Positions 1 through 64,000 of a stretch of 64,000 bases of DNA are shown here, piece by piece. Origin of the DNA: Cryomorphaceae bacterium 1068 (GTDB lineage Bacteria > Bacteroidota > Bacteroidia > Flavobacteriales_D > Cryomorphaceae). The translations under genes were made by a program, and so were the position numbers. The notes under the pieces were generated by a model, which saw only the letters and a list, made by a program, of their open reading frames with translations, had not been told where the DNA came from and ran no database searches. Position 1 is the stretch's first letter. Each line of letters opens with the position of its first letter. The stretch is taken from positions 1 through 64,000 of the forward strand of contig JAPVXR010000011.1 of the NCBI GenBank assembly GCA_027214385.1. The letters are read 5' to 3'.

Positions 1-1301
1 CATTGAACCTGCGTTTCAACACAAGTTGCAGCTTGCTCGCAAGAATCGTTTACGTTCCAATGTGGGTATAGATCTGCACCTGATGCAGCTGATACAGTAA
101 GAGGACTAAAACCGGCAGCAACTACAGGTCCGTCAAAAGAGCCTGATCGCACTGTGATATAACCACCTTCAACAATCGAAAACTCGATGTCTTCTCCTGC
201 AGGAACGCCAGTTATTGTCGAGTATTCCTCTTGGTAAGAACAAGTAGAGATACCGATCAATTCACCGTTTGGTCCTTCAGCAGTAATATCCGCACTTGCA
301 AAAGCAACTGTGTTTAAGCAGCTGTCGTCTGGAATTGGAGTACCTGCACAAACACAGTCCTCACCCAATACGTCATTTTCAGTATTTTCATCACCATCAT
401 CACAGGGGTCACCAATATTTCCATCCGGACAGTCAGTACCACAAGTGAGACATTGAACGGTTGTTTCAACACAGCTGGCATCTTGACCACAAGCCCCGTC
501 TGTATTCCAGTGCGGATAGAGGTCTGCACCACTCGCACCTAAAACAGTAACGGGAGATGTTCCTTGAGCGACAACGGGTCCGTCTACAGAATCAGTTCGT
601 ACGGTAATGTAACCGCCTTCAACAATAGCGAATTCAACGTCCGAACCTGCAGAAATTCCTGTTATAGTAGAGTATTCTTCTTGGTATGAGCATGTGCTGA
701 TGGTTAATAAAGCATCAGCAGCTCCGGTCAAATCTTCAGAACCAAACGATGATCCATTCAAACAATCACCTGTAAGTGGTTGGCCTGCGCAAACGCAGTC
801 TTCACCAATAACATCTCCAACGGTATTTGCATCACCATCGTCACAAGCGTCACCGATGTTTCCATCAGGACATTCCGTTGCACAAGACGTACACTGCACT
901 GAAGTAGCTAGACAGCTGGAAGCAGTAGCACAAGCGTCGTCTACGGTCCAGTGTGGGAACAGGTTTGACCCGCTGGCACCTGATACGGTAACCGGGCTAA
1001 AACCTTCTGCTACAACAGCACCTCCGGCAGAATCTGTTCTGACAGTGATGTATCCGCCCGTTGAAGAAGAAAATTCAATGTCTTCTCCTACAGGTACGCC
1101 TGTAATGGTAGAATACTCTTCTTCGTAAGAACAAGTAGAGATAGTGATCAATTCACCGTTTGGTCCGTCAACACTAATGTCAGCGCTACCGAAACTAGCG
1201 ACGTTTTGACATCCGCCTTGTGCGAATGCGGTTGACGAAATAAATGCGCCAAAAAGTATGGCGCAACAGACTGTCAACATTTTAGTTAAATGCATCTTCA
1301 T
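1..1301 (-). CDS. Secreted Cys-rich repeat protein, partial (C-terminus off the left edge)
   Basis: The frame is open from an ATG at 1301 to the window edge, so about 433 residues are visible. Residues 1-28 look like a signal peptide ending in FAQ. Tandem modules of about 148 residues follow, with first cysteines encoded near 1211, 764 and 320; the third module is cut by the edge. Each module has a CSYEEEYSTITG-like motif, a YITVR strand, a PHWNTD-like segment, several cysteines and a closing acidic CDDGD...CVCAG loop that resembles a calcium-binding loop. Leader, signal peptide and modules closely match the neighbour at 1637-3589, so this is a tandem paralogue. It is probably exported, and a T9SS sorting domain may follow outside the window. 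I do not recognise a named family for the module, and its ligand or role is unknown. Confidence 0.85.
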   Translation of the reverse strand, partial: MKMHLTKMLTVCCAILFGAFISSTAFAQGGCQNVASFGSADISVDGPNGELITISTCSYEEEYSTITGVPVGEDIEFSSSTGGYITVRTDSAGGAVVAEGFSPVTVSGASGSNLFPHWTVDDACATASSCLATSVQCTSCATECPDGNIGDACDDGDANTVGDVIGEDCVCAGQPLTGDCLNGSSFGSEDLTGAADALLTISTCSYQEEYSTITGISAGSDVEFAIVEGGYITVRTDSVDGPVVAQGTSPVTVLGASGADLYPHWNTDGACGQDASCVETTVQCLTCGTDCPDGNIGDPCDDGDENTENDVLGEDCVCAGTPIPDDSCLNTVAFASADITAEGPNGELIGISTCSYQEEYSTITGVPAGEDIEFSIVEGGYITVRSGSFDGPVVAAGFSPLTVSAASGADLYPHWNVNDSCEQAATCVETQVQ

Positions 1302-1332
1302 AAGAATTGTTTTTGGTTAATAATTTGGTTAA
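1302..1332 (-). repeat. Leader copy 1, identical to 3590-3620
   Basis: The 31 nt immediately upstream of the start codon are identical to the 31 nt upstream of the paralogue at 3589. On the coding strand the leader contains TTAACCAAA twice, 12 nt apart. It was duplicated together with the gene or is conserved for regulation. Confidence 0.9.
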
Positions 1333-1636
1333 AGAAGTGGGTATTGTCACTCCATAATAATTTAATTAGTTCGGCTAACCGTCGAATAGGGTCGACAAAA
1401 AGCCTTACAAGATCGACAAGTTACAATGGTTTTTGAAAGAATCAAAATCAATAGCAGAAATCATCAGTTTCTGCTATAAAGCATTGATAGTAAATCCAGT
1501 GAGATTGGATTTTTTTTGTGGAGATGTACAAGACACTAGATATTGACAAAAAGGCTGACATTTAATAATCTAGCGCAGCGTAATTAAAAAGCCGTCTACC
1601 CATAGGGCAGACGGCTTTCAATGAATAACTGACTGC
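1333..1636. other. Intergenic region, no gene
   Basis: No convincing reading frame is present. The stretch holds the upstream region of the gene starting at 1301, including an ACCGTCG motif at 1378-1384 that recurs at nearly the same distance upstream of the paralogue, and the terminator of the 1637-3589 gene. No exact TAnnTTTG box was found for the 1301 gene. Confidence 0.7.
1586..1618 (-). terminator. Rho-independent terminator of the 1637-3589 gene
   Basis: A 7-bp stem GCCGTCT/AGACGGC (1591-1597 and 1609-1615), extended by an inner CCC/GGG, is followed on the minus strand by a run of five U from 1590-1586. It lies about 20 nt past the stop codon at 1637. Confidence 0.85.
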
Positions 1637-3589
1637 TTATTTTGCAATCATGAATTTGTCATTTACTACTTCGTTTTCAGTAGTCAGACGGTAAATGTAC
1701 ACTCCGTTAGGGAGGTTAGATCCGTCAAACTCGAAACGGTAATCGTTTCCTGCTTGAGCATTTCCTGCAAACAAACCGTCAACAAGACGTCCGCTCATAT
1801 CGAATACTTCAAGAGTTGTGTAGCTATCTTCTGCAACTGTGAAAGTTACGTTAGACTGACCCTCAGTTGGGTTAGGCAATGAAGAAATTGCTGCTCCACC
1901 TGGAGTAGTAAACGGTTGCCAAGTTGTGAATGGACCTGCTACTAGTGGAGTTTGAGAACATCCACATCTCACTTGCCATTCGTAATCTGTGCCAGGCTGA
2001 AGAACTCCACCAGGGATGTTGAACGAGCTTGCACCAGCCCCACCGATTATCTGAGCGCCAAGAATACTCGAAGCACCAGCTAATCTAACTCTGATTTGAC
2101 ATCCAATCTGACCTGCAACAGCATCCCACTCCGTTAAGAATGAATTACCAGTGAAGGTAGTGCTAAGGCTTGCTTCATCAACAGCAGGGAATGGATCTGC
2201 ACAACTAGACTCACAGTCTAGAGATACGGTGATGTCACCAGCGTCGAAATAGGCGTATGTGCGCACGTAGTAGACTCCTGCAGCAGGAGCTTCCAAAGTT
2301 ATACCTTCTCCAGAACCAGCACTTAAACCAGTGTCTGAACAAGCTACTTCCGTTAGGCTTTCACAATCTCCGGAGTAGATAAAAAGAACTGCGTCAATAA
2401 GAGAACCTTCACCAGGTAATACGGTTACAGTGTAATTGTCTGTACCGTTAGCTTGGAATGCATACCACACATCATCAGGAGTGGTTGATGTAAACCCACC
2501 ACATAAATTATTCAAGCCTTCAGTTTGATTAGCACCTACTGTAGTACCTGTAACGGTAGCGCCACAAGCAAGAAGCGAACTTACATCATCACAGTCATCA
2601 TTTGCTAATGGCACCGTACCGCCTGCGCAAGAGCAGTCAGGTTGTATAGTTGATCCTTCAGTCAAAGGATCACCATCATCACATGGGTCACCAATGTTTC
2701 CTCCGGGACAAGTAGCTGGACAAGTAGTGCACTGAGCTGTTGTTGTTACACAATTGGTTGCTGTTTGACAAGCACCGTCAGTATTCCAATGAGCATACAA
2801 GTTATTGCTAGCTGAAGCAGAGAAAGTAAGAGGTGAAGAACCTTGAGCGACAACGGGGCCATTCAAAGAGTCAAATCTTACTGTAATATATCCACCTTCA
2901 ACAATGGCAAGCTGGTAAGTCTCTCCAGCGACAACTCCAGAGATTTCAGAATACTCAGTTTGAAAAGAACAAGTGCTGATTGTTACAACTTCAGATGCTG
3001 CAAGAGAGAGGTCTGCAGATCCAAAAGCAGACGAGTTAAGGCAATCTCCAGTGGCTTGCAATCCTGCGCAAACGCAGTCTTCACCTATCGTATCACCAAC
3101 AGTCGTTTCATCACCATCGTCACATGGATCACCGATGTTTCCTTCAGGACACTGTGTGTCGCAAGAAACGCATTGAACGGTAGTCACTACACATTGAGCA
3201 AGTGTACCGCAAGCATCGTCTGTATTCCAATGTGGGAAGAGGTCTGCACCGCTTGCAGCAGATACAGTGAGAGGGCTAAAACCTTCCGCTACAATCGCAC
3301 CAGCCGCAGAATCACGACGTACTGTGATGTAACCTCCGTCTCCGTCAGCATCAAGAGTAAACTGAATATCCTCACCTGCAGGAACTCCTGTAATTGTAGA
3401 GTACTCCTCTTCATAAGAACAAGTAGAAATACCAATCAATTGACCATTAGGTCCTTCAACGGTAATGTCGGCACTTGCAAAAGCGGCAGTGTTCAAACAG
3501 CCACCTTGGGCCATTACGTTAGACGTCATGAAAGCGCCAAATACGATGGCGCAACAGACTGTAAACATTTTAGTAAAATGCATCTTCAT
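1637..3589 (-). CDS. Secreted Cys-rich repeat protein with T9SS sorting domain
   Basis: A 650-residue exported protein. Residues 1-28 are a signal peptide ending VMAQ. Two Cys-rich modules start at C31 and C183 and match those of the gene at 1-1301. Residues about 330-455 form a beta-sandwich like bacterial pre-peptidase or CUB-like domains (DDVWYAF, YYVRTYAYFDAGDITV). About 456-565 resembles a fibronectin-III fold (YEWQVRCGC). About 569-650 is a type A T9SS sorting domain with PNPTEG, LEVFDMSGR and GVYIYRLTT, ending DKFMIAK. The protein should cross the outer membrane through T9SS and be anchored or released. No catalytic motif is visible; adhesion or ligand binding is an inference. Its terminator is at 1586-1618. 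Confidence 0.92.
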   Translation of the reverse strand: MKMHFTKMFTVCCAIVFGAFMTSNVMAQGGCLNTAAFASADITVEGPNGQLIGISTCSYEEEYSTITGVPAGEDIQFTLDADGDGGYITVRRDSAAGAIVAEGFSPLTVSAASGADLFPHWNTDDACGTLAQCVVTTVQCVSCDTQCPEGNIGDPCDDGDETTVGDTIGEDCVCAGLQATGDCLNSSAFGSADLSLAASEVVTISTCSFQTEYSEISGVVAGETYQLAIVEGGYITVRFDSLNGPVVAQGSSPLTFSASASNNLYAHWNTDGACQTATNCVTTTAQCTTCPATCPGGNIGDPCDDGDPLTEGSTIQPDCSCAGGTVPLANDDCDDVSSLLACGATVTGTTVGANQTEGLNNLCGGFTSTTPDDVWYAFQANGTDNYTVTVLPGEGSLIDAVLFIYSGDCESLTEVACSDTGLSAGSGEGITLEAPAAGVYYVRTYAYFDAGDITVSLDCESSCADPFPAVDEASLSTTFTGNSFLTEWDAVAGQIGCQIRVRLAGASSILGAQIIGGAGASSFNIPGGVLQPGTDYEWQVRCGCSQTPLVAGPFTTWQPFTTPGGAAISSLPNPTEGQSNVTFTVAEDSYTTLEVFDMSGRLVDGLFAGNAQAGNDYRFEFDGSNLPNGVYIYRLTTENEVVNDKFMIAK

Positions 3590-3620
3590 AAGAATTGTTT
3601 TTGGTTAATAATTTGGTTAA
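3590..3620 (-). repeat. Leader copy 2, identical to 1302-1332
   Basis: This is the 31-nt leader of the 1637-3589 gene, base-for-base identical to the leader of the downstream paralogue. Upstream of it the two regions diverge, apart from the ACCGTCG motif at 3665-3671. Confidence 0.9.
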
Positions 3621-3763
3621 TAATACAAAGAGAACTCTCTTTGCGCGGTTTGTGCTTCTCCTGAACCGTCGTATTTTTTAGACTAATCAAGAATTTCACT
3701 CCGCCAATTTAGCATGTTAATTCGTTGAATCAAAATAATTGCCAAAAAAAATCCGGATGAAAT

Positions 3764-3791
3764 AAAAAAGCCGCGCTCATTTGAGCGCGGC
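3764..3791 (-). terminator. Rho-independent terminator of rpsA
   Basis: A perfect 10-bp stem (3770-3779 and 3782-3791, GCCGCGCTCA/TGAGCGCGGC) with a 2-nt apex is followed on the minus strand by six U from 3769-3764. It lies about 30 nt downstream of the rpsA stop at 3823. Confidence 0.92.
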
Positions 3792-3822
3792 TTCTGATCA
3801 ATTTGGATCGTAAGATTAAGGA

Positions 3823-5982
3823 TTAGGATTTTTCCTCTTTATCTTCTTTCGATTTTTTATCGGCTTTTGCAGTAGCCGCTTTTTCGTCTTTCTCCATTTC
3901 GTTTTTAAGACCGGCCAGAACATCTAAATCTCCAAGAGTTGTCTTCTCTTGACCTTTTTGGATATTCTGAATTGCCTTAGAAGCTGCTTTAGAAGATGCT
4001 TTTCTTTCAGCTGCTTCTTTTGCCTTATTCAACTTAGGGTCTTCTTCGAAAGTTCGAGTATGAGAAACCATGATGCGTCGTTGGTTCTTATTGAATTCAA
4101 GAACTACAAACTCTGCACGTTCATCAACTCTAATACTACTTCCGTCCGCTTTCAGCAAGTGCTTAGCAGGAGCTACTGCTTCTACCCCGTAAGGCATGGC
4201 AATGGTCGCAGTATTGTTTTCGATACTAGTAACGGTTCCTTCGTGAGTGGATCCTTCAAGGAACACAGATTCGAATACATCCCAAGGATTCTCCTCAAGT
4301 TGTTTGTGCCCTAAGCTCAAACGACGGTTGTCTTGATCTACTTCCAAGACTACCACCTCTAACTCATCACCGATATTGCAGAACTCAGAAGGATGTTTGA
4401 TTTTCTTAGACCAGCTCAAATCAGAGATGTGCACCAATCCGTCGATACCCTCTTCCAACTCTACAAAGATTCCAAAGTTGGTGAAGTTTCTCACGGTAGC
4501 TTTGTGCTTGCTTCCTACAGGATACTTCTCAACGATGCTTGCCCATGGATCAGGCATTAATTGCTTGATTCCAAGTGACATTTTTCTTTCCTCTCTGTCG
4601 ATGGATAGAACCACTGTATCGATTTCATCCCCTACATTCAAGAAGTCTTGAGCACTTCTCAAGTGCTGTGACCAAGACATTTCACTTACGTGAACAAGTC
4701 CTTCTACACCCGGAGCGATTTCTACAAAAGCACCGTAGTCTGCTATCACAACTACTTTTCCTTTCACTTTGCTACCTACTTGAACTTCATCACTGATGGT
4801 ATCCCATGGATGATCGGTCAATTGTTTTAAGCCCAGCGCAATTCTCTTTTTGTCATCATCAAAGTCCAGAATAACCACATTGATTTTCTGGTCGAGTTCA
4901 ACCACCTCTTCAGGATGATTGATACGTCCCCAGCTCAAATCGGTAATGTGAATCAAACCGTCTACTCCTCCAAGGTCGATGAATACACCATAAGATGTGA
5001 TGTTCTTCACAGTACCTTCGAGTACCTGACCTTTTTCGAGGCCTCCGATGATTTGCTTCTTCTGCTCTTCGAGTTCTGCTTCGATCAACGCTTTGTGCGA
5101 TACAACTACGTTTTTGAACTCGTGGTTGATTTTCACAACTTTGAATTCCATCTTCTTTCCTACGTACATGTCGTAGTCGCGAATTGGCTTCACGTCGATT
5201 TGAGATCCCGGAAGGAATGCTTCCAATCCAAATACATCTGCGATCAATCCACCCTTCGTGCGGCACTTGATGTTTCCTGTGATGATTGTGTCATCCTCAA
5301 GAGCTGCATTCACCTTACGCCATGCTTCGTGCATGCGGGCAGTCTTGTGCGAAATATCCAGTTGTCCGTTTTTGTCTTCAAGACTTTCAACGTATACATC
5401 TACCGTATCGCCGATCGCTAACTCTTCGTTGTAACGAAATTCGTTGGCTGTTACGATTCCTTCAGATTTGTAGTTGATGTTGACTACAACTTCTTTTTTA
5501 GTGATATCTACAACTGTACCTTTTACCACTTCTCCTTGCTGAACAGCATTCAAAGTGTCATCGTACATTTCATCGAGGCTAGCTCTTTCAGTCTCGTTGT
5601 AGTCTTCAGCTCCGTGTTCAAATTTTTCCCAATCGAAGTTAGCAGGATCGAATTCCTCTCTTCCCTCATAAAGGTTGAGTTCATCACCATCTTCATCGTC
5701 ACGTCCAACTTCTTCTTCCTTCTGACGAGTTACGATGTCGTTACCATCAGGGTCTGCATCAGTATCTTCAGTAGGTGCTTCAGCGGTTGTTTCCTCCACT
5801 TCCTCTTCAGCCACAGGAGCAGCTTCTGGAGTCTTTTCAGTAACCTCAGCTTTTGGCTCTTCTGCTTTTGCAGTTTCCTCAGTGCTTTCCGTTACTTTTT
5901 CTTGGGTTTCAGCAGGCTTAGATTCAGCAGCTGCTTGAGTATTTTCGGTTTCTTCAGAAACCTTTTTGTCTTCATTTGCCAT
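3823..5982 (-). CDS. rpsA: 30S ribosomal protein S1
   Basis: S1 sits on the 30S subunit, where it binds and unfolds mRNA for initiation. From the ATG at 5982 (MANEDKKVSEE) the protein has 719 residues, longer than the 557 of Escherichia coli. The longest frame starts 26 codons upstream, but that extension (MRCHGCLFNN) does not look like S1. The first 110 or so residues are strongly acidic, rich in E, T and A. Six OB-fold S1 repeats follow; the best-kept are those with GVFIDLGGVDGLIHITDLSW, GAFVEIAPGVEGLVHVSEMSW minus its last residue, and GIFVELEEGIDGLVHISDL. The C-terminus is a Lys-rich tail. Bacteroidota 16S rRNAs use Shine-Dalgarno pairing little, so S1 is expected to matter strongly for initiation here. 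A perfect terminator follows. Confidence 0.95.
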   Translation of the reverse strand: MANEDKKVSEETENTQAAAESKPAETQEKVTESTEETAKAEEPKAEVTEKTPEAAPVAEEEVEETTAEAPTEDTDADPDGNDIVTRQKEEEVGRDDEDGDELNLYEGREEFDPANFDWEKFEHGAEDYNETERASLDEMYDDTLNAVQQGEVVKGTVVDITKKEVVVNINYKSEGIVTANEFRYNEELAIGDTVDVYVESLEDKNGQLDISHKTARMHEAWRKVNAALEDDTIITGNIKCRTKGGLIADVFGLEAFLPGSQIDVKPIRDYDMYVGKKMEFKVVKINHEFKNVVVSHKALIEAELEEQKKQIIGGLEKGQVLEGTVKNITSYGVFIDLGGVDGLIHITDLSWGRINHPEEVVELDQKINVVILDFDDDKKRIALGLKQLTDHPWDTISDEVQVGSKVKGKVVVIADYGAFVEIAPGVEGLVHVSEMSWSQHLRSAQDFLNVGDEIDTVVLSIDREERKMSLGIKQLMPDPWASIVEKYPVGSKHKATVRNFTNFGIFVELEEGIDGLVHISDLSWSKKIKHPSEFCNIGDELEVVVLEVDQDNRRLSLGHKQLEENPWDVFESVFLEGSTHEGTVTSIENNTATIAMPYGVEAVAPAKHLLKADGSSIRVDERAEFVVLEFNKNQRRIMVSHTRTFEEDPKLNKAKEAAERKASSKAASKAIQNIQKGQEKTTLGDLDVLAGLKNEMEKDEKAATAKADKKSKEDKEEKS

Positions 5983-6073
5983 AGAAAAGGCAGTTCTTTG
6001 TATCACAACTTCATGGCAGATGTGAGTAGTGTTATTGAAGAGGCAGCCATGACACCTCATTTTTTAGGAGGCG

Positions 6074-6081
6074 CGAAGGTA
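6074..6081 (-). promoter_or_regulatory. Possible -7 box of rpsA (TACCTTCG)
   Basis: TACCTTCG on the minus strand differs by one base from the Bacteroidota -7 consensus TAnnTTTG. It would start transcription near 6068, giving an 86-nt leader before the ATG at 5982 and lying upstream of the longer start at 6060. No good -33 TTG is visible at the usual spacing. Confidence 0.4.
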
Positions 6082-6106
6082 ATGTTTTTCAATAACTAAC
6101 ACGAAT

Positions 6107-8098
6107 TTATTCCACTCTTATTTCGATCACTTTACCTACAATATCATTTTTAGGGTAAGGGATATCTCCTTGCGGAAAAGGGGTAGTAGGCCACCAATGT
6201 CCATAATGAAATTCTTGGCTTACTACAGGATTCATAGCATTATTGGGAATTTTGGTAATCGATGAATCCATAAAACAGATTCTCTGCATAGCTCCTTTGG
6301 TTTCTCCAACCCTCCAAGTAATGCAGGTGGGTTTCCAGTCTATTTCATACCAAATTGGTTGACCTACGGTTTTGTCGTGAGGGTAAGGGTTCTTTGAGGT
6401 AACTGCTCTATACCAATCGCCCCATCGGTGGGTGTAATATGTATTGTCACCTTCAATAAAAGTTTTAACGCCGACACCGAATTGACCGGGATCTTTGCAA
6501 GCCAAATCCCAGTTGGTGCAAGCTATAATTAAATCGTGATTTGAAGAGGGGTTGTCAAAATCTACCGTATCGGCATAGCCTGAGTAAGATAGAGGTGGCC
6601 AGTGATTGGCGGCCTTAACAATTTCGATATCTATTTCGCTGTAAGTCGACCTTGGCCCTCTTTCGGGATTGTTTTGGTCAAAATAGTCCAGCACATATCC
6701 TCCACCTGTCTTGCATTCATCTCTGGTGTTCCATTCGTCGAGTGAGAGAAACTTCAGCCAAAAAGCACAGGTCACTCCATTCCAAACATTTTCTTCGCTC
6801 AAGAGCTCCGGAAATTCAATCTGTGCCTTAAATTTTCCATAGGTAAATCCGAATCTACCTTCAATTCCACCATTTTCTTTTCTGTAAGGTTTCTCTGAAT
6901 TCCCCGGGTTTTTAACGAGTATGACATTTTGATCGGCATCATAGGAGGCGTTTTGGCAGGGTTCATCTGCCAGAGCCACGAATGAGTTTTGGTTTCTGTC
7001 TGCGTTTTGAGCCCATTCTCTGAATAGTTCCTGCGTCATGTCCGCCGTTACATCCATTGCCTGATCTATGTTATTAAGAGTTGAGTCAAGTTCAGGAGTG
7101 TTGATGTATTGGATGAAATGAGCATTTTCAAAGGCAGTCGAATCATTTTCGCATTCACTTCCGGAATAAGATTCTTTAAAATCGAACTTGTCGTAATAGA
7201 GGCCCTCATCAGGTCTTAATACTGCATAAGTTCTTAAGTGTTGGTCGCTCTTTTGAACAATAAGTTCCCCTTTTTTCTCTTTTTTCGGAAAGAAATAGAA
7301 AGGATTAGACCTAACACCCGTTTCGGGGTTTGTCAAGCTATGATTTAGCGCATAGTCGGGAATAGATTCCATAAGTGATTCCCGACCGATCACCAGCATG
7401 AATTCATATAAACCAACTCTGGGATTGTTTCGGAAACGGAGATTCGTGGTATCATTTAATTGGGTGTTTCTCAACGTCCAAATGGCATCAAAACGCAATT
7501 GATCTTCTAAACTCTGATTCTTAATAGTTGCTTTTTCTTCTACTGAAGTCAGCCAGTCGGGATTGCTTTGAATGATTTTGATCATTTTGTTGACATCGGT
7601 GATGTCAAACTGATTTGATCTTGGGTCGGGTCCGAAAAATCGAGATTCGTTAAAAGGATTTCCCATAATCTTGATTGAATCCTGAATCTCCAGTCGCTCG
7701 TTTTCTTTGACGGTTTCTGTGAGTTTATAAAGGGGCACGTCGATACCGGACCATGATCCGTAAAAATTTTCGGAAGACTTTGGGTTGAACTCTCCATCGA
7801 TGTAATCAGCGTGCATGTAGGAAACATTCCTGTAATAGAGCTTATAGAAAAATCGTTCCGTGGCACCTTTGTTTTGGAGATTGAAATTAAAATGGAAGTA
7901 AGCTCTTGAACCGGTCGCTGAGTCTGATGGCAGCGTTATTCCCTTAAACGGCCCTTGGCTCAAATCCATCTCGAGAACCAAAGTATCTGATGAGAGTGAA
8001 TAGTTTGAGAATATCTCAAAATTCTCAACAGTCATATCAGCCTCTGGCTTAAAACAGCCGCATAATAAGATGAGCAATAGAAAATACGAACCTTTCAT
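6107..8098 (-). CDS. Lipoprotein with GH16-like glycoside hydrolase domain
   Basis: A 663-residue protein with a short lipoprotein signal (LLILLCGC; Cys15). Residues about 20-360 form a region I do not recognise, possibly beta-rich and carbohydrate-binding. Residues about 400-663 fit family GH16 (a concanavalin-like fold that cleaves beta-1,3 or beta-1,4 glucans and galactans): GRFGFTYGKFKAQIEFPE, CAFWLKF, then EIDIE at E488, D490, E492, and YEIDWKPTCITWRVGE. EIDIE matches the GH16 catalytic signature, with the first Glu as nucleophile and the last as acid/base, so the enzyme may be active. Substrate cannot be read from sequence. No SusC/SusD pair lies nearby, so this is not a standard polysaccharide utilisation locus. 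Its start codon lies 4 nt past a -7 box. Confidence 0.75.
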   Translation of the reverse strand: MKGSYFLLLILLCGCFKPEADMTVENFEIFSNYSLSSDTLVLEMDLSQGPFKGITLPSDSATGSRAYFHFNFNLQNKGATERFFYKLYYRNVSYMHADYIDGEFNPKSSENFYGSWSGIDVPLYKLTETVKENERLEIQDSIKIMGNPFNESRFFGPDPRSNQFDITDVNKMIKIIQSNPDWLTSVEEKATIKNQSLEDQLRFDAIWTLRNTQLNDTTNLRFRNNPRVGLYEFMLVIGRESLMESIPDYALNHSLTNPETGVRSNPFYFFPKKEKKGELIVQKSDQHLRTYAVLRPDEGLYYDKFDFKESYSGSECENDSTAFENAHFIQYINTPELDSTLNNIDQAMDVTADMTQELFREWAQNADRNQNSFVALADEPCQNASYDADQNVILVKNPGNSEKPYRKENGGIEGRFGFTYGKFKAQIEFPELLSEENVWNGVTCAFWLKFLSLDEWNTRDECKTGGGYVLDYFDQNNPERGPRSTYSEIDIEIVKAANHWPPLSYSGYADTVDFDNPSSNHDLIIACTNWDLACKDPGQFGVGVKTFIEGDNTYYTHRWGDWYRAVTSKNPYPHDKTVGQPIWYEIDWKPTCITWRVGETKGAMQRICFMDSSITKIPNNAMNPVVSQEFHYGHWWPTTPFPQGDIPYPKNDIVGKVIEIRVE

Positions 8099-8102
8099 TT
8101 TT

Positions 8103-8110
8103 CAAACTTA
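8103..8110 (-). promoter_or_regulatory. -7 box (TAAGTTTG) of the GH16-like lipoprotein
   Basis: TAAGTTTG on the minus strand matches TAnnTTTG exactly and ends 4 nt before the ATG at 8098. Transcription would start at or next to the start codon, so the mRNA is predicted to be leaderless or nearly so. No TTG is seen at the expected -33 position. Confidence 0.5.
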
Positions 8111-8136
8111 AAGGATGGGAAAATAGATATTAATGA

Positions 8137-8165
8137 TTTGGAGGAGAAACTTTACTCTAATTTTG
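8137..8165 (+). promoter_or_regulatory. Promoter of ispH (TTTG-N17-TAATTTTG)
   Basis: TTTG at 8137-8140 and TAATTTTG at 8158-8165 are spaced 17 nt apart. The predicted transcription start is near 8172, which lies downstream of the longest-frame start at 8133 and upstream of the ATG at 8193. This supports the shorter IspH. Confidence 0.65.
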
Positions 8166-8192
8166 CTGTTGAACAGATTAATCCTTTTTTGC

Positions 8193-9422
8193 ATGAAAAG
8201 CTTCGAAGTTCCGGAATTCTATCGTTCACCCATTATCGCAAAGGTAAAGGAGTCTCGAAAGATTACTGACCCGAGGAAGAAAGATTTTTCACCTTCCGTT
8301 TTGGATTTTGGCCCGGTTCAGTTTTTAGTTCCTCGTCATTTTGGCTTTTGCTACGGTGTAGAAAATGCTATCGAGATTTCATATCGAGCTATAGAAGAGA
8401 ACCCGGACAAAAGGATTTTCCTTCTCAGTCAAATGATCCATAACCCTACTGTAAATGCAGATTTGGAAAGTAAGGGTATCAAATTTATCATGGACACCCA
8501 GGGAAATCAATTTGTGGATTGGGATGAACTTAGAGCTGATGATATTGTCATCATCCCCGCCTTTGGCACGACAGTGGAGATAATGGAATTACTCGCAGCA
8601 AAAGATATTCAGGTGGAGAAATACAATACCACATGTCCCTTTGTGGAGAAAGTCTGGAAACGATCAGACCAGTTGGGAAAAAATGATTTTTCTGTAATAA
8701 TCCATGGTAAGATCAAGCACGAAGAAACAAGAGCAACCTTTTCGCATAGTTACCAAGGAGCTCCATCCGTTGTGATTTTAAACATGGATGAGGCGGTGAC
8801 TCTTGGTCAGTTTATTCGGAAAGAGCGACCGATGAGTGAATTTTACGAAGTATTTGCAGGGAAGTATAGCGAAGGTTTTGATCCGAGTAAAGATCTCGAA
8901 AGGGTAGGGGTGGTCAATCAAACCACCATGCTCGCAACGGAAACGCAGGGAATAGCAGATTACTTTAAGCAAACGATGATTGATCTCTACGGGGAGGCTG
9001 AGTATAAAAATCACTTCGCCGATACCAGAGATACCCTTTGTTATGCTACCAATGACAACCAAAGAGCAACTTTGGGTGTTTTGAAAGAAGGAGCAGATCT
9101 GGCCTTGGTGGTAGGTGGATACAATAGTTCCAATACCTCTCACATCGTCGAACTTTGCGAAGAAAAGATGCCGACCTATTTCATTAGCTCAAAGGACGAA
9201 ATCAAGAGCAAAGAGGAGATTCACCACTTTAATTACCCCGATAAGAAAATGGAAGTTTCAAAGGACTGGTTAATGCCAAAGTCCCCTTTGCGTATTGTTT
9301 TGACCAGTGGAGCTTCTTGTCCCGATGCTACGGTTGATGCTGTTATGCAGACCATAATTTCATTTTTTGATGGAACTAGAAATCTGGAAGAAGTACTTGA
9401 GGAGGCGCTTGTTACGCCTTAA
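8193..9422 (+). CDS. ispH: 4-hydroxy-3-methylbut-2-enyl diphosphate reductase
   Basis: IspH (LytB) carries out the last step of the MEP pathway, reducing HMBPP to isopentenyl and dimethylallyl diphosphate with a [4Fe-4S] cluster. The three cluster cysteines are visible in GFCYGVENA, NTTCPFVEKV and ASCPDATVDAV. At 409 residues it is the long form found in Bacteroidota, with extra sequence between the second and third cysteines compared with the 316-residue E. coli enzyme. I use the ATG at 8193 (MKSFEVPEFYRSP) because the upstream 20 codons overlap the promoter and are unlike the family N-terminus. The last 11 nt overlap the convergent cmk gene. Confidence 0.95.
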   Translation: MKSFEVPEFYRSPIIAKVKESRKITDPRKKDFSPSVLDFGPVQFLVPRHFGFCYGVENAIEISYRAIEENPDKRIFLLSQMIHNPTVNADLESKGIKFIMDTQGNQFVDWDELRADDIVIIPAFGTTVEIMELLAAKDIQVEKYNTTCPFVEKVWKRSDQLGKNDFSVIIHGKIKHEETRATFSHSYQGAPSVVILNMDEAVTLGQFIRKERPMSEFYEVFAGKYSEGFDPSKDLERVGVVNQTTMLATETQGIADYFKQTMIDLYGEAEYKNHFADTRDTLCYATNDNQRATLGVLKEGADLALVVGGYNSSNTSHIVELCEEKMPTYFISSKDEIKSKEEIHHFNYPDKKMEVSKDWLMPKSPLRIVLTSGASCPDATVDAVMQTIISFFDGTRNLEEVLEEALVTP

Positions 9423-10098
9423 TAAAACTATGAGCCCATGCAATTACTAGTTCTAATTGCTCTAAAGGTGTCAGGTTCGTATTGTCCAGCACACGTGCAT
9501 CGGTCGTTTGAATGAGCGGATTTTCCTTTCTATTCGTATCCATCTGATCTCTATGAGTCAGATTTTCCCTCACTTCATCGCGGGTAAGTTGTTCGCCTTT
9601 TGCCTTGAGTTCAGCAAACCTTCTTTCTACGCGGACTTCAGGATCTGCCGTCATGAAAATCTTTAATTCGGCATTTGGCAATACGGCGCTACCAATGTCT
9701 CTTCCATCCATTACTACGCCTCCCTTTTCTGCCGTTCTTTGCTGCATCACGCGCAGCTTCCCTCTTACTTCGGGAATGCGACTGACTTGACTCACCAATG
9801 AAGAAACTTCGAGTGTACGAATCTCGTCTTCCACTTCTTCTCTATTCAAGCGGGTTGTGTTAACTCCATTTTTATTGATGAAGTCAACGTCAATAGAAGA
9901 AAGGGCAGCAATTAGACCTTGCTCTTTAACTTCCGCGTTCCGGGTCAACTTATTTCGGATGGCGTAGAGCGTTACTGCTCTGTACATCGCCCCGGAGTCT
10001 ATGTAAGAGTATCCCAGTGCTTTTGCAAGGCCTTTGGCTAAAGTACTTTTTCCACAGGATGAATAGCCATCTATGGCTATGTTGATCTTTCTATCCAC
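9412..10098 (-). CDS. cmk: Cytidylate kinase
   Basis: CMP/dCMP kinase makes CDP from CMP with ATP for nucleotide recycling. At 228 residues it has the usual bacterial length. The P-loop is GYSSCGKST, followed by GYSYIDSGAMYRAVTL, the DGRDIGSAVLPNAELKIF substrate-binding strand and a lid with arginines (RRFAEL, THRDQMDTNRKENPL). It lies 36 nt downstream of porQ on the same strand and is probably the last gene of a lon-porQ-cmk transcription unit. Its 3' end overlaps the 3' end of ispH tail to tail. Confidence 0.95.
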   Translation of the reverse strand: MDRKINIAIDGYSSCGKSTLAKGLAKALGYSYIDSGAMYRAVTLYAIRNKLTRNAEVKEQGLIAALSSIDVDFINKNGVNTTRLNREEVEDEIRTLEVSSLVSQVSRIPEVRGKLRVMQQRTAEKGGVVMDGRDIGSAVLPNAELKIFMTADPEVRVERRFAELKAKGEQLTRDEVRENLTHRDQMDTNRKENPLIQTTDARVLDNTNLTPLEQLELVIAWAHSFIKA

Positions 10099-10134
10099 GG
10101 CTGGCGAAGATAGGAATACCGGCTTGGAATGCAG

Positions 10135-11172
10135 TTATGACTTTTTGAAATCGTCGAATTTGAATCCGAGGGTAAAATGATTACTTACCCCGGCTACACT
10201 ATAAGCAGCGCGTGCGTAGCTGATGTGGATTTTTGCAACTCGAAGACCGAGTCCATAGGTGATTCCCGCTCCGCCCGGATTGTCATCAATTTTCAATTGT
10301 TGACGACGATTGTAGTTATAGCCAAGTCTTAAATTGAAGTTCTCCGTGAGTAGAATTTCAGCATTGAAGACCAAGTGTCTCATCAGGTTTACACCAAAAC
10401 CTCCCGGGTTTGTCACCACTTCTTCTCCTGTGATTGGATCAATTTCAGTGATGGTCTGTTCCGGTGTTAAATCCCAGCGTTGAAGGTTTTCTCCAACAAT
10501 AGAAAATCGAATGGGTGCTTTGGCAAGCCTTTTTGAGAAGGCTGCCTGAATCTCAAAAGGCAACCTTTCATTCACACCACTGCGATAGCTGCTTAGGGAG
10601 GTGCCCAGATTCTTGATTAATACGGTAGCGGTAAAGAGTTTCTCAGTATTGTAGTATGTGCCACTGAAGTCGGCAGCCAAAGCAGTGGCTTTGTATTCGG
10701 CCAATTCGCTGAGGATAAATTTCAAATTTCCACCCACCGAAAATCGATCGTTGATTTGCCGTCCATAACCTCCTTGGAACAGGTATTCGCCTGCATTGAA
10801 AGAGCCGATTACTTCTCCTGTTTCTGAGGTCATGGAAAAGTCACCGTAGCCTAAACTCGTTATCGCCGCGGAAAATGTTCCTACACTATCAATGTGCTTC
10901 GCGTAGCCCGCATGAATGATATTGGCTTCGCCGAAAAAAGGAGTGTATCCGAAAACGATTTGATCAGAAGTCGAGGAGTCGAGTAAAGATGGAGCGAACA
11001 GTCCAAGGTTGAGGTCGCCATCCTTAACGGCAATTGCATTTCCACCCAAGGCCGCTATTCTGGCAGGTGAAATGGTTTGTAGAATTTGAAAATTGGCTTG
11101 ACCATTATCTTGGGCAAAGACTTGGACAAAACCAGATAGCACAAAGGCTATCGATAGTAACCGCTTTAACAT
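10135..11172 (-). CDS. porQ: Type IX secretion system protein PorQ
   Basis: A 345-residue predicted outer-membrane beta-barrel with an N-terminal signal peptide (AFVLSGFVQVFAQ) and repeated Gly/aromatic strands. The segment ISPARIAALGGNAIAVKDGD and the sequence onward (GDLNLGLFAPSLLD, FGYTPFFGEANIIHAGYAKH) are typical of PorQ. PorQ is an accessory T9SS component; with PorU, PorV and PorZ related proteins it is linked to processing and attachment of cargo carrying C-terminal sorting domains. Several such cargo genes are in this window (1637-3589, 56149-60726, 61378-64000). It lies 62 nt after lon and 36 nt before cmk, consistent with co-transcription. Confidence 0.88.
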   Translation of the reverse strand: MLKRLLSIAFVLSGFVQVFAQDNGQANFQILQTISPARIAALGGNAIAVKDGDLNLGLFAPSLLDSSTSDQIVFGYTPFFGEANIIHAGYAKHIDSVGTFSAAITSLGYGDFSMTSETGEVIGSFNAGEYLFQGGYGRQINDRFSVGGNLKFILSELAEYKATALAADFSGTYYNTEKLFTATVLIKNLGTSLSSYRSGVNERLPFEIQAAFSKRLAKAPIRFSIVGENLQRWDLTPEQTITEIDPITGEEVVTNPGGFGVNLMRHLVFNAEILLTENFNLRLGYNYNRRQQLKIDDNPGGAGITYGLGLRVAKIHISYARAAYSVAGVSNHFTLGFKFDDFKKS

Positions 11173-11234
11173 CTCGATGCAAAAAACGCAAAAAAACTCG
11201 GTCTATTGCCGAATGGGAAAAAACTTGTAGGGCC

Positions 11235-13682
11235 CTAAGCCACCTTAAGTGGTTCCGATACTTTTTGAGTCAATAAAGCTTTCTCAACCACGTCCATCAT
11301 ATCGTCTACAAAATGGAAAGTCAAACCGTTGAGATACTTTGGGTTGATCTCTTTCAGGTCTTTCTTATTTTTTGTGGACATAATGATTTCCTTGATATTT
11401 GCTCGCTTGGCGGCAAGGATTTTTTCTTTCACTCCACCCACGGGAAGGACTTTTCCGCGTAAGGTGATTTCTCCGGTCATTGCTAAATACTTCTTCACTT
11501 TTCGCTGAGTGAAGATTGATGCCAATGCTGTAAGTATGGTGATTCCCGCTGATGGGCCGTCTTTCGGAGTGGCTCCTGCCGGCACATGAATGTGCACATT
11601 CCAATTATCGAAAACCTCTTGATCCAATCCAAGAACATCGCTGTGTGACTTCAAGTATTCCAAAGCAATCATGGCAGACTCTTTCATCACATCACCTAAG
11701 TTCCCTGTCAGGGTAAGCTTACCTTTTCCTTTGGTAAGTGAGCTCTCGATAAAAAGAATGTCACCCCCCGTTGGAGTCCACGCCAAACCGGTAACCACTC
11801 CGGCTACGTCGTTGTCTTGGTATTTGTCTTTGGCATGAGCAGGACCTAGAATGTCTTCCAACTGTTCCAAAGAAACGGTAGCAGTGAACTCTTCTTCCAT
11901 GGCAATCTCTTTGGCTCTGTTTCGAACCAATTTGGAAATTTTCTTTTCCAAGCTTCGAACTCCTGATTCATTCGTGTACTCTTCAACGATTTTTTCCAAA
12001 ACGGGCTTCCCTACCTTGATCATATTCGAGTCGAGTCCGTTTTCTTTGATCTGCTTTGGCAAAAGGTGTCTTTTGGCGATCTCCACTTTCTCCTCCACAG
12101 TGTAGCCATTCACCTCAATGATTTCCATTCTGTCGCGCAAGGCGGGGTGAATGGTGTTCAGACTATTGGCAGTGGCTATAAACATAACCTTCGAAAGGTC
12201 GTAGTCGAGCTCAATATAATTGTCGTAGAAGGTTGAGTTTTGCTCAGGATCGAGCACTTCCAGCATAGCAGATGAGGGATCACCGTGTGAATCTCTTCCT
12301 AGCTTGTCCATCTCGTCCAAGATGAAAACAGGATTGGAAGTACCTGCCTTCTTGAGGTTTTGAATAATTCTTCCCGGCAATGCACCGATGTACGTTTTTC
12401 TATGTCCGCGGATCTCAGCTTCGTCGCGCAGACCTCCCAATGACATACGCGCATATTTTCTTCCAAGTGCTTCTGCAACTGATTTTCCCAAACTCGTTTT
12501 ACCCACACCCGGAGGTCCGTAAAGGCAAAGGATCGGCGATTTCATGTCGCCTTTTAGCTTGAGTACAGCCAAGTGCTCGATGATTCTTTCTTTCACCTTC
12601 TCCAATCCGTAATGGTCGCGGTCTAGTATTCGCTGTGCTCTCTTGAGATCAAATTTATCTTTAGAATATTCTTTCCAAGGAAGATCTAAAAGAGTCTCGA
12701 GGTAATTCAATTGCACCGAGTAGTCTGCCCCCTGTGGGTTCATTCTTTTCAAGCGATCCAGCTCTTTGTGAAAGGCTTTCGCTGTTTTCTCATTCCACTT
12801 CTTTTTGGCAGCCCGCTTGGTCATCTCCGCAATAAGCTCTTCCTGCGGATTTCCACCCAATTCTTCTTGAATGGTCTTCATCTGCTGGTGGAGTAAGTAT
12901 TCTCGCTGCTGCTGATCAATGTCAACTTTCACTTTCGACTGGATGTCATTTTTCAGCTCGAGCATTTGCAGCTCTTTGCTGAGGTATTCCAGTACCAATT
13001 CAGCTCGCTTGCGCAAATCGGCGATTTCCAAAAGTCTCTGCTTGTCCTTTACTTCGGCGTTCATATTGCTCGAAATAAAGTTGACCAAGAAACTGTGGCT
13101 TTCGATGTTCTTAATAGCAAACTGTGCCTCCGAAGGAATATTTGGCGAAAGCTTGATGATGTGGAGAGCCAAGTCCTTGAGTGAATCAACCAACGCTTGG
13201 AATTTTTTCTTTCCTGTCTCCGGTTTGATCTCTGGAAACTCTGTCACTCTGGCCTTGAGGTAGGGCTCTTCCGTAACGGGTTCAATCAGCTCAAAGCGCT
13301 TCTTACCTTGAATGATAACGGTAGTGCTTCCATCGGGCATTTTTAGGAGTCGCATGATCTTTGCAATCGTACCGATTTTGTTCAAATCCTCAAATTGCGG
13401 GTCTTCAATGGATTGCTCCTTTTGACTCACTACACCGACCATTCGCTTGCCTTTGTAGGCTTCCTGAATCAGTTTAATGCTTTTATCTCTTCCTACAGTG
13501 ATCGGGATAACCACGCCTGGAAAAAGTACAGTATTTCGAATCGGAAGTATTGGCAGTTCAACAGGAGTCTCCTCGCTGTTCATCTCCTCTTCGTCTTCGT
13601 TTGTTATTAATGGGATGAACTCCGTCTCGTTGTCCACTATGTCCTGTAATTCGCGAGGATCCCAAAGTTTATTTTCGATCAT
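11235..13682 (-). CDS. lon: ATP-dependent protease La (Lon)
   Basis: Lon is the cytosolic AAA+ serine protease that degrades misfolded and regulatory proteins. At 815 residues it has the standard LonA layout: an N-terminal substrate-binding domain (LPILPIRNTVLFPGVVIPI), a coiled-coil middle, an AAA+ module with Walker A GPPGVGKTS (about residue 390) and Walker B VFILDEMDKLG, and a C-terminal protease domain with the Ser-Lys dyad in PKDGPSAGI (Ser about 710) and GGVKEKILAAKR. It is the first gene of a likely lon-porQ-cmk unit. No exact TAnnTTTG promoter was found just upstream. A 10-bp palindrome TAGGGCCCTA and a U tract follow the stop, but they make a poor terminator. Confidence 0.96.
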   Translation of the reverse strand: MIENKLWDPRELQDIVDNETEFIPLITNEDEEEMNSEETPVELPILPIRNTVLFPGVVIPITVGRDKSIKLIQEAYKGKRMVGVVSQKEQSIEDPQFEDLNKIGTIAKIMRLLKMPDGSTTVIIQGKKRFELIEPVTEEPYLKARVTEFPEIKPETGKKKFQALVDSLKDLALHIIKLSPNIPSEAQFAIKNIESHSFLVNFISSNMNAEVKDKQRLLEIADLRKRAELVLEYLSKELQMLELKNDIQSKVKVDIDQQQREYLLHQQMKTIQEELGGNPQEELIAEMTKRAAKKKWNEKTAKAFHKELDRLKRMNPQGADYSVQLNYLETLLDLPWKEYSKDKFDLKRAQRILDRDHYGLEKVKERIIEHLAVLKLKGDMKSPILCLYGPPGVGKTSLGKSVAEALGRKYARMSLGGLRDEAEIRGHRKTYIGALPGRIIQNLKKAGTSNPVFILDEMDKLGRDSHGDPSSAMLEVLDPEQNSTFYDNYIELDYDLSKVMFIATANSLNTIHPALRDRMEIIEVNGYTVEEKVEIAKRHLLPKQIKENGLDSNMIKVGKPVLEKIVEEYTNESGVRSLEKKISKLVRNRAKEIAMEEEFTATVSLEQLEDILGPAHAKDKYQDNDVAGVVTGLAWTPTGGDILFIESSLTKGKGKLTLTGNLGDVMKESAMIALEYLKSHSDVLGLDQEVFDNWNVHIHVPAGATPKDGPSAGITILTALASIFTQRKVKKYLAMTGEITLRGKVLPVGGVKEKILAAKRANIKEIIMSTKNKKDLKEINPKYLNGLTFHFVDDMMDVVEKALLTQKVSEPLKVA

Positions 13683-13778
13683 ATTCTTCTAGTCCAAAGT
13701 GCGCCAATCTGTCAGAAAGGGCACTCGATTTATAACAATTGAACAAAAGTCAAGCGTCGTGCCAAAGTCGATGGGAGT

Positions 13779-14981
13779 CTATTTTCGGTACTTTCTGTCG
13801 TGTTCTGCCACGTGATGAAAGACATCTTTGTCACGTTTTGAAAGTTTTAGTCCTCTGCGAGACATCATGGCACCTGCTGCTTCTTCAGCCTTGTCCATTC
13901 TGAATTCTGAAAATCCCTTCTCGGGAGAACCCCAAGAGAAAGAAGGAATGAATTTTTCGGGGAATCCTCCTCCAAAAATGTTCGCACACATGCCCACTAC
14001 CGTTCCCGTGTTGAACATGGTGTTGATCCCCGCTTTTGAGTGGTCGCCCATGATCAAGCCGTGGAATTGACGTCCCGTAGGTACAATTGCCTCGCGAGAG
14101 TAATCCCAGACTTTTATCTCACCGTATGTATTCATCAAGTTTGAGGTATTGGTGTCTGCGCCGAGGTTGCACCAAGATCCGATAACGGAATTCCCGAGAT
14201 AGCCATCGTGGCCTTTGTTGGAGTAGTCGTTCACAACCGAATTCCCTACTTCTCCTCCCACTTTACAGTGTCTTCCAATAGACGTATCACCATAGATTTT
14301 GGCTCCCATTTTAAGCGTGGAGTTTGCGCCAAGCGAAAATGGCCCGCGAATCAAACTGCCTTCCATTACCTCAGCATCTCGGCCAATGTAGATAGGCCCT
14401 TCGGAGGCGTTGAGAACGCAGTGACTTAATTTGGCTCCTTCTTCCACAAATATTTCATCTCCTTTGGTAGAGACGTCATTGTCGAAACTCATGCTGTGGT
14501 AGTTTTTTGAAAGTCGCTTGAAATCTGCTCGCAGAATCTCTCCGTTGTGAACAAAAATATCAGATGGTTTTTCGATTACGGTCAGGTCATAATTGAAGTG
14601 AACTTCTTCTCGCTCAAAGTGGGTAAAGGAGATAGCTACTCCACTATCGATTCTGGCTTGTACTTCTTCTATCTCCGTTTTACTAGCCTTTACGGCGATA
14701 AATCTTCCTCGATGAGTTAATATCTGATCTTGATTGAGATCTGCTATGGCCTCAAGCAGTTCTCCATTGGGAATAGCTGAACCATGAATGAGAAGGTTGA
14801 GTTCCTCTGCATTTTCTCTTTGGCCCAAGTAGGAAGCTGTTAAGACAGACAACCCCGTTTGCAGTTTATTTTCCCATTTATCTCTTATGGAATCGATACC
14901 CACCAGTAAATCGCAAGCAGGCCTTGAGAAAGTAAGAGGCAATAGTCGTCTTCGGTCTACATCTATGAGAAATGTCTTCAT
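13779..14981 (-). CDS. GlmU-family putative sugar nucleotidyltransferase
   Basis: The 400-residue protein has a C-terminal left-handed beta-helix made of hexapeptide repeats (IYIGRDAEVMEGSLIRGPF, IYGDTSIGRHCKVGGEVGNS, GYLGNSVIGSWCNLGADTN), as in the acetyltransferase half of GlmU. The N-terminal half (MKTFLIDVDRRRLLPLTFS) lacks the usual GxGTRM nucleotide-binding signature, so pyrophosphorylase activity is doubtful. Such proteins are widespread in Bacteroidota; their reaction is not established here. The start is set at 14981, six codons inside the longest frame, because MKTFLI starts the conserved part. The rpmE2 terminator ends about 15 nt upstream of this start, so expression may rely on read-through or an unseen promoter. 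Confidence 0.75.
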   Translation of the reverse strand: MKTFLIDVDRRRLLPLTFSRPACDLLVGIDSIRDKWENKLQTGLSVLTASYLGQRENAEELNLLIHGSAIPNGELLEAIADLNQDQILTHRGRFIAVKASKTEIEEVQARIDSGVAISFTHFEREEVHFNYDLTVIEKPSDIFVHNGEILRADFKRLSKNYHSMSFDNDVSTKGDEIFVEEGAKLSHCVLNASEGPIYIGRDAEVMEGSLIRGPFSLGANSTLKMGAKIYGDTSIGRHCKVGGEVGNSVVNDYSNKGHDGYLGNSVIGSWCNLGADTNTSNLMNTYGEIKVWDYSREAIVPTGRQFHGLIMGDHSKAGINTMFNTGTVVGMCANIFGGGFPEKFIPSFSWGSPEKGFSEFRMDKAEEAAGAMMSRRGLKLSKRDKDVFHHVAEHDRKYRK

Positions 14982-14995
14982 GGAACCAAAAGAAA

Positions 14996-15027
14996 ACAAA
15001 AAAGCCTTCCCGATGAAGAGAAGGCTT
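14996..15027 (-). terminator. Rho-independent terminator of rpmE2
   Basis: An 8-bp stem AAGCCTTC/GAAGGCTT (15002-15009 and 15020-15027) with a 10-nt loop is followed on the minus strand by a U-rich tract down to 14996. It sits between rpmE2 and the GlmU-like gene. Confidence 0.8.
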
Positions 15028-15050
15028 CCAAAAAAACGATTATGTCGAAA

Positions 15051-15308
15051 TTATTTCTTTTCGAATTTTGCGTAACGCTTGCGGAATTTATCAACCCGAC
15101 CCGCGGTATCAACAAGTTGCATTTTACCGGTGAAGTATGGGTGAGATTCACTTGAAATCTCCAACTTCACTAGTGGATACTCGTTTCCGTCTTCCCATTT
15201 AATGGTTTCTTTAGACTCAACGGTTGAACGTGACAAAAAGGCAAAATCGGCTGCGATGTCCTTAAATACCACTAATCTATAATCTTCAGGATGAATTCCT
15301 TTTCTCAT
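15051..15308 (-). CDS. rpmE2: 50S ribosomal protein L31 type B
   Basis: An 85-residue L31 of the zinc-independent B type: [17 protein letters not shown], then [20 protein letters not shown] and a basic tail [12 protein letters not shown]. It lacks the four zinc-binding cysteines of type A L31. In the 50S subunit L31 forms part of bridge B1b to the small subunit. It has an upstream TACATTTG box and its own downstream terminator, so it may be a single-gene unit. Many Bacteroidota use this form as their main L31; no type A copy is visible in this window. Confidence 0.95.
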
Positions 15309-15330
15309 GACACTATTATTATTCGGGCTG

Positions 15331-15338
15331 CAAATGTA
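15331..15338 (-). promoter_or_regulatory. -7 box (TACATTTG) of rpmE2
   Basis: TACATTTG on the minus strand is an exact TAnnTTTG match, 22 nt upstream of the ATG at 15308. Predicted transcription start near 15324 gives a leader of about 16 nt. No clear -33 TTTG is present at the usual distance. Confidence 0.6.
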
Positions 15339-15411
15339 CGCAAACCTTTTAATTCTAAAAATACTCTGAGCAAAATTGTAATATTGTCGGCAGAAAAGGA
15401 GTTATAGCCTA

Positions 15412-16914
15412 GTGGAAATTCGATTAAAGCGGTTTTATTACCCAACTATTTTAGCCATTCTTCTGGTTTCGTTCCTTGTCACCGGTTGCGACAAAGAAGA
15501 ATTCAACACATCTCCTGATTTCAGGTTAGCATTTTCTACCGATACGGTAAGTTTTGATACCATATTTCAAAGCGTTGGCTCTGCCACTCAACTTTTGAAG
15601 GTTTACAATCGTTCCGATGAATTCGTGACGATTGACCGAATCTCGGTAATTGACTCTTGCGATAATTACGATCCCTTTCGGCTTAATGCCGACGGTATTT
15701 CGGGTTCGACCGTCAGAAATATCGAAATTGGTCCGAATGACAGCGCCTTCGTTTTCGTTGAAGTAACGATCGATCCCGCGCAGCTTTGCTCAGCGCTTGA
15801 GCTGGGCGTGATAGAATTTTCGACCAATGGAAATTTACAATATGTTACGCTTTTTGCCTACGGCCTCGATGCCATCTTCTATACCCCAACGGTATTTCCA
15901 ACGAACGGCCTTCCTGCTTACACTCTGATAGATCCTGATCCGTGTGCTACAATCACATGGACCGCCGAAAAACCTATCGTTGTTTATGGTTATGCCGTCG
16001 TTGACTCGTGTCAGCGCTTGATTGTGGAACCTGGCACACAAGTCTACTTTCATCAAGGTGGAGGCCTTTGGATTTTTGAAAACGGATCTATACAAGCGGG
16101 TAGCACCGATGGCGAAGCCGTTGTATTCCAAGGCGATCGATTGGAACCATTTTTTGATGAGGAGCCAGGGCAATGGGATCGAATTTGGATTTTAGGAGGC
16201 ACGGAAAACAACTCTTTTGAGAACACCATTATAAAGAACAACTTTATCGGAATTCAGGTGGAGCCTTCTCCATTCGACCCGGGTATTTCCAATGCTTTGG
16301 TTGATAATAGGCTCATTTTGAGAAATGTTGCCATTCGCAACAATTCAGTTGCAGGAATTTTTAGCCGAAACTATCGTATAGAAGCTGAAAATCTGCTAGT
16401 TAGTTCCGGTGGACAAAACCTTCTTGCAGCTACAGGTGCCGGTCAATACCGGTTCGATCACTGCACTTTTGCCAATAATTGGTCGGCTTCCACTCGTCAA
16501 ACTCCTGCTGTATTTCTGACCAACCTTTACCAAGTCGACTCTCAAACCCTTGGGGTTGGGAATATTTTAAATAGTCGATTCCGCAACTGCATTTTTTATG
16601 GAAATGGCCTGAACGAACTTGGTTTTGATTTTGAAACGAGTTCTGCTGATGTTGATCTCAGCATCGATCATACATTAATCAGAATGCAAGAGGATGATTT
16701 CCTTGAGCTCGATCAATCGTATTTTGATGAAGGAATATTTGTAGGTTTTGACCCGGGGTTTGTGAATTTTTCAGGAGGTGATTTCCGATTGAGAGAAGAT
16801 GCTTTTGTACGCGGAATTGGTACTAATCAAGGTAGTCTTCCCAATCGCGACATAGTAGGTACATTTTACAATAACCCAAGACCCCTGGGTTGTTTTGAGT
16901 ATTTACCGGAGTAG
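15412..16914 (+). CDS. Lipoprotein with right-handed beta-helix repeats
   Basis: A 500-residue predicted lipoprotein: residues 1-26 form a signal ending LLVSFLVTGC, with Cys26 as lipidation site, followed by an acidic DKEEF that fits surface-exposed lipoproteins of this phylum. Residues about 40-160 look like an Ig-like beta domain. Residues about 190-450 show parallel beta-helix rungs with repeated N and I/V positions (SFENTIIKNNFIGIQVEP, LRNVAIRNNSVAGIFSRN, YRFDHCTFANNW). No polysaccharide-lyase active site is identifiable. Translation appears to start at a GTG at 15412, preceded by AGGAG at 15396-15400, an unusually good Shine-Dalgarno site for this phylum. Function unknown; carbohydrate binding is possible. 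Confidence 0.75.
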   Translation: MEIRLKRFYYPTILAILLVSFLVTGCDKEEFNTSPDFRLAFSTDTVSFDTIFQSVGSATQLLKVYNRSDEFVTIDRISVIDSCDNYDPFRLNADGISGSTVRNIEIGPNDSAFVFVEVTIDPAQLCSALELGVIEFSTNGNLQYVTLFAYGLDAIFYTPTVFPTNGLPAYTLIDPDPCATITWTAEKPIVVYGYAVVDSCQRLIVEPGTQVYFHQGGGLWIFENGSIQAGSTDGEAVVFQGDRLEPFFDEEPGQWDRIWILGGTENNSFENTIIKNNFIGIQVEPSPFDPGISNALVDNRLILRNVAIRNNSVAGIFSRNYRIEAENLLVSSGGQNLLAATGAGQYRFDHCTFANNWSASTRQTPAVFLTNLYQVDSQTLGVGNILNSRFRNCIFYGNGLNELGFDFETSSADVDLSIDHTLIRMQEDDFLELDQSYFDEGIFVGFDPGFVNFSGGDFRLREDAFVRGIGTNQGSLPNRDIVGTFYNNPRPLGCFEYLPE

Positions 16915-16983
16915 AAACTAGAGGTCAGATAGCAGATTTCGGATCGTTGAATTTTGTCGCCCTATCTCAATACCCAAAACCCG

Positions 16984-18033
16984 CTACTCTATACTCTCTA
17001 AGAACTCCAAGGTGTCCACTCCATCGGCATAATCCCACAATTCTGGTTTCTGGCTTTTGCCGAAAGGCACATCATTCTTGGAAACAATGCACTGAATCTC
17101 TTCCGATTGAGCTGAGAGCTTGTCCAATAGGTTATCCTCCTTAGAGTATCGTTCGTAGAAAAGTGTGCCTACAGGGCTCGAAATCGATTCGCTTTTGCGC
17201 AAAAGCAAAAACCCATTGTCCAATAAATCCTCTTGATTCATCAGCCAAAGGGCTTTGTAGTAGTCGTAGTTATTCGCGTATTTATTGTGATTGACAATCG
17301 GGTTGTAGTCGATAATAGACCCAAAAAATCGGTCGAGGTCAAAATTATCTTTGACGTAAAGCTTGGCCACATTTCTGCAGCCCAATCCGAAGTAGCTGAA
17401 GATATCTTCACCTAAAAGTTTTAGCTCCTCATCGGTTTCCGTTCCTGAAATCACTGCTACCGAATTCCTGTTTTTACGGATGATGTTTGGGTATTTTCCA
17501 AAGTAATATTCAAAATAGCGCGAGCTATTGTTGGAACCCGTCGCGATGATCGCGTCGATATCGTCTAATTTTCGGTCTTCCAGCCAGGTGATGTCAAATG
17601 GCCCATTTGAAGAAGTCTTATTGAAGAGTTCAAAAATTGTCGGGAGTAAAAGTCGGTCTTGACTTGACAACTTTACCACGGGATGATTTCCGCTTACCAA
17701 TACGGCCAGAATGTCATGGAACCCCACCATCGGAAGATTGCCTGCCAATACCAACCCGATTCGCTTCTTGTCTTTCGGTGTAAGTTCATACTTGGTGAGC
17801 CACAGCTTCACTGCCTCGGGTCGAAGCATGAAGGCAAATCCCTCCAAAGACTTTTGGATACTCTCTTCCGTAAACCATGGATTCAAGTTTTGGGCATGGA
17901 TAGCCAAACCATTAAACCTTTCAATAGCTTCGTCGTTTAGAACTTGATCGGAAGATTCCAGAAAAGCCAATTGGCGAAAGATGAGGTGCAAATGTTTGAG
18001 CTTTGTTTCGAGCTCAGATTTATTTGATGACAT
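16984..18033 (-). CDS. LuxC-family acyl-CoA reductase
   Basis: A 349-residue enzyme of the LuxC/acyl-CoA reductase family, which reduces fatty acyl-CoA or acyl thioesters to aldehydes with NADPH. Visible family features are RIGLVLAGNLPMVGFHDILA, GNHPVVKLSSQD, DAIIATGSNNSSRYFEYYF and SYFGLGCRNVAKLYV, which contains the likely catalytic Cys (GCRNV). The ATG at 18033 is preferred over the longer start at 18102 because the extra 23 codons overlap the promoter core at 18072-18087. It is divergent from a ferredoxin gene, an arrangement that suggests a redox partnership, but this is inference. No luxA, luxB, luxD or luxE lies nearby, so bioluminescence is not implied. Confidence 0.82.
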   Translation of the reverse strand: MSSNKSELETKLKHLHLIFRQLAFLESSDQVLNDEAIERFNGLAIHAQNLNPWFTEESIQKSLEGFAFMLRPEAVKLWLTKYELTPKDKKRIGLVLAGNLPMVGFHDILAVLVSGNHPVVKLSSQDRLLLPTIFELFNKTSSNGPFDITWLEDRKLDDIDAIIATGSNNSSRYFEYYFGKYPNIIRKNRNSVAVISGTETDEELKLLGEDIFSYFGLGCRNVAKLYVKDNFDLDRFFGSIIDYNPIVNHNKYANNYDYYKALWLMNQEDLLDNGFLLLRKSESISSPVGTLFYERYSKEDNLLDKLSAQSEEIQCIVSKNDVPFGKSQKPELWDYADGVDTLEFLESIE

Positions 18034-18071
18034 TAATTGTCTTTGGAATTCGTTAGTGACCCGTTCAACTT

Positions 18072-18087
18072 TATATTTGCAAAAGTA
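18072..18087. promoter_or_regulatory. Back-to-back -7 boxes of the ferredoxin and acyl-CoA reductase genes
   Basis: TATATTTG at 18072-18079 (plus strand) abuts CAAAAGTA at 18080-18087, which reads TACTTTTG on the minus strand. Both match TAnnTTTG exactly. The plus box would give a leader of about 37 nt for the ferredoxin gene and the minus box one of about 40 nt for the acyl-CoA reductase. Good -33 elements are not obvious on either side. Confidence 0.55.
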
Positions 18088-18122
18088 TTGATCATATTCC
18101 AACAGAGAAAAGATAGATTACC

Positions 18123-18470
18123 ATGGCCATAATTATAACAGACGAGTGCATCAACTGCGGAGCTTGCGAGCCCGAATGTCCCAATAACGCAATTTACGAA
18201 GGCGGCGTGGAATGGCGCATGAGCGATGGAACAGACTTAAAAGGAGACCTCACAACCCCCATGGGAAATACCTACGAGGCTGATGCCGAGCAGGAACCTG
18301 TGGATATGGACGTATATTACATCGTGACGGATAAGTGCACGGAGTGTGTGGGATTTCACGATGAGCCTCAGTGTGCGGCCGTATGTCCTGTAGATTGCTG
18401 CGTGGATGACCCCGATTTCCGCGAAAGCGAAGAGCAGCTCACCAAGAAGAAGGAGTTCATGCATTTGTGA
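18123..18470 (+). CDS. 4Fe-4S dicluster ferredoxin
   Basis: A 115-residue small electron carrier. The first cluster motif is [12 protein letters not shown] near the N-terminus; the second is [22 protein letters not shown], with an extended spacing typical of the 2[4Fe-4S] ferredoxins with an insertion (Alvin type). Between them is an acidic 40-residue segment. The protein is cytosolic with no signal peptide. It is divergent from the acyl-CoA reductase and may deliver or accept electrons for an unknown partner. Its GTGA stop region overlaps a possible GTG start of the next gene, though I place that start at 18518. Confidence 0.92.
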
Positions 18471-18517
18471 TTGAATTCACTGCAATAGGCTACCTTAGAT
18501 CTCGTTATTTCAACTAT

Positions 18518-19408
18518 ATGCGAATAGCCTCAGCTTTCTGTTTTTTCTTTTTGTTTGCTTTGGCTCAAGGCCAAAACTTACAAGAGCTGGAGCAAGAAAT
18601 GACTGTGCTTCAAGATGTCATTGGCTCAGCACCCACAGAAGAAGAGAGACTTAGGGCTTCAGAAGAATTTGAGAAGCTATTGGTAAGTGCCTTTAACTCT
18701 AAGGAAACCTTTGAATATCCCTTCAACTCATTGCCCAAGGTGGCTAAACACACCCCCGAAGACGAAGCTTTTCGAATGTTCAATTGGAATATTCCGCTGG
18801 AAGAAGGCAAGCACAGTTTCCGTATGTACGTGCTGTTTCCGAACGGGAAATATCAACGCTTCGATGACTCTCAAGACTTGAAGCACGAAGTCGAGAAGTT
18901 GTCGATAAAGCCTGAGCAGTGGTATGGAGCGCTGTATTATGAACTCCACTCCGTAAAAATAAAGCGAGACACCTACTATACCCTTATCGGTTGGGATGGC
19001 AATGACGAACTCACGACTAAAAAAGTCTTGGATGTGCTGGTTTTAGAGAAAAAGAACAAAGTCAGTCTTGGTTTTCCGATTTTCGAAAAAGGTGGAGACT
19101 TAATGAACCGACGGGTTTTTGAATATGCCGAAGATGTCATCATGAATCTCAAGTGGCTTGAGCCAAAAAAGATGATCATATTCGACAGGCTAGAACCAAA
19201 GACGCAAAACCTGAAAGGCAATTACGCTTTTTACGGCCCAAGCACAGCCTTCAACGGTTATGAATGGGAAGGCGACTTTTGGAAACTCAATGAGTTTATA
19301 GATATGTCGCGCCCTAAAAGCGCTGAATCGGGCGCTCAATTCAATTTTCCCGATCGGCCAGACCTCAATCGAAAAAGGGATGAAACCAATCCGTTGATTG
19401 GAGATTAA
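18518..19408 (+). CDS. Conserved hypothetical secreted protein
   Basis: A 296-residue protein with a signal peptide (IASAFCFFFLFALAQGQ), so it is likely periplasmic or surface-exposed. The frame can be read from a GTG at 18467, but the ATG at 18518 gives a clean signal peptide. The mature part has a helical start (LQELEQEMTVLQDVIGSA) and a mixed fold with IFDRLEPKTQNLKGNYAFYG and GYEWEGDFWKLNEFIDMSRP near the C-terminus. I do not recognise a characterised family. It follows the ferredoxin gene by 47 nt and precedes serC by 104 nt; a separate promoter drives serC, so co-function with serine synthesis is not implied. Confidence 0.8.
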   Translation: MRIASAFCFFFLFALAQGQNLQELEQEMTVLQDVIGSAPTEEERLRASEEFEKLLVSAFNSKETFEYPFNSLPKVAKHTPEDEAFRMFNWNIPLEEGKHSFRMYVLFPNGKYQRFDDSQDLKHEVEKLSIKPEQWYGALYYELHSVKIKRDTYYTLIGWDGNDELTTKKVLDVLVLEKKNKVSLGFPIFEKGGDLMNRRVFEYAEDVIMNLKWLEPKKMIIFDRLEPKTQNLKGNYAFYGPSTAFNGYEWEGDFWKLNEFIDMSRPKSAESGAQFNFPDRPDLNRKRDETNPLIGD

Positions 19409-19438
19409 ATTTTAATGTTGAGGTAACGCTTGCCCCCA

Positions 19439-19468
19439 TTGTCGTTACAAAAATTCCGTATAGCTTTG
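19439..19468 (+). promoter_or_regulatory. Promoter of serC-serA (TTG-N19-TAGCTTTG)
   Basis: TTG at 19439-19441 is followed after 19 nt by TAGCTTTG at 19461-19468. The predicted start near 19475 falls in a GC-rich hairpin (CGCCGT at 19472-19477 and ACGGCG at 19486-19491), which would form at or near the 5' end of the mRNA. Confidence 0.65.
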
Positions 19469-19512
19469 CCTCGCCGTTTTCGAGGACGGCGAAAAAACGT
19501 AAAGCAAAAACG

Positions 19513-20583
19513 ATGGTTCATAATTTCAGCGCAGGACCCTGCGTACTTCCTCAGGAAGTGTTTCAAAAAGCTTCAGAAAGTATCTTAGAATACAATGGTA
19601 CAGGTCTCTCTATCATAGAGATGTCTCACCGTAGCAAAGAATTCGTAGAAGTGATGGAGCACGCACGCAGCCTCGTGAAAGAGCTGCTCAATGTACCCGA
19701 TGGATACACCGTTCTCTTTCTGCAAGGAGGGGCAAGTCTTGGTTTTTACATGAGCGCCATCAACTTTATGAAAAATGAGGGTGGAGTAGGAGCGTATGTC
19801 GATACAGGCGCTTGGTCAAACAAAGCCATCAAGGAAGCCAAGCTTTTGGGTGATGTGAATGTTTTGGCTTCAAGCAAGGCAGATAATTACAATAATATTC
19901 CAAAGGGATACAGTGTGCCGAGTGATGCAGATTACCTTCACATTACTTCCAACAATACCATTTTCGGAACCCAATTCAAGGCTTTTCCCGAAAGCACTCC
20001 ACCACTTCTTTGCGATATGTCCAGCGACATTTTTAGCAAGGCAGTCGATGTGTCGAAATTCGATTTGATCTATGCCGGTTCGCAGAAAAATATGGGGCCG
20101 GCGGGAACGACCGTTTACATAGTAAAAGAAGATGCTCTAGGCAAAACGGGAAGAAACATTCCCTCCATGCTCGATCTTCAAGTGCACGACAGCAAAGACT
20201 CGATGTTTAATACACCGCCTGTTTTCGCCGTCTACGGATCAATGCTTACCATGGAATGGATGAAAAAAGAAGGTGGAGTAGCAGAAATGGAGCGTCGCAA
20301 TGATGCCAAGTCAGACTTGCTTTACAACGAAATTGATCGCAATCCTTTGTTTGAAGGGACCACTGCAGTAGAAGACAGAAGTTGCATGAACCCAACCTTT
20401 GTGCTCAAAGAAGAGGCGAGCCACGCCGAGCGCTTTGACAAAATGTGGAAAGAGGCCCGAATCAACGGATTGAAAGGGCATCGCTCAGTAGGAGGATACC
20501 GCGCATCGATGTACAATGCCCTTAGTATTGACAGCGTACAGGTGCTGGTGGACGTGATGCAAGAATTAGAAAGAACCGCTTAA
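19513..20583 (+). CDS. serC: Phosphoserine aminotransferase
   Basis: SerC transaminates 3-phosphohydroxypyruvate with glutamate to give phosphoserine, using PLP. At 356 residues it has the usual length. Typical motifs are NFSAGPCVLPQEVFQKA at the N-terminus, SIIEMSHRSKEF, LFLQGGASLGFYM, and the PLP lysine in YAGSQKNMGPAG. The C-terminus carries GLKGHRSVGGYRASMYNAL, the phosphate-binding region of the family. serA starts 11 nt downstream, so both reactions of the serine branch are encoded in one operon. No serB is visible in the window. The enzyme may also serve pyridoxal phosphate synthesis. Confidence 0.96.
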   Translation: MVHNFSAGPCVLPQEVFQKASESILEYNGTGLSIIEMSHRSKEFVEVMEHARSLVKELLNVPDGYTVLFLQGGASLGFYMSAINFMKNEGGVGAYVDTGAWSNKAIKEAKLLGDVNVLASSKADNYNNIPKGYSVPSDADYLHITSNNTIFGTQFKAFPESTPPLLCDMSSDIFSKAVDVSKFDLIYAGSQKNMGPAGTTVYIVKEDALGKTGRNIPSMLDLQVHDSKDSMFNTPPVFAVYGSMLTMEWMKKEGGVAEMERRNDAKSDLLYNEIDRNPLFEGTTAVEDRSCMNPTFVLKEEASHAERFDKMWKEARINGLKGHRSVGGYRASMYNALSIDSVQVLVDVMQELERTA

Positions 20584-20593
20584 ACCAAAACAG

Positions 20594-21556
20594 ATGAACA
20601 TACTCGCAAACGACGGAATTTCTCCTTCGGGAAAAGCCAAACTGGAAGCAGCAGGATTTAAAGTAATTACAGATACTGTAGATCAAGATAAATTGGTCGA
20701 CTACATCAATACCAACGGCGTAAAGGCACTATTGGTAAGAAGTGCCACCACTGTAAGAAAAGACTTGATCGACGCTTGTCCCGGGTTGCAATTCATCGGT
20801 CGCGGTGGAGTTGGAATGGACAATATCGATGTCGCTTATGCTCGTGAAAAAGGTAAGACCGTTGCCAATACGCCCGCAAGTAGCTCTCAATCGGTTGCTG
20901 AATTGGTGATGGGGCAGCTATTCAGCTTGGCTCGGGCCACCTATGATTCGAACAAGCAGATGGCAGTATCCGGAAATACTCAGTTCAAAGTATTGAAAAA
21001 GAAGTACGCCAAAGGTTTTGAGTTGCGTGGAAAGACGCTTGGTATTGTCGGTTTTGGACGTATCGGGAAAGCCTTGGCAAGTTATGCCCTAGGCGCAGGA
21101 ATGAAAGTTATCTGTTCAGATAAATTCGATGTGGACACTAAAGTGAAGCTTTACATTCACGGCCACGGTAATGTAGAAGTGGATGTTGAAAAAGTTGAAT
21201 TAGACACGCTCCTACAGAATAGCAAAGCCATTTCCCTTCATGTGCCGAAACAAGACGATGGTTCAGCTGTCATTGGCAAGCGGGAATTGTCAATGATGCC
21301 GCGCGGGACTGTTTTAGTTAATGCTGCTCGTGGAGGAGTTATCGATGAAACTTTACTCCTGGAGGCACTGAAAGACGGGCATCTAGCCGGTGTAGCTTTG
21401 GATGTATTTGAGAATGAGCCTACGCCTAGAGAAGACTTGATGAAATCCGACAAAATGGCTTTGACACCGCACATTGGTGCAGCTACTGTCGAAGCTCAGG
21501 ATCGGATTGGTGAGGAATTGGCAGACTTGATAGTTGCTGACTCTAAGCGCTGGTAG
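20594..21556 (+). CDS. serA: D-3-phosphoglycerate dehydrogenase
   Basis: SerA oxidises 3-phosphoglycerate to 3-phosphohydroxypyruvate, the committed step of serine synthesis. The 320-residue protein is the short form: it ends right after the catalytic domain and has no C-terminal ACT domain, so allosteric serine control of the E. coli kind is not expected. The NAD-binding loop is GIVGFGRIGKAL. The catalytic triad of D-2-hydroxyacid dehydrogenases is seen as the Arg in NAARGGVID, the Glu in FENEP and the His in TPHIGAAT. It is the second gene after serC. Confidence 0.94.
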   Translation: MNILANDGISPSGKAKLEAAGFKVITDTVDQDKLVDYINTNGVKALLVRSATTVRKDLIDACPGLQFIGRGGVGMDNIDVAYAREKGKTVANTPASSSQSVAELVMGQLFSLARATYDSNKQMAVSGNTQFKVLKKKYAKGFELRGKTLGIVGFGRIGKALASYALGAGMKVICSDKFDVDTKVKLYIHGHGNVEVDVEKVELDTLLQNSKAISLHVPKQDDGSAVIGKRELSMMPRGTVLVNAARGGVIDETLLLEALKDGHLAGVALDVFENEPTPREDLMKSDKMALTPHIGAATVEAQDRIGEELADLIVADSKRW

Positions 21557-21615
21557 ACGCCTTTTTGATACAAAGCTTCTTTAGTTACGACCGCTCAGTT
21601 TGGATTTGCCTGAAT

Positions 21616-21660
21616 TGATCACAAAAAATTCCCGCATTTAAGGGAAGTAAATTGTGGTCA
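21616..21660. promoter_or_regulatory. Interrupted inverted repeat before pyrR
   Basis: An outer arm TGATCACAA (21616-21624) pairs with TTGTGGTCA (21652-21660), 9 bp with one wobble, and an inner arm TTCCC (21629-21633) pairs with GGGAA (21642-21646). The right outer arm includes the TTG of the proposed pyrR promoter. It could be a protein-binding operator in DNA or, in RNA, a 3' structure of the serA message; no U tract follows. Confidence 0.5.
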
Positions 21661-21685
21661 TTTCACCCTTGAAAATCTATCTTTG
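21652..21685 (+). promoter_or_regulatory. Promoter of pyrR-pyrB (TTG-N23-TATCTTTG)
   Basis: TTG at 21652-21654 and the exact -7 box TATCTTTG at 21678-21685 are separated by 23 nt. The box overlaps the longest-frame TTG start at 21683, which rules that start out if the box is used. Transcription would start near 21692, where a GTG start codon sits. Confidence 0.6.
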
Positions 21686-21691
21686 GCCTTC

Positions 21692-22240
21692 GTGAATCCC
21701 GTTGAGCTTCTAAATAGCGATCAGCTTTCGATTACCATCACACGTCTTTGCCACGAATTGGTAGAGATTCATGGTGATTTTAGCCAATCGGCCATTGTAG
21801 GCTTGCAGCCCAGAGGTGTTTTCTTGGCAAATCGAATTGTAAAGCGCTTGGAAGAGATCACAGGGGTTGAAAATATTCGACACGGAGATCTCGATATTAC
21901 TTTTTACCGCGACGATTTCCGCCGAAAAAGCGTTCCACCCACACCCAGCGATATCCGTATGGATTTTACCGTAGAAGGCCTCAACGTAGTCTTGGTAGAT
22001 GATGTGCTTTTCACGGGAAGAACGATACGTGCCGGTCTTGATGCCCTGCTGGCTTTTGGCCGACCAAACACGGTAGAACTCATGGTTTTGATCGATCGCC
22101 GCTTTAGTCGCCATTTGCCTGTGCAGTCTGATTATACCGGGCGTACTATAGATAGCATTGCCAGCGAGCGCGTAGAAGTGGAATGGGTGGAAACTGAAGG
22201 AACCGATCGTGTAACCCTCTTATCAACAAAAAGTGAGTAG
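21692..22240 (+). CDS. pyrR: Bifunctional PyrR / uracil phosphoribosyltransferase
   Basis: PyrR is a type I phosphoribosyltransferase; in many bacteria it binds pyr mRNA and also converts uracil and PRPP to UMP. The PRPP loop VVLVDDVLFTGRTIRA is intact, as are the N-terminal SAIVGLQPRGVFLA and the basic C-terminal strand VELMVLIDRRFSRHLPV. I use the GTG at 21692 (182 residues), which matches the family N-terminus. It leaves only 6 nt after the -7 box, so the transcript may be leaderless; that would leave no 5' attenuator for PyrR to bind at its own gene. The last 8 nt overlap pyrB. Confidence 0.9.
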   Translation: MNPVELLNSDQLSITITRLCHELVEIHGDFSQSAIVGLQPRGVFLANRIVKRLEEITGVENIRHGDLDITFYRDDFRRKSVPPTPSDIRMDFTVEGLNVVLVDDVLFTGRTIRAGLDALLAFGRPNTVELMVLIDRRFSRHLPVQSDYTGRTIDSIASERVEVEWVETEGTDRVTLLSTKSE

Positions 22241-23168
22241 CCTCAGCGTAGATCATCTTTTGGGAATCAAAGGGCTTACGCCCGGGGATATCGAATTGAT
22301 ATTTACCACGGCAGACAACTTTAAGGACGTGATTAATCGCCCGATTAAGAAAGTTCCTTCACTTCGCGACATTACCATTGCTAACGTTTTCTTTGAGAAT
22401 TCTACCCGAACGAAACTCAGTTTTGAATTGGCTGAGAAACGCCTTTCAGCGGATGTAGTCAATTTCGCGTCTTCATCGTCTTCGGTGAAAAAAGGAGAGA
22501 CCCTTATCGATACGGTAAATAATATCCTGGCTATGAAAGTGGATATGGTGGTGATGCGTCACCCCAATCCGGGAGCACCTCATTTCCTTTCAAAGCATAT
22601 CGAAGCCAAAGTGGTGAATGCAGGTGATGGAACCCATGAGCACCCCACGCAGGCGCTACTTGATGCTTTCTCCATTCGCGAAAAACTCGGGGAAGTAAAA
22701 GGTAAGAAAGTGGTTATTGTGGGGGATATTCTTCATTCACGCGTTGCCCTTTCCAATATTTATTGCCTGAAGAAGCTTGGAGCCGAAGTTATGGTCTGTG
22801 GGCCACGGACCCTTATGCCAAAGTATGCCGAATCACTGGGTGTAAAGGTTGAGTTTAACCTCAAGAAAGCGCTCGAATGGTGTGATGTGGCCAATATGCT
22901 CCGTATCCAATTGGAGCGTCAGGATATGGCGTACTTTCCATCTTTACGGGAATACACGATGCAGTATGGCTTAGATCGAGATCTATTCAACTCTATAAAT
23001 AAGGACATTGTGCTGATGCACCCCGGTCCGATCAACAGAGGAGTCGAAATCAGCAGCGATTTGGCCGATAGCCCGAACAGTATTATCCTTCAACAGGTTG
23101 AAAATGGAGTTGCCATCCGCATGGCCGTGCTTTATCTTTTGGCAGGGAAGATTAAGGGTGAGGATTAA
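22233..23168 (+). CDS. pyrB: Aspartate carbamoyltransferase catalytic subunit
   Basis: PyrB condenses carbamoyl phosphate with aspartate, the second step of pyrimidine synthesis. At 311 residues it has the standard length. The carbamoyl-phosphate site is FFENSTRTKLSFELAEKR; other signatures are NAGDGTHEHPTQALLDAF, VVIVGDILHSRVALSN and the aspartate-binding MHPGPINRGVEI. Translation starts at a GTG at 22233, overlapping the pyrR stop by 8 nt, which indicates translational coupling. No pyrI regulatory gene follows; the next gene encodes a STAS protein with its own promoter. Confidence 0.96.
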   Translation: MSSLSVDHLLGIKGLTPGDIELIFTTADNFKDVINRPIKKVPSLRDITIANVFFENSTRTKLSFELAEKRLSADVVNFASSSSSVKKGETLIDTVNNILAMKVDMVVMRHPNPGAPHFLSKHIEAKVVNAGDGTHEHPTQALLDAFSIREKLGEVKGKKVVIVGDILHSRVALSNIYCLKKLGAEVMVCGPRTLMPKYAESLGVKVEFNLKKALEWCDVANMLRIQLERQDMAYFPSLREYTMQYGLDRDLFNSINKDIVLMHPGPINRGVEISSDLADSPNSIILQQVENGVAIRMAVLYLLAGKIKGED

Positions 23169-23181
23169 CAATTGATTCGAA

Positions 23182-23215
23182 TTGCTGAATATTCTCATTC
23201 AGGTTATTATATTTG
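23182..23215 (+). promoter_or_regulatory. Promoter of the STAS gene (TTG-N23-TATATTTG)
   Basis: TTG at 23182-23184 is followed by TATATTTG at 23208-23215, an exact -7 box. The predicted start near 23222 lies upstream of the ATG at 23241 and downstream of the longest-frame start at 23172, supporting the shorter protein. Confidence 0.6.
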
Positions 23216-23240
23216 GCTAAAGCAATCAGCAAGAATTACT

Positions 23241-23627
23241 ATGGGTTTCAAAATTCAGAAAGAAGATAAGTACGCCGTTTTATATACTCAAACAGAGAAA
23301 ATTCAGTCTATCAATGCTCCCTTGTTGAAGTCAGAATTGGTGATGTTGATCAAAGGCGGTTTTAAGAATATTATTGTTGATATGGCTGATACGCGATACT
23401 GCGATTCGAGTGGTCTCAGTGCTCTTCTTACAGGAAACAGATTGAGCAAAGAAGCTGAAGGTACCTTTGTTCTATCAAGCCTTCAACCATCCGTTGAAAA
23501 ATTGATCGCTATCTCTCAATTGAACTCTGTTTTTGATATCGTTCCAACTAAAGATGAAGCCATCGATGTAGTTCTGATGGAAGAAATTGAGCGCGAGCTC
23601 AAAGCTCAGGCAGGAGACAAATCCTGA
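23241..23627 (+). CDS. STAS-domain anti-sigma-factor antagonist-like protein
   Basis: A 128-residue single STAS domain of the SpoIIAA/RsbV type: a beta strand (YAVLYTQTEKIQSIN), the helix region LLKSELVMLIKGGFKNIIVDM and the conserved phospho-site loop YCDSSGLSALLTGNRL, where the Ser after Asp is the usual phospho-acceptor. Such proteins switch partners with a kinase/anti-sigma factor according to phosphorylation. No HATPase kinase, PP2C phosphatase or sigma factor lies nearby, so the partner is unknown. The start at 23241 (MGFKIQKED) is set by the promoter at 23182-23215. The rnz gene follows 52 nt later. Confidence 0.88.
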   Translation: MGFKIQKEDKYAVLYTQTEKIQSINAPLLKSELVMLIKGGFKNIIVDMADTRYCDSSGLSALLTGNRLSKEAEGTFVLSSLQPSVEKLIAISQLNSVFDIVPTKDEAIDVVLMEEIERELKAQAGDKS

Positions 23628-23679
23628 TCGACCATTTGCTGTTTGCGAACAAGTTGATCTTTTCTACCTTTTCTTTGTT

Positions 23680-24618
23680 ATGAAATTTGAAGTAACCATT
23701 CTCGGTTGTGGATCGGCCACACCTACTTTGAGACATGGACCTACTTCGCAGCTTCTGGAGCACGATAGCCACTATTTTCTAATTGATTGCGGAGAGGGAA
23801 CACAGCTGCAATTGCGTCGGTTTAAAATCAGATTCCTAAAAATCAATCACATCTTTATTTCTCATAATCACGGCGATCATTGCCTTGGTTTACCTGGATT
23901 GATTTCTACGCTTCATTTATTGGGAAGAACCAGACCGCTTGATGTATACGCCCAAGAAGGATTGAAAGAGGCCGTAGAGCAACAGTTGAAAATATCCCAT
24001 TCGCGGCTAAGATTTGAAGTCAACTGGCACAATCTCAATCCGAACCAGAAAACACTGATTTTCGAAAACAAAAAACTGGAAATATTCTCTTTTCCGCTAA
24101 ATCATCGCGTGCCTTGCTGCGGATTTCTTTTTGCCGAAAAGGCGAAGGCCCGAAACATTAAACCGGAATACATCAGCAAGTACAACATACCCGTAGCGCG
24201 CATTCGTCAAATAAAAGCGGGAAGCGACTACAAGTTGGAAGATGGTACCGAAATTTCAAACGACGAGCTGACGTATAGTCCCGAGTCTCCGTTGAGCTAT
24301 GCCTTCTGTTCTGATACGGCATACCAAAAGCAAACATCTGGATATGTGAAAGGTGTAGATTTGCTTTACCACGAGAGTACCTTTTTGGAGGAGGATGCAG
24401 AACGAGCACAGTTCACCTTTCATAGCACAGCCTCTCAAGCTGCAAGAGTAGCAAAAGAGGCAAGTGCAGGTAAACTCCTACTTGGACATTACTCTGCCCG
24501 CTACCGCGACATGGAACCATTTCGGGCTGAGGCAATGGATGTTTTTTCGAGTGTAGAACTCGCTGATGAAGGACTGATTGTTCCGGTAAAAAATGTGGAA
24601 AAGAATTCTCAGAGCTGA
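23680..24618 (+). CDS. rnz: Ribonuclease Z
   Basis: RNase Z is the metallo-beta-lactamase-fold endonuclease that removes 3' trailers from tRNA precursors. The 312-residue protein, counted from the ATG at 23680 (MKFEVTILGCGSATPT), has the usual short-form length. The zinc motif is SHNHGDHCLGLPG (HxHxDH). Further ligands lie in FPLNHRVPCCGF, the Asp of AFCSDTAYQ and the His of LLGHYSARY; the HEST box reads YHESTF. The longest frame starts 31 codons upstream, inside the STAS gene, and is unlikely to be used. Confidence 0.95.
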   Translation: MKFEVTILGCGSATPTLRHGPTSQLLEHDSHYFLIDCGEGTQLQLRRFKIRFLKINHIFISHNHGDHCLGLPGLISTLHLLGRTRPLDVYAQEGLKEAVEQQLKISHSRLRFEVNWHNLNPNQKTLIFENKKLEIFSFPLNHRVPCCGFLFAEKAKARNIKPEYISKYNIPVARIRQIKAGSDYKLEDGTEISNDELTYSPESPLSYAFCSDTAYQKQTSGYVKGVDLLYHESTFLEEDAERAQFTFHSTASQAARVAKEASAGKLLLGHYSARYRDMEPFRAEAMDVFSSVELADEGLIVPVKNVEKNSQS

Positions 24619-24630
24619 ACCCTTAGCCAC

Positions 24631-24638
24631 TATCTTTG
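24631..24638 (+). promoter_or_regulatory. -7 box (TATCTTTG) of the LuxR-type regulator
   Basis: An exact TAnnTTTG box whose predicted start near 24645 leaves a leader of about 19 nt before the TTG start at 24664. No TTG is evident at the -33 distance. Confidence 0.55.
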
Positions 24639-24663
24639 TTATTCAGATAAATTCTAAATAATC

Positions 24664-25347
24664 TTGAGTTCTTCTAGCATTCGCGTAGTTGTTGCAGACA
24701 GCAATCGATTGATTCGCATAGGCTTGGGTGTCGTCTTGTCTGAAGAGGCCGATATCGAAATAGCCGGTGAAGCTGACAGCGAGAGTGCACTCAAGGAATT
24801 GTTAAGTCAAGTCGATGCTGATATTCTTCTCATAGATTTTACCGCTCCTCAATTTAGTATTGAAACCATACCGGGAGTGCTCAGTGAATATCCAAACATC
24901 CAAGTGGTAGCGATTACTCCCGATCAAGAAGGTGAGACCATTGTCAACGCCTTGAAGGCCGGAGTGAAGAGTTACGTGAAGAAAGATTGCGACTTGAATG
25001 AGATTGTCTCTTCGGTTCGCGACACCGCCAAAGGAAACAAGTTTTTCTGCGGCCAGATCCTCAACACCATCCATCAGGTAGACATCGATCCTGAGTCAGA
25101 AGATTTTGAAAGCTTCAATTGTGAGCCTGTCAAACTTTCCGAACGCGAACAGGAGATCATCACCCTCATAGCAGAAGGGCACACCAATACCACCATCGCT
25201 GAAAAGCTATTCCTCAGTCCTCACACAGTCAATACTCACCGCAAGAATATCATGCAGAAGTTGGGCGTGAAAAACACCGCATCCATCGTGATGTACGCGG
25301 TAAAATCAAATTTGGTGAATGTGAATAAGTTCCTTTTTTCGAAATAG
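24664..25347 (+). CDS. NarL/FixJ-type response regulator, LuxR HTH
   Basis: A 227-residue transcription regulator with an N-terminal receiver domain and a C-terminal LuxR-type helix-turn-helix (LSEREQEIITLIAEGHTNTT minus its last residues, then FLSPHTVNTHRKNIMQKLGV). In the receiver the phospho-acceptor Asp (ILLIDFTAP), the Thr (VVAITPD) and the Lys (SYVKKDC) are kept, but only one of the two N-terminal acidic residues is present: VVVADSNRL in place of a DD pair. Phosphorylation may be weak or absent. No histidine kinase gene is nearby, so this is an orphan regulator. Translation seems to start at a TTG at 24664; no ATG lies close by in frame. Confidence 0.88.
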   Translation: MSSSSIRVVVADSNRLIRIGLGVVLSEEADIEIAGEADSESALKELLSQVDADILLIDFTAPQFSIETIPGVLSEYPNIQVVAITPDQEGETIVNALKAGVKSYVKKDCDLNEIVSSVRDTAKGNKFFCGQILNTIHQVDIDPESEDFESFNCEPVKLSEREQEIITLIAEGHTNTTIAEKLFLSPHTVNTHRKNIMQKLGVKNTASIVMYAVKSNLVNVNKFLFSK

Positions 25348-25370
25348 GAATAGCATTAGTCTAATTTCCA

Positions 25371-25378
25371 TAGTTTTG
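25371..25378 (+). promoter_or_regulatory. -7 box (TAGTTTTG) of the BadF-type kinase
   Basis: TAGTTTTG is an exact TAnnTTTG match and ends 7 nt before the ATG at 25386. The predicted transcription start coincides with the start codon, so the mRNA is predicted to be leaderless. Confidence 0.5.
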
Positions 25379-25385
25379 CCGCCGT

Positions 25386-26228
25386 ATGAAATTGATAGCA
25401 GACAGCGGGTCTACCAAGACTGATTGGAGACTGATAACCCCCTCGGGAGAAGTATTTGAGTACAGAAGTGAAGGGATTAACCCCTATTTTCACAACGACG
25501 AAAGTGTTTCGGAAACGTTGCGCAAAATATCGTTCGCTCCTTACTCTCATGCGGATATTGATGAGGTGTATTTCTATAGTGCCGGGTCGAATACCAAAAA
25601 GAGCATTGAGATAATGAATACGGGTTTTTGCAGGATATTCACTTCCGCAAAAGTTCACATTATGCATGACCTCTTAGGGGCAGCCCGCGCCTTGTATAAG
25701 GATAGCTCAGGTTTGGTGGCCATTTTGGGTACGGGGTCAAACTCTTGTCTCTATGATGGTGGAAAGATTAAGATGAACCTTGGTGGTTTTGGATACATCT
25801 TAGGTGATGAAGGTAGTGGGATGCACATCGGCCGAAAAGTACTTCGCGAATTCATGAATGACTTGATGCCGAATGACATGCAAGAAATTTTTACCAACAA
25901 GTATCGAGTGACTAAGGATCAAATTATCTATGCTGTTTATAAAGATGCGTACCCCAACCGATTTTTGGCTTCATTCAGCAAGTTCGCTTCTGAAAACATC
26001 GACCATCCTTACATAAATGAAATGGTAGACGACGCTTTTATGAAGTTCTTTGAGCGGTATATCATTCAATACCCCGGATATAAAAAGTACAACTTGAGAG
26101 TGTTGGGCTCGGTAGGGTATTATTTCGAGAAACAACTACGAGCGAGAGCTGAGCGCTACGACGTCAACATTGATCGAATAATGAAGGCCCCGATCGATGG
26201 TTTATTAGAATACCACAAACAGCACTAG
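25386..26228 (+). CDS. BadF/BadG/BcrA/BcrD-type ATPase, N-acetylglucosamine-kinase-like
   Basis: A 280-residue protein of the ASKHA (actin/hexokinase-like) fold. Phosphate loop 1 is MKLIADSGSTKTDWRLI, phosphate loop 2 is LVAILGTGSNSCLYDG, and GGFGYILGDEGSGMHIGR follows, a signature shared by BadF-type ATPases and eukaryotic N-acetylglucosamine kinase. In Bacteroidota such proteins are generally annotated as BadF ATPases or N-acetylglucosamine kinase; the latter would phosphorylate amino sugars from cell-wall recycling. The substrate here is not proven. The last 4 nt overlap the convergent M23 peptidase gene. Confidence 0.85.
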   Translation: MKLIADSGSTKTDWRLITPSGEVFEYRSEGINPYFHNDESVSETLRKISFAPYSHADIDEVYFYSAGSNTKKSIEIMNTGFCRIFTSAKVHIMHDLLGAARALYKDSSGLVAILGTGSNSCLYDGGKIKMNLGGFGYILGDEGSGMHIGRKVLREFMNDLMPNDMQEIFTNKYRVTKDQIIYAVYKDAYPNRFLASFSKFASENIDHPYINEMVDDAFMKFFERYIIQYPGYKKYNLRVLGSVGYYFEKQLRARAERYDVNIDRIMKAPIDGLLEYHKQH

Positions 26229-27928
26229 AAGGAATATACCTTTTCAGTCTTGTTTCCGACTGAATCTTTCAATTCGATTCGAAGCTCATTACCCGATGGA
26301 AGAGGGTTTGTTCCTTCAAAGATTACCGATATGGTCTTGGCCTTTGGCTCATAAGCTGAAAGTACCCATTCCCCATTGAGGTAAGCATTGTAGCTGCCTA
26401 TTCCTGAGCGGTCGTCTGATATTTTAAATCGAAGCACGGTTCTATTTGACAGGCTTCCTGATGTACGAGTCAAGGGAGTCAATTCAGGTGCTATGCTATC
26501 TGCTACCAAAGCAAATTTCCCGAAACTCTTGGACTTGAACTCGAAACGATCTCCTGTCCAATTTCCTGTAATGTATGAAGCAGCTCCCGTAGTTGAATAC
26601 CTTGCTGCCAGAACATGGTCGCGTAGGCTATTCGGAATGTCGTTCGCTGTAATTCCGATTTCAATGTAATCATCAAGCGGTACCATATCATTGTGTAAAG
26701 TATACCGCGCTGATAGCAGACCTGGCTTGGGCATCTCTCTACCGAAGTTGAGCTTCAAATCTCTGTACAGTGCACCTTTGGGTATGATGACGTCAAATTC
26801 TTCGGGATAAGTGAAGTTGTTTTCTTGATCGAAGCTAAAATAAGCGTCATAGGGCTTTGCTTCAGGAAGTGCTCCGTTTGGCTCTGCCAATGTTTCAAAT
26901 GAAAAACCAAGAGTGGAAATATTCTCGTAGGCATCTTTCACCACGTAGTTGACTCGATGAGTGCCTGCAGTTTTAAAGTCAATTACTCCCTGATTTTTTG
27001 TTTCGGGTAGATAAATCTCCAGATCATTCCCAGGTTCAATAAATGACTTGTGATAGTGCCAGCGGTTGGTACGGTACACATCATATGCTTTGTAGGCATT
27101 GATATGACGGGTTGTGGCAAAGTCCAATTCATCGAATTGCTGCCGACAGATAGTTTCTTCATCCACCGAAAGATGTACCTCGTAGAGACCGCACTTGTTG
27201 GGGTAGCCATTCAAGTAATCAAGGGAATGGATAGACATGCCGAAGGCACCGTAAACTATAAATTTGCTTCCCGCTTTTAAGTGATACTTTCCGCTACCGC
27301 CTTGCACAACCATACTCACGGCTTCATTTTTACCATTGATTAAGGTGGTGTCGCTCAACGGGTGAAAACGCACCCCCCTGATTCTCGGAGCGATGTCGTC
27401 TTTAATGTCAAAGCCGAACTTTAACGGGTTTAGCGGATGACTGTCTGCCGTTCTTCTGATTTCAAAGTGAAGGTGAGGTCCGCCTGAGCCTCCCGTATTT
27501 CCGCTCAAGGCAATGAGTTCTCCTTTCTCAATGATTAGCTCTTCATCAGGTGCGAAATCCACTCGAAAAGATTCTTCTCCGTATTGCTTTGCTCTGACCA
27601 CACGCGCTATTTCATCGTTGAACTTTTTTAAATGTCCGTAAACCGTCGTGTAGCCATTTGGGTGCTCAATGTATAGCGCCAACCCATATCCGTAGGGTGA
27701 AACACTTATTCTCGATACTTTTCCTTCTTCAGCGGCTAAGACCCTTTGTCCTTCTACACCCTGAGTCTTGATGTCAATACCCGTGTGAAAATGATTGCTG
27801 CGGAGCTCCGCAAAATTTCCCGCCAAGTAAAGCGGAATATCAAGAGGTGCGGTAAAATCTGCTAAATTTTTTTGACCAAAAACCCCGAAAGAGAGGATTG
27901 TAAAAAGTAAAATTATGGTGTTTCTCAT
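26225..27928 (-). CDS. M23-family (LytM-type) metallopeptidase
   Basis: A 567-residue exported protein, counted from the ATG at 27928 (MRNTIILLFTILSFGVFGQ, a signal peptide). The peptidase domain comes first, residues about 30-190: HFHTGIDIKTQGVEGQRVLA has the first zinc His and Asp, and GGPHLHFEIRRTADSHPLNP has the HxH motif with the catalytic His. These residues are intact, so it should cleave peptidoglycan cross-links or related peptides. The remaining 370 residues are beta-rich, probably Ig-like, and of unknown role. The longer start at 28003 adds 25 residues before the signal and is unlikely. It is convergent with the kinase gene, overlapping it by 4 nt. Confidence 0.9.
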   Translation of the reverse strand: MRNTIILLFTILSFGVFGQKNLADFTAPLDIPLYLAGNFAELRSNHFHTGIDIKTQGVEGQRVLAAEEGKVSRISVSPYGYGLALYIEHPNGYTTVYGHLKKFNDEIARVVRAKQYGEESFRVDFAPDEELIIEKGELIALSGNTGGSGGPHLHFEIRRTADSHPLNPLKFGFDIKDDIAPRIRGVRFHPLSDTTLINGKNEAVSMVVQGGSGKYHLKAGSKFIVYGAFGMSIHSLDYLNGYPNKCGLYEVHLSVDEETICRQQFDELDFATTRHINAYKAYDVYRTNRWHYHKSFIEPGNDLEIYLPETKNQGVIDFKTAGTHRVNYVVKDAYENISTLGFSFETLAEPNGALPEAKPYDAYFSFDQENNFTYPEEFDVIIPKGALYRDLKLNFGREMPKPGLLSARYTLHNDMVPLDDYIEIGITANDIPNSLRDHVLAARYSTTGAASYITGNWTGDRFEFKSKSFGKFALVADSIAPELTPLTRTSGSLSNRTVLRFKISDDRSGIGSYNAYLNGEWVLSAYEPKAKTISVIFEGTNPLPSGNELRIELKDSVGNKTEKVYSF

Positions 27929-28043
27929 GAATAGAAGTGCGAAGCTAAGAATAAGCATAGCTCTTGGCAATTTCCGAGCCGGGACTTGAGGAAATGTGAA
28001 CAATCAAAAGTGAAAATAATTGATCGCTTTAAAACCAATGCTT

Positions 28044-28074
28044 TTTGTTAATCTTGTAGACCAATTTACTTTTG
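28044..28074 (+). promoter_or_regulatory. Promoter of the coiled-coil/zapA/rny operon (TTTG-N19-TACTTTTG)
   Basis: TTTG at 28044-28047, exactly 19 nt of spacer, and TACTTTTG at 28067-28074: the best match to the Bacteroidota consensus in the window. The predicted start near 28081 gives a 20-nt leader to the ATG at 28101 and excludes the longer frame start at 28020. Confidence 0.75.
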
Positions 28075-28100
28075 TACAACGTTTAACCTATTTAAGGTTC

Positions 28101-28397
28101 ATGGAAAAGGGTGAAGTTTCCCTGAAATTAGGCTCCATTAAGGATAAGCTGGTCAAAATCAAGGCCAAGCAGGATCGATTGGAAGCTGATAATGCCAAAT
28201 TGAAAGAGAAGGCGGCTCAGCTGGAGTTGGAATTAAAGGAGGCCAAAGCCAAAAGTCAGAACCTTGAAAAGGATTACGACCGCGTTAAACTGGCCAAGAC
28301 TCTCGTGAGTAGCTCGGGAGACAAAGCCGAAATGAAATTCAGAGTTAACGAATTGGTGCGGGAGATAGATAAGTGCATTGCGCTTTTAAATAGATAG
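28101..28397 (+). CDS. Small coiled-coil protein upstream of zapA
   Basis: A 98-residue soluble protein, nearly all helical. Residues about 10-65 form a heptad-rich coiled coil full of K, E, A and L (DKLVKIKAKQDRLEADNAKL), and the C-terminal part (FRVNELVREIDKCIALLN) is another amphipathic helix. I do not recognise a named family, but its length, coiled coil and place directly before zapA suggest a cell-division partner of the ZapB kind; that is inference. It is the first gene of a three-gene operon and begins 20 nt after the predicted transcription start. zapA starts 10 nt after its stop codon. Confidence 0.8.
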   Translation: MEKGEVSLKLGSIKDKLVKIKAKQDRLEADNAKLKEKAAQLELELKEAKAKSQNLEKDYDRVKLAKTLVSSSGDKAEMKFRVNELVREIDKCIALLNR

Positions 28398-28407
28398 ATG
28401 ATTCGCT

Positions 28408-28692
28408 ATGAGCGAGAAATCAATAAAGGTGACCATAGCAGGACGAATATATCCGATTTCGGTAAAGCCGGAAGAAGAGGAAATGGTTCGGGCTGCCGCC
28501 AAAAAAGTAGACGACAGCGTAAAAAACCTTTTGGAAAATTACGCCGTTAAGGACAAGCAAGACTTGCTTGCCATGACTGCCTTGCAGTTGTCTACCAAAT
28601 TGGCAGAAGTGGACACGTCAGCCCCGAAGGGGTCGGCAGTTGATGATCGTGAAATCAGTGAAATTGAACAACTCATCGACAATTTGCTCTAG
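28408..28692 (+). CDS. zapA: Cell division protein ZapA
   Basis: A 94-residue ZapA: the N-terminal beta strands KSIKVTIAGRIYPISVKPEE, then EEMVRAAAKKVDDSVKNLLE and a C-terminal helix for tetramer formation. ZapA binds and bundles FtsZ filaments at the division site in the cytosol. It starts 10 nt after the coiled-coil gene and lies 48 nt before the rny start codon. The acidic C-terminal tail (EISEIEQLIDNLL) follows a short linker (APKGSAVDDR). Confidence 0.88.
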   Translation: MSEKSIKVTIAGRIYPISVKPEEEEMVRAAAKKVDDSVKNLLENYAVKDKQDLLAMTALQLSTKLAEVDTSAPKGSAVDDREISEIEQLIDNLL

Positions 28693-28740
28693 CTATCTTC
28701 CGTATCGCGCCTTCCGTTGGAGGGCTTAATAAATTATGGT

Positions 28741-30288
28741 ATGGATATAAATATTACAGATTTACTTATTGGCCTTTTGGCGGGCGTCATCGTCGGGGGA
28801 GGTATTGCTTGGGTGGCCGTTAATGCCGTGCTCACCAAGAAGAAAGACTCCATTCTCTCTGAGGCTGAGAAAGAAGGCGAAGCCATCAAAAAGGATAAAA
28901 TGCTCCAAGCAAAGGAGAAGTTTTATCAGCTGAAAGAAGAACATGAGAAGGTCATTAAAGACCGCAACCGAAAGATCCAAAGTGCTGAAGATCGGATGAA
29001 ATCTCGCGAAGCTAACTTGAGTAAGAAGGCTGAGCAAAGCAAGAAAGCAGAAAGAGAAGCGGAGGCCATCAAAGCCAATCTCGAAAAGCAACTGGAGATC
29101 GTCGAAAAACGTAAAAAGGACTTAGAGAAAGCTCACGCGCAGAATGTGGCGCAACTGGAAAAAACGGCCAATTATTCTGCAGAAGATGCGAAGGCTGAGC
29201 TAATGAAAGCCCTCAAAGACGAAGCACGCACAGAGGCAATGACGCACATCAAAACCATTGTCGATGAAGCAAAATTGACTGCAAGTGCCGATGCTAAGAA
29301 AGTGGTTATTCAGAGCATTCAGCGTGTAGCAACTGAGCAGGCGGTAGAAAATTCAGTTTCTGTTTTCAATATTGAAAACGACGAAATTAAGGGTCGAATT
29401 ATCGGACGTGAAGGAAGAAATATTCGTGCTTTGGAAGCAGCTACAGGTGTTGAGATTATTGTAGATGATACTCCTGAGGCTATTATCTTAAGCTGCTTCG
29501 ATCCGGTGAGGAGAGAGATTTCTCGATTGGCTCTGCACCAATTGGTAAGTGATGGTAGAATCCACCCTGCAAGAATCGAAGAAGTAGTTAAGAAAGTGTC
29601 AAAGCAAATCGAAGAAGAAATCGCAGAAACGGGTAAGCGTACTTGTATAGATCTGGGAATTCACGGATTGCATCCGCAATTGGTTCGAATGGTGGGACGG
29701 ATGAAATACCGCTCATCTTACGGACAGAATTTGCTACAGCACAGCCGCGAGGTAGCCAATCTTACTTCAACCATGGCAGCTGAGCTTGGCCTCAATGTCA
29801 AATTGGCAAAAAGAGCAGGACTCCTTCACGATATTGGAAAAGTGCCTGACGATGAGCCGGAAATGCCACACGCAGTTCTTGGAATGAAATTGGCCGAGAA
29901 GTACGGCGAGAAGCCCGAAGTATGCAACGCCATTGGAGCTCACCACGATGAGGTAGAAATGACGAGTCTTATATCTCCGATTGTTCAAGTCTGTGATGCC
30001 GTATCAGGCGCAAGGCCGGGAGCACGTCGAGAGGTGGTCGAATCTTACATCAAGCGATTGCAAGATTTGGAAAATATGGCCTTGAGTTATCCGGGCGTTA
30101 CTAAGTCTTACGCTATCCAGGCAGGTAGAGAACTTCGTGTCTTGGTAGAAAGTGATCAAGTGAGTGATGATCAGGCTGACGCGCTGAGCTTCGACCTATC
30201 TCAGAAAATTCAGAATGAAATGACCTATCCCGGACAGGTGAAGGTTACGGTAATTCGAGAAAGAAGAGCCGTAAACTACGCTAAGTAA
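28741..30288 (+). CDS. rny: Ribonuclease Y
   Basis: RNase Y is a membrane-anchored endoribonuclease that initiates mRNA turnover. From the ATG at 28741 it has 515 residues with the full family layout: an N-terminal membrane helix ([20 protein letters not shown]), a coiled coil of about 150 residues rich in K and E, a KH domain ([20 protein letters not shown]) and an HD phosphohydrolase domain with the metal-binding [15 protein letters not shown] and [11 protein letters not shown]. The TTG at 28717 would add eight residues and is less likely. It is the last gene of the operon starting at 28101; the polysaccharide locus begins only 4 nt downstream. Confidence 0.95.
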
Positions 30289-30292
30289 TCGA

Positions 30293-31279
30293 ATGACTCG
30301 AAAGCTCACCGACAAAAAAGTATTGGTAACGGGTGGAGCCGGTTTTATCGGCTCCAACCTTTGCGAATCCCTGCTCTCCGAGGGAAACACGGTTTTTTGT
30401 TTGGATAATCTTGCCACGGGAAAGCATGAAAATGTTGCCCCGTTCTTATCCAACCCCAACTTTATATTTACCGAAGGAGACATTCGTGATTACCCGACTT
30501 GCTTGAGCTCGGCAGAAGGGATGGATGTAATATTACATCAAGCGGCTTTAGGCAGCGTTCCCAGAAGCATCAATGATCCGCTGACGACCAATTCGGTTAA
30601 TATCGACGGGTTTTTGAATATGCTCAATGCAGCTAAAGAGAAGCAGGTTGGGCGATTCATTTATGCGGCGAGCTCGAGCACCTATGGCGACAGTCTTGCG
30701 CTTCCCAAAGTAGAAGATCAGATCGGAATGCCCTTATCGCCTTACGCTGTCACCAAATACGTCAATGAGCTTTACGCAAACGTTTTCGCCAATTTGCACG
30801 GCATGGAGATCATCGGTCTGCGTTATTTTAACGTTTTCGGTAGAAATCAATCTCCCGGCGGAGCCTATGCAGCGGCGATTCCAAAGTTTGTCAGTGCTTT
30901 TTTGAGTCACGAGTCTCCGATTATTCACGGGGATGGAGAGCAAACGCGCGATTTTACCTACATCAACAATGTGATTCAGATGAATCATTTGGCGGCGACT
31001 ACGGACAATCCCGAGGCATTGAATCAAGTCTACAATGTGGCTTGCGGTCAACGGACATCTTTGAATGATTTGATAACCAGTATACGAACGGAACTATCCA
31101 AATACGATTCGGCCATTACAGACATAGAAGTACAGCATGGCCCGGAAAGGGCGGGGGATGTCCGCGATTCACTGGCCGATATTTCAAAAGCGAAAAACCT
31201 TTTGGGCTATGAACCCACCCATACATTGAAAGAAGGAATTGCCGAAGCCATCGAGTGGTATCGGAATACCTTGAAATAA
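30293..31279 (+). CDS. NAD-dependent sugar-nucleotide epimerase (WbpP/Gne-like)
   Basis: A 328-residue extended short-chain dehydrogenase. The NAD motif is VTGGAGFIGSNLCESLL; the catalytic residues are the Ser in ASSSTYGDS and YAVTK. The segment AALGSVPRSINDPLTTNSVN resembles UDP-N-acetylglucosamine 4-epimerases of the WbpP/TviC group more than plain GalE, so the likely product is UDP-N-acetylgalactosamine. It starts 4 nt after rny and opens the surface-polysaccharide locus, so the locus may be partly transcribed from the rny promoter. Substrate assignment is an inference from sequence resemblance. Confidence 0.85.
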   Translation: MTRKLTDKKVLVTGGAGFIGSNLCESLLSEGNTVFCLDNLATGKHENVAPFLSNPNFIFTEGDIRDYPTCLSSAEGMDVILHQAALGSVPRSINDPLTTNSVNIDGFLNMLNAAKEKQVGRFIYAASSSTYGDSLALPKVEDQIGMPLSPYAVTKYVNELYANVFANLHGMEIIGLRYFNVFGRNQSPGGAYAAAIPKFVSAFLSHESPIIHGDGEQTRDFTYINNVIQMNHLAATTDNPEALNQVYNVACGQRTSLNDLITSIRTELSKYDSAITDIEVQHGPERAGDVRDSLADISKAKNLLGYEPTHTLKEGIAEAIEWYRNTLK

Positions 31280-31298
31280 ATCCATTTCAATAGACTTG

Positions 31299-32585
31299 AT
31301 GGCTTGGTTGAGCAAATATTCAAGTAATCCCTTTGTGAGGAATGTAGCGGTGATGTTTTCCGGAAACGGTTTGGCTCTCATTATTCCATTCATCATTGCT
31401 CCATTCATTTCGCGGATTTACACTCCGGAAGATTTTGGTGCGTTTGAGCTTTTTGTAAGAATAATGGGACTGATAGCCATAGTGGGTTCTCTCAGACTTG
31501 AGTTCGCCATACTTCTTCCGAAGGATAGAAATGAGGTCTTAGCTCTGGTGAAATTATGCCTGAGAATTTTGGTCATTGTCACACTCGTTTCGACTGCACT
31601 AATTCTTCCTTTCAGGAATCAGATCGGAGTATTCGTTAACAGCACTGAGCTGCCTGATCTGCTTTGGCTTTTGCCAATAGGAGTGCTCTCTTTGGGGGGC
31701 TTTAATATCATGAATCAATACCTCATAAAATCTCAGTCATTTAAAGAGGCTGCAATCGAAAAAATTGTTTCAGCTTCTTCCAATAATCTTAGCAAATTCA
31801 TCTTAGGATTAAGCATTCCCAATTCATTTAGTCTTGTTGTCGGTCAAATTGTCGGGTCTGTTCTACCGCTCTTTGCTGTCTTAAGACTAAAAAGAATGAG
31901 AGAAATGCTTGCAGAGGCATACAGATTGCCAATCTCCGGAAAAGTGCTCATCAAAAAGTACAAAGACTTTCCACTCATCAATACCTTTCACGCCTTTTTT
32001 CACGAAGGGCAACATACGGTTCTTTTGTTTTTAATATCGGGATATTACGGAGAGATCGCATTGGGCCTCTTTGGATTTGCTTTTCGTTATTTGCGCGTGC
32101 CACTCATCATTTTTGGTACTTCAATTGGCCAAGTTCTAAACGAAAAATGGTCGAGAGACCTCAACGAAAATCGTTCGATTAAAGGTTCGGTCATTCGAAT
32201 TGTATTGTTCTTAGGAGGTACAGCCTTTATTCCGTTTACCATTCTGTTTTTCTATGGAGAGCCCATCTTTACGTTTGTGTTTGGCTCAGATTGGACCCAA
32301 GCTGGTGTATATGCTGAAATTCTTGCACCTTGGCTTTTTATAAATTTTATGTCAAGTCCCATTAGCTCGATACCCATTTTGGTTCAGCGGCAACCTGACT
32401 TCTTCAAGATGTCGGTCATATCAGGTCTTTTAAATTTGGGACTGCTTGCGGTAATGAGCGAGTATGGATATGACTTTATTCAAGTTTTATGGACCTTGTC
32501 AGGCTTGAATGTGGTCATTTTGTTATTCGTACTTTTCTGGATAATTCGAGTGGGCTCCATCGGTAGGCGAGATGTAACCTTGTAA
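31299..32585 (+). CDS. Polysaccharide flippase (Wzx/RfbX-like)
   Basis: A 428-residue polytopic membrane protein with about twelve hydrophobic segments, among them NGLALIIPFIIAPFISRIYT, IMGLIAIVGSLRLEFAILL and ILVIVTLVSTALILPF. The first helix pair with the SRIYTPEDFG loop is typical of the O-antigen flippase branch of the MOP superfamily. It would move undecaprenyl-linked repeat units across the inner membrane for Wzy polymerisation, which fits the polymerase-like gene at 37613. A TTG at 31296 directly precedes the ATG at 31299; the ATG is preferred. By eye this and the next eight genes look richer in A+T than the flanking housekeeping genes. Confidence 0.88.
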   Translation: MAWLSKYSSNPFVRNVAVMFSGNGLALIIPFIIAPFISRIYTPEDFGAFELFVRIMGLIAIVGSLRLEFAILLPKDRNEVLALVKLCLRILVIVTLVSTALILPFRNQIGVFVNSTELPDLLWLLPIGVLSLGGFNIMNQYLIKSQSFKEAAIEKIVSASSNNLSKFILGLSIPNSFSLVVGQIVGSVLPLFAVLRLKRMREMLAEAYRLPISGKVLIKKYKDFPLINTFHAFFHEGQHTVLLFLISGYYGEIALGLFGFAFRYLRVPLIIFGTSIGQVLNEKWSRDLNENRSIKGSVIRIVLFLGGTAFIPFTILFFYGEPIFTFVFGSDWTQAGVYAEILAPWLFINFMSSPISSIPILVQRQPDFFKMSVISGLLNLGLLAVMSEYGYDFIQVLWTLSGLNVVILLFVLFWIIRVGSIGRRDVTL

Positions 32586-32607
32586 AAAGAAGATTTTTGG
32601 ACTGTAT

Positions 32608-33138
32608 ATGACATTTATTGACCGAATAAAAAGAAGACTAAGCACCTTATATTGGTCCTTTCGAGGGGTTGAGATTGGTACTAATTCAGCCATAAATCCT
32701 GGTGTGGATATCTGGAACCCGAAAACAGCTTCAATTGGCCAAAACAGCAATTTGGGTAAGAATGTCTCCATTTATTGTGGCAAGAATGGCTCCTTCACCC
32801 TTGGTGATGGATCCCATATAGCCCCCTTTGGCTACTTGTTAATTGACAACAATGACTGCTCGATTGGAAGCAAAGTAGCAGTAGGTCCTTTCTGCACCTT
32901 CGTATGCCATTCAAATAGCATCAAGGGAAATAGTAAATTTTTTGCAGAGAACTATTCCGATGGAGGGATCGAAATTGGGAACAATGTATTTATCGGAGCC
33001 CAATGCACGATATTACCAGGCGCACAAATCGACGACAATGTGGTAATCGCTTCCAACTCTGTGGTGCGAGGAATACTCAAAAGTGGTTTTGTATACGGCG
33101 GTACACCAGTCAAAATGATTAAACCCATTTCAGAATAA
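32608..33138 (+). CDS. Hexapeptide-repeat acyltransferase
   Basis: A 176-residue left-handed beta-helix protein with hexapeptide rungs (IGTNSAINPGVDIW, SIGQNSNLGKNVSIYC, IEIGNNVFIGAQCTILPGAQ) and a C-terminal GGTPVKMIKP typical of sugar O- or N-acetyltransferases of the WbbJ/LacA group. In the locus it probably acetylates a sugar of the repeat unit, on the nucleotide or lipid-linked stage. The catalytic His of the family may be the one in FVCHSNSI. Its stop TAATG shares one base with the ATG of the next gene, indicating coupled translation. Confidence 0.85.
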   Translation: MTFIDRIKRRLSTLYWSFRGVEIGTNSAINPGVDIWNPKTASIGQNSNLGKNVSIYCGKNGSFTLGDGSHIAPFGYLLIDNNDCSIGSKVAVGPFCTFVCHSNSIKGNSKFFAENYSDGGIEIGNNVFIGAQCTILPGAQIDDNVVIASNSVVRGILKSGFVYGGTPVKMIKPISE

Positions 33139-34388
33139 TGCCGAAGGAGAAATTTTATTTCACGGGCAATTCTCTTTCCAGGCGTTCTTTGTACTCCGCT
33201 TTTGGTTCAATGATCAGTGGGCGAAAGAAGAGATGCCTGAGCCAATCACATGAACTTTTAGCCGATTACTTCAATGTTAGTTCTGATCAGATATTCCTCT
33301 TTTCGGCAGGTCGGATGTCGGTTTATGCCTTGCTTAAATCATTGAAACTTGATTCCCATGACGAAGTAATAGTGGCAGGTTACACTTGTGTGGTATTGAC
33401 CAATGCTGTGAAATTTGCCGGTCAGCCGCTCAAGTATGTAGACATCAACCCCGAAAACTTCAATCCCAATACGGAGTCGCTTCAAGCGATGATTTCAGAG
33501 AGAACTAAGATTTTGATTCTCCCCCATAACTTCGGAATCACCTATCAAGACATCGGTAAAATTAAAGAAGAATATCCCCATCTGGTGATCATAGAGGATG
33601 TGGCGCACAGCTTTGGATCCAAAGACAAAGCAGGCCAACTTTGCGGTACCATTGGTGATGCTTCTTTTTTCAGTTTGGAATACTCCAAACCCGTAACTGC
33701 CGGTATGGGCGGCATCATGATCATAAATAATAGAAACCTCCTTCCCGCTTTTAAATCGGATTTTGAGCACATCGAAACGGCAAATACTTCTGGTGCAATG
33801 CGCATTTTGCTTACACTTTATGCAATGGTGCTGAGTCGCTCTAAAGTGACTTCGTTCTTACATATAAATAGCATGAGGTTCTTGAGGCGCAGTAAACTCG
33901 GATACGCTACTTCCAAAGAGGAGGTAGAAGGCATCAAGCCAACCAACTACCCTACCCGAATTCACCCCATCCTTTCTTGTGTTTTGGTGCAGCAGCTAAA
34001 AGATATTGCGTCTATAAATGTTAGAAAACGGGAAATAGTAAGTCAGTACGCTGCGATTCTTTCGAAGTTCAAATCCATTCAAACCATAGATGTTGAGAAT
34101 GCTGTACTGATTCGTTACCCCATTCTTTTTGGTCGAGAGGTAAGTCTTGAGCAAATCAACGCCTTAAGGGCAGAGGCGATTTCTCGAGGGTATCGCTTTG
34201 GTGTCTGGTTCAACGATGTAGTTCATCCCAAAGGGTCGTTCCGCTACATGTATGATGAGGGAACTTGCAAGGTGGGAGAGTGGGTGTCGGAGCGCATCCT
34301 CAACCTTCCAGTAAATGCCTTTCACCTGCCGAGTAAAAAGCAATTAGCAGAGCTGGAAAGCATGATTCGAAAACATGGGATCAACTAG
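33138..34388 (+). CDS. DegT/DnrJ/EryC1/StrS-family aminotransferase
   Basis: A 416-residue PLP enzyme of the sugar aminotransferase family. Features are DEVIVAGYTCVVLTNAVKFA, VIIEDVAHSFGSKDK and the PLP-lysine segment FSLEYSKPVTAGMGG, where the Lys is kept within a diverged context. Enzymes of this family transfer an amino group to keto-sugar nucleotides, or in some members act as dehydratases. An N-terminal extension of about 40 residues (FTGNSLSRRSLYSAFGSMIS) is longer than in the paralogue at 40982. It overlaps the acyltransferase gene by one base. Substrate unknown. Confidence 0.82.
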   Translation: MPKEKFYFTGNSLSRRSLYSAFGSMISGRKKRCLSQSHELLADYFNVSSDQIFLFSAGRMSVYALLKSLKLDSHDEVIVAGYTCVVLTNAVKFAGQPLKYVDINPENFNPNTESLQAMISERTKILILPHNFGITYQDIGKIKEEYPHLVIIEDVAHSFGSKDKAGQLCGTIGDASFFSLEYSKPVTAGMGGIMIINNRNLLPAFKSDFEHIETANTSGAMRILLTLYAMVLSRSKVTSFLHINSMRFLRRSKLGYATSKEEVEGIKPTNYPTRIHPILSCVLVQQLKDIASINVRKREIVSQYAAILSKFKSIQTIDVENAVLIRYPILFGREVSLEQINALRAEAISRGYRFGVWFNDVVHPKGSFRYMYDEGTCKVGEWVSERILNLPVNAFHLPSKKQLAELESMIRKHGIN

Positions 34389-34426
34389 TTCTCATTACTT
34401 CAACTATTTTCGCATCAGATTAGAAA

Positions 34427-35482
34427 ATGTCTGAAAGAAAACCATATCGACTTTTGGTGGTGGCTCCTCACGGGATTCACTTGAAAAATTTTCTGAAGCG
34501 GATTGAGTCAGAAACCGAAGCCGTTCACGTGATCACCTCAATGAAAGGTGATGTCGGGCACCCTGAGACAATAGTTGATTTTTCATACCGAAACCCAGTG
34601 AATTTCTTGAATACACCGAAGCAAATTCGAGCTGTATGCAAAGAGTTTAAGCCTGATCTGGTACATTCGCAGCAACTCAATTCAGTCAGTTTTTTTACCA
34701 TGAATGCTATAAGAGGAACAAATATTCCCTTTGTGGCTACTGCATGGGGATCGGATATCTTGGTTAATTCAAAGCGTGGCGGTTTTTTGAGTTGGGTACT
34801 TCGACGAATTCTGAGAACGGCCGATGCATTTACCGCTGATTCTCAAGAAGTAGCAGATCGTATGCGTGAAATTGCCAACAAGGATTTGCACATTTCCGTC
34901 TGCAATTTTGGGGCTGAAAAGCCGAGCATCACCATACCGAAAGAAAACATTATTTACAGCAATCGCTTGCACAACCCCTTGTATCGAATTGATAAGGTCA
35001 TTCGAGCTTTTGGTCAGTTTAAAAATTCGGATGCAGGCAGAGACTGGAAATTGGTTGTGGCAGGAAGTGGAAGTGAGACGGATAAATTAATTGCTTTAGC
35101 CAATCAGTTAGAACTCGGTGAAAGCATAAATTTTCAAGGTTGGGTGGAAAACGAGCAAAACGCTGAAAACTACGCCAAGGCAAAGGTGTGGGTATCGATA
35201 CCCGAATCTGATGCAACGCCGATTTCTCTACTCGAGGCGATGTACCATGGTTGTTTTCCCGTAGTCATTGGTCTTCCTTCCATTCGGGAATGGATTGAGG
35301 ACGGCGTAAATGGAAAGCTTGTCAACGATGTCAATTCGAGTTTTCTTGCAGACGGTTTGAATCAGATTGACCAAGGAGTGGCTCAAAAGAATCGAGAGCT
35401 AATTGATAGAAAGGGAAGCGTGGAGGTAGCCAAAAAATGTTTCTCAAGTCTTCATCGACTCATGATTAAAAAATCTAACTAA
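34427..35482 (+). CDS. Glycosyltransferase, family 4 type
   Basis: A 351-residue GT-B glycosyltransferase. The N-terminal half has the Rossmann start RLLVVAPHGIHLKNFL and the DLVHSQQLN loop; the C-terminal half has WKLVVAGSGSETDKLIALA and the donor-binding VSIPESDATPISLLEAMYHG, which fits the E-x7-E motif of GT4 (first Glu in PESDA, second in LLEA). It probably adds one sugar to the lipid-linked repeat unit in the cytosol. A possible -7 variant TATTTTCG lies at 34405-34412, 14 nt upstream of the ATG; support is weak. The next gene begins 3 nt after its stop. Confidence 0.88.
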   Translation: MSERKPYRLLVVAPHGIHLKNFLKRIESETEAVHVITSMKGDVGHPETIVDFSYRNPVNFLNTPKQIRAVCKEFKPDLVHSQQLNSVSFFTMNAIRGTNIPFVATAWGSDILVNSKRGGFLSWVLRRILRTADAFTADSQEVADRMREIANKDLHISVCNFGAEKPSITIPKENIIYSNRLHNPLYRIDKVIRAFGQFKNSDAGRDWKLVVAGSGSETDKLIALANQLELGESINFQGWVENEQNAENYAKAKVWVSIPESDATPISLLEAMYHGCFPVVIGLPSIREWIEDGVNGKLVNDVNSSFLADGLNQIDQGVAQKNRELIDRKGSVEVAKKCFSSLHRLMIKKSN

Positions 35483-35485
35483 AGC

Positions 35486-36616
35486 TTGAAAGACCATAAA
35501 CAAAGTCAAAATGACTTCAGTAAGGTTCGGGTCGTCCACATTTCCACGGTTCATTCTTCATCAGACCATCGCCTGCTCGACAAGGAGTGCAAGACACTTG
35601 CAGAAGCTGGGTTTGACACCTTTCTCATAGCCAGAGCAGATAAGGATTACACCAAGTTCGGTGTTCAAGTTTTGGCCTTTCCCACTTATAAAAGTCGAAT
35701 TTCCCGAGCTACGATTGGGGTATGGAAGATTACGCTGAGGGCAATAAGCCTAAAACCAAAAATAGCTCATATTCACGATCCCGAACTCTTATGGTCTTCT
35801 TGGATATTCCGCCTATTCGGGATTAAATTTATCTACGATTCTCACGAGCATGTCCCCAATCAAATAACCAGTAAGCCATGGATCAAACCAACTTGGTTTA
35901 GGCGGCTAATTGCTTTTTTTGCATCAGGTTATGAGCACTTTTTCTGTCTTTTTGCAAATAAGGTTATTTCGGTTGTCCCTGAGATTGTCGAAAGATTCCC
36001 TGAGAACAAACGATTGATGATAAGGAATTTCCCACCTTTTGATTCAAGTCAACCTCCAATTGATCACATCAAAACGAAAAAGATTGTTGCCATTTATGCA
36101 GGCGGCTTAACTAGAATTCGCGGAATAGCCGAAATCATTCAAGCATTTGCTGAACTTGGTTCGGGCTTTGAATTGAGGCTTTTGGGGCCTTGGGATACTG
36201 AAGATTTCAGAGCTGATTGTATGTCCAATGCGGGTGAAAATGTCAAATATCTCGGCTTAGTCTCTCCGGCTGAAGTTTCGAAGCAAATTCGCCAAGCTGA
36301 TATTGGTCTGGCGATACTCTATCCCGTAAAAAATTACCTCATGAGTTACCCCGTTAAAGCCTTTGAGTATATGAAAGAAGGTGTTCCGATCGTGATGTCA
36401 TCATTTCCCTATTGGAAAGAACTCTACTCATCCTGTGCGGAGTTTGTAGATCCGCACGATATCAGTCAAATCAAAGAAGCCATAGAAACCTTGGGGAAGT
36501 CTCCTGAGAAACGAACGGAATTCGGTCTCAGCGGATACCGCTTGGTAAAGGAAGTTTACAATTGGGAGAGCGAGGGAGAGAATCTCAAAGAAGCCTATCT
36601 TTCGCTATTGAAGTAA
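35486..36616 (+). CDS. Glycosyltransferase, family 4 type
   Basis: A 376-residue GT-B glycosyltransferase. RVVHISTVHSSSDHRLLDKE and KIAHIHDPELLWSSWIFRLF are typical of the N-terminal domain; KKIVAIYAGGLTRIRGIAEI and SYPVKAFEYMKEGVPIVMS form the C-terminal donor site, with the Glu in FEYMKEG in the usual place. A hydrophobic stretch (LIAFFASGYEHFFCLFANKV) may associate with the membrane. Translation appears to start at a TTG at 35486, just 3 nt after the previous stop; no ATG precedes the conserved part. Expected role: addition of a sugar to the lipid-linked repeat unit. Confidence 0.86.
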   Translation: MKDHKQSQNDFSKVRVVHISTVHSSSDHRLLDKECKTLAEAGFDTFLIARADKDYTKFGVQVLAFPTYKSRISRATIGVWKITLRAISLKPKIAHIHDPELLWSSWIFRLFGIKFIYDSHEHVPNQITSKPWIKPTWFRRLIAFFASGYEHFFCLFANKVISVVPEIVERFPENKRLMIRNFPPFDSSQPPIDHIKTKKIVAIYAGGLTRIRGIAEIIQAFAELGSGFELRLLGPWDTEDFRADCMSNAGENVKYLGLVSPAEVSKQIRQADIGLAILYPVKNYLMSYPVKAFEYMKEGVPIVMSSFPYWKELYSSCAEFVDPHDISQIKEAIETLGKSPEKRTEFGLSGYRLVKEVYNWESEGENLKEAYLSLLK

Positions 36617-36632
36617 AGAGAAATTAGATTTC

Positions 36633-36656
36633 ATCGATCTCACTGTGGTGAGCGAT
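36633..36656 (+). promoter_or_regulatory. Hairpin in the polysaccharide operon
   Basis: ATCG at 36633-36636 and CTCAC at 36639-36643 pair with GTGAG at 36648-36652 and CGAT at 36653-36656: 9 bp with a 2-nt bulge and a TGTG loop. It lies just after one glycosyltransferase gene and 16 nt before the GTG start of the next gene. A five-codon frame (ATG AAA AGC GCG TGG TAA, 36661-36678) follows and overlaps that GTG. No U tract is present, so this is not a normal terminator. Confidence 0.4.
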
Positions 36657-36671
36657 TAATATGAAAAGCGC

Positions 36672-37616
36672 GTGGTAACCCGTATCGTAGATAGCTTTAT
36701 AACTGAAGGCAAAAGTCCATTCTTCTTGTCAGAGTTGTGGTGTGCATCGCTAGGGTCTGAATTAAAAAAGTTAAGCGTTTTTAAGTCCGAAAAGGATAAG
36801 GAACCCATTGCCAATTTGACCTTTTATGCCTATCGACGTATGGGTGTAGATGCGGTCATTACTCCGCCAATGGCACCTCACTGCGGGCTTCACTTTTATC
36901 ACCGCACCGAAAAAAAGTTGAGTCGTTACAGCGATGAAAAAAGAGCCTTAAGATCGATCGCTGAATACCTTGCTGAGAAATATCCATCAGCTCATGTCGA
37001 TTTAGCTCTTCCTCCTGAGATTAAGGATATTCAGCCCTTCAAGCAAGCCGAGTTTAAATCGGATGTCTCTTATACTTATTTATTGGAAATTGAAAGGAGA
37101 ACTGAACAGGATCTACTTTCAGAAATGAGTTCTGAGCGACGAAAGAACATTCGAGATGCCGAAAAGAAGGGCTACGATGTCAGAATAAATTCAGAGCCTG
37201 AGGCTATTGTCACCTTGGTTCAAGATACGCTCGAATCAAAAGGCGTGAAGTCGAAAACCGAGCAGTTAACTCACCTTATCAAAGAAGGGAAGGGTAAGGT
37301 ATTCACAGTGTCAGTATTCCGTCAAGACGAATTGCAATCGGCAGCCGTAATCGCTTTAGATAAATCAAAGGCATACTACCTTGCTGGCGGAACAAAAAAG
37401 GAAACTGCTGAAGCAGGAGCCTTGGTTCTTTGGAGGGCTATTTTAGAAGCACGAAAACACAGTGTGCAACACTTTGATTTTTTAGGCTCCTCAAATCCTG
37501 CAATCGAAAAATTTTTTCGTGGTTTCGGTGGACAGTTAACTCCATACTTCCGCATTATTGCTGACAATGTCGTTTTCGATTTTCTTCGGTCTGCAAAAAG
37601 AACGCTAGGGAAATGA
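36672..37616 (+). CDS. GNAT/FemAB-type acyl- or peptidyl-transferase
   Basis: A 314-residue protein with two related GNAT-like halves, as in the FemAB/BioF2-like acetyltransferase families. The central MSSERRKNIRDAEKKGYDV and the C-terminal AYYLAGGTKKETAEAGALVL and HFDFLGSSNPAIEKFFRGFG are typical; in this group the last motif contacts the substrate. Members near polysaccharide genes are thought to add acyl or aminoacyl groups to sugars, but no reaction is assigned here. The start is a GTG at 36672. Its stop overlaps the ATG of the next gene by 4 nt. Confidence 0.8.
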   Translation: MVTRIVDSFITEGKSPFFLSELWCASLGSELKKLSVFKSEKDKEPIANLTFYAYRRMGVDAVITPPMAPHCGLHFYHRTEKKLSRYSDEKRALRSIAEYLAEKYPSAHVDLALPPEIKDIQPFKQAEFKSDVSYTYLLEIERRTEQDLLSEMSSERRKNIRDAEKKGYDVRINSEPEAIVTLVQDTLESKGVKSKTEQLTHLIKEGKGKVFTVSVFRQDELQSAAVIALDKSKAYYLAGGTKKETAEAGALVLWRAILEARKHSVQHFDFLGSSNPAIEKFFRGFGGQLTPYFRIIADNVVFDFLRSAKRTLGK

Positions 37617-38836
37617 ATGGAACACGGCGAAATCTCATGCGTGACTTTTCTCTGTACGAAGGTGCTATTTGCCTTCTGGCATTCTCCATCCCCGTTATTA
37701 AATACGGTATTCAAATTCCTATTATCCTTCTAGTCATTGCTTGGCTTTTCGCCAAAAAGCAGGTGGATAAAAAAGTCCTTATTCCTATCTTACTTTTTGC
37801 TGCGATTTACATCTTCCATCTTATTGCCATGCTTTATACCGAGAATGTCGATAGAGGCTCGAAAGATCTTGTCCAAAAGCTCTCGCTCATACTTTTTCCC
37901 GTGATAATTGGAACGGGGCCAAAGCTTAGCGAAAAGATGCGAGCTACCGGGATGAAATTCTTTGTTTTAGGAACCCTGACCGCAGTGCTCTTTGCATTTG
38001 TTTCTTCGGCAATAGCTTATAGCTCTTCAGGAATCATTTCTGAATTTTATATGTCGAGTTTCTCGCCATCTCATCACCCTTCTTACATCAGTTTTTACGT
38101 GGTTATTGCCTTGGCCATATTGCTTTTGAGAATCGAGAAAAACACGGAATCCAAAAAAGCACCTCCACTTTGGCTGGCTGTTTTGTTTCTAAGCTTAACC
38201 TTGATCTTTCCTGCCAGTAAGATGGGGTTCATAAACTGGTCCATGGTAGCTTTCATCTTCCTTTTGAAGTGGCTGATTTTGAAACCGCGTCATAGAAAGT
38301 CTGCTCTTCTATTGCTCGGTGTCGGGCTACTATTTTTTCTCTTTATGAAATTTGATCCCGTCGCTAGCGCGCGTATTGGGAAGGCCGTTGAGGTCACTTC
38401 ACAAATCGATCAACCAAGCAATGAATCGCAAATCGAGAGCAATACGGCTCGCCTCTACTCTTGGAGTACCTCGCTGATGCTGATTAAAGAGAATCCCATT
38501 GGTGTCGGCACAGGCGATATCAACGACGCTATGGTTTCCGCATACAGGAAACAAGGTTTAGACGATCTCGCTGCAAAGAGCCTCAACCCTCATAATGAGT
38601 TTCTTCAAATTGCGGTTGCTATTGGAATTCCTGCCGCTTTGGTCTTTCTCTTTTCATTGGTTTATCCTTTTGGCAAAATCTTTCGGGAGAAAGATTGGAT
38701 CTATGGAATTTTTCTCTTGAGCATTTTCATGCAATTTTCCGTTGAATCGATGCTCGAAAAGCAAAGCGGTGTGATCTTCTTTGCCTTTTTTAATGCTTTC
38801 TTTTTCTTTTCACCCAAATCTCTAAAATGGGGTTAA
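37613..38836 (+). CDS. O-antigen polymerase/ligase-like membrane protein (Wzy/WaaL)
   Basis: A 407-residue protein with about ten to twelve membrane segments and one larger periplasmic loop (residues about 250-330) before the last helices. The loop contains SNTARLYSWSTSLMLIKENP, GVGTGDIND and SLNPHNEFLQIAVAIGIPAA, the H-N-x-x-L pattern of O-antigen ligases and polymerases. Together with the flippase at 31299 this points to Wzx/Wzy-type assembly. It could equally attach the polymer to a lipid or protein acceptor. An ATGA overlap joins it to the previous gene, and its last 10 nt overlap the next gene. Confidence 0.86.
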   Translation: MNGTRRNLMRDFSLYEGAICLLAFSIPVIKYGIQIPIILLVIAWLFAKKQVDKKVLIPILLFAAIYIFHLIAMLYTENVDRGSKDLVQKLSLILFPVIIGTGPKLSEKMRATGMKFFVLGTLTAVLFAFVSSAIAYSSSGIISEFYMSSFSPSHHPSYISFYVVIALAILLLRIEKNTESKKAPPLWLAVLFLSLTLIFPASKMGFINWSMVAFIFLLKWLILKPRHRKSALLLLGVGLLFFLFMKFDPVASARIGKAVEVTSQIDQPSNESQIESNTARLYSWSTSLMLIKENPIGVGTGDINDAMVSAYRKQGLDDLAAKSLNPHNEFLQIAVAIGIPAALVFLFSLVYPFGKIFREKDWIYGIFLLSIFMQFSVESMLEKQSGVIFFAFFNAFFFFSPKSLKWG

Positions 38837-39858
38837 AATTCGTTTCGATCATCATCCCCTGCCGCAATGAGGTGAATTTTATTCAAGGCGTATTGAATTC
38901 CATCTCGGCTCAAGACTACCCGAAAGATTCTCTGGAAATCATCGTAGCCGATGGAATGAGCGATGATGGAACCAGAGATAAACTGCGTGAGCTATCAAGT
39001 TCTTATCCCAACTTAAAGGTGATAGACAATCCGAATCGAGTGACTCCCGATGCGCTCAATTTGGCTATTGAAGCATCGAAAGGAGAGGTGATTGTGCGAC
39101 TTGACGCCCACTCAAATTACCCTTCCAATTACATTTCAAGATTGGTAACTGAATTGTTCCGTTTGGATGCTGAAAATGTAGGCGGAGTCTGGATTACAAC
39201 TCCTGCAAACTCTGGGACCGTCGCAACTGCCATTGCCTTAGCTACTTCTCATCCATTGGGCATTGGCAATGCAAGCTATCGCTTGGAGAACCCTGAGATT
39301 ACGGAAGTAGATACCGTTCCATTCGGCTGTTTTAAAAGAAGCATCTTTGATCAAATCGGTCTTTTTGATACGGATCTGATCAGAAATCAAGACGACGAAT
39401 TTAACGGGCGAATAATTAAGAATGGCGGTAAGATTTTTTTGGTGCCTGATGTAGAAATCGAGTATTACGCCAGAGCGACTTTTGGAACCATGGTCAAAAT
39501 GTTTTACCAATATGGACTCTTCAAGCCATTGGTGAATATCAAGTTAGGGCATCCCGCAACTCTCCGGCAATTCGCACCTCCCATTTTTACATTGGGTCTT
39601 TTGTGTTTACCCATTGCCCTCTTGTTGGATTGGTTGTTTTTAATTTGGTCAACAATTTATACCATCTATTTTTGGATCAATGCCTTTGTTTCGTCAAAAA
39701 TTGCCTGGCGGGAAAAAAGAAGCGGTCTTGCGCCTCGCCTTTTTTTGGCATTCTTTCTTATTCATTTTTCTTATGGCTGGGGCTATTTGAAAGGGATATT
39801 CAAATTTGTTCTCTTGAAAAATAAGGTCCGTGCAGACCAAACGAACTTATCTCGTTAA
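38827..39858 (+). CDS. Glycosyltransferase, family 2
   Basis: A 343-residue GT-A enzyme. The N-terminal catalytic domain shows FVSIIIPCRNEVNFIQGVLN, IIVADGMSDDGTRDKLREL and the metal-binding RLDAHSNYPSNYI; a second acidic site is in NQDDEFNGRIIKNGGKI (the ED/DD motif). The C-terminal 90 residues hold two or three hydrophobic helices (FTLGLLCLPIALLLDWLFLI, FLIHFSYGWGYLKGIF) that anchor it to the inner membrane, as in ExoA-like succinoglycan glycosyltransferases. It overlaps the polymerase gene by 10 nt, so translation is likely coupled. Confidence 0.9.
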   Translation: MGLKFVSIIIPCRNEVNFIQGVLNSISAQDYPKDSLEIIVADGMSDDGTRDKLRELSSSYPNLKVIDNPNRVTPDALNLAIEASKGEVIVRLDAHSNYPSNYISRLVTELFRLDAENVGGVWITTPANSGTVATAIALATSHPLGIGNASYRLENPEITEVDTVPFGCFKRSIFDQIGLFDTDLIRNQDDEFNGRIIKNGGKIFLVPDVEIEYYARATFGTMVKMFYQYGLFKPLVNIKLGHPATLRQFAPPIFTLGLLCLPIALLLDWLFLIWSTIYTIYFWINAFVSSKIAWREKRSGLAPRLFLAFFLIHFSYGWGYLKGIFKFVLLKNKVRADQTNLSR

Positions 39859-39860
39859 CG

Positions 39861-40946
39861 ATGATGAAAATCTTAACCATAGTAGGAGCGCGGCCTCAAT
39901 TTGTGAAGGCAGCCACCATCAGCCGTCAGGTAGCGAATGATCCCGAAGTCGAAGAAGTTCTCGTCCACACTGGGCAGCATTTCGATGCCAATATGAGCGA
40001 GGTCTTTTTCACGGAAATGGAAATTCCCAAGCCCAAGTACAATTTGGACATCAACGCTCTCGGTCACGGAGCCATGACGGGTAGAATGCTCGAGGGAATT
40101 GAGAAATTGATCCTCGAGGAGAAACCTGATGTGTTACTGGTTTACGGCGATACAAACTCTACCATAGCGGGAGCATTGGCAGCTAGAAAAATTCACGTAA
40201 AAGTGGGCCACGTGGAAGCAGGATTGCGCAGCTTCAATATGGACATGCCCGAAGAAGTGAACCGCATTCTCACCGATCGAATCTCTGACTTTCTCTACTG
40301 CCCCACGGATACCGCAGTGAAAAACCTTGACCGCGAGGGGTATGCCCTCCTCGGAGCTGAGGTGGTGCGAACAGGAGACGTCATGTACGATGCTGCCTTG
40401 TTTTATGCCCTACGCTCGGCTGAACTTTCTACCGTGATCAAAGAGATTCCACACGAAAAATTTGCGCTGTGCACGCTTCATCGCGCTGAAAACACGGATG
40501 ATCCTGAGCGTCTCACTGCTTTCGTTGAGAGCCTCAATGAAATTCACAAGCAGCTTCCTGTAGTTTGCCCTTTGCACCCGCGAACGAACAAGAAACTGGC
40601 CGAGCATGGACTCCAACTCGAGGTTCATACCATCGACCCCGTCGGATACTTCGACATGGTGGAATTGCTCAAGCATTGCCAATTGGTTTTAACCGATAGC
40701 GGCGGCTTGCAGAAAGAAGCTTTCTTCTTCAAAAAGCCTTGCATCACCATGCGCGACCAAACCGAGTGGGTTGAATTGGTCGAAAATGGATTCAATGTCT
40801 TGGCGTCGCCAAATCGCGAGAGCATGCTATCCGCATTCGAAACCATGACCTCCACAAGCATCAACTTTGAAATGGATCTATACGGCGATGGAAACGCAGC
40901 TGCAGCCATTCTCCGTCACCTCAAGGAAGCGATAAAAGGCGCTTAG
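39861..40946 (+). CDS. wecB: UDP-N-acetylglucosamine 2-epimerase, non-hydrolysing
   Basis: A 361-residue enzyme that interconverts UDP-N-acetylglucosamine and UDP-N-acetylmannosamine. Family motifs are ILTIVGARPQFVKAATISRQ, HTGQHFDANMSEVFF, LLVYGDTNSTIAGALAA, VGHVEAGLRSFNMDMPEEVN and LVLTDSGGLQKEAFFFKKPC. The start may be either of two adjacent ATGs at 39861 or 39864. UDP-ManNAc is usually oxidised by WecC to UDP-ManNAcA or used directly; no wecC lies in this locus. The gene ends the AT-richer block and precedes a separate promoter at 40955. Confidence 0.94.
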   Translation: MMKILTIVGARPQFVKAATISRQVANDPEVEEVLVHTGQHFDANMSEVFFTEMEIPKPKYNLDINALGHGAMTGRMLEGIEKLILEEKPDVLLVYGDTNSTIAGALAARKIHVKVGHVEAGLRSFNMDMPEEVNRILTDRISDFLYCPTDTAVKNLDREGYALLGAEVVRTGDVMYDAALFYALRSAELSTVIKEIPHEKFALCTLHRAENTDDPERLTAFVESLNEIHKQLPVVCPLHPRTNKKLAEHGLQLEVHTIDPVGYFDMVELLKHCQLVLTDSGGLQKEAFFFKKPCITMRDQTEWVELVENGFNVLASPNRESMLSAFETMTSTSINFEMDLYGDGNAAAAILRHLKEAIKGA

Positions 40947-40954
40947 CGATTTCC

Positions 40955-40962
40955 TATCTTTG
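40955..40962 (+). promoter_or_regulatory. -7 box (TATCTTTG) of the second DegT gene
   Basis: An exact TAnnTTTG box in the 35-nt gap after wecB. The predicted start near 40969 leaves a leader of about 13 nt before the ATG at 40982, so the last two genes of the locus can be transcribed independently. Confidence 0.55.
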
Positions 40963-40981
40963 CCCGAAATTATTCCAAGGT

Positions 40982-42202
40982 ATGATACCGTTCTCACCTC
41001 CACGCATGGACCAAAAGATTGTCGACGAAGTAACCGATACATTGCTATCGGGATGGATAACGACTGGCCCGAAGACCAAGCGATTCGAAAAGGAGATCTC
41101 GGCATACACGGGAGCCAAGACCACCATTTGCTTCAATTCGGCTACAGCCGGAATCGAATTGGTACTTCGCTGGTTCGGAGTGGGAGAGGGCGATGAGGTG
41201 ATTATTCCCGCTTACACCTATTGCGCCACGGCCAATGTGGTGGTTCATTGCGGAGCCAAACCCGTCATGGTCGACACGCTACCGAATAGTTTTAACCTCG
41301 ATCCCGAAAAGGTAAGGGAAGCCATCACCGATCGGACAAAAGTTATCGTACCCGTCGATATTGCAGGCTATCCGTGCAATTACGATGAGCTCATAGCAAT
41401 CATACATGATGAAGCTACTAAAGCGCGATTTTCACCACATACCCCCGAGCAAGAAAGGCTGGGGAGGATAATGTTGATGGCCGATTCGGCGCATAGTTTC
41501 GGAGCAACTTACAAAGGCAAGAAGCTAGGCAGCGTTGCCGATGGTACAGCCTTTTCGTTTCACGCTGTAAAAAACCTCACCACCGCTGAGGGAGGCGCCG
41601 TTTGCCTCAATATGCCCGAGCCCTTCGATCACGACGAGATGTACCGCATGCTCAATTTGATGAGCTTGCACGGACAAAGCAAAGACGCCTTGAGCAAAAT
41701 GCAGAAAGGAGCGTGGCGCTACGACGTGACCATTCCCGGGTACAAATGCAATATGACCGACATCCAAGCTTCTATCGGTTTGGTAGAGTTGAGCCGATAC
41801 GATTCCGAAACCCTGAAACGGCGAAAAGAGATTTGTGCACTTTACGATCGGGAGTTTGCCGATTGCGATTGGGCGGTTACGCCAAAGTTTATCGATGACA
41901 ACGGTAGCGAAACTTCCTATCACCTATACCAATTGAGAATCGACGGAGCCTCCGAAGATGACCGCGAGGCCATCATTCAATTTATCGCCGATCGAGACAT
42001 TGCCGTGAATGTCCACTTCATTCCCTTGCCTATGCTTACCGCCTATCGCGAAAGGGGATACCGCATGGAGGATTACCCGAATGCATTCGCGCATTATACC
42101 AATGAGATCAGCCTTCCGCTTTTTTTCAATCTAAAGGATGAGGAAGTTAAAGAAGTAGCATCTGCTGTGAAGGATGCCGTGGCGCAGATTCTAAAAAAAT
42201 GA
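40982..42202 (+). CDS. DegT/DnrJ/EryC1/StrS-family aminotransferase (PglE-like)
   Basis: A 406-residue PLP-dependent sugar aminotransferase with all family marks: RMDQKIVDEVTDTLLSGWIT, TICFNSATAGIELVLRWFG, DEVIIPAYTYCATANVV, MLMADSAHSFGATYKGKKLG, the PLP Lys in SFHAVKNLTTAEGGAV, and a C-terminal HFIPLPMLTAY. It overlaps the PglC-type transferase gene by 4 nt, a pairing often seen where a 4-amino sugar is made and then loaded onto undecaprenyl phosphate. The matching 4,6-dehydratase (PglF-like) is not in the window, so the sugar cannot be named. It has its own promoter. Confidence 0.92.
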   Translation: MIPFSPPRMDQKIVDEVTDTLLSGWITTGPKTKRFEKEISAYTGAKTTICFNSATAGIELVLRWFGVGEGDEVIIPAYTYCATANVVVHCGAKPVMVDTLPNSFNLDPEKVREAITDRTKVIVPVDIAGYPCNYDELIAIIHDEATKARFSPHTPEQERLGRIMLMADSAHSFGATYKGKKLGSVADGTAFSFHAVKNLTTAEGGAVCLNMPEPFDHDEMYRMLNLMSLHGQSKDALSKMQKGAWRYDVTIPGYKCNMTDIQASIGLVELSRYDSETLKRRKEICALYDREFADCDWAVTPKFIDDNGSETSYHLYQLRIDGASEDDREAIIQFIADRDIAVNVHFIPLPMLTAYRERGYRMEDYPNAFAHYTNEISLPLFFNLKDEEVKEVASAVKDAVAQILKK

Positions 42203-42789
42203 TCAAGTTCCTCTTTGATCGTATTGTTGCATTGATTGGTATTATCATTTTGCTTCCTCTGCTTTTCATCATCGCCATTTGGGTGATGTTCGATTCGAAA
42301 GGAGGAGCCTTTTTCGTTCAAACCAGAGTTGGGAAGGATGGTCAACACTTTGGCTTATTGAAATTCAGAACTATGCGTCCTTTATCTGAGAAAAGAGGGA
42401 AGCTCACCGTTGGTTCTAATGATCCTCGCATCACACGGTCGGGATTGATTTTGAGGAAGTACAAAATTGACGAGCTGCCTCAACTCTTCAACGTTCTCGT
42501 TGCCGATATGAGTTTTGTCGGTCCAAGACCCGAAGTGCCTGATTACGTGGCTTTTTATAACGCTCGACAGAGAAAAGTTTTAAACGTGCGTCCGGGTATT
42601 ACCGATGAAGCATCCTTGGCTTATTTTAATGAGAATGAGCTCTTGTCGAAAAGCGAAAATCCTCAAAAAACCTACTTGGAAGAGATTATGCCAGCCAAGA
42701 TTGAACTCAACTTGGCTTATTTAAAGCGAAGGACCTTTCTTTCGGATATTGGTATAATTCTAAGAACGCTGGGGAGAATCGTTTCCTAG
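42199..42789 (+). CDS. Initiating phosphoglycosyltransferase (PglC/WcaJ C-terminal type)
   Basis: A 196-residue monotopic phosphoglycosyltransferase that would transfer a sugar 1-phosphate to undecaprenyl phosphate and so start repeat-unit synthesis on the inner membrane. The N-terminal re-entrant hydrophobic segment is IVALIGIIILLPLLFIIAIW. Core motifs are FGLLKFRTMRP, RKYKIDELPQLFNVL with the catalytic Asp-Glu pair, MSFVGPRPEVPDYV and RPGITDEASLAYF. At this size it is the minimal PglC form without the extra N-terminal membrane domain of WbaP. It overlaps the preceding DegT gene (ATGA) and the convergent gene downstream (4 nt). Confidence 0.93.
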   Translation: MIKFLFDRIVALIGIIILLPLLFIIAIWVMFDSKGGAFFVQTRVGKDGQHFGLLKFRTMRPLSEKRGKLTVGSNDPRITRSGLILRKYKIDELPQLFNVLVADMSFVGPRPEVPDYVAFYNARQRKVLNVRPGITDEASLAYFNENELLSKSENPQKTYLEEIMPAKIELNLAYLKRRTFLSDIGIILRTLGRIVS

Positions 42790-43685
42790 AGTCGGTGTTT
42801 GCTCACAGCAGCATGAAGCTTCTCAATTTCTTCAACTTTTTCGGGGTAACCCAAACGGTCGTAAGACATAATGAGGTTATTCAATAACCGGATGATCATA
42901 CTCTTATTGTCACATGGCTCATAATATTTCGGCTCCTCCTTCAATTCCAATTGTTGCAAATAAGAGGTGATCTCATTCTTATGAACGATCGTTCCTTGGC
43001 TGAAGGCATTGATGTAAAACAAGACCTTATCATCATCAATTTTGCCTTTCATATGGTTTTCCATGAGCCTCAGAATATTGTACTCATCGACGTAAGCCAT
43101 GACGAAATGATTCGGCAAATTCACTCCGAAAATTGGAATATCCAGCCGTTGCGCCAACACAATGTAAAGAATACTTAAGCTCAACGGGTTTCCCTTCTCG
43201 CTTTCGAGCACCGTATTGATGTAATTATTTTGAGCTGCGTGATAATTCTTCTTATTTCCTCTAAAACCATGAACGTCAAAGAGGATATGGTTCATCACCT
43301 TTACTTGCTCAAGTGCCGTGAGTTCATCGTTGAGTTCAATCCAAATCTCCTGATGCAATTTTGTCAATCGATCAAAAGTCTCTGTTTCATCCAAGTCGGG
43401 ATATTGATACTTGGCTACCATCAATGCACCGGCAAAGAGATCGTCTCCACCGTCTTTGGCCCAATTTTCCAATCCGGAAAGGACTGATTCAAATTGAATA
43501 TCGTGGATGATGTCCTCTATTCGCTGCTGGAATTCCTGACCGAAAGTGTTTACCTCCCAAACATTTTCCAAACTCGGAATAGCCGCTTCACCGATAGAAA
43601 CGATACGATCCTTTACCTGACGGTAAATGGTCTCATCGGGATCATCGAGTAGATTAATCAGTGCTTCTATTTCGTTCGAGTTCAT
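42786..43685 (-). CDS. SirB1-like transglutaminase-fold protein
   Basis: A 299-residue cytosolic protein. The first 70 residues are helical (EIEALINLLDDPDETIYRQV), then comes a transglutaminase-like core of the SirB1 type with MNHILFDVHGFRGNKKNYH, EKGNPLSLSILYIVLAQRLD and IPIFGVNLPNHFVMAY. The usual catalytic Cys of papain-like transglutaminases is not evident at GNPLSLSIL, so protease or cross-linking activity is doubtful. I use the ATG at 43685; a GTG one codon upstream also begins the frame. Its 3' end overlaps the convergent PglC-type gene by 4 nt. Function unknown. Confidence 0.82.
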   Translation of the reverse strand: MNSNEIEALINLLDDPDETIYRQVKDRIVSIGEAAIPSLENVWEVNTFGQEFQQRIEDIIHDIQFESVLSGLENWAKDGGDDLFAGALMVAKYQYPDLDETETFDRLTKLHQEIWIELNDELTALEQVKVMNHILFDVHGFRGNKKNYHAAQNNYINTVLESEKGNPLSLSILYIVLAQRLDIPIFGVNLPNHFVMAYVDEYNILRLMENHMKGKIDDDKVLFYINAFSQGTIVHKNEITSYLQQLELKEEPKYYEPCDNKSMIIRLLNNLIMSYDRLGYPEKVEEIEKLHAAVSKHRL

Positions 43686-43787
43686 CACTTGTTTAGACGA
43701 AGATCAGAGGATCTTTGTTTTGTCTAAAGGTATTTTCAAGTGACTTGTCGAATACGGTGGTCTCCCCGTTTTTTAACCGGAGAGATG

Positions 43788-44687
43788 TTAATGGGCGGAT
43801 ACGCGTTCCAGAACCGTGGCTATTAGCTCCTCCATCGCCACATGATGATCGGTGAGGAACGAGTTGGCGGCGCGGTTGGCTACGACCAAACACACCGTGG
43901 TGCATTGGTGTCCCAATGCGGCTCCAAGGCCGAATAAAGCAGAACTCTCCATCTCGTAATTGGCGAGTGGTAGTTCTCCGAAAGAGAAACTTCCCATTCT
44001 TTCGTTGATATCGGGCATCGCTACCGGGAGACGTATTTTTCTGCCTTGCGGTCCATAGAAACCACAAGCTGTAGCAGTAAGTCCTTGGATGAATCCTTCT
44101 TGGAATTTACTACCTGCCTCTGCCGAGCTTTTTACGGCGTAAGGCTTTATGCCATCCAAAGACCAATTGACATGGGCAGCAAATGACCGAGCGAGTTCAA
44201 TCTCGTCTTCTTCGAAATGCGCTTGGTAATAATGCATCACGGCATCAAGGCCGATGGCAAAACGACTATGAATAAAACTCCCGGGCTCAATTTCTTTCCT
44301 TAGACCTCCCGACGTGCCTATTCGAATAATCTCGAGTGGTTTGGGGTTCTCAATAGTCTCTCGTTTCTCGAAATCGATGCTTCTGAGTGCGTCGAGTTCG
44401 TTCAGGACGATATCGATATTGTCAGTTCCGATTCCCGTACTCAAGGCAGTAATTCTCTTTGAGCCGATATAGCCCGTATGCGTCACAAACTCGCGATTGC
44501 TGATGACGACATCCGTTCGATCAAAATGCTTGGATATTTTCTCTACCCGACCTTGATCACCAACTACCAAAACGGTGTCAGCCAAGTGTTCGGGTTTTAT
44601 AGCCAAATGGTAAATGGAACCGTCACCATTGACAGGTAGCTCCGATGGAGCAAATTTGAGCGAGTTATTGAGAGGAAATTTTTTCAC
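43788..44687 (-). CDS. Nucleoside phosphorylase, uridine-phosphorylase-like
   Basis: A 299-residue phosphorylase of the PNP/UDP family, which cleaves nucleosides with phosphate to base and ribose 1-phosphate. DTVLVVGDQGRVEKISKHFD holds the phosphate-contacting region, ALSTGIGTDNIDIVLNELDA follows, EIIRIGTSGGLRKEIEPGSF is the second phosphate site, and NYEMESSALFGLGAALGHQC carries the ribose-binding Glu-Met-Glu. It is somewhat longer than E. coli Udp (253 residues). The base preference, uracil or purine, cannot be fixed from sequence alone. It lies on the minus strand downstream of the DUF4197 gene. Confidence 0.88.
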   Translation of the reverse strand: MKKFPLNNSLKFAPSELPVNGDGSIYHLAIKPEHLADTVLVVGDQGRVEKISKHFDRTDVVISNREFVTHTGYIGSKRITALSTGIGTDNIDIVLNELDALRSIDFEKRETIENPKPLEIIRIGTSGGLRKEIEPGSFIHSRFAIGLDAVMHYYQAHFEEDEIELARSFAAHVNWSLDGIKPYAVKSSAEAGSKFQEGFIQGLTATACGFYGPQGRKIRLPVAMPDINERMGSFSFGELPLANYEMESSALFGLGAALGHQCTTVCLVVANRAANSFLTDHHVAMEELIATVLERVSAH

Positions 44688-44721
44688 GATTTGGCCAATT
44701 TACAAACTTCATCAAAACACA

Positions 44722-45459
44722 CTAGCGGCTTTGTGAACCAAAAACCTTTTCGAGAAGCTCTGTTACCCTCGCTGCGGGATCTTCCCTGATCTTTTCCTCT
44801 TCTTCCGAAATCAATAGAAAAAGGCCATCCATCGCCTTATCGGTAACGTAAGCTTCCAGATCGGGATTTACTTTTTCTCCTCCTGTAAATGCAGACGCAG
44901 TATTGTAGGTCGATACCAGCGGCTGCCAGTATTTCGTTAACTCTACTTCATTTATTGCCTTGTTTACCTCAGGTTCAAAAGCAGTGCGGAGACTGGTTTC
45001 AGTGCTCCGACGCAAGTAAGTTGTTGCAGCATCATCTTCTCCTTTTAAAATGGCAAAAGCATCGTTAATGGTCATTGAAGTAATGGCATCAATAAAAATC
45101 GGAGCCGCATGCGACACGGCCTTCTCTGCCGCGTGATTCAGGTTTTCTTCAAATTTGTCTACTTGACTTCCCAAGCCAAGTTTCTCGGCAGTTTCTTTTA
45201 CTTTCTCTGCCTCTTCAGGAAATGGAATCCGAATACGAGGAGTTGAAAGGAATTGGTTTTCCTTTCCGGCAAAATCGACGGCATTATTGGTCCCGACCAC
45301 CAATGCTTCTTTGAGTCCCGCCGCTACTTCTGATGATGAAAGTCCTTCAGAGGTTTCCAGTGATTCGGTCACCGTTTTCATCGTTTTGCGAAAGCTCTCT
45401 TCAGAACATGAGGAAAAGACCAGGCTGATAGCAATGAGCGGAAGAATAATTTTTTTCAT
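44722..45459 (-). CDS. DUF4197 lipoprotein
   Basis: A 245-residue predicted lipoprotein: signal IILPLIAISLVFSSC with Cys19, then SEESF. The mature part is mostly helical and carries AAGLKEALVVGTNNAVDFAG and TYLRRSTETSLRTAFEPEVN, which fit the DUF4197 family. No function is established for this family. Its -7 box at 45473-45480 is only 13 nt from the start codon, so the leader should be very short. It is divergent from the sugar epimerase gene at 45553 and lies 34 nt before the phosphorylase gene on the same strand. Confidence 0.85.
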   Translation of the reverse strand: MKKIILPLIAISLVFSSCSEESFRKTMKTVTESLETSEGLSSSEVAAGLKEALVVGTNNAVDFAGKENQFLSTPRIRIPFPEEAEKVKETAEKLGLGSQVDKFEENLNHAAEKAVSHAAPIFIDAITSMTINDAFAILKGEDDAATTYLRRSTETSLRTAFEPEVNKAINEVELTKYWQPLVSTYNTASAFTGGEKVNPDLEAYVTDKAMDGLFLLISEEEEKIREDPAARVTELLEKVFGSQSR

Positions 45460-45472
45460 GCGGCAATTTTGC

Positions 45473-45480
45473 CAAAGATA
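45473..45480 (-). promoter_or_regulatory. -7 box (TATCTTTG) of the DUF4197 gene
   Basis: Exact TAnnTTTG match on the minus strand; predicted start near 45466 leaves a leader of about 7 nt. No -33 TTG is seen at the usual distance. Confidence 0.5.
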
Positions 45481-45514
45481 GTGCCAACTATTTCATGAAT
45501 ACTGATAGAATCGT

Positions 45515-45547
45515 TTTGTAGTCGATGAATGAATGTTTTTATCTTCG
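45515..45547 (+). promoter_or_regulatory. Promoter of the second epimerase (TTTG-N21-TATCTTCG)
   Basis: TTTG at 45515-45518, a 21-nt spacer and TATCTTCG at 45540-45547, one base off TAnnTTTG. It ends 5 nt before the ATG at 45553 and lies downstream of the longer frame start at 45529, so the shorter protein on a leaderless message is predicted. Confidence 0.5.
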
Positions 45548-45552
45548 CGGGC

Positions 45553-46515
45553 ATGGGTCAAGAAATCCTCGTAACGGGAGCCGCGGGCTTCATTGGTTCG
45601 CATCTTTGCGAAAGCTTGTTGGAGCAAGGTCATACGGTTTATGGAATCGACAACTTCGATCCGTTTTATGATCGACGAATCAAAGAAAGAAACCTCGAGT
45701 CTTTCCGCAATCACGAGCGCTTCGGGTTTTTTGAGCTGGACCTCACCGATTCAGAAAAGCTCCAAAGAATTCCTGCCTTCGATATGGTCGTTCACTTGGC
45801 TGGAAAAGCAGGAGTGAGACCTAGTATCGATGCCCCACAAGATTACGTAGACGCGAATATTACTGCGACTCTAAACGTGTTGGAGCTATGTCGAGCCAAA
45901 AGTTGCACCAAAATGGCCTTTGCCGGTAGCAGCAGTATTTACGGTAATTCCAAACACATTCCATTTGTAGAAGAAGGAGTGGAATACGAGCCCATTTCTC
46001 CTTATGCTTTTTCTAAGCGTAGCTGCGAGTTGATGAACTACACCTTTCATCATCTCTATCAAATTGATATTTTAAATCTGCGTTTTTTTACTGTCTACGG
46101 GCCACGTCAACGGCCTGATTTGGCTATTCACAAATTCACGCGACTCTTAAGTGAAGGAGAATCAATTCCAATGTTTGGAGATGGTTCCACTTCGCGCGAT
46201 TATACTTTCGTAGCCGATACCGTAGCCGGTATAAACGCTGCTATGGATTATTTACGAGAAAACAGCGACGTTTTTGAAACGGTAAATTTGGGAAACAATC
46301 AACCTGTAAAGCTTTCTGACCTGATTTCAAGTATCGGAAATGCTCTGGGTGTAGAACCCAATATCGATCGACAGCCCATGCAACCGGGAGATGTGGACAT
46401 TACTTACGCCTCTATCGAAAAAGCTAAAAAGCTATTCGGTTATAATCCCAAGACGAGTATCAAAGATGGTCTAGAGAAATTTGTTGAGTGGTACAAGGCC
46501 GTAAATCCTCAATAG
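45553..46515 (+). CDS. NAD-dependent epimerase, UDP-glucuronate 4-epimerase-like
   Basis: A 320-residue extended short-chain dehydrogenase. The NAD motif is VTGAAGFIGSHLCESLLEQG; the segment HLAGKAGVRPSIDAPQDYVD is characteristic of UDP-glucuronate/UDP-galacturonate 4-epimerases; catalytic residues are in SSSIYGNS and YAFSKRSCE. It likely makes UDP-galacturonate for surface glycans, away from the main locus at 30.3-42.8 kb. The start at 45553 (MGQEILVTG) places the NAD motif at the usual distance from the N-terminus and agrees with the promoter. The downstream gene encodes a DUF481 outer-membrane protein. Confidence 0.88.
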   Translation: MGQEILVTGAAGFIGSHLCESLLEQGHTVYGIDNFDPFYDRRIKERNLESFRNHERFGFFELDLTDSEKLQRIPAFDMVVHLAGKAGVRPSIDAPQDYVDANITATLNVLELCRAKSCTKMAFAGSSSIYGNSKHIPFVEEGVEYEPISPYAFSKRSCELMNYTFHHLYQIDILNLRFFTVYGPRQRPDLAIHKFTRLLSEGESIPMFGDGSTSRDYTFVADTVAGINAAMDYLRENSDVFETVNLGNNQPVKLSDLISSIGNALGVEPNIDRQPMQPGDVDITYASIEKAKKLFGYNPKTSIKDGLEKFVEWYKAVNPQ

Positions 46516-46551
46516 ATTCGGACGTATTTCAAATTCCTATAGTTACATCAG

Positions 46552-47571
46552 ATGAAGAATATATTAGTTGCAAGCTTCTTGTTGACACAAATGGTGTTGT
46601 TCGCGCAGAAAGATTCTTTAATATTTGATGGGGGCCAGGTGATTGTGGGTGAAGTCAAAGAGATGAACCGTAATATACTGACCATTGAAACTGACTACAG
46701 TAACACCGATTTTAAGATAGAATGGGATAAGATAACCGAATTCTATAGTGATCAACTTTACATGATTCAGATAACTGATCGGACCATCTTCACCAATGCA
46801 ACCATGTCGTTTCAAAAGCCGGGCGAGTTCAAGATCATAGGTGAATCGAACTCTGGTTATGTACCAATGAGTGAGGTTGTATATCTCAGGCAAGTGGATA
46901 CCGGTTTTTGGAGCAAGTTGTCTGCATCAATTGATTTGGGGTTCAACCTGACCAAAGCGAGCAATCTTCAGCAATTCAATGCCTCCACGACGGTGGGGTA
47001 TAAATCGGCCCAATGGACTTATAGAGTCACTTATCAGCAAAACCGTTCTGAGCAGGATGATGTTGATCCCGTGCGCAGAACAGAAGTAAATGCAAATGCG
47101 GATTACGCTCTGCACAATGGAATCTTCTTTGGAGCCGGTGTGAACTTTCTGAGCAATACCGAACAATTACTCGACCTGCGGACAACAGGATCGGCCGGGG
47201 TAGGTTATTACCTGGTCAGAAACAATGAGATGTATTGGCAAAGCACTTTTGGAGTAGCTATTAACAATGAGAATTTTACCGATGTGCCGGAAGAGCCCTC
47301 CGAAGATCGAGATAGTTTTGAAGGACTGTTGGGTACTGAACTGAATCTGTACAACCTTGGAGATATTGACTTGTTTACAAACATCATCTGGTACCCAAGT
47401 TTTACAGAGGAGGGCCGTAATCGGATTAATTATTCCATTGATGTTTCCTACGATATGCCGTTGGATTTTTACATCAAAACGGGGCTAACAGTAAACTACG
47501 ATAATCAACCCGTAGCAGGTGCTTCAGAAACGGATTACGTTTTTACAGGAGGGATCGGCTGGGAGTTTTGA
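46552..47571 (+). CDS. DUF481 outer-membrane protein
   Basis: A 339-residue protein with a signal peptide (VASFLLTQMVLFAQ), a small N-terminal beta domain (residues about 20-110) and a C-terminal beta-barrel of alternating strands typical of DUF481 (also called YdiY-like) proteins: SASIDLGFNLTKASNLQQFN, WTYRVTYQQNRSEQDDVDPV, and a last strand YVFTGGIGWEF with terminal Phe, as outer-membrane barrels often have. The function of the family is not known. It follows the epimerase gene by 36 nt and is probably transcribed with it, since no -7 box is clear in the gap. Confidence 0.86.
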   Translation: MKNILVASFLLTQMVLFAQKDSLIFDGGQVIVGEVKEMNRNILTIETDYSNTDFKIEWDKITEFYSDQLYMIQITDRTIFTNATMSFQKPGEFKIIGESNSGYVPMSEVVYLRQVDTGFWSKLSASIDLGFNLTKASNLQQFNASTTVGYKSAQWTYRVTYQQNRSEQDDVDPVRRTEVNANADYALHNGIFFGAGVNFLSNTEQLLDLRTTGSAGVGYYLVRNNEMYWQSTFGVAINNENFTDVPEEPSEDRDSFEGLLGTELNLYNLGDIDLFTNIIWYPSFTEEGRNRINYSIDVSYDMPLDFYIKTGLTVNYDNQPVAGASETDYVFTGGIGWEF

Positions 47572-47603
47572 TCGGGTATAGATGCTTTTAATCAATGGTT
47601 TAA

Positions 47604-47637
47604 TTTGAATTATTATTTGATTTAAAAAGTATCTTTG
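47604..47637 (+). promoter_or_regulatory. Promoter of the 154-residue secreted protein (TTTG-N22-TATCTTTG)
   Basis: TTTG at 47604-47607 and the exact box TATCTTTG at 47630-47637, spaced 22 nt. The predicted start near 47644 gives a leader of about 68 nt to the ATG at 47712, one of the longer leaders in this window. Confidence 0.6.
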
Positions 47638-47711
47638 CTGCTTTCGTTAGAGCGTTTAATAGCGCTTAAAGATGATCCAATTAATCAGTGTAAAACCTTA
47701 ATATGATTCAA

Positions 47712-48176
47712 ATGAAAAAATTAATTCTTTCAGCATTAGTGTTCCTTTTTGCAGCTACTACTTTTGCGCAAGAGGGTGAGCTTGATACCAAGTGGACCAA
47801 CTACATGGTGGAAACAGAACGTCGAATGATTTTTGATGAAGCGATGGATTTGGAGTCTCCTAAAAAAGAAGCTTTTTGGAAGATTTACGACGAGTATGAG
47901 AAAGAATTGGAAGGCTTTCGTACTAGCTACATGACTGACTTGAAAAAGTATGCTGAAGAGTATGCTACTATGACAGATGAGCAGGCCAATGAGCTGATAG
48001 CTTCAAGTTTCAAGCGTAAAATGGGCCGTATGAAACTGCAAAAGAAGTACCATGCGCAGATTGTGAAAATGGTAGATGCAAAGACTGCAGCTCGATTTGT
48101 TCAATTGGATGATGCGATCAGTATGCTGCTCAGATTGAGTGTAATGGATGAGATTCCTTTTATAGGAGATTATTAA
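47712..48176 (+). CDS. Small helical secreted protein
   Basis: A 154-residue periplasmic protein. The signal peptide is KKLILSALVFLFAATTFAQ; the ATG at 47703 would add three residues before it. The mature part is all helical and highly charged (KKEAFWKIYDEYEKELEGF, RKMGRMKLQKKYHAQIVKMV), resembling in layout the CpxP/Spy-like helical chaperones, but without a clear LTxxQ motif (it has MTDEQANELIASSF). It is flanked by its own promoter and a strong terminator, so it forms a single-gene unit. Function unknown. Confidence 0.82.
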   Translation: MKKLILSALVFLFAATTFAQEGELDTKWTNYMVETERRMIFDEAMDLESPKKEAFWKIYDEYEKELEGFRTSYMTDLKKYAEEYATMTDEQANELIASSFKRKMGRMKLQKKYHAQIVKMVDAKTAARFVQLDDAISMLLRLSVMDEIPFIGDY

Positions 48177-48196
48177 TCTGTTGATGAAAAATATGG

Positions 48197-48227
48197 AAGC
48201 CGAAATGGAAACATTTCGGCTTTTTTT
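48197..48227 (+). terminator. Rho-independent terminator of the 47712-48176 gene
   Basis: An 11-bp stem AAGCCGAAATG/CATTTCGGCTT (48197-48207 and 48212-48222) closed by a GAAA tetraloop, followed by a T tract to 48227. It lies 20 nt after the stop codon. Confidence 0.93.
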
Positions 48228-48288
48228 ATGCAATTTCTCAAAGGATATATTTTCATAGCTTCACTTCCAACACTAAATAGTCCCAAGT

Positions 48289-50247
48289 ATGCGTATAAAA
48301 AAGCCCAGAATTAAAGAACGTTTTTTGTTTTTACTGGAACGTCAATTCGTAAAGGGCGCCTATTATCAGCTGCTATTTGTGGCCGCCGCCATCGGGCTTA
48401 TTTCGGTAATTGGAGGCTTGCTGGTAATGCCTGTGGGTGCCCCGACAGCCAGCTTCAATGAGGCTGTTTGGTGGGCTTTTCTTCGCCTTTCCGATCCCGG
48501 ATATTTAGGGGATGACGAAGGTACGTGGCGCAGATTTGTTTCCACCATCGTCACGGTTTTGGGCTATGTGGTTTTTCTCGGCTCACTGGTGGCCATTATT
48601 ACGACTTGGTTAAATCGCAAAATCAGAAACCTGGAACAAGGCCTTACTCCTGTTGCCGCAAATAATCACGTCATCATCCTTGGTTGGACCAACAGAACGA
48701 TTCACATCGCCGCTGAGATTTTTCACTCGGTGGGTCGATTGAGACGCTTCTTGAAACTTCACGGAACACGGTCCTTGCGTTTGATTATACTTTCTTACGA
48801 CGTGACACCTGACCACGTTCAGGAACTAAAAGATAACCCACTCATCGGCAATAGAGCACACGAGATCATCCTCCGCTCAGGGGTGGCCATAGATAGAGAG
48901 CACCTCAAAAGGGTAGATAGCCTCAACGCTGCCGCTATTATTATTCCGAGTCAGGCAAACGGTCAAAGAGAGTTTGTGACTCCTGATGTGGAGACCATCA
49001 AAGCGTTGCTTTCGCTTAATGCCGAATCGGAAAATGCCATGGGCAGAAAGCGTCCTTTCGTGGTGGCCGAAATACAGGATGAAAACAAAATTTCCGCCGC
49101 TTACCGGGCCTATTCAGGGCCGATTGAGGTGGTAGGAAGCAATACCATCATTAGCAGATTGCTGGCGCAGAATATTCGGCATCATGGTTTGTCAGAGATT
49201 TACAATGAACTTCTTTCGAGAAGCTTGAACAATAATCTTTTTGCAAAGGAATACGATGCATTAGCAGGGAAGACAATAGCCGAAGCGAAGAGTTATTTTC
49301 CTAAAGCAATTATTGCGGGTATTATTCGGATGGCTGAAGATGGCTATAAGCCAATGTTGAATCTTCGTGGAGACTACCTTTTGGAGAAGAATGACAGGCT
49401 GGTGATGTTGGCAAAGAATCAAGAAGCCATCGAAATGAGTAATAAACCCGGTCAGGTGATGAAAGTTGAGCCTGTGAGGGCTTTGCCCGTTGAAGATCAG
49501 AATCAAGTGACCAGGATTTTGATATTGGGCTGGAACCATCACATTCCTTCCTTGATCAAAGAATTTAGTACCTACGAAGACGAGCAGTACGAAATCGTTA
49601 TGGCTTCATTGCGATCGGTGGAAAGTCGACAAAAAGATTTAGAACTTATAATGGAAACTGCTGATCGTGTTACAGTAAAGCACGTTGTGGTAGATTATGT
49701 AAAAGAGAATGAGCTGCGAACGGTAAACCCCGGTCAATTCGACAATATCCTATTGGTAAGTTCCGACCTTATTGAAGACGAGGAGGAGGCCGATGCACGA
49801 ACCATAGTTGGGTATATTTTGCTGGAAGAGATTCTGGATAATGTTGAACGCAGGCCACAGGTGCTGCTTGAGTTGGCAGATCCCAACAACGAAAGCCTCA
49901 TCAAGAGATTTAAGAGTGAGGTTATTATCGGACCGAAGATCTTGAGCCATCTTTTAGCAGCAATTGCATTGCGCAGAGAACTCCACAGTCTTTACAATGA
50001 ATTGCTCACGGTAGGAGGGGCCGAAATTATCTTTAGGGAACCTTCTGAATACGGTTTGACCAAAGGCGAAATTACCTTTCGTGATTTGGAGGCTCTGGCA
50101 GAAGGATTCCACGAAACGGCTCTTGGAACTTACCGCATTGTCAATCGCGACGAAGGAACCATCGACTTGATCATGAATCCGGATCGAAATACCAGGCTTA
50201 AGATTAATGATACCGTGAGCTTAGTGGTGATTTCTACGGTTTATTAG
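48289..50247 (+). CDS. CASTOR/POLLUX-like ion channel with two RCK-type domains
   Basis: A 652-residue membrane protein resembling the plant CASTOR/POLLUX (DMI1) channels and their bacterial relatives. Residues about 25-50 and 82-112 are membrane helices that bracket a pore segment AVWWAFLRLSDPGYLGDDEG, in which the filter differs from the TVGYG of potassium channels. Two Rossmann-like regulatory domains follow, starting at NNHVIILGWTNRTIHIAAEI and VTRILILGWNHHIPSLIKEF. The plant homologues conduct cations across the nuclear envelope during symbiotic signalling; the role in bacteria is unknown. The gene starts 62 nt after a terminator and stands alone. A 7-bp repeat array follows its end. Confidence 0.85.
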   Translation: MRIKKPRIKERFLFLLERQFVKGAYYQLLFVAAAIGLISVIGGLLVMPVGAPTASFNEAVWWAFLRLSDPGYLGDDEGTWRRFVSTIVTVLGYVVFLGSLVAIITTWLNRKIRNLEQGLTPVAANNHVIILGWTNRTIHIAAEIFHSVGRLRRFLKLHGTRSLRLIILSYDVTPDHVQELKDNPLIGNRAHEIILRSGVAIDREHLKRVDSLNAAAIIIPSQANGQREFVTPDVETIKALLSLNAESENAMGRKRPFVVAEIQDENKISAAYRAYSGPIEVVGSNTIISRLLAQNIRHHGLSEIYNELLSRSLNNNLFAKEYDALAGKTIAEAKSYFPKAIIAGIIRMAEDGYKPMLNLRGDYLLEKNDRLVMLAKNQEAIEMSNKPGQVMKVEPVRALPVEDQNQVTRILILGWNHHIPSLIKEFSTYEDEQYEIVMASLRSVESRQKDLELIMETADRVTVKHVVVDYVKENELRTVNPGQFDNILLVSSDLIEDEEEADARTIVGYILLEEILDNVERRPQVLLELADPNNESLIKRFKSEVIIGPKILSHLLAAIALRRELHSLYNELLTVGGAEIIFREPSEYGLTKGEITFRDLEALAEGFHETALGTYRIVNRDEGTIDLIMNPDRNTRLKINDTVSLVVISTVY

Positions 50248-50300
50248 ATTTTCGTAGTTCGTTGCTCGTTTGAAAATAGCATTTACAATCTACGAATTTC

Positions 50301-50329
50301 GCACTACGCACTACGCACTACGCACTACG
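50301..50329. repeat. Tandem heptamer array, four copies of GCACTAC
   Basis: Four perfect 7-bp units GCACTAC (50301-50328) plus one base. The right half runs into the 3' end of the dehydrogenase gene, whose last codons and TAG stop are made of the repeat. Related heptamers occur at 56122-56128, 61344-61357 and, as a different unit, at 61131-61155. Confidence 0.95.
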
Positions 50330-51295
50330 AATAACCACCTTTCCCGTATGCTCAGCCTTACCAAACCGTTTGATGGCCCAAGGCGTTTTCTCAAAAGGGT
50401 AGGGGCCGTCTATCTCGCATTTCAGTTTTCCATCGGCATGCAGCTGCTCTATTTCGGGAAGATCTTTGTTGGCTTTCACCGCGACCATCAAAAGCTTCTT
50501 TTTGGCGATCAGCTTGATCAATCCACTTAGCAAGAGCATCGCAATGAGTTTGCCTGATTGGCCGCCGATGGATACATATCTCCCTTTTGGCTTGAGCGCT
50601 CTCAAGTGCGCCAAAGGCCATCGTGAAGTGCGGCAATCCAAGATGAGGTCGAATTTCTCTCCACTGCAAGTAAAGTCTTCTTTCCGGTAATCGATGACTT
50701 TTTTACAACCCATCTCAATCATCCGATCCCGTTTTTGACCGGAGTCTACCCCCGTGATTTCTGCTTCGTATGTTTTGGCGATTTGTATGCCGAGCATGCC
50801 CACGCCGCCGCCGCCTCCATTGATTAAAACCTTTTCTCCTTTTTTAATTTGCCCCAAATCTTTCAATCCCTGCATGGCCAAGGCCGAGGCATGAGGCAAG
50901 GCCACTCCTTCCGTAAAGGAGAGTTCATCGGGCATTTTTCGAAGGGCCTTTTCATTGAGCGACATGTATTCGGCCAAGCTTCCAAACCCATGATCGGAAG
51001 TGTCGCCGTAAACCCTATCACCGATCTGAAGGTTTTTCACATCCGCACCGACCTTCTCAACGATACCCGCTACCTCCATCCCAGGGTGACGCATCTTTTT
51101 TCTCGGTTTAAATAGCCCAAAGAAAAGACGATAGGCAAACGGAGTACCTGAAGTTAAAGCCCAATCGTAATCATTGATGGAAGAGGCTTTTACTTTCAAA
51201 AGCACCTCGTTGGCCGAGGGCTCAGGGATTTCAACCGTCTGAATTTGGAGCACTTCTTCAGGGTCTCCGTAGTGTTCGAGGTAGAAGGTTTTCAT
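50318..51295 (-). CDS. MDR-family alcohol dehydrogenase / quinone oxidoreductase-like
   Basis: A 325-residue medium-chain dehydrogenase/reductase. The N-terminal domain has EVLLKVKASSINDYDWALTS and HPGMEVAGIVEKVGADVKNL; the NADP-binding domain has KVLINGGGGGVGMLGIQIAK. Cysteine ligands for zinc are not evident, so it fits the zinc-free quinone-oxidoreductase group. Substrate unknown. ATGs at 51304 and 51295 both begin the frame; I use 51295 because a near-consensus -7 box (CATCTTTG) at 51309-51316 would start transcription about at 51302. The final codons CGT AGT GCG and the TAG stop lie inside the heptamer array at 50301-50329. Confidence 0.86.
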   Translation of the reverse strand: MKTFYLEHYGDPEEVLQIQTVEIPEPSANEVLLKVKASSINDYDWALTSGTPFAYRLFFGLFKPRKKMRHPGMEVAGIVEKVGADVKNLQIGDRVYGDTSDHGFGSLAEYMSLNEKALRKMPDELSFTEGVALPHASALAMQGLKDLGQIKKGEKVLINGGGGGVGMLGIQIAKTYEAEITGVDSGQKRDRMIEMGCKKVIDYRKEDFTCSGEKFDLILDCRTSRWPLAHLRALKPKGRYVSIGGQSGKLIAMLLLSGLIKLIAKKKLLMVAVKANKDLPEIEQLHADGKLKCEIDGPYPFEKTPWAIKRFGKAEHTGKVVIRSA

Positions 51296-51374
51296 CTTAA
51301 CCATAATTCAAAGATGAGATACCTTGAAATGAAAGTGAACCAAAAAATGTTGAATGGCTGAAGTGAGTGGATAA

Positions 51375-51953
51375 GTGGTTTTTTCCTCATATTGCAGCTT
51401 TCAAACACCAACAGTCATCGAAGAAATCCTAGACATTGACGATCACCCTCTCCGCAAATCTTCCCGAAGATTGGGCTATTCATTTGGCAATATCCAACGA
51501 ATCGTTTCAGGTGTCTTCTTGTTCTTTTCCCTTCTTCTGATCTTGGTTTTTCCCATTCTCGGAGTGCCGCTTTCGCTGTTTTTCGGTTTTGCTTTGACGA
51601 GTTCTTACGGTTTTCAAATAGAGGCTGGCAGAGGTCGATGTCGGGAATACACTAAAGCCTTCGGGATTAAAAGGGGAGCGTGGAAGAATTTGACCGACTT
51701 TCCTTTTGTGGCCGTTTTAAAGTCACAAAAAGGCTACACCACTGCCAGTATGTCCAACCGCACCGTGACTACAACCGACCCCGTTTTTGAAGTTTTTCTC
51801 TTGAGCGAAACGCACCGCACAAAGGCACAAGTGGCAGAGTTCAAGGATCAGGATACGGCGCTAACTTTCGCAAAAGAATTTGCTACTGTCATTGAGAAAA
51901 AATATGCTCGCTACAGCCCTCAATTAAGCGCCAAGTCAAGGAGAAGGCGATGA
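51375..51953 (+). CDS. Hypothetical membrane protein
   Basis: A 192-residue frame starting at a GTG at 51375. Residues about 40-75 form a hydrophobic hairpin of two membrane segments (VSGVFLFFSLLLILVFPILG, LSLFFGFALTSSYGF). The rest (FQIEAGRGRCREYTKAFGIK, FEVFLLSETHRTKAQVAEFK) is soluble, cytosolic and ends with the basic tail KSRRRR. I do not recognise a family. The start is uncertain: no ATG lies in the first 120 nt of the frame. Codon use and the lack of a competing frame support it as a real gene. It is divergent from the dehydrogenase gene. Confidence 0.65.
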   Translation: MVFSSYCSFQTPTVIEEILDIDDHPLRKSSRRLGYSFGNIQRIVSGVFLFFSLLLILVFPILGVPLSLFFGFALTSSYGFQIEAGRGRCREYTKAFGIKRGAWKNLTDFPFVAVLKSQKGYTTASMSNRTVTTTDPVFEVFLLSETHRTKAQVAEFKDQDTALTFAKEFATVIEKKYARYSPQLSAKSRRRR

Positions 51954-51975
51954 ATACATAACGCGACTTCGAGGA

Positions 51976-52650
51976 TTACGCCTTCACCCTTTTCAAAGCT
52001 TCTCTTTTACTCAAGTTGCTAAGCTCGTTTTTCTCAACAAAGTCCACCACCCAATCCGGATTCACTTTCCCATATTCTCTCAGAGCCCATCCAATGGCTT
52101 TATTGATAAAGAACTCTTTGGTGCCAAGAAGCTTGTGAATATTGTCCGCCAGCAATTCCGTGTCCACCTGATCTTTGTACTTCAACTGAAATATCAATGT
52201 GGTTCTCTGAAGCCAAATATTGCCGGAATCCAGCCATGCTTTGATCCGTTGATCTCGCTCATCTGGAAATTTTTGGAAGTAGTTTCCCACCAAAGTTGCC
52301 GCAATATAATCTACCGTATCCCACCATGATTTAGTGGTAATCATCCATTCGAAAAGTTCAATGTCTTCCTTTTCCGATTCTCGCAGGTATTTGGCGGCCA
52401 GCTCTTGTGCGGCGTATTGGTATTCCCGTTCGGGCTTTCGCCAAAGGGCTTTCACCACTTGAGCTAAATCATCTTTATGGGGTTTGTCCTTACGGAGAAA
52501 GGGTTTCAAGATCTCCTTTCTTGCATTTGATTTCAGCCCGAGAAATAAAAACTGATCCCGCATATAGGCAGCCTGACCTCTCGCAATTTCTCGATTTGAT
52601 GCACTGCTAAATGCCTCCTCTAGTCGTTGGATGAACGCTTGATTTTCCAT
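51976..52650 (-). CDS. DNA alkylation repair protein (AlkD-like HEAT repeats)
   Basis: A 224-residue all-helical protein of the AlkC/AlkD glycosylase fold. ELFEWMITTKSWWDTVDYIA carries the Trp and Asp positions that AlkD uses to contact the damaged base and backbone, and IWLQRTTLIFQLKYK and FFINKAIGWALREYGK give further HEAT-like helices with the conserved Trp-Leu-Arg-Glu. It should excise N3- or N7-alkylpurines from DNA in the cytosol. A near-consensus -7 box TATCTTTA lies at 52666-52673, 15 nt upstream of the ATG. It is divergent from the pirin gene. Confidence 0.9.
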   Translation of the reverse strand: MENQAFIQRLEEAFSSASNREIARGQAAYMRDQFLFLGLKSNARKEILKPFLRKDKPHKDDLAQVVKALWRKPEREYQYAAQELAAKYLRESEKEDIELFEWMITTKSWWDTVDYIAATLVGNYFQKFPDERDQRIKAWLDSGNIWLQRTTLIFQLKYKDQVDTELLADNIHKLLGTKEFFINKAIGWALREYGKVNPDWVVDFVEKNELSNLSKREALKRVKA

Positions 52651-52743
52651 GTTTTAGTTCTGATTTAAAGATAGCGTCATTTTGATATGAACCTTTCCCA
52701 CTCTTTTTAACTTATCTTCATGTTCGTTCAAAACAAATAGCAT

Positions 52744-53877
52744 ATGAACTCCGAAAGAAGAAGTTTCCTCCGCGATTTAACTTTAGGACTGGGAACCGTT
52801 GTCGTCGCTCCATTTATTGGTTCTGCTCAAACGGTCAGAAACAGTATCGCCTACCGCTTGAATCTCGATCCCGTGATCGATATCAAGCCACTCGGATTTC
52901 AATGGAAAACGTATGACCCCTTTCTTTTCTGTGCGCATCATGAAGACGATTACCCGAAAGGGAATGGAATGATGGGCCCGGTGGGATCGCTCGATGGACG
53001 AGACTTAGGAGACGACTTTATCATTAAGGACGGCTATCGCATGTACCACGGTAAGCAGGTGCCCGGTTTTCCGGGACATCCTCACCGCGGTTTTGAAACG
53101 GTAACTATTGTGCGAAAAGGAGTCGTGGATCATGCTGACTCACTCGGAGCGGCAGGTCGTTACGGCTATGGCGATACCCAATGGATGACAGCAGGAGCCG
53201 GAGTGCAGCATTCTGAGATGTTCCCTCTTATTCATCAAAACAAACAGAATCCCTTGGAGCTATTTCAAGTATGGCTCAATCTGCCTCGGAAAAACAAAAT
53301 GGTCGATCCCTACTTTAAAATGCTGTGGGCAGAGGATATTCCAAGGTATACCGAGACCGATGGGGAAGGTGATAGAACTGACGTAGAGGTGATCGCGGGT
53401 AGCTTGGGAAATCATAAAGCCCCTGCACCACCGCCTGATTCGTGGGCCGCCGATCCTACTAATGAAGTAGGCATTTGGAACATTAACTTAGAACCAAATG
53501 CTTCTCTCACCCTGCCTCGTGCCTCGAAAGGAGTAAACCGAACTATCTATTACTACGAAGGAGACTCGCTACAAATTGCGGGAAACCGAATACCCAATTA
53601 CCACATGGCACGTGTTCATGCTGACCGTATGATTCATTTGGAAAATGGAAATGACAAAGGGAAAATTCTGGTGCTTCAAGGAATGCCGATCAATGAGCCC
53701 GTTAGTCAATATGGACCATTTGTGATGAATACCAAAGACGAGATCAAGCAGGCCTTTGAAGATTACCACAAAACTCAATTCGGCGGTTGGCCATGGCCAA
53801 GGCGAGATATGGTGCATGATGGATCATTGGGCCGTTTTGCCAAACACGCAGATGGGCTGAAAGAGGTGAAAGGATAA
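52744..53877 (+). CDS. Pirin-family protein with twin-arginine signal
   Basis: A 377-residue bicupin of the pirin family, an iron-binding fold that in other bacteria includes quercetin dioxygenases and regulators. The metal-binding GHPHRGFETVTIV and GAGVQHSEMFP in the first cupin supply the expected His and Glu ligands. Residues 1-29 form an export signal with a twin-arginine core, ERRSFLRDLTLGLGTVVVAP, ending GSAQ. Pirins are normally cytosolic and about 230-300 residues, so export after folding and metal loading is notable. An insertion with PAPPPDSWAADPTNE precedes the second cupin. A hairpin with a T tract overlaps the stop codon. Confidence 0.87.
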   Translation: MNSERRSFLRDLTLGLGTVVVAPFIGSAQTVRNSIAYRLNLDPVIDIKPLGFQWKTYDPFLFCAHHEDDYPKGNGMMGPVGSLDGRDLGDDFIIKDGYRMYHGKQVPGFPGHPHRGFETVTIVRKGVVDHADSLGAAGRYGYGDTQWMTAGAGVQHSEMFPLIHQNKQNPLELFQVWLNLPRKNKMVDPYFKMLWAEDIPRYTETDGEGDRTDVEVIAGSLGNHKAPAPPPDSWAADPTNEVGIWNINLEPNASLTLPRASKGVNRTIYYYEGDSLQIAGNRIPNYHMARVHADRMIHLENGNDKGKILVLQGMPINEPVSQYGPFVMNTKDEIKQAFEDYHKTQFGGWPWPRRDMVHDGSLGRFAKHADGLKEVKG

Positions 53878-53890
53878 TTGCCACCTTTTT
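53861..53890 (+). terminator. Possible terminator of the pirin gene
   Basis: AAGAGGTG (53861-53868) pairs with CACCTTTT (53882-53889), 8 bp with one wobble and a 13-nt loop, followed by more T. The loop contains the pirin stop codon. Confidence 0.4.
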
Positions 53891-55007
53891 ATTCTAGCGG
53901 TCGAAATCTGAAGATGTAATACGGCGCGCTCTCTCTCATTCGTTCTTGCGACTGCATCATCTGATTGGGAATTTCACTATCGATGAGGTAGAAATAACCG
54001 TCGCCACCCAATGAAAGCCCATCGGCCCATTGAACCCGATCGTCCTTGATCAAGGTTTTTCCATTCCCGGAAGGGGTTACTACATACACTCCTTGATTTT
54101 CGACATCGGTGATGTAGACATTGCCTTGATCGTCTGTGCGAATTCCGTCGCTCAATGGCTTGTCGGAAACTCTTTCAATTGCTGCTGCTAGTTCACCCTC
54201 ACTTTTGGAAAAGTCTACCGCCACTACCGTGGGAATTCGGTAAAGTCCCGAACTACCCATCGGCGCCCAGTAAATGTAGTTTCCGTCGCGGCTAAAGTCA
54301 ATGCCGTCAATACCGGTCAGCAGATCCGCCACACCTCCGAAGAAGCGCATTTTCTTGATCGGCGTCACAGGGACATAGCCTTCATGCCGCATGCTCTCAT
54401 GGCCTTCCAGTAAGTTTTTACTTTCACCTGTTTCCGTGTGATAAATGACCAGACTTGGCTTTTTGCCAAAGAAGCTGACATTGGCTACCGCCACATGTTT
54501 CCCGTCTGGAGATACGCTGAGGTCGTTGAAGAAACTGAGTTTTTTCCCGACGGAATCGGGAAAGGTGTAGTCCAAGACATATTGGTCGGTGCTTAGATCG
54601 ATCGCGAGCAATCGTGCCCCTTCAAAACCGTGATTTCCGTGATCGATAATCCAAAGGCGATTGAAATGATCCGTAAAGAGTCCCAGCGGAGTCAATAGTC
54701 TTTCTTGCAATTTGGAAGATGGATAAGGGCGGGCTTTCCCGTCGATGATTTCCATTAGCTTGAAGGTATCCGGTCGACTCTCGGGGTGCACGGTAAAGAA
54801 GAGGCGTGCTGTGCTGTCTTTTGTCGCGGCCACATTTCCCAAAGGCCAAGTTGATGCAAAGACCTCTTCCAACTGATTGGCTGTGTAGATTGGATCGGTA
54901 GAAATATCGGGATACTCTTCGCCACCTCCGTATAGGAAGTAGCCTGTGATGGCCAAAACCAAAAGGAATAGTGTAATGGTGATAAGGGTATTTCTAAGGA
55001 ACTTCAT
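53889..55007 (-). CDS. Yellow/major royal jelly-like (MRJP) beta-propeller protein
   Basis: A 372-residue protein with an N-terminal membrane anchor or signal (TLITITLFLLVLAITGYFLY) and a six-bladed propeller of the SMP-30/MRJP superfamily. LTPLGLFTDHFNRLWIIDHG and KPLSDGIRTDDQGNVYITDV match conserved blades of the Yellow/MRJP family, known from insects and scattered bacteria, where the bacterial role is unproven. The ATG at 55007 is preferred over the longer start at 55046 because it begins with the anchor. It is convergent with the pirin gene, with only 11 nt between the stops. Confidence 0.8.
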   Translation of the reverse strand: MKFLRNTLITITLFLLVLAITGYFLYGGGEEYPDISTDPIYTANQLEEVFASTWPLGNVAATKDSTARLFFTVHPESRPDTFKLMEIIDGKARPYPSSKLQERLLTPLGLFTDHFNRLWIIDHGNHGFEGARLLAIDLSTDQYVLDYTFPDSVGKKLSFFNDLSVSPDGKHVAVANVSFFGKKPSLVIYHTETGESKNLLEGHESMRHEGYVPVTPIKKMRFFGGVADLLTGIDGIDFSRDGNYIYWAPMGSSGLYRIPTVVAVDFSKSEGELAAAIERVSDKPLSDGIRTDDQGNVYITDVENQGVYVVTPSGNGKTLIKDDRVQWADGLSLGGDGYFYLIDSEIPNQMMQSQERMRESAPYYIFRFRPLE

Positions 55008-55125
55008 TTCGATTAGGTATTCATTTCTTATCCTGAAGGATAGCAATTTCGGATTATTTTGAGAATGAATATTTCGAAGATGGACTGAAACGACATAGAT
55101 TATCTCAAATACCTATTTTCACCTC

Positions 55126-55917
55126 ATGGACAACTACCAAAACATTAACCGCCAGTCTTGGAACGACCGTGTCGACTCCCATCTCAAAAGTGACTTCTAC
55201 GATGTAGAAGGATTTTTAAAAGGCCAGACTTCTTTGAAGGAAATTGAGTTGCCCTTACTGGGTGATGTAAGCGGTAAATCCATTCTCCACCTACAGTGCC
55301 ATTTTGGACAGGATACGCTTTCGCTGGCGCGAATGGGAGCCAAGTGCACGGGAATCGACCTTTCCGATAAGGCCATTGCTTCCGCGAAAGAAATCAACGA
55401 CAAACTCGATCTCGATACTAGGTTTATCGCTTGTGATGTTTATGACACACCGAATCATGTCGATGAGAAATTCGATATCGTTTACACCAGTTATGGTACG
55501 ATCGGCTGGTTGCCCGACATCAGCCGTTGGGCCGAGGTGATTGCTCATTTTTTAAAGCCGGGAGGCAAGCTCGTTTTTGTGGAGTTTCATCCGGTAGTAT
55601 GGATGTTCGACGATGATTTCACGGAAGTGAAATACCCGTACAACAATGCCGATCCGATAGTGGAAGAGGAGAGCGGCACCTACGCCGATCGGGATGCCAA
55701 GATCAAACCGAAATCCGTGTCTTGGAATCACGGCCTCGGTGAAGTCATTTCGGCATTACTAAAAGTCGGCCTGCAAATAGAGTCTTTCAAGGAGTACGAT
55801 TATTCACCTTACGACTGCTTCAATGGTACGGTGGAATTTGAGCCGGGAAAGTTTCAAATCGAGAAGTTGGGCGATAAGATACCGATGGTGTATTCGGTGG
55901 TGGCCTTGCAGCGCTGA
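55126..55917 (+). CDS. Class I SAM-dependent methyltransferase
   Basis: A 263-residue cytosolic methyltransferase. Motif I of the SAM site is ILHLQCHFGQDTLSLARMG, followed by CTGIDLSDKAIASAKEI (motif II), FDIVYTSYGTIGWLPDI (motif IV) and LKPGGKLVFVEFHPVVWM. The post-core segment with DADPIVEEESGTYADR-like sequence is variable. The substrate is unknown; no neighbouring pathway points to one. It is divergent from the MRJP-like gene, and no exact -7 box is visible in the 118-nt gap. Confidence 0.9.
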   Translation: MDNYQNINRQSWNDRVDSHLKSDFYDVEGFLKGQTSLKEIELPLLGDVSGKSILHLQCHFGQDTLSLARMGAKCTGIDLSDKAIASAKEINDKLDLDTRFIACDVYDTPNHVDEKFDIVYTSYGTIGWLPDISRWAEVIAHFLKPGGKLVFVEFHPVVWMFDDDFTEVKYPYNNADPIVEEESGTYADRDAKIKPKSVSWNHGLGEVISALLKVGLQIESFKEYDYSPYDCFNGTVEFEPGKFQIEKLGDKIPMVYSVVALQR

Positions 55918-56010
55918 GAATGTTTCTTCTTCCGCTAATTTAATGCACCTTTCGCTGAGATATATTTTTTTAATTTCAAGGTAACACCTAACTGCTGCCT
56001 TCGCACTGAT

Positions 56011-56148
56011 CATTCTCCCCCGAGCTGTAGCGAGCTCAGTGTACTCATCTTTTAGACCTTAACTCGCAAAATACTTCTCTGTGTCCTCTGTGCAACAAAC
56101 CTCCGCGCCCAATCGATCTACGCACTACTCAATACGCCTAAACCCTAT
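56011..56148. repeat. Duplicated 3' flank, copy A
   Basis: 138 bp between CATTCTCC at 56011 and the stop of the giant gene at 56149. It aligns with 61240-61377: shared blocks are CATTCTCC, CGAGCT-TAGCGAGCTCAGTG, a CACAGAGGA-type 9-bp periodic block on the minus strand, CGCCCAATCGA and the CTAC heptamer. The block GAGCT...AGCTC can form a short hairpin. No gene is visible here. Confidence 0.8.
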
Positions 56149-59100
56149 TTACCAAACGAACTTCTCCGTAGCCATCTCTTGACCATTCGACAACCGCAAC
56201 AAATAAGCTCCATTAGCCAAATCTGGATAAATGGTTCCAAATCCATTTCCACCGTTTTCGAGAGATTCTACGTGCACTCGTTTTCCGAGTAGATCGAAAA
56301 CTTCAACGGTCACAAAAGGAGCGGTAGCGTGGTAGATGACGTTGAGTCCTTCCTGGGCGTGATAGACCTGATCGAGTGCAAAATCGCCGTTTGAAAGCAC
56401 TTCGACCGCCTGCGGTTCGCTCAAGGTAGAGGTTCCGTCGAAATCGGTTTGGCGCAGGCGGTAGTATGATATTCCCGTATATGGTCTTTGGTCGGTGAGG
56501 GAGTAGGAGAGTTCGGTGTGGGAATCGCCTGCACCTTCAATGGTTCCTACCTGCTCCCAAAAAATTCCGTCTTTGGATCGCTCGATGGAAAAGAAATCGT
56601 TGTTGATTTCGGTGGCGGTAATCCAATCGGTGATGACTTGTTGCCCTTTCGCTTCCGCTTGAAAGGAGAGGAGGGTGATGGGGAGGACGTTTGAATTCCC
56701 CACCTCAGGACCCGAAAGAACAAACTCTCCATAATCACTTCCAACGGCTACCCCAACGGCCTGATCCAATTCTATTTCAGTACCATTGTCAGCTGATGGA
56801 ATTTCATCCCACGAGAATCCATTCCATCTCGAAATACGGATGAATTCGGGTGCACCAACTACATTGCAATATTCGGGATCAGAGTTGGTAAATCGCACGC
56901 CAAATATGGGGTCAGCAGTGCCCGCTACTTGTTCAAACCTCCAGTAGTCGCAGTTACCAATTTCTTGGAAATCGTTAATATTATTTGATTCTCCGTCGTA
57001 GTACAGCCCTGCGTTCGGATGCTCTTCGGCATAATATCGCGCTGAAAAACCACTGGTTCCGGTCAGTCCAAACATGACAAGTGGTTGGTAAAAGCTACCC
57101 CCATCAGCGTGCGTATCGCCTATAGGGAAGTCAAAATCGGCTGAACCAAACTTCACCACGGTACCGTCTACAAAACTGGCATTACTCATTCCAATCGCTG
57201 TAGCTGAAGTTGAGAATTCTACATCCGCGGGATTCGAAGCCAGATCATCAATTTCATAAATACCGTCAATAAATCGAGCTTCTCGATTTACGTTTAAAGA
57301 AAACTCTGTAAAGAAGTCACCTGCTGGTTTATTGATTTCAAATTCGTTTACCGATAAGGCATTTCCATCGCCGATTCCTAGCTGATCACCATTTCCCGAC
57401 AGGACTAGTTGCCCGCGGCCCGCAACTGTTGATGATGTGAAATCCAAAGAGCCTTCTACTGTGAGATCACCCTTGACTTCTATTCCCGTTCCTTCATTAC
57501 TTCCACCTGTATCGTTATTAGTGAGCGTAGAGCCCGCTTGAATAATCAATTCTCCATTAACCAAAATCGGATCAGTATTCAGGTTATTGGTTATCATCGT
57601 ATATCCTCCTGTTCCACTTCCTCCAATGTTTAAGTTTCCATAAATGACCGGGCGACTGGAAGAACCTTGAAAGAAATACAAGTTAGATCCGGGAGTATAG
57701 TTTCCGCCAACATTATTTTCAAAAGTGAGGTTGGGATAATACATGTCAGTAGAGGCAACAGAAACTTCGTTCACCGCTTCTCTTCTGTATATCCAGTTAG
57801 CCGTAGCCGGGATGTTTACGATACCCGTCTCGTAATTGTCTCTATATCGACTTACCGATGAGGTGTTGGTTTTGATGATGGTAGCACCTGGCGCAATTTC
57901 CCAAGTGGCGTCGGTATTAAATTCAATTCCATCAGGCGAAGAAGCTTGATCGAAATAAGTGCCGTTGATAGTGAAATCTGCCCCACTCACCTCTCCATTA
58001 TTGATGAAGAGTTCACCTCCCTCGCCGATTGCTAAAACACCATTCGAATTCACATCTAACTCATCAATGGTGATGGCAACATTGTCTAGAAAGATTGAGT
58101 CTCCACTCAAGATATTCACTTTCGAAGAACCACTTTCAGTAGGGTATTGGCAGGCCGCCACATAACTTCCAAACTCCGTATCGCTCATCTGCCAATTGGC
58201 GACATTGGTCCAATCACCACTGCCGTTTGAACGATAGAAAGCACGGGTTTCGTAAGTGTACTGGGCAGCGTTGCTAGACCTCGTACAGTCGGGAGTGCCA
58301 TCTGCTGTGATGTCTACATAAAATTGGTAATCGAGTAAGCTTGCGGTGTTTCCGGTAATGGTAATCGATGAAGTCCCTGAGCCAGTGACGATCAAACCAT
58401 TCACACCATTTAACGAGCTGACCAATTCCCATGTATCCGTGCCAGGCTCATTGTAACGCCACACGTAAGGGTTAGTGGGATTAAATATTGGGTCTGCCGT
58501 TGCGGTCACGCTAAACGTCAATGCGGAGCAATCAACATCCAATGGCTGCGTACTAATGGTAACATCAGACCCATTTGGGACGAAAGGTGCGATACCTAGA
58601 TCGTCGCACACTTCGTTTGCTCCGATAGTCCAGTCGGCTGCCATATAGGTGGTCGAGGGAGAGGTAACACTGCCGTTTCTGGACTGACTAAAACCAGGCT
58701 GAGAGCCACCGCTTCCGCCAGCATCGGGATGGTTTGGGTTGGGTGCGTAATCTAGGTCTGCATTGTTTTTTCTAAGGTAGATTCTGTCATCGCCGTTAAA
58801 ACCGGGGGCTAAGGGAAGATCTTGATCCGGACTAAAATTTGAACAGGTGGATGAACTTGATCCTAAGCGTAAGATATACGTATCACCACTCGCTAAATTC
58901 CCCGTCATCGGGTAATCACTATCGGTAGAGGTTCCGGTGCGTATTCGAATCACATAATTATCAGTTGCCAGATTTACAGTAGCATTGGTCCCATTGAAGA
59001 TCTCAACGTAACTCAGGCTTCCTGAATTCGCGTCATACACTTCACTTATAAAGAGGTCGCTCGCAAAGGAGCCACCGCCACCTGAGGCACCGCAGTCTCC

Positions 59101-60726
59101 ATCATCCACGAGTAAAGTGAAATTTTGACCTGATTGAGTTTCGCATCCCGCGACCGTAACTCCGATACTCCCTGAGGTAGCGTTCTCTGGAATTTCTGCA
59201 ATGATGGTGTTGTCGTCTATAACAGTAATTGATGTGGCATTGATACCGCTAAGCGAGGCGGCTGTGGCACCAGTGAATCCGCTACCCGAAATGGTGACTA
59301 GGGTTCCTGCCGGGCCTGAAGTTGGAAGGATTGATGTAATTGCATGAGTTGGCGTGCAGGAAGGGGCAATTCCGCATATTTTTACATTGTCAATAATACC
59401 ATAATCTCCGCCTCCATTCTGTTCAGCACCAATAACAATAGATGCCGTTAATGTTCCAGGAGATAGATTAACAGTAACCGTTCCGCTTGCAGAAGTATTA
59501 CTCGTTCCATCCACTAATTGGACTTCGCCGATGCTTAGTCCATCTTCGAATACTTCATAAAAAAGATCGTCACCTCCGTCAAATTCAAATACTTTATAGT
59601 CAAAACTTATGGTGGCGGCGGTATAGCCCGCTATATTTTGATTGCTGAAAGTCAATTCGTGACGAAAACTTCCTCCTCCGTTTCCATTATTCAAATCCTG
59701 CATTGCCCAGAGATTCGTGCCATCTGTTGCATTTAACCCAAGAAAAGGAGAGCCCTCAATGTCCCAGACATCTCCCGATACATTATAAGGCACAGGTGAG
59801 GCTGTATAGCTCCACGAATCCCCTACTTCAAAACTTTGAATCGCAATACATATTGGCCCATTATCCGTTGTGCAGTCCGTTTGAGGAGCGGCAGGACTGG
59901 TTTTATAATCAATGGTTGATCCTGAGTTGGAATAGGACCAAATCTTAAAGAAATATTGGGTATTGGGATCTAGGCCGCTGATTGAGGCCGATTCTATTCC
60001 TTGATTTACCGTTGTTGAATTTGGACCGTTTGAATCAGAAAGATCAGTGGGATTTGAGATGGCTGCATAGCTCACATCCGACCATTTGATAAGGTAGCCA
60101 TCTGGTAGATCAGTTCCTATGGCATCCGTCCAGGTAAGGTCAATCTGATCATCAGAGAAGGTGGTGCAAGAAAAGAGGGTGGGGTGGTTGGTCGGTTCGG
60201 GGTTGCTCGAGCCACTAAAAACAGATAGTTCCAAATCGTCAATAATCAAGTGTCCAGGGTTATCATCGCTGAGGATTCGTACCTGCAGATTACTACTTCC
60301 GTTATTAATAGAATACGAATACTGTTGATAAGACTGACCTGAATATGCCTGAGTAGCTACAGTAGAAAAAGTGACACCATCAGTTGAAGTTTGAATTTCA
60401 AAAGTCCCTCCACCAGAATTCAACTCACGGTACCAAAAAATGATATCACCAATTCCATTTTGAGCAGGAGAGGTGAGGTATGAGTTTGGAATGTCGTCAT
60501 TAATTCGAGCAGCCGCTGTACCAGTCCTGGAGTTTCCAGAAGACTCTCTGAAAACATTCCTAACCTCCCAACTACCGCTAGAGAGACTCACATTTCCTGT
60601 TGTATACGAGCCTGGGAGTCCAGTTTCAAAACCTTCTGATATTTGTGACTGTCCAATCTCAGCAAAAATCAAAAAGATGAATAGAAAGAAAAACCTCTCG
60701 ACGGAAGTTAATGACGAAATAAGCAT
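56149..60726 (-). CDS. Giant multidomain T9SS cargo protein
   Basis: A 1525-residue secreted protein. Residues about 10-28 are a signal peptide ending GQS. Then come a jelly-roll/MAM-like domain (about 30-170), a fibronectin-III-like domain (about 180-285), a second jelly roll (290-450), an IPT/TIG domain (ITSILPTSGPAGTLVTISG, about 460-540) and a lamin-tail-like domain (DLFISEVYDANSGSLSYVEI, about 560-690). A long beta-helix-like part (about 840-1200) precedes a conserved LPITLLSFQAE module and a type A T9SS sorting domain ending EKFVW. No enzyme motif is seen; adhesion is an inference. The last 180 residues are a near copy of those at 61378. Confidence 0.9.
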   Translation of the reverse strand: MLISSLTSVERFFFLFIFLIFAEIGQSQISEGFETGLPGSYTTGNVSLSSGSWEVRNVFRESSGNSRTGTAAARINDDIPNSYLTSPAQNGIGDIIFWYRELNSGGGTFEIQTSTDGVTFSTVATQAYSGQSYQQYSYSINNGSSNLQVRILSDDNPGHLIIDDLELSVFSGSSNPEPTNHPTLFSCTTFSDDQIDLTWTDAIGTDLPDGYLIKWSDVSYAAISNPTDLSDSNGPNSTTVNQGIESASISGLDPNTQYFFKIWSYSNSGSTIDYKTSPAAPQTDCTTDNGPICIAIQSFEVGDSWSYTASPVPYNVSGDVWDIEGSPFLGLNATDGTNLWAMQDLNNGNGGGSFRHELTFSNQNIAGYTAATISFDYKVFEFDGGDDLFYEVFEDGLSIGEVQLVDGTSNTSASGTVTVNLSPGTLTASIVIGAEQNGGGDYGIIDNVKICGIAPSCTPTHAITSILPTSGPAGTLVTISGSGFTGATAASLSGINATSITVIDDNTIIAEIPENATSGSIGVTVAGCETQSGQNFTLLVDDGDCGASGGGGSFASDLFISEVYDANSGSLSYVEIFNGTNATVNLATDNYVIRIRTGTSTDSDYPMTGNLASGDTYILRLGSSSSTCSNFSPDQDLPLAPGFNGDDRIYLRKNNADLDYAPNPNHPDAGGSGGSQPGFSQSRNGSVTSPSTTYMAADWTIGANEVCDDLGIAPFVPNGSDVTISTQPLDVDCSALTFSVTATADPIFNPTNPYVWRYNEPGTDTWELVSSLNGVNGLIVTGSGTSSITITGNTASLLDYQFYVDITADGTPDCTRSSNAAQYTYETRAFYRSNGSGDWTNVANWQMSDTEFGSYVAACQYPTESGSSKVNILSGDSIFLDNVAITIDELDVNSNGVLAIGEGGELFINNGEVSGADFTINGTYFDQASSPDGIEFNTDATWEIAPGATIIKTNTSSVSRYRDNYETGIVNIPATANWIYRREAVNEVSVASTDMYYPNLTFENNVGGNYTPGSNLYFFQGSSSRPVIYGNLNIGGSGTGGYTMITNNLNTDPILVNGELIIQAGSTLTNNDTGGSNEGTGIEVKGDLTVEGSLDFTSSTVAGRGQLVLSGNGDQLGIGDGNALSVNEFEINKPAGDFFTEFSLNVNREARFIDGIYEIDDLASNPADVEFSTSATAIGMSNASFVDGTVVKFGSADFDFPIGDTHADGGSFYQPLVMFGLTGTSGFSARYYAEEHPNAGLYYDGESNNINDFQEIGNCDYWRFEQVAGTADPIFGVRFTNSDPEYCNVVGAPEFIRISRWNGFSWDEIPSADNGTEIELDQAVGVAVGSDYGEFVLSGPEVGNSNVLPITLLSFQAEAKGQQVITDWITATEINNDFFSIERSKDGIFWEQVGTIEGAGDSHTELSYSLTDQRPYTGISYYRLRQTDFDGTSTLSEPQAVEVLSNGDFALDQVYHAQEGLNVIYHATAPFVTVEVFDLLGKRVHVESLENGGNGFGTIYPDLANGAYLLRLSNGQEMATEKFVW

Positions 60727-60751
60727 TTACAATCGGTTAAGTACTATCCAA

Positions 60752-60759
60752 CGAAGATA
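60752..60759 (-). promoter_or_regulatory. Possible -7 box (TATCTTCG) of the giant gene
   Basis: TATCTTCG on the minus strand, the same variant as at 45540, with a predicted start near 60745 and a leader of about 19 nt to the ATG at 60726. No -33 TTG is visible at the usual spacing. Confidence 0.45.
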
Positions 60760-60871
60760 CCCATTTTAACCCTGACCGCTAAGGCCTTAACATTACCGTA
60801 TTGTAAACGATTCGTTCATTTTTATAAACAGTATCCCAAAGAAACATGGGAAATCAGGAGCCTTAAGCTTT

Positions 60872-60934
60872 CTGCCTGAAGCCTGCAGCATACTGCCTGT
60901 AGCCTACAGCACAAAGCCTGAAGCCCGCTACCCA
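60872..60934. repeat. Imperfect tandem repeat, three copies of 21 bp
   Basis: Copies at 60872-60892, 60893-60913 and 60914-60934 share the core GCCTGNAGCC. Each copy is itself built of shorter CTG/AGC words. Confidence 0.85.
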
Positions 60935-60964
60935 CAAACCCACCTCCAACACCTATCCTCAAGT

Positions 60965-60997
60965 ATACTTATCCCATACCTATCCCATACCTATCCC
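60965..60997. repeat. Tandem repeat, three copies of ATACCTATCCC
   Basis: Copies at 60965-60975 (one mismatch), 60976-60986 and 60987-60997, period 11 bp. Confidence 0.9.
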
Positions 60998-61130
60998 TAA
61001 CCAACTCCTATTCATTTCCTTTTTTGGTCTCAAATCATCCCGTTCGGGTCATAATTGGACAATTGCAGACAATCTTTCCCAATTATTCTGTCAAATCACT
61101 ATTCCGGATAGATTGTGAAATTTTAATTAC

Positions 61131-61155
61131 GACCATCGACCATCGACCATCGACC
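61131..61155. repeat. Tandem heptamer array, GACCATC x3.6
   Basis: Three perfect copies at 61131-61151 and a partial GACC. The period equals that of the array at 50301, but the unit differs. Confidence 0.93.
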
Positions 61156-61215
61156 TCGCCCCAAATCTCCCTTATCTCATGACGATTTGCTTGCAGCTGG
61201 CAGCCAAGTCCCAAT

Positions 61216-61233
61216 TTACCAAACAACCTTTTC
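61216..61233 (-). pseudogene. Vestige of a third T9SS sorting-domain end (EKVVW-stop)
   Basis: On the minus strand 61233-61216 reads GAA AAG GTT GTT TGG TAA, that is EKVVW-stop. The two large cargo genes end EKFVW-stop, and bases after the stop (ATTGG) also resemble those after the 56149 gene (ATAGG). It lies directly beyond copy B of the duplicated flank and has no intact coding sequence behind it. Confidence 0.5.
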
Positions 61234-61239
61234 ACGCCT

Positions 61240-61377
61240 CATTCTCCACCGAGCTTTAGCGAGCTCAGTGCCCTCGTCTTTCAGGCTTTGCTTGTCAAGA
61301 CCTCTCCGCGTCCTCGGTGTAAGAAAATTCAGCACGCCCAATCGAGCTACGAGCTACGAATTGCGCCCTTCGAACTA
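61240..61377. repeat. Duplicated 3' flank, copy B
   Basis: 138 bp from CATTCTCC at 61240 to the stop of the cargo gene at 61378, the same length as copy A at 56011-56148. It shares the GAGCT-TAGCGAGCTC block, the periodic GAGGACGCGGAG-type block on the minus strand and CGCCCAATCGAGCTAC. It contains the heptamer GAGCTAC twice (61344-61357). Confidence 0.8.
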
Positions 61378-64000
61378 CTACCAAACAAACTTCTCAGTAT
61401 CCATTTCACTCCCGTGTGAGAGTTTCAGTACATAAGCTCCGCGTGCCAAGTCGGGATGAATCGTAGCGAATCCGTTTCCATAATTCTCTAGGAGTTCACC
61501 ATGGATGCGCTTTCCGAGTAGATCATAGATCTCTACTACTACATAAGGCGCCGTTGATCGGTAAACTAAGTTGAGACCGTCCTGCCCACGGTAAACTTTG
61601 TCCAGACCGAAGTCGCTTCCTTGAAGAATCTCGACTGCTCTAATCTCGCTTACGGTGGTCGTTCCGTCAAAATCAGTTTGACGCAATCGATAGTAGGAAA
61701 TACCCGAATAAGGGGCGTCGTCTACAAAAGCATAAGCCAACTCCGTATTCGAATCACCGGCACCTTCTACCGTTCCCACTTCTTCCCAAGAACTACCGTC
61801 CTTGGATCGTTCTACGGTAAAGAAGTCATTGTTGATCTCGGAAGCAGTGATCCAGTTGGTATGAACCAAATCGTCCTTGACTTCGGCTTGGAAGGAAAGG
61901 AGGGTGATGGGGAGGACATTTGTTGTATTTGATGTAGCAATTGTAAATGGACTAAACGAAGAGATTGTTCCAGAGGTCACAGCTCCTACGGTGTATGGAA
62001 TAGGAGCGATACCGGAACCACCTACATCCTCCCACTCGCTTCCATTCCATCGTGCTACTCTCAAGTCAGCTGGATCCTGAATATCATAACACGTTGTAGA
62101 ATCTTTCCATTGAAGCTGCAATTGAGCGTCGATTGCAGGGCCAAAACGATTGACCTCCCAATAATTACAAGTCGAAGCCGAGACTAATCCCGGACCTAAT
62201 GGTGGAGGATTACTTGGGAAGCTGGTTCCAGGCAAATAGTTTTGGTGTATGTATTCAATACTGAATTCAAGTGCCGCATTGGTTGATGATGCGATTATAC
62301 CCGCAGGGCTCCAAACGGATACGGTATCACCAGGGCTAACGACCTCAAAATATCCAACTGGGAAAATACCTACAGTGCTGGCAAAACCATCTTTTCGAAC
62401 CACTCCATTAACATAAGAATTGAGTGCTCCACCACTAGGTAAGACATTGCTTCCAAAAATTACTTCTTCGCCTCCTAGCGGGTGGATAATACCTCCTAGG
62501 AAATCGGCATTGCCATTGATGCGGATATCACTTACCAGTTGCACGCCTTCCGCCAATTCTGAAGTATTTTGAATCACGATATCGTCAAAAACTTCTTCTC
62601 CCACACTTGAAATGGTTTGAACTTCAGAACCTACAAAATGAACCGTGCCCGTTTCGGTAACTGCACTTTCTCCCGCGAGATTGTTCCAATTTCCACCGAG
62701 GAATAACTCCTGACCATTGATGTTGAGGTTTCCGTTGCTTTCAATCTTCAGCTCATCCAGAACAGTTACGTCTTCTTGAAGCGTTTTCACCCCTGTATTA
62801 GCAAAAGTCAATTTAAAGAATACCTCTGAAGCTACTCCTCCAAAAGTATTAATGGTCTGGCTTTCAGTTCCGTTGAAAATAACCTCTTGCCCAGTTGGGT
62901 TAAATGCACTCGTTGCGCCTGATCGATTCCAATCTCCACCTATTTCGAATGTCCCTGAGTTCGTCGTGAGCGTAAACTGACTTCCCGTAATGGTTAGATC
63001 GTTCCTCAGTGAACGCGGGCTATTTAGTGTTAGGTCAGTACTCGCATCCCCCGAGCTTTCTACGTTGTATGGAATTCCTGGATTTCCTGAGGCAATGTCT
63101 CCATTATCCCAAGTTACATCATCTGCATCGACAACATAGCTGAAACCGTTTGCGAAACGAAGTAATGATGAATTTCCGTAATAACAAGAATTGAGGATGG
63201 CGTACCCACCTCCGGCTACCTCAAGTATTCCGTCGATCTTGGTTGGATTGCCTGTACCAAAATCAAAGCCTCCGTTTCCAATTCTGACTAGTACATCTTC
63301 CTCAAAAAGTAGTTTTGTGTTATTTTGGGAAACCACTTGCTTCGTTCTAAATCCAGGGTCAGTTCCACCTGTACCAATAGCTTGAAAAACGCTACTCGGA
63401 GATCCCGTTACACGACAAGTGTCAACTCCATCCACAATGATTTGCGCATCAAAAGCACCAGCACCTGCTACATTCTCAGCTGCCGAAAGTGTGTTGTTTC
63501 CTAAATCCAATGTGGAATTCACCATGCGAAGATCGCCGTTGAAGGTGCGATCGTCATTCAATGCTACCGATATCGATCCTGAAGCTCCGTTCAGGAATAA
63601 CTCGTCAACAGCATCGACATCTGATGAGAACTCAAACGAGCTGGTCATGGTGCCGGTATATTCAATATCGTATTGATCTGATCCAACTACCAATGGCTCT
63701 TTGTCAATCGTGGATGAGGTAGCTTCACGAAGGATTTTAGAATTATCCTCCATGATAAGGTTGGCATTACTTGTCGTAAAATCGAAGGCACCTTCAGTAA
63801 GCCTTAATCTATTATTAATGGTCAGGTTATCTGTTACACTCACGGTACCGCCTGTGAAGTTTACCGCAAGAAAATCAAATGTAAGGACACCGGAAATGGA
63901 GCTAGTTGAAGAGGCTCCATTAATCATAATCACCTCTCTATCATTGGGGTTAAACGTTCCTGATAGCAGAGAGAAATTTTCTTTTACAAATAGGTCTCCT
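61378..64000 (-). CDS. Large T9SS cargo protein, partial (N-terminus off the right edge)
   Basis: The frame is open from the right edge to a TAG stop at 61378, giving about 874 visible residues; the GTG at 63933 is an internal Val, as coding sequence continues upstream (GDLFVKENFSLLSGTFNPND). The visible part is a long beta-helix-like array with regularly spaced strands (VTDNLTINNRLRLTEGAF, LRMVNSTLDLGNNTLSAAEN, LDELKIESNGNLNINGQELF), then WEVNRFG and the LPITLLSFQAEVKDDLVHTN module, and a type A T9SS sorting domain ending in EKFVW. The last 180 residues closely match those of the 56149 gene, with the rest much more diverged. It is likely a cell-surface or secreted adhesin-like protein; no catalytic motif is visible. 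Confidence 0.88.
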   Translation of the reverse strand, partial: GDLFVKENFSLLSGTFNPNDREVIMINGASSTSSISGVLTFDFLAVNFTGGTVSVTDNLTINNRLRLTEGAFDFTTSNANLIMEDNSKILREATSSTIDKEPLVVGSDQYDIEYTGTMTSSFEFSSDVDAVDELFLNGASGSISVALNDDRTFNGDLRMVNSTLDLGNNTLSAAENVAGAGAFDAQIIVDGVDTCRVTGSPSSVFQAIGTGGTDPGFRTKQVVSQNNTKLLFEEDVLVRIGNGGFDFGTGNPTKIDGILEVAGGGYAILNSCYYGNSSLLRFANGFSYVVDADDVTWDNGDIASGNPGIPYNVESSGDASTDLTLNSPRSLRNDLTITGSQFTLTTNSGTFEIGGDWNRSGATSAFNPTGQEVIFNGTESQTINTFGGVASEVFFKLTFANTGVKTLQEDVTVLDELKIESNGNLNINGQELFLGGNWNNLAGESAVTETGTVHFVGSEVQTISSVGEEVFDDIVIQNTSELAEGVQLVSDIRINGNADFLGGIIHPLGGEEVIFGSNVLPSGGALNSYVNGVVRKDGFASTVGIFPVGYFEVVSPGDTVSVWSPAGIIASSTNAALEFSIEYIHQNYLPGTSFPSNPPPLGPGLVSASTCNYWEVNRFGPAIDAQLQLQWKDSTTCYDIQDPADLRVARWNGSEWEDVGGSGIAPIPYTVGAVTSGTISSFSPFTIATSNTTNVLPITLLSFQAEVKDDLVHTNWITASEINNDFFTVERSKDGSSWEEVGTVEGAGDSNTELAYAFVDDAPYSGISYYRLRQTDFDGTTTVSEIRAVEILQGSDFGLDKVYRGQDGLNLVYRSTAPYVVVEIYDLLGKRIHGELLENYGNGFATIHPDLARGAYVLKLSHGSEMDTEKFVW

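Follow-up and report, generated by a model that had tools for sequence, protein, structure and literature searches.

Two giant genes whose products differ over most of their length were found to be followed by matching 138-bp 3' flanks, which raises the question of why they share them. The genes are tandem neighbours on the minus strand of the window, a 64,000-nucleotide stretch of the 4.3-Mb genome of Cryomorphaceae bacterium 1068 (labelled G000 among the compared genomes). The initial annotation explained the flanks by a cassette of sorting domain plus flank that could fit new passengers with a T9SS signal. Our analysis favored another answer, which we consider probable: the flank is an intergenic solo repeat copy of GxxExxY mini-elements, which was duplicated or converted together with the gene tail and stands outside the secretion system.

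The C-termini of the two proteins were homologous over the last 182 residues, consistent with the annotated length of about 180. The remainder diverged as had been claimed, with an amino acid identity of about 20-25% upstream that rose to about 75% within one 40-column step at the tail boundary. The description of the tails as near copies was too strong, because they were only 69% identical and 58% of the fourfold sites were different (42% identity). Gene 1 matched PF18962 (Por_Secre_tail) weakly, with 20.2 bits, below the Pfam cut-off of 27, and the part of gene 2 in the window gave no match to PF18962, the only T9SS model applied. The 138-bp flank behind both genes was confirmed, and the shared blocks GAGCTNTAGCGAGCTCAGTG and CACMGAGGACRCRGAGA attributed to it were both found. 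The two flanks were about 76% identical over 119 bp (E 1e-15), and their local alignment score was 93, whereas 500 shuffled pairs reached at most 36. At the outer flank edge, the similarity between the two loci stopped abruptly. Tail and flank formed a single homologous block of about 690 bp with abrupt edges; the annotated unit of sorting domain plus flank thus described this pair fairly, but no further copy of it was found at the tail-bearing loci and homologues read. Outward from the stop codon, each flank consisted of a short 7-bp-periodic stretch (CGTAGNN), a private block of about 10 bp, and an 84-bp dispersed repeat (Table 1). The private block TCGATTGGGC was absent beside the remaining copies of the repeat, and the two flank copies were mutual nearest relatives (75% identity, within about 50 to 79% for the whole family). 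The shared block beside the repeat, together with this nearest relationship, points to a common origin of the flank pair through duplication or conversion rather than to two insertions.

Table 1. Coordinates in the window of the two giant genes, their tails, and the components of their 3' flanks.
Feature	Position	Strand	Basis
Giant gene 1, 1525 aa; LTD and fn3 domains, weak Por_Secre_tail	56149..60726	-	ORF and Pfam
Giant gene 2, 3' part (61378 to beyond 63999, leaves the window)	61378..63999	-	ORF
Gene 1 C-terminal tail, 182 codons, homologous to gene 2 tail (69% aa)	56152..56697	-	sequence comparison
Gene 2 C-terminal tail	61381..61926	-	sequence comparison
3' flank 1, 138 bp, gene 1 stop codon out to 56011	56011..56148	-	flank alignment
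3' flank 2, 138 bp, gene 2 stop codon out to 61240	61240..61377	-	flank alignment
7-bp-periodic stretch and private block, GTAGTGCGTAGATCGATTGGGC (flank 1)	56107..56128	-	alignment
7-bp-periodic stretch and private block, GTAGCTCGTAGCTCGATTGGGC (flank 2)	61336..61357	-	alignment
84-bp dispersed repeat (model R1), copy 1: TTRCACMGAGNNCRCRGAGA - spacer - GAGNNCACHGAG - hairpin - GAGA	56013..56096	-	86.4 bits, E 7e-19; copy used in model building
Dispersed repeat (model R1), copy 2	61242..61323	-	81.2 bits, E 1e-17; copy used in model building
Copy 1 hairpin GAGCT-cgctac-AGCTC	56022..56037	-	per-copy stem search
Copy 2 hairpin GAGCT-cgctaa-AGCTC	61251..61266	-	per-copy stem search

Other repetitive DNA was observed in the window and its genome. 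Between the giant genes, two arrays were present at positions 60872-60997, namely a degenerate one of GCCTGNA (7/21 bp) and one of ATACCTATCCC (11 bp). Long diverged direct repeats with a spacing of about 441 bp covered positions 96-3620 and were probably part of a gene for a repetitive protein. Contigs of the assembly broke within T9SS tail domains (C24:2-166, C28:2-166, C28:4494-4976, and C7:1-480), which suggests further near-identical tails of tandem giant genes.

The 84-bp dispersed repeat, which forms the main block of the flank, is present there as a solo copy with neither a gene nor a paired partner. A covariance model of this repeat, R1, was built from seven copies, including both flank copies, and the genome was searched with it at E<1e-3. 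The search returned 13 copies, of which the seven training copies matched by construction and the other six scored E 1e-9 to 7e-4. All 13 were intergenic and lay between protein-coding frames, the one overlap involving a reading frame extended at its 5' end. The common architecture was kept across the 13 places, with a spacer of about 30 nt between TTRCACMGAGNNCRCRGAGA and GAGNNCACHGAG. The stem sequences varied (GAGCT, GATCGC, GAACGC, CATCGC, and AATCGC), forming a covarying hairpin, and the summed best stems reached 65 bp, whereas 500 shuffles gave no more than 45; the stem was located separately in each copy and misplaced in two. Some copies were arranged as inverted pairs (C20:38692+/39186-, C20:15541+/15672-, and C1:625158+/625273-).

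The proposal that tail and flank form a portable unit giving new passengers a T9SS signal was compatible with the single homologous block of this pair, and it was examined across the genome, where the tail search found 27 places. The 3' flanks of 23 other tail-bearing loci were read and the flank was absent behind all of them, many ending instead in ordinary hairpin-plus-T terminators; it was also absent at ten homologues in relatives. The annotation had regarded wide occurrence of the flank without sorting domains as evidence against a cassette, and such occurrence was found for the main block: its 11 copies outside the flank pair were all away from detected sorting domains, none being within 10 kb of a tail match. 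Because no third copy was found at these loci and the repeat block was dispersed in this way, the sorting-domain cassette was rejected, and we consider it very improbable. Behind one sorting-domain gene (C3:101099), the 3' flank contained another dispersed palindrome, TTCGGCTCCGCTCA / TGAGCGGAGCCGAA, which was also repeated.

The R1 copies at C20:38692(+) and C20:39186(-) faced each other across an ORF of 123 amino acids. This ORF matched TIGR04256 (GxxExxY) with 141.8 bits and PF13366 (PDDEXK_3) with 136.7 bits, both above the curated cut-offs. No GxxExxY gene was found between the copies of the two other inverted pairs. In G001, a genome of the same genus, the asparaginase and MFS transporter genes abutted directly and the element was absent, whereas in our genome the two genes were separated by about 660 bp containing the GxxExxY gene and the repeats. 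The site was thus represented by an occupied allele and, at the level of gene order only (74% amino acid identity), a vacant one, and for this reason loss in G001 is formally possible. The flanks of the site were too diverged between the two genomes for the element ends or a target-site duplication to be resolved.

Among 64 distinct GxxExxY proteins, the residues D67, E77, and K79 were conserved in 98%, 97%, and 100%, respectively, and G22, G24, and Y30 in 100%. The predicted structure (pLDDT 94.5) had a PD-(D/E)XK fold. The nearest structures in Foldseek were chains of Cas4 (SSO0001), lambda exonuclease, and RecE; these matches were weak, with one below E 1e-3 and a TM of about 0.5, and no solved homologue was found by sequence search. 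The conservation of D67, E77, and K79 argues that the selected function of the protein is cutting nucleic acid.

PF13366 was present in 23 of the 80 relatives, with up to six genes per genome and some copies broken. Eight distant matches came from seven genomes of Kiritimatiellota and allied groups and Ignavibacteria, which had been picked for holding PF13366. Inspection of GxxExxY flanks showed inverted short-unit arrays at most loci, the sequence of which was lineage-specific and differed between genomes. The flanks of 67 distinct GxxExxY loci from several phyla were analyzed by the best inverted match between 250 bp upstream and 250 bp downstream, and the control consisted of 431 windows shifted along these loci. 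The median inverted score was 33 compared with 18 in the controls (p=4e-29); 69% of the loci were above the control 99th percentile, and about 31% had no significant inverted score. Counted per genome, 19 of 25 had at least one GxxExxY locus over the threshold, with 0.7 expected. The share of flanks in which exact 6-mers recurred was 24% at 8 bp, 30% at 9 bp, and 19% at 10 bp, compared with 4, 12, and 4% in the controls, a clearer result than that of the simple period scan, which gave only a weak 8-10-bp signal. Clean arrays surrounded the gene on a Gemmatirosa replicon and on a Bacteroides plasmid, where the order was CCACAGAGGACGCAGAGGACACGGAGG - gene - CTCTGTGACCTCTGTGTCCTCTGTGG. In one relative, G032, the ends of a GxxExxY element were found at more than 20 places, some of them forming inverted pairs that enclose no gene (for example locus L254) and others half-sites. 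Paired CACRRAG motifs were also counted in the 80 genomes, and the mean was 4.65 with a GxxExxY gene versus 0.60 without (Mann-Whitney p=5e-6, uncorrected for phylogeny); at least five matches occurred in 8 of 23 genomes with the gene and in none of 57 without it. The reversed-pattern control was also slightly higher with the gene (1.2 versus 0.6, p=0.007). Taken over several phyla, the bracketing of GxxExxY suggests a kind of small mobile element that has not been described.

In another genome, G072, equal-scoring tandem GxxExxY genes (L085 and L107, C10:165220-166269) lay 699 bp apart inside repeated palindromic array modules. The family was found in only 8 plasmid records, and none of 50,697 phage records matched it, on which grounds a phage origin was rejected.

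A second small-protein family was associated with arrays of a different unit length. Genes of PF05635 (S23/IVP, "four helix bundle") were present in 51 of the 80 relatives and were bracketed by inverted arrays, with a median inverted score of 31 compared with 18 in the control (67 loci, p=1e-26). In their flanks, 6-mers recurred at 7 bp in 43% versus 4.5% of the control and at 14 bp in 37% versus 2.7%. Between hemH and lpd, which were named by eye from the translated gene ends, G032 carried GxxExxY in CACTAAG arrays and G016, of the same genus, an S23 gene in 7-bp arrays; the comparison of these two genomes contained no vacant allele. The flank of the giant genes carries a trace of both array classes, namely the 7-bp-periodic stretch and the GxxExxY-type repeat. 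Elsewhere in the window, clean 7-bp arrays of the class found around S23/IVP genes were observed at 50296-50336 (CGCACTA) and 61128-61159 (CGACCAT). The CGACCAT-type array resembled those at the S23/IVP gene of the same genome (C10:146251), which has an in-frame TAG and lies between inverted 7-bp arrays.

These observations can be accommodated by the following mechanism, in which mobility is deduced from comparative evidence. A GxxExxY gene with its inverted repeats would form a mini mobile element, and its nuclease would recognise the short-unit arrays or their hairpins and cut there. Repair or recombination after cutting would spread the arrays and leave behind solo copies such as the T9SS-gene flank. 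The block of about 690 bp would then have been duplicated or converted between the tandem neighbours, so that the two T9SS genes came to share the flank. REP sequences are dispersed intergenic hairpin repeats that also occur as inverted pairs (REPINs), and RAYT is the REP-associated tyrosine transposase (HUH, Y1). The arrays would spread in a manner similar to that of REP sequences by RAYT transposases, although through a different nuclease.

Part of the evidence is also compatible with a constrained 3' RNA element, for instance a terminator, an mRNA stabiliser, or a regulatory hairpin, that is kept by selection whatever its origin. Such an element could have the covarying hairpin and the position of the copies between genes, and the identity of the flanks (65-76%) exceeded that at the fourfold sites of the tails. 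However, gene conversion copying could equally account for the flank identity, the copies also form inverted pairs around a gene, no intrinsic (U-tract) terminator was called at either flank, and Rfam gave no match at the seven loci searched. We regard this explanation of the flank as unlikely.

A lower probability was assigned to the possibility that a regulatory or chromosome-organising protein binds the arrays and that GxxExxY, as a cargo or a regulator, became trapped between two of its sites. A report on Geobacter metallireducens describes multicopy sites of short units, paired on opposite strands and similar in consensus, which were proposed as binding sites of a global regulator (PMC2700814). 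Sites of this kind leave unexplained why two unrelated small-protein families each have their own array class and why multi-copy genes occur with broken copies, and the explanation seems quite doubtful. GxxExxY could still be a passenger or a regulator instead of the mobiliser. Independent low-complexity expansion by slippage, with similar arrays arising by chance, would suit short units and degenerate arrays. It is scarcely credible given the score of the flank pair far above the shuffles, the repeat architecture common to 13 places, and the inverted placement at two gene families far above local controls. The solo repeat copy, duplicated or converted with the gene tail, remained our preferred reading of the flank.

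For the flank itself, the secretion-cassette idea gives way to a commonplace event in which a gene tail and a repeat were duplicated locally. The wider meaning concerns intergenic arrays of short units, for example heptamers and CACAGAG repeats, which are found in many bacterial genomes and have no accepted origin. A statistical link ties them to two specific, widespread small-protein families, one of which is likely a nuclease; it provides a testable cause for the arrays and suggests what the proteins that annotations call only "GxxExxY protein" and "four helix bundle protein" may do. We tentatively propose, at somewhat less than even chances, that GxxExxY with 8-10-bp arrays and S23/IVP with 7-bp arrays are the dedicated partners of the two common bacterial intergenic classes of short-unit array, that they are together undescribed cross-phylum mini mobile elements, and that gene-less remnants of them, the present flank among these, make up much unexplained intergenic repeat. 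No report linking GxxExxY to such arrays was found in open-access texts (exclusive of bioRxiv preprints and supplements), and a literature search with the array sequence strings gave an unrelated match only; the association across phyla appears to be undescribed.

Among the known systems, REP/RAYT is similar in its dispersed intergenic hairpin repeats, single or in inverted pairs, and in having a nuclease gene between inverted copies. The bracketed enzyme is a PD-(D/E)XK protein (TIGR04256/PF13366) instead of an HUH (Y1) transposase, and the repeat is 84 bp long with short-unit boxes and present in 13 copies, not hundreds. The Geobacter sites (PMC2700814) and the TAACTGA heptamer arrays of Beggiatoaceae, Cyanobacteria, and Bacteroidetes (PMC4679880) are likewise intergenic and composed of short tandem units, and the class 2 consensus TCTCCGTS of Geobacter resembles the reverse complement of CACGGAG. 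No mention of GxxExxY or S23 was found in the main texts of these two papers. The 23S rRNA IVS of Coxiella burnetii, 428 nt long, is a selfish element whose S23 ORF is flanked by inverted repeats (PMC4990558). It shares the small ORF between inverted repeats with the elements analyzed here, in which the S23/IVP genes lie outside rRNA and within inverted 7-bp arrays. The C20 element differs from it by carrying GxxExxY with 8-10-bp units in place of S23/IVP, and R1 lies between protein-coding genes instead of in rRNA, from which RNase III excises an IVS. T9SS C-terminal sorting domains are the counterpart of the homologous tails in which both giant genes end, with the weak Por_Secre_tail match of gene 1, whereas the flank behind them is no part of the secretion system.

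Follow-up and report, generated by a model that had tools for sequence, protein, structure and literature searches.

A sorting-domain-like terminus of five codons beyond the 3′ flank of a type IX cargo gene in Cryomorphaceae bacterium 1068

The window analysed here, the first 64,000 nucleotides of contig JAPVXR010000011.1 (C11 among the 59 contigs of the 4.32-Mb genome), carries on its minus strand two large cargo genes whose products end in EKFVW, together with a short stretch, site C, that is the subject of this study. Gene A (56149–60726) encodes 1525 residues and closes with EKFVW-TAA, its stop lying at 56149. Gene B, upstream of A, closes with EKFVW-TAG at 61378; its 3′ part occupies 61378–63999, and the whole open reading frame of 2944 residues runs from 70212 to 61378 in contig coordinates, partly beyond the window. 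Both proteins belong to TIGR04183, the type A sorting domain of type IX secretion (cut-off 23), gene A's at 33.5 bits and gene B's at 23.4 bits, the latter scored on an 851-residue part. With the Pfam model PF18962, A fell below the cut-off and B was absent from the listing. At least 150 places in the genome exceed the TIGR04183 cut-off, A and B not being among the matches listed.

Site C lies on the minus strand at 61233–61216 (GAAAAGGTTGTTTGGTAA; GAA AAG GTT GTT TGG TAA) and encodes EKVVW followed by a stop, one residue away from the ends of the two cargo genes, just as the sequence-only reading had described it. It consists of five codons and is no gene, for no sorting domain of about 70 residues stands upstream of it; the flank of gene B is found there instead, with AGGCGT at 61239–61234, and only 4 of 18 upstream bases are identical to those of gene A. 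On the other side, the ungapped match to the end of gene A continues through the bases after the stop (61215–61203), where AAATTGGGACTTGGC follows C and AAATAGGGTTTAGGC stands at the same place after gene A. Identity with the end of A is thus 20 of 24 bases, and 24 of 31 once the comparison is extended past the stop. The end of gene B agrees at only 15 of 24 bases because its post-stop bases do not match, and the earlier statement that matching bases follow the stop therefore holds for A and fails for B; that C adjoins copy B of a flank is borne out, as it lies directly beyond the flank common to A and B. The terminus sits 162 bases beyond the real end of B, and hence in the same frame, but three TAG codons intervene and we take the agreement in frame to be chance. 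A further 41 cargo ends were read in the genome (51 loci, less four without an ORF end and six repeats of the same gene); none of them finishes in W, and for this reason C is assigned to the A/B subtype. The observation of C as a real, small feature is confirmed.

How rare such a terminus is in spacer sequence depends on the query. With a 36-nt query from the end of gene A, the score of 17 obtained by C was reached by one of 5000 dinucleotide-shuffled versions of the 651-nt spacer and by none of 946 real 513-nt windows of the same genome, some of which overlap each other; when the better of the two queries, A or B, was taken over both strands, none of 5000 shuffles reached it. A 76-nt query from gene A gave a weaker result, with 17 reached in five of 1000 shuffles and three of the 946 real windows, which we attribute to the CGTAG-type repeat sequence that this query includes. 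Taken by itself, the end of B falls short of significance (33 of 1000 shuffles; six of the 946 windows at its score of 14). Over the spacers of the 41 other cargo genes, the highest scores were 12.5 for the A query and 14.3 for the B query. The pattern GARAARKTYGTNTGGTA, which was degenerated only once C was known, occurs exactly at three places in the genome, namely the end of A, C and the end of B, with two further sites at one mismatch; at up to two mismatches there are 39 sites, fewer than the 70 of a reversed-pattern control. The 15-mer core GTTTGGTAAATNGGG is at background in the same genome (four sites at up to one mismatch, against five for its control) and occurs exactly in two family members too, at places other than cargo ends.

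These figures bear on the simplest alternative, that a spacer stretch happens to resemble a terminus and was noticed because many spacers were scanned. The coding resemblance rests on 18 bases only, the first reading ranged over the whole window and so multiplied the opportunities, and the results for the longer query, the B end, the 15-mer and the late-degenerated pattern all lean this way. Against it stand the short-query shuffles and real windows, and the position of C, which immediately adjoins the end of the shared flank. Pure chance alone is, in our judgement, unlikely, if far from negligible.

The flank is part of a longer module. The 3′ parts of A and B are similar over 689 columns, 469 of them identical (68%), from the linker before the sorting domain to position 61239 (61922–61239 at B and 56693–56010 at A), and the end of this module is the start of the stretch of C. 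After each stop the flank extends for some 139 bases (61377–61239 in copy B, 56148–56010 in copy A). Copy B consists of a CGTAG-type stretch followed by an interspersed element at 61324–61236, and in copy A the element lies at 56097–56006. Flank and terminus together are 74% identical between A and B. Exact matches to the 17-mer CGTAGNTCGATTGGGCG, which lies between the stop and the element, are confined to A and B, so that the two flanks are probably of one origin. The seven other genomes of the family that were searched gave no match to the A/B flank at E 0.01 or better, and none was detected in the congeneric G001.

The core of the flank occurs in about ten copies across the genome as an interspersed intergenic repeat, and the suggestion of repeated cassette insertion at one site is not supported: the flank is no cassette end peculiar to the A/B genes. 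A model of the element built from five copies found at least 15 places at E 1 or better and at least 10 at 1.1e-5 or better, counts that include the five training copies and are lower bounds, with 150 of 340 candidates scored. The element is about 90 bases long, with boxes CACNGAG..C.GAGA, GACAAGCAAAGC and CACTGAGCTCGCTAAAGCTCG, and copies lie at C1:625040–625358, C1:634459, C20:15673, C20:38691, C20:39180 and C2:310805. Interspersed intergenic repeats of the REP type are the nearest familiar class; the flank core resembles them in its ten or so intergenic copies, often with a hairpin, whereas C itself is outside the repeat in the copies read. When 13 element copies and the 60 bases beyond each were inspected by eye, a terminus-like stretch followed only that of B, and the idea that C is part of the interspersed element was dropped, the other copies read showing nothing of the kind. 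Elsewhere in the same genome, at C1:132000–137000, degenerate CGTAGCTCGTAG, GGTCAGTGGGCAGTGG and GTCGATGGTCGG repeats form long arrays between genes.

Its place beside a shared and partly conserved flank might also indicate that C is a functional part of that flank, for example a processing or termination site. Nothing like C follows flank A or the other element copies read, however; no Rfam family reached its gathering score in 55900–61420, and the only terminator-like site in 60700–61420 lies at 60851–60834, away from C. We consider a function of this sort very improbable.

The coding parts of A and B tell of a longer separation. They share 67% of residues over 189, while their four-fold sites are identical at a fraction of 0.42 (60 sites) and thus saturated; the corresponding values against another genus, 0.42 for A and 0.43 for B, are similar, and on these grounds the gene pair is old. 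Their relatives in genome G005 are separate genes on different contigs (41% over 1395 residues for A, and 41% over 1183 residues for B with another gene), which again suggests from sequence comparison an old pair. With four-fold sites saturated, the idea that B recently received its entire sorting domain from A is rejected. The last eight codons agree at 23 of 27 positions and the eight before them at 10 of 24; a conversion tract confined to the last eight codons was considered and rejected, as much of this end is retained in the congeneric gene and constraint on the residues explains it. Given the 74% identity of the flanks, the saturation of the coding ends and the lack of a flank match in the seven genomes, the flank seems to have come to be shared later than the gene pair arose. 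The figure of 74% is no clean clock, because two other element copies are as alike (0.76) as those of A and B (0.73), the element being partly conserved between dispersed copies. A spacer common to A and B on their upstream side, as a tandem duplication of the whole unit would have left, was looked for without success, 90 of 300 shuffles scoring as high.

The sequence-only reading had proposed that C is what remains of a deleted third cargo gene, the deletion running from the end of flank B to the last codons of the gene and leaving five of them. Such a deletion would give the same junction and the same GAAAAGG overlap described below, and type IX cargo genes are plentiful in this genome. In the spacer between C and gene A (60727–61215), however, neither a decayed flank nor any cargo remnant was detectable: tblastn with five cargo proteins (A, B, one of G001 and two of G005) gave a best E of 0.49, and a second or decayed flank after C was not detected, shuffles scoring as high in 224 and in 83 of 300 trials. 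Short tandem-like repeats lie between A and B, with 21-base units at 60859–60928 (AGCCTGCAGC...) and CGACCATCGACCATCGACC at 61130–61160. In G001, the one congeneric genome compared, a single cargo gene of this type, ending in EKFIW, stands between the corresponding neighbours, the order being methyltransferase, a different plus-strand ORF, cargo gene, 174-residue ORF and a relative of the next cargo gene; the 174-residue ORF matches DNA upstream of gene B at 68%, and some 70 bases lie between the cargo gene and the end of a convergent ORF. The third gene would be an extra one that nothing else attests, and we hold it to be improbable. Of the earlier interpretation, then, the vestigial terminus stands as the most likely reading, given that chance is unlikely and that C lies directly beyond the shared flank, and the deleted gene is left unsupported.

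More specifically, there is in our view about an even chance that C is a short non-functional copy (18–31 bp) of a cargo 3′ end of the A/B type, a scar of recombination or replication. The similarity of the flanks grows weak beyond 61239, with 7 of 12 bases identical between 55998–56009 at A and 61227–61238 at B, and the similarity to the terminus begins at 61233. The two similarities meet in a short overlap, GAAAAGG (61233–61227, minus strand), which is what a join through small homology would leave and marks the putative junction; it is a weak feature, the flank matching at only 7 of 12 bases there. A and B are old paralogues with a composite flank common to their 3′ ends, and in the proposed scheme an A-type 3′ end with its flank would have been copied to a place beside gene B. 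In the course of this copying the flank's end (GTGNNAAGG) may have been joined, at the small GAAAAGG overlap, to a terminus of the A/B type (GARAAG), so that the terminus would be read twice, once as the real end of B and again as C 162 bases further on. Site C could be the displaced former end of B, or else the end of A copied once more. In the simplest history the copied 3′ end would have been joined to a terminus already present, or would have been copied twice, and no third cargo gene is required. Displacement of the end of B fits less well, because C resembles the post-stop bases of A and not those of B. The order and direction of these events, the mechanism of the junction and the supposition of one single event are all inferred. 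Against reading C as a scar are its shortness and the poor flank match just before the junction.

Recombination between paralogues, or template switching mediated by microhomology, leaves gene remnants and duplicated ends. Site C resembles such remnants in being a short copy that borders a segment present in duplicate and in the small overlap found at the putative junction. It reads like the C-terminal five residues and stop of the type A sorting domain (TIGR04183, Por_Secre_tail) in its A/B subtype, whereas the upstream domain and the gene are missing. A scar of this kind is probably ordinary. A broader view, that the 3′ ends of cargo genes (sorting terminus and downstream repeat) are copied between cargo genes by template switching, is a long shot; that the interspersed repeat helps sorting-domain ends to spread in this way, leaving terminus scars like C, is equally speculative.

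Literature searches found nothing on duplicate sorting-domain termini of this type. For surface proteins of Porphyromonas, domain rearrangement and gene conversion are described (PMC5266723).

In conclusion, C alone changes nothing about type IX secretion, and its main use is as a caution against inferring a lost gene from a few matching codons. If the reading of C as a scar is true, it would be a small fossil record, in one lineage, of the rearrangement of ends in a large family of secreted proteins.
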